Source: Deltaproteobacteria bacterium (GTDB lineage Bacteria; Desulfobacterota; DSM-4660; Desulfatiglandales; Desulfatiglandaceae). From it: a stretch of DNA of 6,384 nt. The notes beneath the pieces were generated by a model that saw nothing but the letters and a program-made list of their open reading frames with translations, ran no database searches and was not told where the DNA came from. Shown here piece after piece: positions 1 to 6,384 of the stretch; position 1 is the first letter of the stretch; the number at the start of each line of letters is the position of its first letter. The position numbers and the translations under genes are program-made. The DNA lies in contig JAFDJF010000246.1 of assembly GCA_019307645.1 (NCBI GenBank), positions 1 to 6,384 of the forward strand, in the 5' to 3' direction.

Positions 1-1278
1 TTCACCAATGGCATTGTCTATTTTGATCTGGGTCTCAATCTACGGACCCTGCCGGATAAATACCTCCCTTATGTGCCGCTGTTCGGCAGGAGCTTTGTTG
101 AGATGGGAACCCACAAGGAGGACTTTGTCTCTCTCATGCAGCGTATAAGCCGAAAAACAGGGGGTATCAGCCCTCAATCATTAATCTCTGCCACAAAAAG
201 ATCCGACAAAAGTACTGCCTGGCTGTTCCTGCACGGGAAGGCGATGTTTTCCCAGACAGAGGACTTGACTGATATTTTTCGCGATATACTCCTTGACGTT
301 AGACTGGACAACCGGGAAAGGTTCCGCCAGATGGTACTTGAGGCCAAAGCCAGAGCGGAGCAGAAAATAGTCCCCAGTGGTCACGATGTCGTCAATCTGC
401 GCCTAAGGGCCCACTTTGGGGAGTCCCATTGGGTTGCGGAACAGATGCGCGGGATAAGCTATCTCTTCTTTCTCAGAAAACTCGTCCACACCGTTGATGA
501 AAACTGGCCCGAGGTACTCGCGGTTCTTGAGGAGATGCGGCAAATTCTCGTAAACCGAAACGGCCTCATTTTAAATATCACCATGGACGAGCAGAACTGG
601 GCCGGATTCGAACCTCATGTAGACGCCCTTTTGAGCGCCTTACCCGAAGCACAGGTTAAGGAGAAAGGCTGGTCGCCCAAACCCACAGCTCTTTTTGAAG
701 GCATGACCATCCCCTCCCTTGTAAATTATGTCGGCAAAGGTGCGGATCTCTACAAACTGGGATACAGGTTCCACGCATCTTCAATGGTTATCACCCGTTA
801 TCTGCGCAATGCCTGGCTTTGGGATCAAGTACGTGTCCAGGGGGGGGCCTACGGGGCCTTCTGTCTTTTTGACCGTATTTCAGGCGCCCTTACCTTTGTT
901 TCATACCGGGACCCAAACCTCATAAAGACGCTTGAGTCCTTTGACAACACAGCCCGATTCCTCTTTGAAACAGATCTTAATAAAGAAGAGCTGACCAAAA
1001 GCATCATCGGCACCATTGGAGACCTGGATGCCCATATGCTCCCGGATGCCAAGGGATATGCATCCATGGTGCATTATCTTATAGGAGATAAGGAAGAGGA
1101 GCGCCAGCAGATGAGGGATGAAGTATTGGGCACTAAAGCGTCTGATTTCAAGGCATTTGCCCAAGTGCTTGAGCAAGTAAGGGAAAACGGACTGGTGAAG
1201 GTGCTCGGATCATCGAACGCCATCGAAGAGGTCGCCACCGATCGTCCGGGATGGCTTGATGTGGTCAAGGTTCTTTAG
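1..1278 (+). CDS. M16C (presequence protease/PreP-like) zinc metallopeptidase, C-terminal part, 5' end outside window
   Basis: The frame is open from base 1 and ends with TAG at 1276-1278, giving the last 425 residues of a protein that is usually about 970-1000 residues long. An in-frame GTG at 73 is not the start, because the residues before it (FTNGIVYFDLGLNLRTLPDK) are typical of the M16C-associated region. What is present corresponds to the third and fourth M16-fold domains. Family members degrade unfolded peptides inside a closed two-halved chamber. The zinc-binding HxxEH motif lies in the N-terminal half and cannot be seen here. The C-terminal domain keeps the substrate-binding motif VRVQGGAYGA, with the conserved Arg at 832-834 and Tyr at 850-852. 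An uninterrupted run of eight G (840-847) lies in this motif, and the frame stays open through it. The gene converges on the lpxC fusion. No signal peptide can be judged. The family assignment is firm; the physiological role is inferred. Confidence 0.93.
   Translation, partial: FTNGIVYFDLGLNLRTLPDKYLPYVPLFGRSFVEMGTHKEDFVSLMQRISRKTGGISPQSLISATKRSDKSTAWLFLHGKAMFSQTEDLTDIFRDILLDVRLDNRERFRQMVLEAKARAEQKIVPSGHDVVNLRLRAHFGESHWVAEQMRGISYLFFLRKLVHTVDENWPEVLAVLEEMRQILVNRNGLILNITMDEQNWAGFEPHVDALLSALPEAQVKEKGWSPKPTALFEGMTIPSLVNYVGKGADLYKLGYRFHASSMVITRYLRNAWLWDQVRVQGGAYGAFCLFDRISGALTFVSYRDPNLIKTLESFDNTARFLFETDLNKEELTKSIIGTIGDLDAHMLPDAKGYASMVHYLIGDKEEERQQMRDEVLGTKASDFKAFAQVLEQVRENGLVKVLGSSNAIEEVATDRPGWLDVVKVL
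1272..1278 (+). repeat. presumed target-site duplication, left copy
   Basis: TCTTTAG here and again at 1471-1477. The last three bases are the stop codon of the peptidase gene. Removing one copy plus the element would leave the same stop codon followed by about 17 bases before the lpxC stop. A 7-bp match can arise by chance, and the three-base gap (1279-1281) on this side is unexplained. Confidence 0.5.
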
Positions 1279-1281
1279 GGT

Positions 1282-1301
1282 CAATGGCAAAAACTTAAGG
1301 A
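1282..1301 (+). repeat. left terminal inverted repeat of the MITE-like element
   Basis: Twenty bases, 19 of them complementary to 1451-1470; the outer 17 are a perfect match. The single mismatch, at 1299 against 1453, would be a G-U pair in RNA. Confidence 0.8.
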
Positions 1302-1347
1302 CTGTTTGTATGATTTAGCATCAGAAATTCTTTTCATGCGCGAAAAT

Positions 1348-1405
1348 TTGAACAATCGAATATCGAATACATGAATTCCGAATGACGAAGGAATCGACTG
1401 TTCAA
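1348..1405. repeat. imperfect inverted repeat inside the MITE-like element
   Basis: TTGAACA at 1348-1354 is complementary to TGTTCAA at 1399-1405. Pairing continues imperfectly inward (AATCGA against TCGAC). The loop between them holds short repeats of the type ATCGAAT and CGAAT. This gives the element a second hairpin inside the one formed by the terminal repeats. Confidence 0.45.
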
Positions 1406-1450
1406 TTTCTCTTTACATGGAAGTAAAGTCTAATGGTGCAATTTAAAAAA

Positions 1451-1470
1451 TCTTTAAGTTTTTGCCATTG
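1451..1470 (-). repeat. right terminal inverted repeat of the MITE-like element
   Basis: Complement of the left arm at 1282-1301. It is followed directly by TCTTTAG (1471-1477), the second copy of the presumed target-site duplication. Confidence 0.8.
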
Positions 1471-1494
1471 TCTTTAGAATAAATTCTTTGCTAG

Positions 1495-3681
1495 CTACAG
1501 CTGCCGTTGATTGCGAAGCATGCGAACGAATTCTGTGTTCTCACTGTGACCTGTCATATTTGCCGTGATCTTACCGATCAGTGGGTGACCCAGCAGATAC
1601 AGGTCCCCCAGCATGTCAAGGATTTTATGCCTGACAAATTCATCAGGAAACCGGAGATCCGTATTGATAATTTTTTCATCGTCTATCAAAATAAAGTTAC
1701 TCAGACGACCGCCACTGGCCAACCCCATTTCTTCAAGGGCCTCAATATCCTTTACAAACCCGAAAGTCCTTGCCGGAGCGATCTCCTTTTTAAACGCCTC
1801 TGCGCTATCCAGTGTAAAGGTGTATTCCTGAAGTCCGACCGGTTTTGGATACTGCAGTATATAATGGATTATCAGTTTGTCTGCAGGTTCAATGGTAATA
1901 AACTTGCGCTTTTTTTTGACTTTACCATAGACATATTTCTCTTCAATAACAAACTCATCCAGCAATTCATCCTGATCTTCAATCCCTGCATCCTCAACAA
2001 GCTGACAGAAGTCAAGGGCAGACCCGTCCATAATAGGGACCTCATTGTTAATTTTTATCATGAGGTTTGATATTCCATAGGCATGAAGCGTTGCAAGAAG
2101 ATGTTCTACCGTAAAAGCCTTCGTTTGTTCATTCTTAAGGCATGTTGCAAAATTTGTTGACGCGACAAAATCTATATTTGCCGGTATTGTTTCACCACTG
2201 GAAATGTTGCTGAAAACAACACCACTGCCAGGCGGCAACGGCGTAAGAATCAAGCCGGTCTTATCCCCGGAATGGAGTCCGGTGCCACCCACGACAATGC
2301 TTCTCTTCAGCGTTCTTTGAAACTTTTTCTTAGGCTCCTTTCCCTGTTTCAGTATGATGCCGTACTCCTGGATATATTTCTTCAGAACCTCTTCCTTGAT
2401 ATTTAATTTCACTGCTGTTTTCTTAAGGTTCTTATTGTGCTTTCTAAGAAAATAAAGCAGATAATTCTTCCTCCATGCTGCCTCCGACTCCTCCATGCTT
2501 TCATGCTTTTCATAAAAACGGGCCATGCCGTATTGCATTTCGTCACGTATCGAAGGCGGTATATCATGGGCGGTAATATTTCTTGTAGGAACCGAGACAA
2601 CCATTTTTTCAACCAGATTTTTCAACTCTTTTACGTTACCCGGCCAATCATAATTGATCAGGATCTCAAGGGCATCATCTTCAATATGCTTTTCTCTGAA
2701 CCCATAATCTTTACAAAAATAGTCAACGAACATATTCAGAAGAAGCGGGATGTCTTCCCTTCTCTTCTGAAGGGAAGGCATCTCTATCACACGGGGAAAA
2801 CAATCAATGAGACCTTTATACAGTTTCTGGTCTTTGACCAGTTTGTCTATATTGTTACTCAAAGAGGCAATAATTCGCACATTGGAACCTTTCAGTTCCG
2901 GGTTTGCGACAACGGCCGCCAGCCTTTCCTGGATTTTCAATGGAAGAATATCCACTGAACCCAGGAAAATTGTGCCGTCTTTGGCATTAAAAATAACGCT
3001 CTTTTTGCCGCATATTTGATCTTTTCCTTTCCGGGAACCAAACAGGGCGACTTCCAGTTTTTGAGGCGTGTAAAATGCACAGTTGATTTTTCTTAAACGC
3101 TGAGACTTTCTTTTTGAAGCCGCATGTATAAGACGGGAAACAAACTCCTTTCCTGATCCAACCTGACCTGCCAAAAGGATATCATCATCGCTGCGAGCTA
3201 CTTTCGGAATAACATTTTTTATCTTGATAATGCTCTGATCTTTGCCGGTCAGAGCCAGTTTGCCTTCTTCTGCAGATAGTGTATCATCTTTCTTGGCATT
3301 TTTAGTGGTGGATTGCTGTTTTTTTATGACCTGGTTTATGAGATCAATCGCAGAATCAAGGGAAAAAGGTTTTTCCAGAAAATCAAATGCCCCGTCTTTA
3401 ATCGCCAGTACAGCCGTGTTGACGCTCCCGTGACCCGTCATCATGACGACTTCAATCGCGGAATTAAAATCCTTAATAGCCCTTAGTGTCGTCAGGCCGT
3501 CCATTTCAGGGAGCCAAATGTCAAGGAAAACCATATCAACCGGCTGAGATTTAATTATCTCCATCGCCCTTATTCCATCTGAAGACGTGAGCACAATATA
3601 GCGCTCATCTTCCAGGCTGCCTTTCAAAGAATCAATAATCGAATCTTCATCATCAACCAACAATATTACGGGTGTTTTCAT
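1495..3681 (-). CDS. lpxC: response regulator (REC)-degenerate sigma54 AAA+-Fis HTH-LpxC fusion; UDP-3-O-acyl-N-acetylglucosamine deacetylase
   Basis: This 728-residue protein has four parts. Residues 1-121 are a receiver domain with the acidic pocket D10/D11, phospho-acceptor D54 (FLDIWLPEMDG), T82 and K104. Residues 144-378 follow the NtrC-type AAA+ pattern, with Walker A GQVGSGKE (172-179) and the YDWPGNVKELKN end motif. However, Walker B reads TIFLGS instead of xxFLDE, and the GAFTGA loop is replaced by GKDQICG (219-225). Residues about 398-442 form a Fis-like helix-turn-helix. Residues 455-728 are a full LpxC, which removes the acetyl group from UDP-3-O-acyl-GlcNAc in the committed step of lipid A synthesis. 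Zinc ligands H527, H685 and D689, catalytic E526 and H712, and the motifs MDGSA, ARTFGF and FVRHKILD are all present. The start has AAGGA eight bases upstream. Free-standing LpxC is about 300 residues, so the domain is complete. The gene lies 49 bp downstream of the thioesterase. Gating of LpxC by phosphorylation is inferred, and the cognate kinase is not in the window. Confidence 0.95.
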   Translation of the reverse strand: MKTPVILLVDDEDSIIDSLKGSLEDERYIVLTSSDGIRAMEIIKSQPVDMVFLDIWLPEMDGLTTLRAIKDFNSAIEVVMMTGHGSVNTAVLAIKDGAFDFLEKPFSLDSAIDLINQVIKKQQSTTKNAKKDDTLSAEEGKLALTGKDQSIIKIKNVIPKVARSDDDILLAGQVGSGKEFVSRLIHAASKRKSQRLRKINCAFYTPQKLEVALFGSRKGKDQICGKKSVIFNAKDGTIFLGSVDILPLKIQERLAAVVANPELKGSNVRIIASLSNNIDKLVKDQKLYKGLIDCFPRVIEMPSLQKRREDIPLLLNMFVDYFCKDYGFREKHIEDDALEILINYDWPGNVKELKNLVEKMVVSVPTRNITAHDIPPSIRDEMQYGMARFYEKHESMEESEAAWRKNYLLYFLRKHNKNLKKTAVKLNIKEEVLKKYIQEYGIILKQGKEPKKKFQRTLKRSIVVGGTGLHSGDKTGLILTPLPPGSGVVFSNISSGETIPANIDFVASTNFATCLKNEQTKAFTVEHLLATLHAYGISNLMIKINNEVPIMDGSALDFCQLVEDAGIEDQDELLDEFVIEEKYVYGKVKKKRKFITIEPADKLIIHYILQYPKPVGLQEYTFTLDSAEAFKKEIAPARTFGFVKDIEALEEMGLASGGRLSNFILIDDEKIINTDLRFPDEFVRHKILDMLGDLYLLGHPLIGKITANMTGHSENTEFVRMLRNQRQL

Positions 3682-3689
3682 CTTCCAAA

Positions 3690-3694
3690 TCCTT
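3690..3694 (-). promoter_or_regulatory. ribosome binding site of the REC-LpxC fusion
   Basis: On the minus strand this reads AAGGA, eight bases before the ATG at 3679-3681. It supports the start used. Its outer base overlaps the inverted repeat at 3694-3712. Confidence 0.65.
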
Positions 3695-3712
3695 TCAGAA
3701 TTTCTTTCTGAA
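3694..3712 (-). promoter_or_regulatory. inverted repeat abutting the ribosome binding site of the lpxC fusion
   Basis: TTCAGAA and TTCTGAA form a perfect 7-bp inverted repeat around five bases. It lies between the thioesterase stop and the fusion start and touches the AAGGA ribosome binding site. It could be a small mRNA hairpin tuning translation of the second gene, or a protein-binding site. No run of T follows it, so it is not a clear terminator. Confidence 0.4.
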
Positions 3713-3730
3713 CCTGGTAGGCAATTTCTC

Positions 3731-4204
3731 TCACAGGCCTGGTATCATGTGCTCCGGCATCTGAACCGCAACGACTTCCCCTTTTGCGCAAACCTCCCCA
3801 TCTGCCGACACGGTAGCGCTCACAACAACCTTCCGCCCCGTGACTTCCTTTATTTTCCCACGGACCTCCAGGGGCACGCCATGGGGTGTGGGGCGCACAT
3901 ACTGAACCTGCAGCGATGCCGTCACAAAGCGAAACGGTGGCTCCGTGCCCATCTCGCGCCCATCATCACGATAAGCAGCCGCTGCAGCCGACCCTGTGCC
4001 ATGGCAGTCGATGAGCGAAGCAATTAGTCCGCCGTAAACATAGCCGGGAATAGCCGTGTGGTATGGTCCGGGGTGAAAGGTGGCGACCGTTTCATCGCCG
4101 TCCCAGTAACTCTTAAGGTGCAGTCCGTGGTCATTGAGACGACCACATCCATAGCAATGGCTTTGGTCATCCGGATAGTAATCCTGAAATGCTTTTTGAT
4201 TCAT
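3731..4204 (-). CDS. PaaI-like hotdog-fold acyl-CoA thioesterase
   Basis: This 157-residue protein has the single-hotdog layout of the PaaI/4HBT thioesterase superfamily, which hydrolyses acyl-CoA thioesters. It starts with the motif CYGCGRLNDHGLHL (C17, C20), common in one branch of these proteins. The central helix follows as YVYGGLIASLIDCHGTGSA (56-72), carrying the GG and acidic residue expected at the active site. The strand segments VTASLQVQYVRPTP and EVRGKIKEVTGRKVVVSATV come next. Full length for the family; cytosolic, with no signal peptide. The start has GGGGAG seven bases upstream, and a promoter candidate lies at 4247-4275. It appears to be the first gene of an operon with the lpxC fusion. 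It is much richer in G+C than the lpxC fusion: 38 of 60 bases at 3901-3960 against 20 of 60 at 1921-1980. The acyl substrate cannot be predicted. Confidence 0.88.
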   Translation of the reverse strand: MNQKAFQDYYPDDQSHCYGCGRLNDHGLHLKSYWDGDETVATFHPGPYHTAIPGYVYGGLIASLIDCHGTGSAAAAAYRDDGREMGTEPPFRFVTASLQVQYVRPTPHGVPLEVRGKIKEVTGRKVVVSATVSADGEVCAKGEVVAVQMPEHMIPGL

Positions 4205-4246
4205 GCACTATCTCCCCGTTGGACAAGGCGAACCCTTTACCTCTGT

Positions 4247-4275
4247 AAAATATCTCAAATCTCAAAGGTTTGCAA
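4247..4275 (-). promoter_or_regulatory. promoter candidate for the thioesterase-lpxC operon
   Basis: On the minus strand TTGCAA (4270-4275) is followed after 17 bases by TATTTT (4247-4252). Each matches four of six bases of the sigma70 -35 and -10 boxes, with ideal spacing. Transcription would begin near 4240, about 35 bases before the thioesterase ATG. Confidence 0.4.
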
Positions 4276-4374
4276 GCCACAATTCGTTTAGCTTCAGGGT
4301 TTGATACCAGTTAAGCGCTTTGACGGATCGGAGGGAGGCCGATGAGATTCTCTTTTCGAAAGTGTGTGAATTGC

Positions 4375-4403
4375 TTGACTTTCTTTGAAACAGGGCTTAT
4401 CAG
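4375..4403 (+). promoter_or_regulatory. promoter candidate for the ACT-NTF2 genes
   Basis: TTGACT (4375-4380), 17 bases, then TATCAG (4398-4403): a good sigma70 -35 box with a weaker -10 box. The predicted transcription start (about 4410) falls just before the perfect palindrome at 4417-4443. That would place the palindrome at the 5' end of the mRNA or in an operator position. If real, it argues for translation from 4519 rather than from the in-frame ATG at 4342. Confidence 0.4.
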
Positions 4404-4416
4404 TGTCTTTAAAGGT

Positions 4417-4443
4417 TCGCGTAAAAATGTTATTTTTACGCGA
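4417..4443. promoter_or_regulatory. perfect 12-bp-arm palindrome (operator or 5' leader hairpin)
   Basis: The arm TCGCGTAAAAAT (4417-4428), the loop GTT, and the arm ATTTTTACGCGA (4432-4443). With one G-U and two G-C pairs outside, the RNA stem could reach 15 pairs (4414-4446). No T run follows, so it is not a typical terminator. It sits 75 bases upstream of the ACT gene start. A second short pairing, AGGGCT (4392-4397) with AGCCCT (4443-4448), could compete with its outer base pairs. Confidence 0.6.
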
Positions 4444-4507
4444 GCCCTTAGGGTTAAAAATTCGACCGCAAAACCTATCTATGAGGCCAGTGAGCCATTC
4501 AAAACAC

Positions 4508-4512
4508 AGGAG
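4508..4512 (+). promoter_or_regulatory. ribosome binding site deciding the ACT protein start
   Basis: AGGAG six bases before the ATG at 4519. It is well spaced and directly precedes the first conserved ACT residues. It is the main reason to prefer this start over the in-frame ATG 59 codons upstream. Confidence 0.75.
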
Positions 4513-4518
4513 TTTATT

Positions 4519-5013
4519 ATGGTTAGAACTGAAATCTCTCTTTTTTTGAAAAATGTCCCCGGTGAATTAGGCAAGCTGTCTGCGCTTCTTTCAAATGAAA
4601 ACATCAACATTGATGCGCTTACGATACAGGACGCTTCAGGTTATGTGGCTGAATTATTCCAGGCAAGGGGGAAGTCGCTGAAACGGATTGCCTCTCCTGC
4701 GACTTACAATTCCATGCGAAAGGATTCGGCGCAGTTTGCGCTTATCCGCCTGCTGGTAGATGACTCTGATAAGGCAGTAGATCTTTTGTCAATGAATGAT
4801 TACCTGTTTGAGATTAACAGGGTGATTGCTGTGGAGCTTGACAATCGACCGGGCACCCTGGCAGGAATCACAGCCAAATTCGGTAAAGAGGGGATAAATA
4901 TCAGTTATGTTTACGGGTCTGTATCGTCTCCAAAGGCAAAATGTCTCTTTGTATTTTGCCCTGAAGATATTGAGCTGGCTGCGAAAATATTCAAACAGAA
5001 GGGGAAGAAATAG
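4519..5013 (+). CDS. tandem ACT-domain protein
   Basis: This 164-residue cytosolic protein is made of two ACT domains. The first begins ISLFLKNVPGELGKLSALL (6-24) and runs on through NINIDALTIQDAS. The second is VELDNRPGTLAGITAKFGKE (105-124) followed by GINISYVYGS. ACT domains usually bind amino acids or other small ligands at domain interfaces, and no catalytic domain is attached. Proteins of this type are often assumed to sense amino acids or to regulate a neighbouring enzyme, but the ligand is unknown. The first domain carries about 28 extra residues (about 42-70) between its second and third expected strands. The open frame continues upstream to an ATG at 4342, which also has a GGAGG sequence, but that extension has no ACT similarity and contains the palindrome. 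Twelve bases separate the stop from the next gene, so the two are probably co-transcribed. Confidence 0.85.
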   Translation: MVRTEISLFLKNVPGELGKLSALLSNENINIDALTIQDASGYVAELFQARGKSLKRIASPATYNSMRKDSAQFALIRLLVDDSDKAVDLLSMNDYLFEINRVIAVELDNRPGTLAGITAKFGKEGINISYVYGSVSSPKAKCLFVFCPEDIELAAKIFKQKGKK

Positions 5014-5025
5014 AGTAAGGTGTAA

Positions 5026-5907
5026 ATGATGAGAAATCGATTCCCACGAGAAGAATTACTTAGGGTTGTAGAGGCATCTCCGAAAGCTGTTGGCACACAT
5101 GACAGGCGGGCATGGCTTTCAATATTTGCAAAAGAAAATATTGTTGAAGATCCTGTTGGTTCCACACCCCATCGTACCGGGAAAACGGAACGGAAAGCCG
5201 GGGAAATGGAAAGTACCCCTTTGGAAAGGTTTTATGATACATTTATCGCACCTAACGAAATCAAGTTTCATATCAAACAGGACATCGTGGCCGGCAACAC
5301 GGTGATAAGGGATTTAAAAATAGAAATCATAATGTCTAAAGCGCTTGCGGTATCTGTTCCAATGCATCTTTTCTATGAGCTGGATGATGAAGATGGCGAA
5401 CTCAAAATCTGTCATTTGTCGGCACACTGGGAACTGCCTGCAATGATAAAGCAGGTTATGAGTCACGGACTGGCAGGGCTTCAAACAATGACAAAACTCG
5501 GTATCAGAATGATGAAGTATCAGGGGATCATGGGCTCTTTGGGTTTTTCAAAAGGTTTTTTTGGTATTCATCAAAAAGGAAAGGATTATGTCCGGGACTT
5601 TGTGACAGCTGCTAATTCAAGAAACGCTGAAATGTTATCAACACTCTTTTGTCCAAACAACACCGGCATTGAATTCCCGGAAATGGGCGCAACTTTAAAT
5701 CCGGACTCCTTTGCAGACAGCCTGGACATAAAAATCTCCATATCAAAAATATTATCAGCAGGTTTTATAACTACCTTCACCTTTGATGCGGATTATAATG
5801 GACATGGATATCCGGGAGTTGGCAGGTTTGAGTTTGATTCAAAAACAAAGAAAATAAAAACCGCACAATTTTTTCGGGACGAAGGCGAGTTAAATGTGGG
5901 ACCCTGA
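5026..5907 (+). CDS. protein with two NTF2/SnoaL-like domains (ketosteroid-isomerase-like fold)
   Basis: This 293-residue protein has a first NTF2-like domain at about residues 8-140. Its pattern is typical of SnoaL-type proteins: THDRRAWLSIFAKENIVEDPVGS (24-46), then ERFYDTFIAPNEIKF, VIRDLKIEI, VPMHLFYELD and ICHLSAHWELP. A glycine- and methionine-rich amphipathic stretch (about 148-182) links it to a second, weaker NTF2-like region (about 184-288: KGKDYVRDFVTAANSRNAEM through TAQFFRDEGEL). The fold is used by isomerases, cyclases and small-molecule binding proteins. The specific reaction cannot be assigned. AAGGTG (5017-5022) is only three bases from the ATG at 5026 but six from the next ATG at 5029, so Met2 may be the true start. 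It probably shares a transcript with the ACT gene upstream. Confidence 0.75.
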   Translation: MMRNRFPREELLRVVEASPKAVGTHDRRAWLSIFAKENIVEDPVGSTPHRTGKTERKAGEMESTPLERFYDTFIAPNEIKFHIKQDIVAGNTVIRDLKIEIIMSKALAVSVPMHLFYELDDEDGELKICHLSAHWELPAMIKQVMSHGLAGLQTMTKLGIRMMKYQGIMGSLGFSKGFFGIHQKGKDYVRDFVTAANSRNAEMLSTLFCPNNTGIEFPEMGATLNPDSFADSLDIKISISKILSAGFITTFTFDADYNGHGYPGVGRFEFDSKTKKIKTAQFFRDEGELNVGP

Positions 5908-5940
5908 ACCCATAAACGGTTAATCCAGTTTATTGAGTGA

Positions 5941-5960
5941 AGGTATAATCAGATATACCT
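5941..5960 (+). promoter_or_regulatory. inverted repeat with embedded TATAAT directly before a start codon
   Basis: AGGTATA (5941-5947) and TATACCT (5954-5960) form a perfect 7-bp inverted repeat around six bases, ending at the base before the ATG at 5961. TATAAT occurs at 5944-5949, but no convincing -35 box lies 16-18 bases upstream. It may be a weak promoter or operator, or an mRNA hairpin that hides the AGG sequence. Confidence 0.4.
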
Positions 5961-6290
5961 ATGGATGCTGAAAAAACATACAACTGTCTCCTCTGGTTTA
6001 TTTTTATTATGTCGCCATTCACATTTGTCAGTACTCTGTTTTACACAAATCCCTATGGCAGATTCAAAAAAGCGTCTGACAGGTTTACCATCAAATCACT
6101 ACCCGGCTGGCTTATCATGGAGTTTCCATGCCTTGTGGTTTTTGCTGTCACTTTCTTTTGTGGAGCAAACAAAGATGCGCTTGTGCCCCTTGTCTTCCTT
6201 TTTATCTGGCAGACACACTATGTTTACCGTTCAATTATCTTCCCTTTGCGTATGCGTGACAGAAAAAAAAGAATGCCCTTTTTTGAGTAA
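5961..6290 (+). CDS. steroid 5-alpha-reductase family protein, N-terminal half only (truncated, possible pseudogene)
   Basis: The 109 residues match the N-terminal half of the 3-oxo-5-alpha-steroid 4-dehydrogenase family, integral membrane enzymes of about 250-260 residues. Visible features are a membrane segment at 9-28, the NPYGRF motif (30-35), PGWLIMEFP opening a second membrane segment (48-67), a third at 73-94 with HYVYRSIIFPL, and then KKRMP. E54 and Y87 line up with the Glu/Tyr pair that contacts the substrate in human SRD5A2 (E57, Y91). The second half, with the NGYLNG-type motif and the NADPH-binding helices, is missing. TAA follows four residues after MP (KKRMPFFE), and none of the three downstream frames to the window edge resembles the family. 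A frameshift near the A8 and T6 runs, a nonsense change or a rearrangement would explain this. No well-spaced ribosome binding site is seen. The family is likely; its function in this organism is unknown. Confidence 0.65.
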   Translation: MDAEKTYNCLLWFIFIMSPFTFVSTLFYTNPYGRFKKASDRFTIKSLPGWLIMEFPCLVVFAVTFFCGANKDALVPLVFLFIWQTHYVYRSIIFPLRMRDRKKRMPFFE

Positions 6291-6384
6291 TCCTCTTACC
6301 GCATTCTGGAAACAATCGGGTTCTTCATCCGGCCCGGTGCCGCATGTGAGTCTCCCGGAAAAACCAGGATCAAATGGCACCCCT
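6291..6384. other. unassigned right edge
   Basis: These 94 bases after the truncated reductase carry no recognisable gene on the plus strand. On the minus strand a frame is open from the edge to a TGA at 6231-6233 (50 codons), but its translation does not resemble any family I know. The segment could be decayed reductase sequence, an inserted element or the tail of a gene outside the window. Confidence 0.3.

Follow-up and report, generated by a model that had tools for sequence, protein, structure and literature searches.

A widespread fusion of a probably NtrX-derived response regulator to the lipid A enzyme LpxC

Can the commitment step of lipid A synthesis be set by a two-component signal acting on the very polypeptide that carries it out? 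The question is raised by a gene in a stretch of DNA of 6,384 nucleotides (the window) from a Deltaproteobacteria bacterium (GCA_019307645.1, contig JAFDJF010000246.1, positions 1-6,384; GTDB Desulfobacterota; DSM-4660; Desulfatiglandales; Desulfatiglandaceae), in which a response regulator is joined to LpxC. LpxC carries out the classical commitment step of LPS synthesis, is a drug target, and is controlled mainly via protein turnover, the E. coli enzyme bearing an FtsH degron at its C-terminal end. To a preliminary description of the same DNA, the analysis adds an NtrY-like partner, a probable origin from NtrX, the standing of the fused gene as sole lpxC copy, forms without AAA+, the loss of the C-terminal tail, and the spread of the fusion through Nitrospinota-type groups.

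The fused gene and its spread

The gene (Table 1) reads on the minus strand from an ATG at 3681 to a TAG at 1495 without any internal stop, which bears out the uninterrupted frame from receiver to LpxC of the preliminary description, where no strand was named. The receiver residues D10, D11, D54, T82, and K104 and the LpxC residues E526, H527, H685, D689, and H712 were likewise all found where they had been placed. The LpxC half is a full domain with all zinc and catalytic residues (PF03331, 281.2 bits against a cut-off of 27; TIGR00325, 271.5 bits, above the equivalog cut-off of 187.25), and only 6 residues follow it. The middle of the protein had been described as an NtrC-like AAA+ region and a Fis-like HTH; the AAA+ domain is indeed present, but its sigma54-activator motifs have decayed, with GAFTGA, the Walker B catalytic Glu, and the arginine-finger motif all missing in a motif comparison with stand-alone NtrX. 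The HTH is a diverged remnant, which gave no Pfam HTH_8 match at E 0.01 but was picked up when 78 sequences were searched with a profile of the NtrX HTH (E 9e-5) and appears as helices 396-414, 419-425, and 430-439 in the AF2 model of the window protein. That model (mean pLDDT 81.8, pTM 0.47) can be trusted for single folds and not for the arrangement of domains; used as a Foldseek query, it retrieved Brucella NtrX as the top match (E 1.4e-32), with Aquifex LpxC (1yh8) in fourth place at a TM-score by target of 0.92.

Table 1. Features of the fusion gene in the window (positions in the window; residues in the protein).
Feature	Position	Strand	Evidence
Fusion gene ntrX::lpxC, 728 aa (REC, pseudo-AAA+, HTH remnant, LpxC)	1495..3681	-	single ORF, Pfam, NCBIfam
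Receiver domain, residues 6-113; phospho-acceptor D54 with D10, D11, T82, K104	3343..3666	-	PF00072 Response_reg, E 4e-28
Degenerate sigma54-type AAA+, residues 145-291; Walker A kept	2809..3249	-	PF00158 Sigma54_activat, E 2e-22
AAA+ lid (AAA_lid_14), residues 306-382	2536..2766	-	PF25601, E 3e-23
Fis-type HTH remnant, residues 396-439	2365..2496	-	weak NtrX-HTH profile match; AF2 helices
LpxC deacetylase domain, residues 455-722; E526, H527, H685, D689, H712	1516..2319	-	PF03331, E 1e-83
Purine-rich stretch ahead of the ATG, probable ribosome-binding site	3682..3695	-	read from sequence

The REC-LpxC fusion is real and makes up a widespread lineage. When proteins were searched with only the LpxC part scored, and entire proteins of fitting length admitted as candidates, 110 of the best 120 of 6445 matches (counted by eye) had a receiver as well as an LpxC domain, the other ten (416-629 aa) lacking the receiver. 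A scan of a genome collection, from which 78 loci were kept out of the best 80 of 350 candidate stretches, found REC and LpxC in one ORF at 77 of the 78 loci, the remaining locus being cut by its contig. These 77 fusion loci comprise 56 with AAA+ and 21 without, and one of them (L009) has an ORF that holds only 28 REC residues. The record titles of the loci name Desulfobacterota, Nitrospinota, Tectomicrobia, Schekmanbacteria, Desulfomonile, and some Nitrospirae-labelled assemblies. Two loci from a viral collection, considered for a viral origin, have no receiver. Open frames of 1423, 1007, and 1111 aa were rejected as triple kinase-REC-LpxC fusions: all three lack a Pfam domain before REC, and in G163 and G130 the kinase sits in another, overlapping frame.

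Phyla were sampled by way of genomes that carry the fusion. That fusions might occur in Desulfobacterota had been anticipated, and in 297 genomes of a Desulfobacterota-type phylum (that of G002, whose locus is named uncultured Desulfobacterium), 272 match the fused-LpxC model, 66 of them at 281 bits or more, the next score being 238 with frames near 315 aa; fusion genomes number at least 66, about a fifth of the sample. All 66 were read; every one has REC and LpxC in a single ORF, and AAA+ is present in 14. Two of the 66 have incomplete receivers, namely L097, with an apparent frame break, and L123, in which the first third of REC is missing; L097 and L009 come from the same genome. Of 60 genomes sampled from the phylum of G025 (titled Nitrospinaceae), 55 match, and 54 of these reach at least 394 bits and are assigned to the fusion by that score; among 20 loci fetched from this Nitrospinota sample, two are truncated by a contig end and 18 show REC and LpxC, the receiver match being interrupted in one of the 18 (L253). 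In addition, the phylum of G012 (Schekmanbacteria title) gave frames of 731-755 aa in 4 of 4 genomes, a count by frame length, and the phylum of G015 gave matches in 17 of 18, several of them partial; in both phyla, reading domain by domain was confined to the scan loci.

The fused enzyme is usually the only LpxC. A single PF03331 match was found in all 78 genomes reached via fusion loci (34/34 and 44/44), so that a second, stand-alone lpxC beside an inactive fused copy, which the preliminary description had named as grounds against its reading, was absent from these relatives; in the 297-genome sample, 3 of the 66 fusion genomes (G121, G251, and G295) carry fused and stand-alone lpxC together.

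Decay of the regulator half and its probable descent from NtrX

For a motif comparison across the family, 143 fusions were used (72 with AAA+ and 71 without; identical LpxC domains counted once). Three of them (L009, L123, and L253) have incomplete receivers and were left out of the receiver counts; in the other 140, D54 and K104 are invariant, D11 is present in 139, and D10 in 135, with Glu in 4. The window protein retains the phospho-acceptor, the acidic pair, the Thr/Ser, and the Lys. While the receiver is kept, the neighboring AAA+ domain has lost its catalytic motifs: neither GAFTGA nor the arginine-finger motif occurs in any of the 72 AAA+-bearing fusions, Glu remains at the second position of Walker B in only one of the 72, with Asp there in 5, and the Walker A Lys is kept in 71 of 72. 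L016 retains the Walker B D-E pair. For comparison, 17 REC-AAA+ regulators that stand alone were taken from the same phylum sample, where 14 lie beside NtrY; the arginine-finger motif is present in all 17 and GAFTGA in 12, or in 14 by a relaxed motif. The same pattern is seen in 108 full-length relatives of the window protein, all of which keep D10, D11, D54, T82, and K104 as well as the Walker A residues G172, G175, G177, and K178. In none of the 108 is the second residue of Walker B a Glu or an Asp (Ser 58, Ala 44, Gly 5, Phe 1), and the loop that should carry GAFTGA is deleted or variable. Among 13 proteins of the window's clade chosen for diversity, the middle part diverges most, with identities of 0.35-0.48 in AAA+ and 0.25-0.62 in the HTH vs. 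0.52-0.76 in REC and 0.63-0.73 in LpxC.

We take GAFTGA to be the loop that contacts sigma54, and Walker A, the Walker B D-E pair, and the arginine fingers to be the ATPase residues. Judged by GAFTGA together with the ATPase residues, the window's protein and the AAA+-bearing fusions fall outside the NtrC-family sigma54 activators (bEBPs), and the loss of GAFTGA and the arginine-finger motif, with receiver and enzyme retained, points to a transcription output that is gone. The "complete response-regulator architecture" of the preliminary description therefore does not hold for the family, in which 71 of 143 members also lack AAA+ altogether. Brucella NtrX (5m7n/5m7p alignment) is likewise without GAFTGA and keeps the Walker B pair, so that the loss of GAFTGA alone is no marker of the fusion and the loss of the ATPase residues is. 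The HTH remnant can be recognized in the window's clade and in further members that have AAA+; among the 71 AAA-less fusions it occurs in L059 only, where REC, a weak HTH, and LpxC without AAA+ make up an intermediate form. The REC-LpxC linkers of the AAA-less forms are long and of low complexity (median gap 43 aa), so no rigid coupling is seen; the AF2 model of the REC-LpxC form is poor (pTM 0.40, pLDDT 57.7).

The regulator half probably descends from NtrX, which is a claim of descent and not of NtrX membership. NtrX (NF051870) is the best-scoring NCBIfam regulator model for the window protein, which reaches 270 bits against a cut-off of 600; the cut-off is likewise missed by three operon relatives that stand alone (479-520). 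With an NtrX profile, the best match in each of 13 fusion-only genomes scored 482-533 bits (that of G012 being the fusion itself), a range much like that of other regulators (485-551). Operon NtrX proteins kept out of the profile scored 627-732 where complete (six proteins) and 576 where truncated (one). By this profile, no stand-alone NtrX was found in the 13 genomes. As for the two-copy genomes, G251 keeps a stand-alone NtrX (700 bits) and the best match in G121 has 499.

Of 146 LpxC rows, thinning left 75; in the tree made from them, one branch (support 99) divides fused from stand-alone LpxC, and AAA-bearing and AAA-less forms are mixed, with 7 and 8 changes, at least 2 of them forced. The REC tree (56 rows) places the fused receivers together with operon NtrX against three other regulators (support 100), with no fixed place inside that group, and a single fused clade was not rejected (p-AU 0.615). 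A FastTree of the short REC data puts the AAA-bearing receivers in one group (0.956), which makes two fusion events possible; one fusion with repeated loss of AAA+ is favored because L059 keeps the HTH.

The NtrY-like kinase, gene order, and the LpxC half

An NtrY-like kinase is encoded in 76 of 78 fusion genomes (19/19 and 57/59), including three of the 57 (G050, G065, and G078) in which it occurs only as fragments below 300 bits, other kinases reaching about 240; the other two genomes (G052 and G055) gave no NtrY match among the at most 18 candidates scored per genome. The kinase lies immediately upstream of the fusion on the same strand at 44 of 77 loci, a count corrected from a first neighbor cluster of 49 loci that mixed hybrid kinases with NtrY; two of the other 33 loci have no upstream gene on the contig. 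It is a protein of 750 aa with NtrY_N, HAMP, PAS, HisKA, and HATPase domains, the NtrY_N Pfam domain being above cut-off in all three kinases scanned, in one of them barely. A further gene precedes the kinase at 21 loci, the single member scanned encoding a DUF4390 protein. Pfam found no kinase within the window, and none adjoins the fusion in the nearest genome relatives (L001 and L002); the nearest named relatives (G001 and G002) do encode an NtrY-like kinase, not as a neighbor. No REC-AAA+ gene was seen in the surroundings of 16 such distant NtrY genes, five of them on contigs of at most 6.2 kb; at two of these loci, a protein with a weak REC match was seen.

Gene order around stand-alone lpxC was read from 38 loci of the phylum sample, which were picked by hand and some of which are cut by contig ends. 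An NtrY-like kinase follows lpxC on the same strand at 17 of the 38 (16 within 1 kb and one at 2.7 kb), in the order lpxC, ntrY, ntrX at 14, and no NtrY-like kinase occurs at the other 21. Adjacency of lpxC, ntrY, and ntrX in some species and fusion in others is a classic sign of a functional link.

The residues E526, H527, D552, H685, K686, D689, and H712 are present in all 143 fusions (identical LpxC domains counted once), H527, H685, D689, E526, and H712 being the zinc ligands and catalytic residues. The fused LpxC, with no second copy beside it in almost all of the fusion genomes covered, is very probably active. LpxD was present in 28 of 34 fusion genomes searched and missing in 6. The fusion differs from stand-alone LpxC in having an N-terminal regulator of 450 residues, a tree branch of its own, and no C-terminal tail: 20 or more residues past LpxC were found in none of 161 fused ORFs (median 5; overlapping loci counted separately), whereas 35 of 38 stand-alone LpxC proteins of the same phylum sample have such a tail (median 36 past the domain). 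The missing tail suggests that turnover control is altered; with a C-terminal tail given up and an N-terminal receiver gained, a phospho-switch may have taken over from it. LapB (PF18073) was tried as a marker of proteolytic control and was uninformative, as its zinc ribbon also matches in Gram-positive controls.

Proposed working, alternatives, and known systems

The conserved receiver, the associated kinase gene, and the intact enzyme make it probable that an NtrX response regulator became a covalent phospho-control module for LpxC. In the inferred ancestor, lpxC, the gene of an NtrY-like membrane kinase, and ntrX would have stood side by side; lpxC would have turned into the C-terminal output domain of NtrX, and stand-alone ntrX and lpxC would then have been lost in most descendants. 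The membrane kinase NtrY would sense the envelope and phosphorylate the receiver Asp (D54 in the window), and the phosphorylated receiver would change the attached LpxC in its activity, in its oligomeric state, or in its placement at the membrane, which would let commitment to lipid A track the signal at once. We infer both the phosphorylation by the NtrY-like kinase and its effect on LpxC output from sequence; NtrY is likely to control LpxC directly, and the most economical reading is that a signal directly controls commitment to lipid A within a single polypeptide. The AAA+ domain would no longer open sigma54 promoters and, with Walker A kept, might serve in the window as an ATP-binding oligomerization scaffold; it is dispensable, as about half of the compared fusions are without it. 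A wider proposition, to which we give about an even chance, is that in whole groups (Nitrospinota, Tectomicrobia- and Schekmanbacteria-like lineages, and about a fifth of the sampled Desulfobacterota-type phylum) phosphorylation of LpxC via NtrY sets lipid A commitment, tail-directed proteolysis having been exchanged for a phospho-switch and a sigma54 activator having been converted stepwise, its AAA+ disarmed and then deleted more than once.

Four other explanations were weighed against phospho-control of the attached enzyme. The receiver might mainly dock LpxC on NtrY or dimerize it, so that signaling would shift location or stability rather than catalytic rate. The flexible, low-complexity linkers of the AAA-less forms, a kinase that is a membrane protein by family and lies beside the fusion at 44 of 77 loci, and the altered turnover control suggested by the lost tail are consistent with such a tether, which is nevertheless unlikely, as the retained phospho-acceptor, acidic pair, Thr/Ser, and Lys are more than simple docking needs. 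That the fusion is still a DNA-binding regulator, e.g., a repressor of its own operon, besides being LpxC is less probable again: the HTH remnant of AAA+-bearing members, the Walker B pair of L016, and a solved Brucella NtrX that also lacks GAFTGA fit this reading, but the arginine-finger motif is missing in 72 of 72, Walker B Glu is left in one, a single AAA-less fusion of 71 has an HTH, and that of the window lies below the Pfam threshold.

Decay or absence of AAA+ would also be expected of regulator parts free of constraint, and receivers are incomplete in 3 of 143 fusions, as if lpxC had been caught behind ntrX and the receiver were a relic that links expression only; such a passive fusion is very improbable given D54 and K104 in 140 of 140 receivers beside an AAA+ domain stripped of its catalytic motifs and a kinase in 76 of 78 genomes. 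An assembly error or frameshift that joined two genes could be read from the few broken receivers (the apparent frame break of L009/L097 and L123 without the first third of REC). Its probability is negligible, since the same architecture recurs in independent genomes, i.e., in 110 of the 120 best homologs, at 77 genome loci, and in all 66 fusions of the phylum sample, two of these with incomplete receivers.

The NtrX of the NtrYX two-component system (Brucella 5m7n/5m7p; also Rhodobacter and Caulobacter) is the best PDB match of the fusion in sequence and fold, and in the fusion family, too, there is a strong gene association with an NtrY-like kinase; the fusion differs in that its output is an enzyme and that the AAA+ catalytic motifs are lost or the domain is absent. 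In Rhodobacter sphaeroides without NtrYX, lpxC mRNA rises 8.8-fold and LPS about 2-fold, and in the available part of that report, no NtrX site was found at lpxC and the control is called indirect (PMC7240162). By analogy, phosphorylated NtrX might restrain LpxC. If the proposed working is true, the sensor kinase could switch the enzyme itself rather than genes, and the family, as the only LpxC of entire groups, would tie NtrYX specifically to LpxC at the level of the protein. The fusion offers a direct assay of NtrYX action on the envelope, with receiver phosphorylation and deacetylation as readout, and the family is a natural series in which a transcription factor turns into an enzyme regulator.

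A further parallel is DVU2934 of Desulfovibrio vulgaris, a response regulator whose single mapped target is lpxC in the parts of the study available, and in Syntrophobacter fumaroxidans lpxC lies directly upstream of an operon orthologous to that of DVU2934 (PMC3333781). Compared by description, DVU2934 and the fusion both belong to one broad group of bacteria and both tie a two-component regulator specifically to lpxC; DVU2934 targets the lpxC promoter, whereas the regulator of the fusion is joined to the LpxC protein.

Response regulators with enzymatic outputs are known from the CheB, GGDEF, and HD-GYP types, in which the receiver precedes the enzyme as it does in the fusion, and most of those known act in signaling and not at a committed biosynthetic step; the output of the fusion is LpxC. 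In the open-access literature searched, with subscription journals mostly outside it, no description was found of a REC-LpxC or NtrX-LpxC fusion or of LpxC as an output domain, and the words "fused" and "receiver" are absent from the available text of a 2025 review of lipid A regulation (PMC12444477). LpxC is also fused in LpxC-FabZ, described from Bacteroidetes, Chlorobi, and Verrucomicrobia (PMC3087551). That fusion joins two enzymes of linked pathways and has no receiver, and the window protein scores 207.5 on its model (PRK13188 / NF009667) against a cut-off of 465.

Genes flanking the fusion gene

The peptidase gene, which extends past the left end of the window, is convergent with the ntrX::lpxC fusion gene, and the thioesterase-like gene lies 49 bases 5′ of the fusion gene on the same strand. 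The slot upstream of the fusion gene is occupied by a thioesterase-like gene in the window, whereas an NtrY-like kinase gene fills it in 44 of the 77 related loci. The 109-aa protein had no matches in Pfam or NCBIfam.

Genes flanking the fusion gene
Product	Window position	Strand	Domain matches
M16C/PreP-type peptidase, C-terminal part	1–1278	+	PF08367, PF22516
Hotdog (4HBT) thioesterase-like protein	3731–4204	−	
Double ACT-domain protein	4342–5013	+	
SnoaL-like 293-aa protein	5026–5907	+	weak match
109-aa protein	5961–6290	+	

Variation among the fusions

Judged by sequence, L016 (a locus with a Schekmanbacteria title) is the closest to a working NtrX among the fusions, scoring 521 bits with the NtrX profile and keeping its Walker B D-E intact; GAFTGA was absent from it in the motif comparison. 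Intact LpxC follows incomplete receivers at L009/L097 (one genome), L123, and L253, which may reflect either sequencing error or true loss.

Stand-alone lpxC and its neighbors

The one-strand order lpxC, NtrY-like kinase, NtrX recurs in 14 of the 38 hand-picked stand-alone lpxC loci (L136–L142, L144, L146, L149, L156, L165, L166, and L168) and merits study in its own right. Fused REC-LpxC and stand-alone LpxC coexist in three genomes, G121 (L118/L119), G251 (L120/L121), and G295 (L122/L153), in each of which the stand-alone LpxC gene is followed by an NtrY-like kinase gene. G251 also retains a stand-alone NtrX, and in the LpxC tree its fused copy (L120) sits on a long branch.
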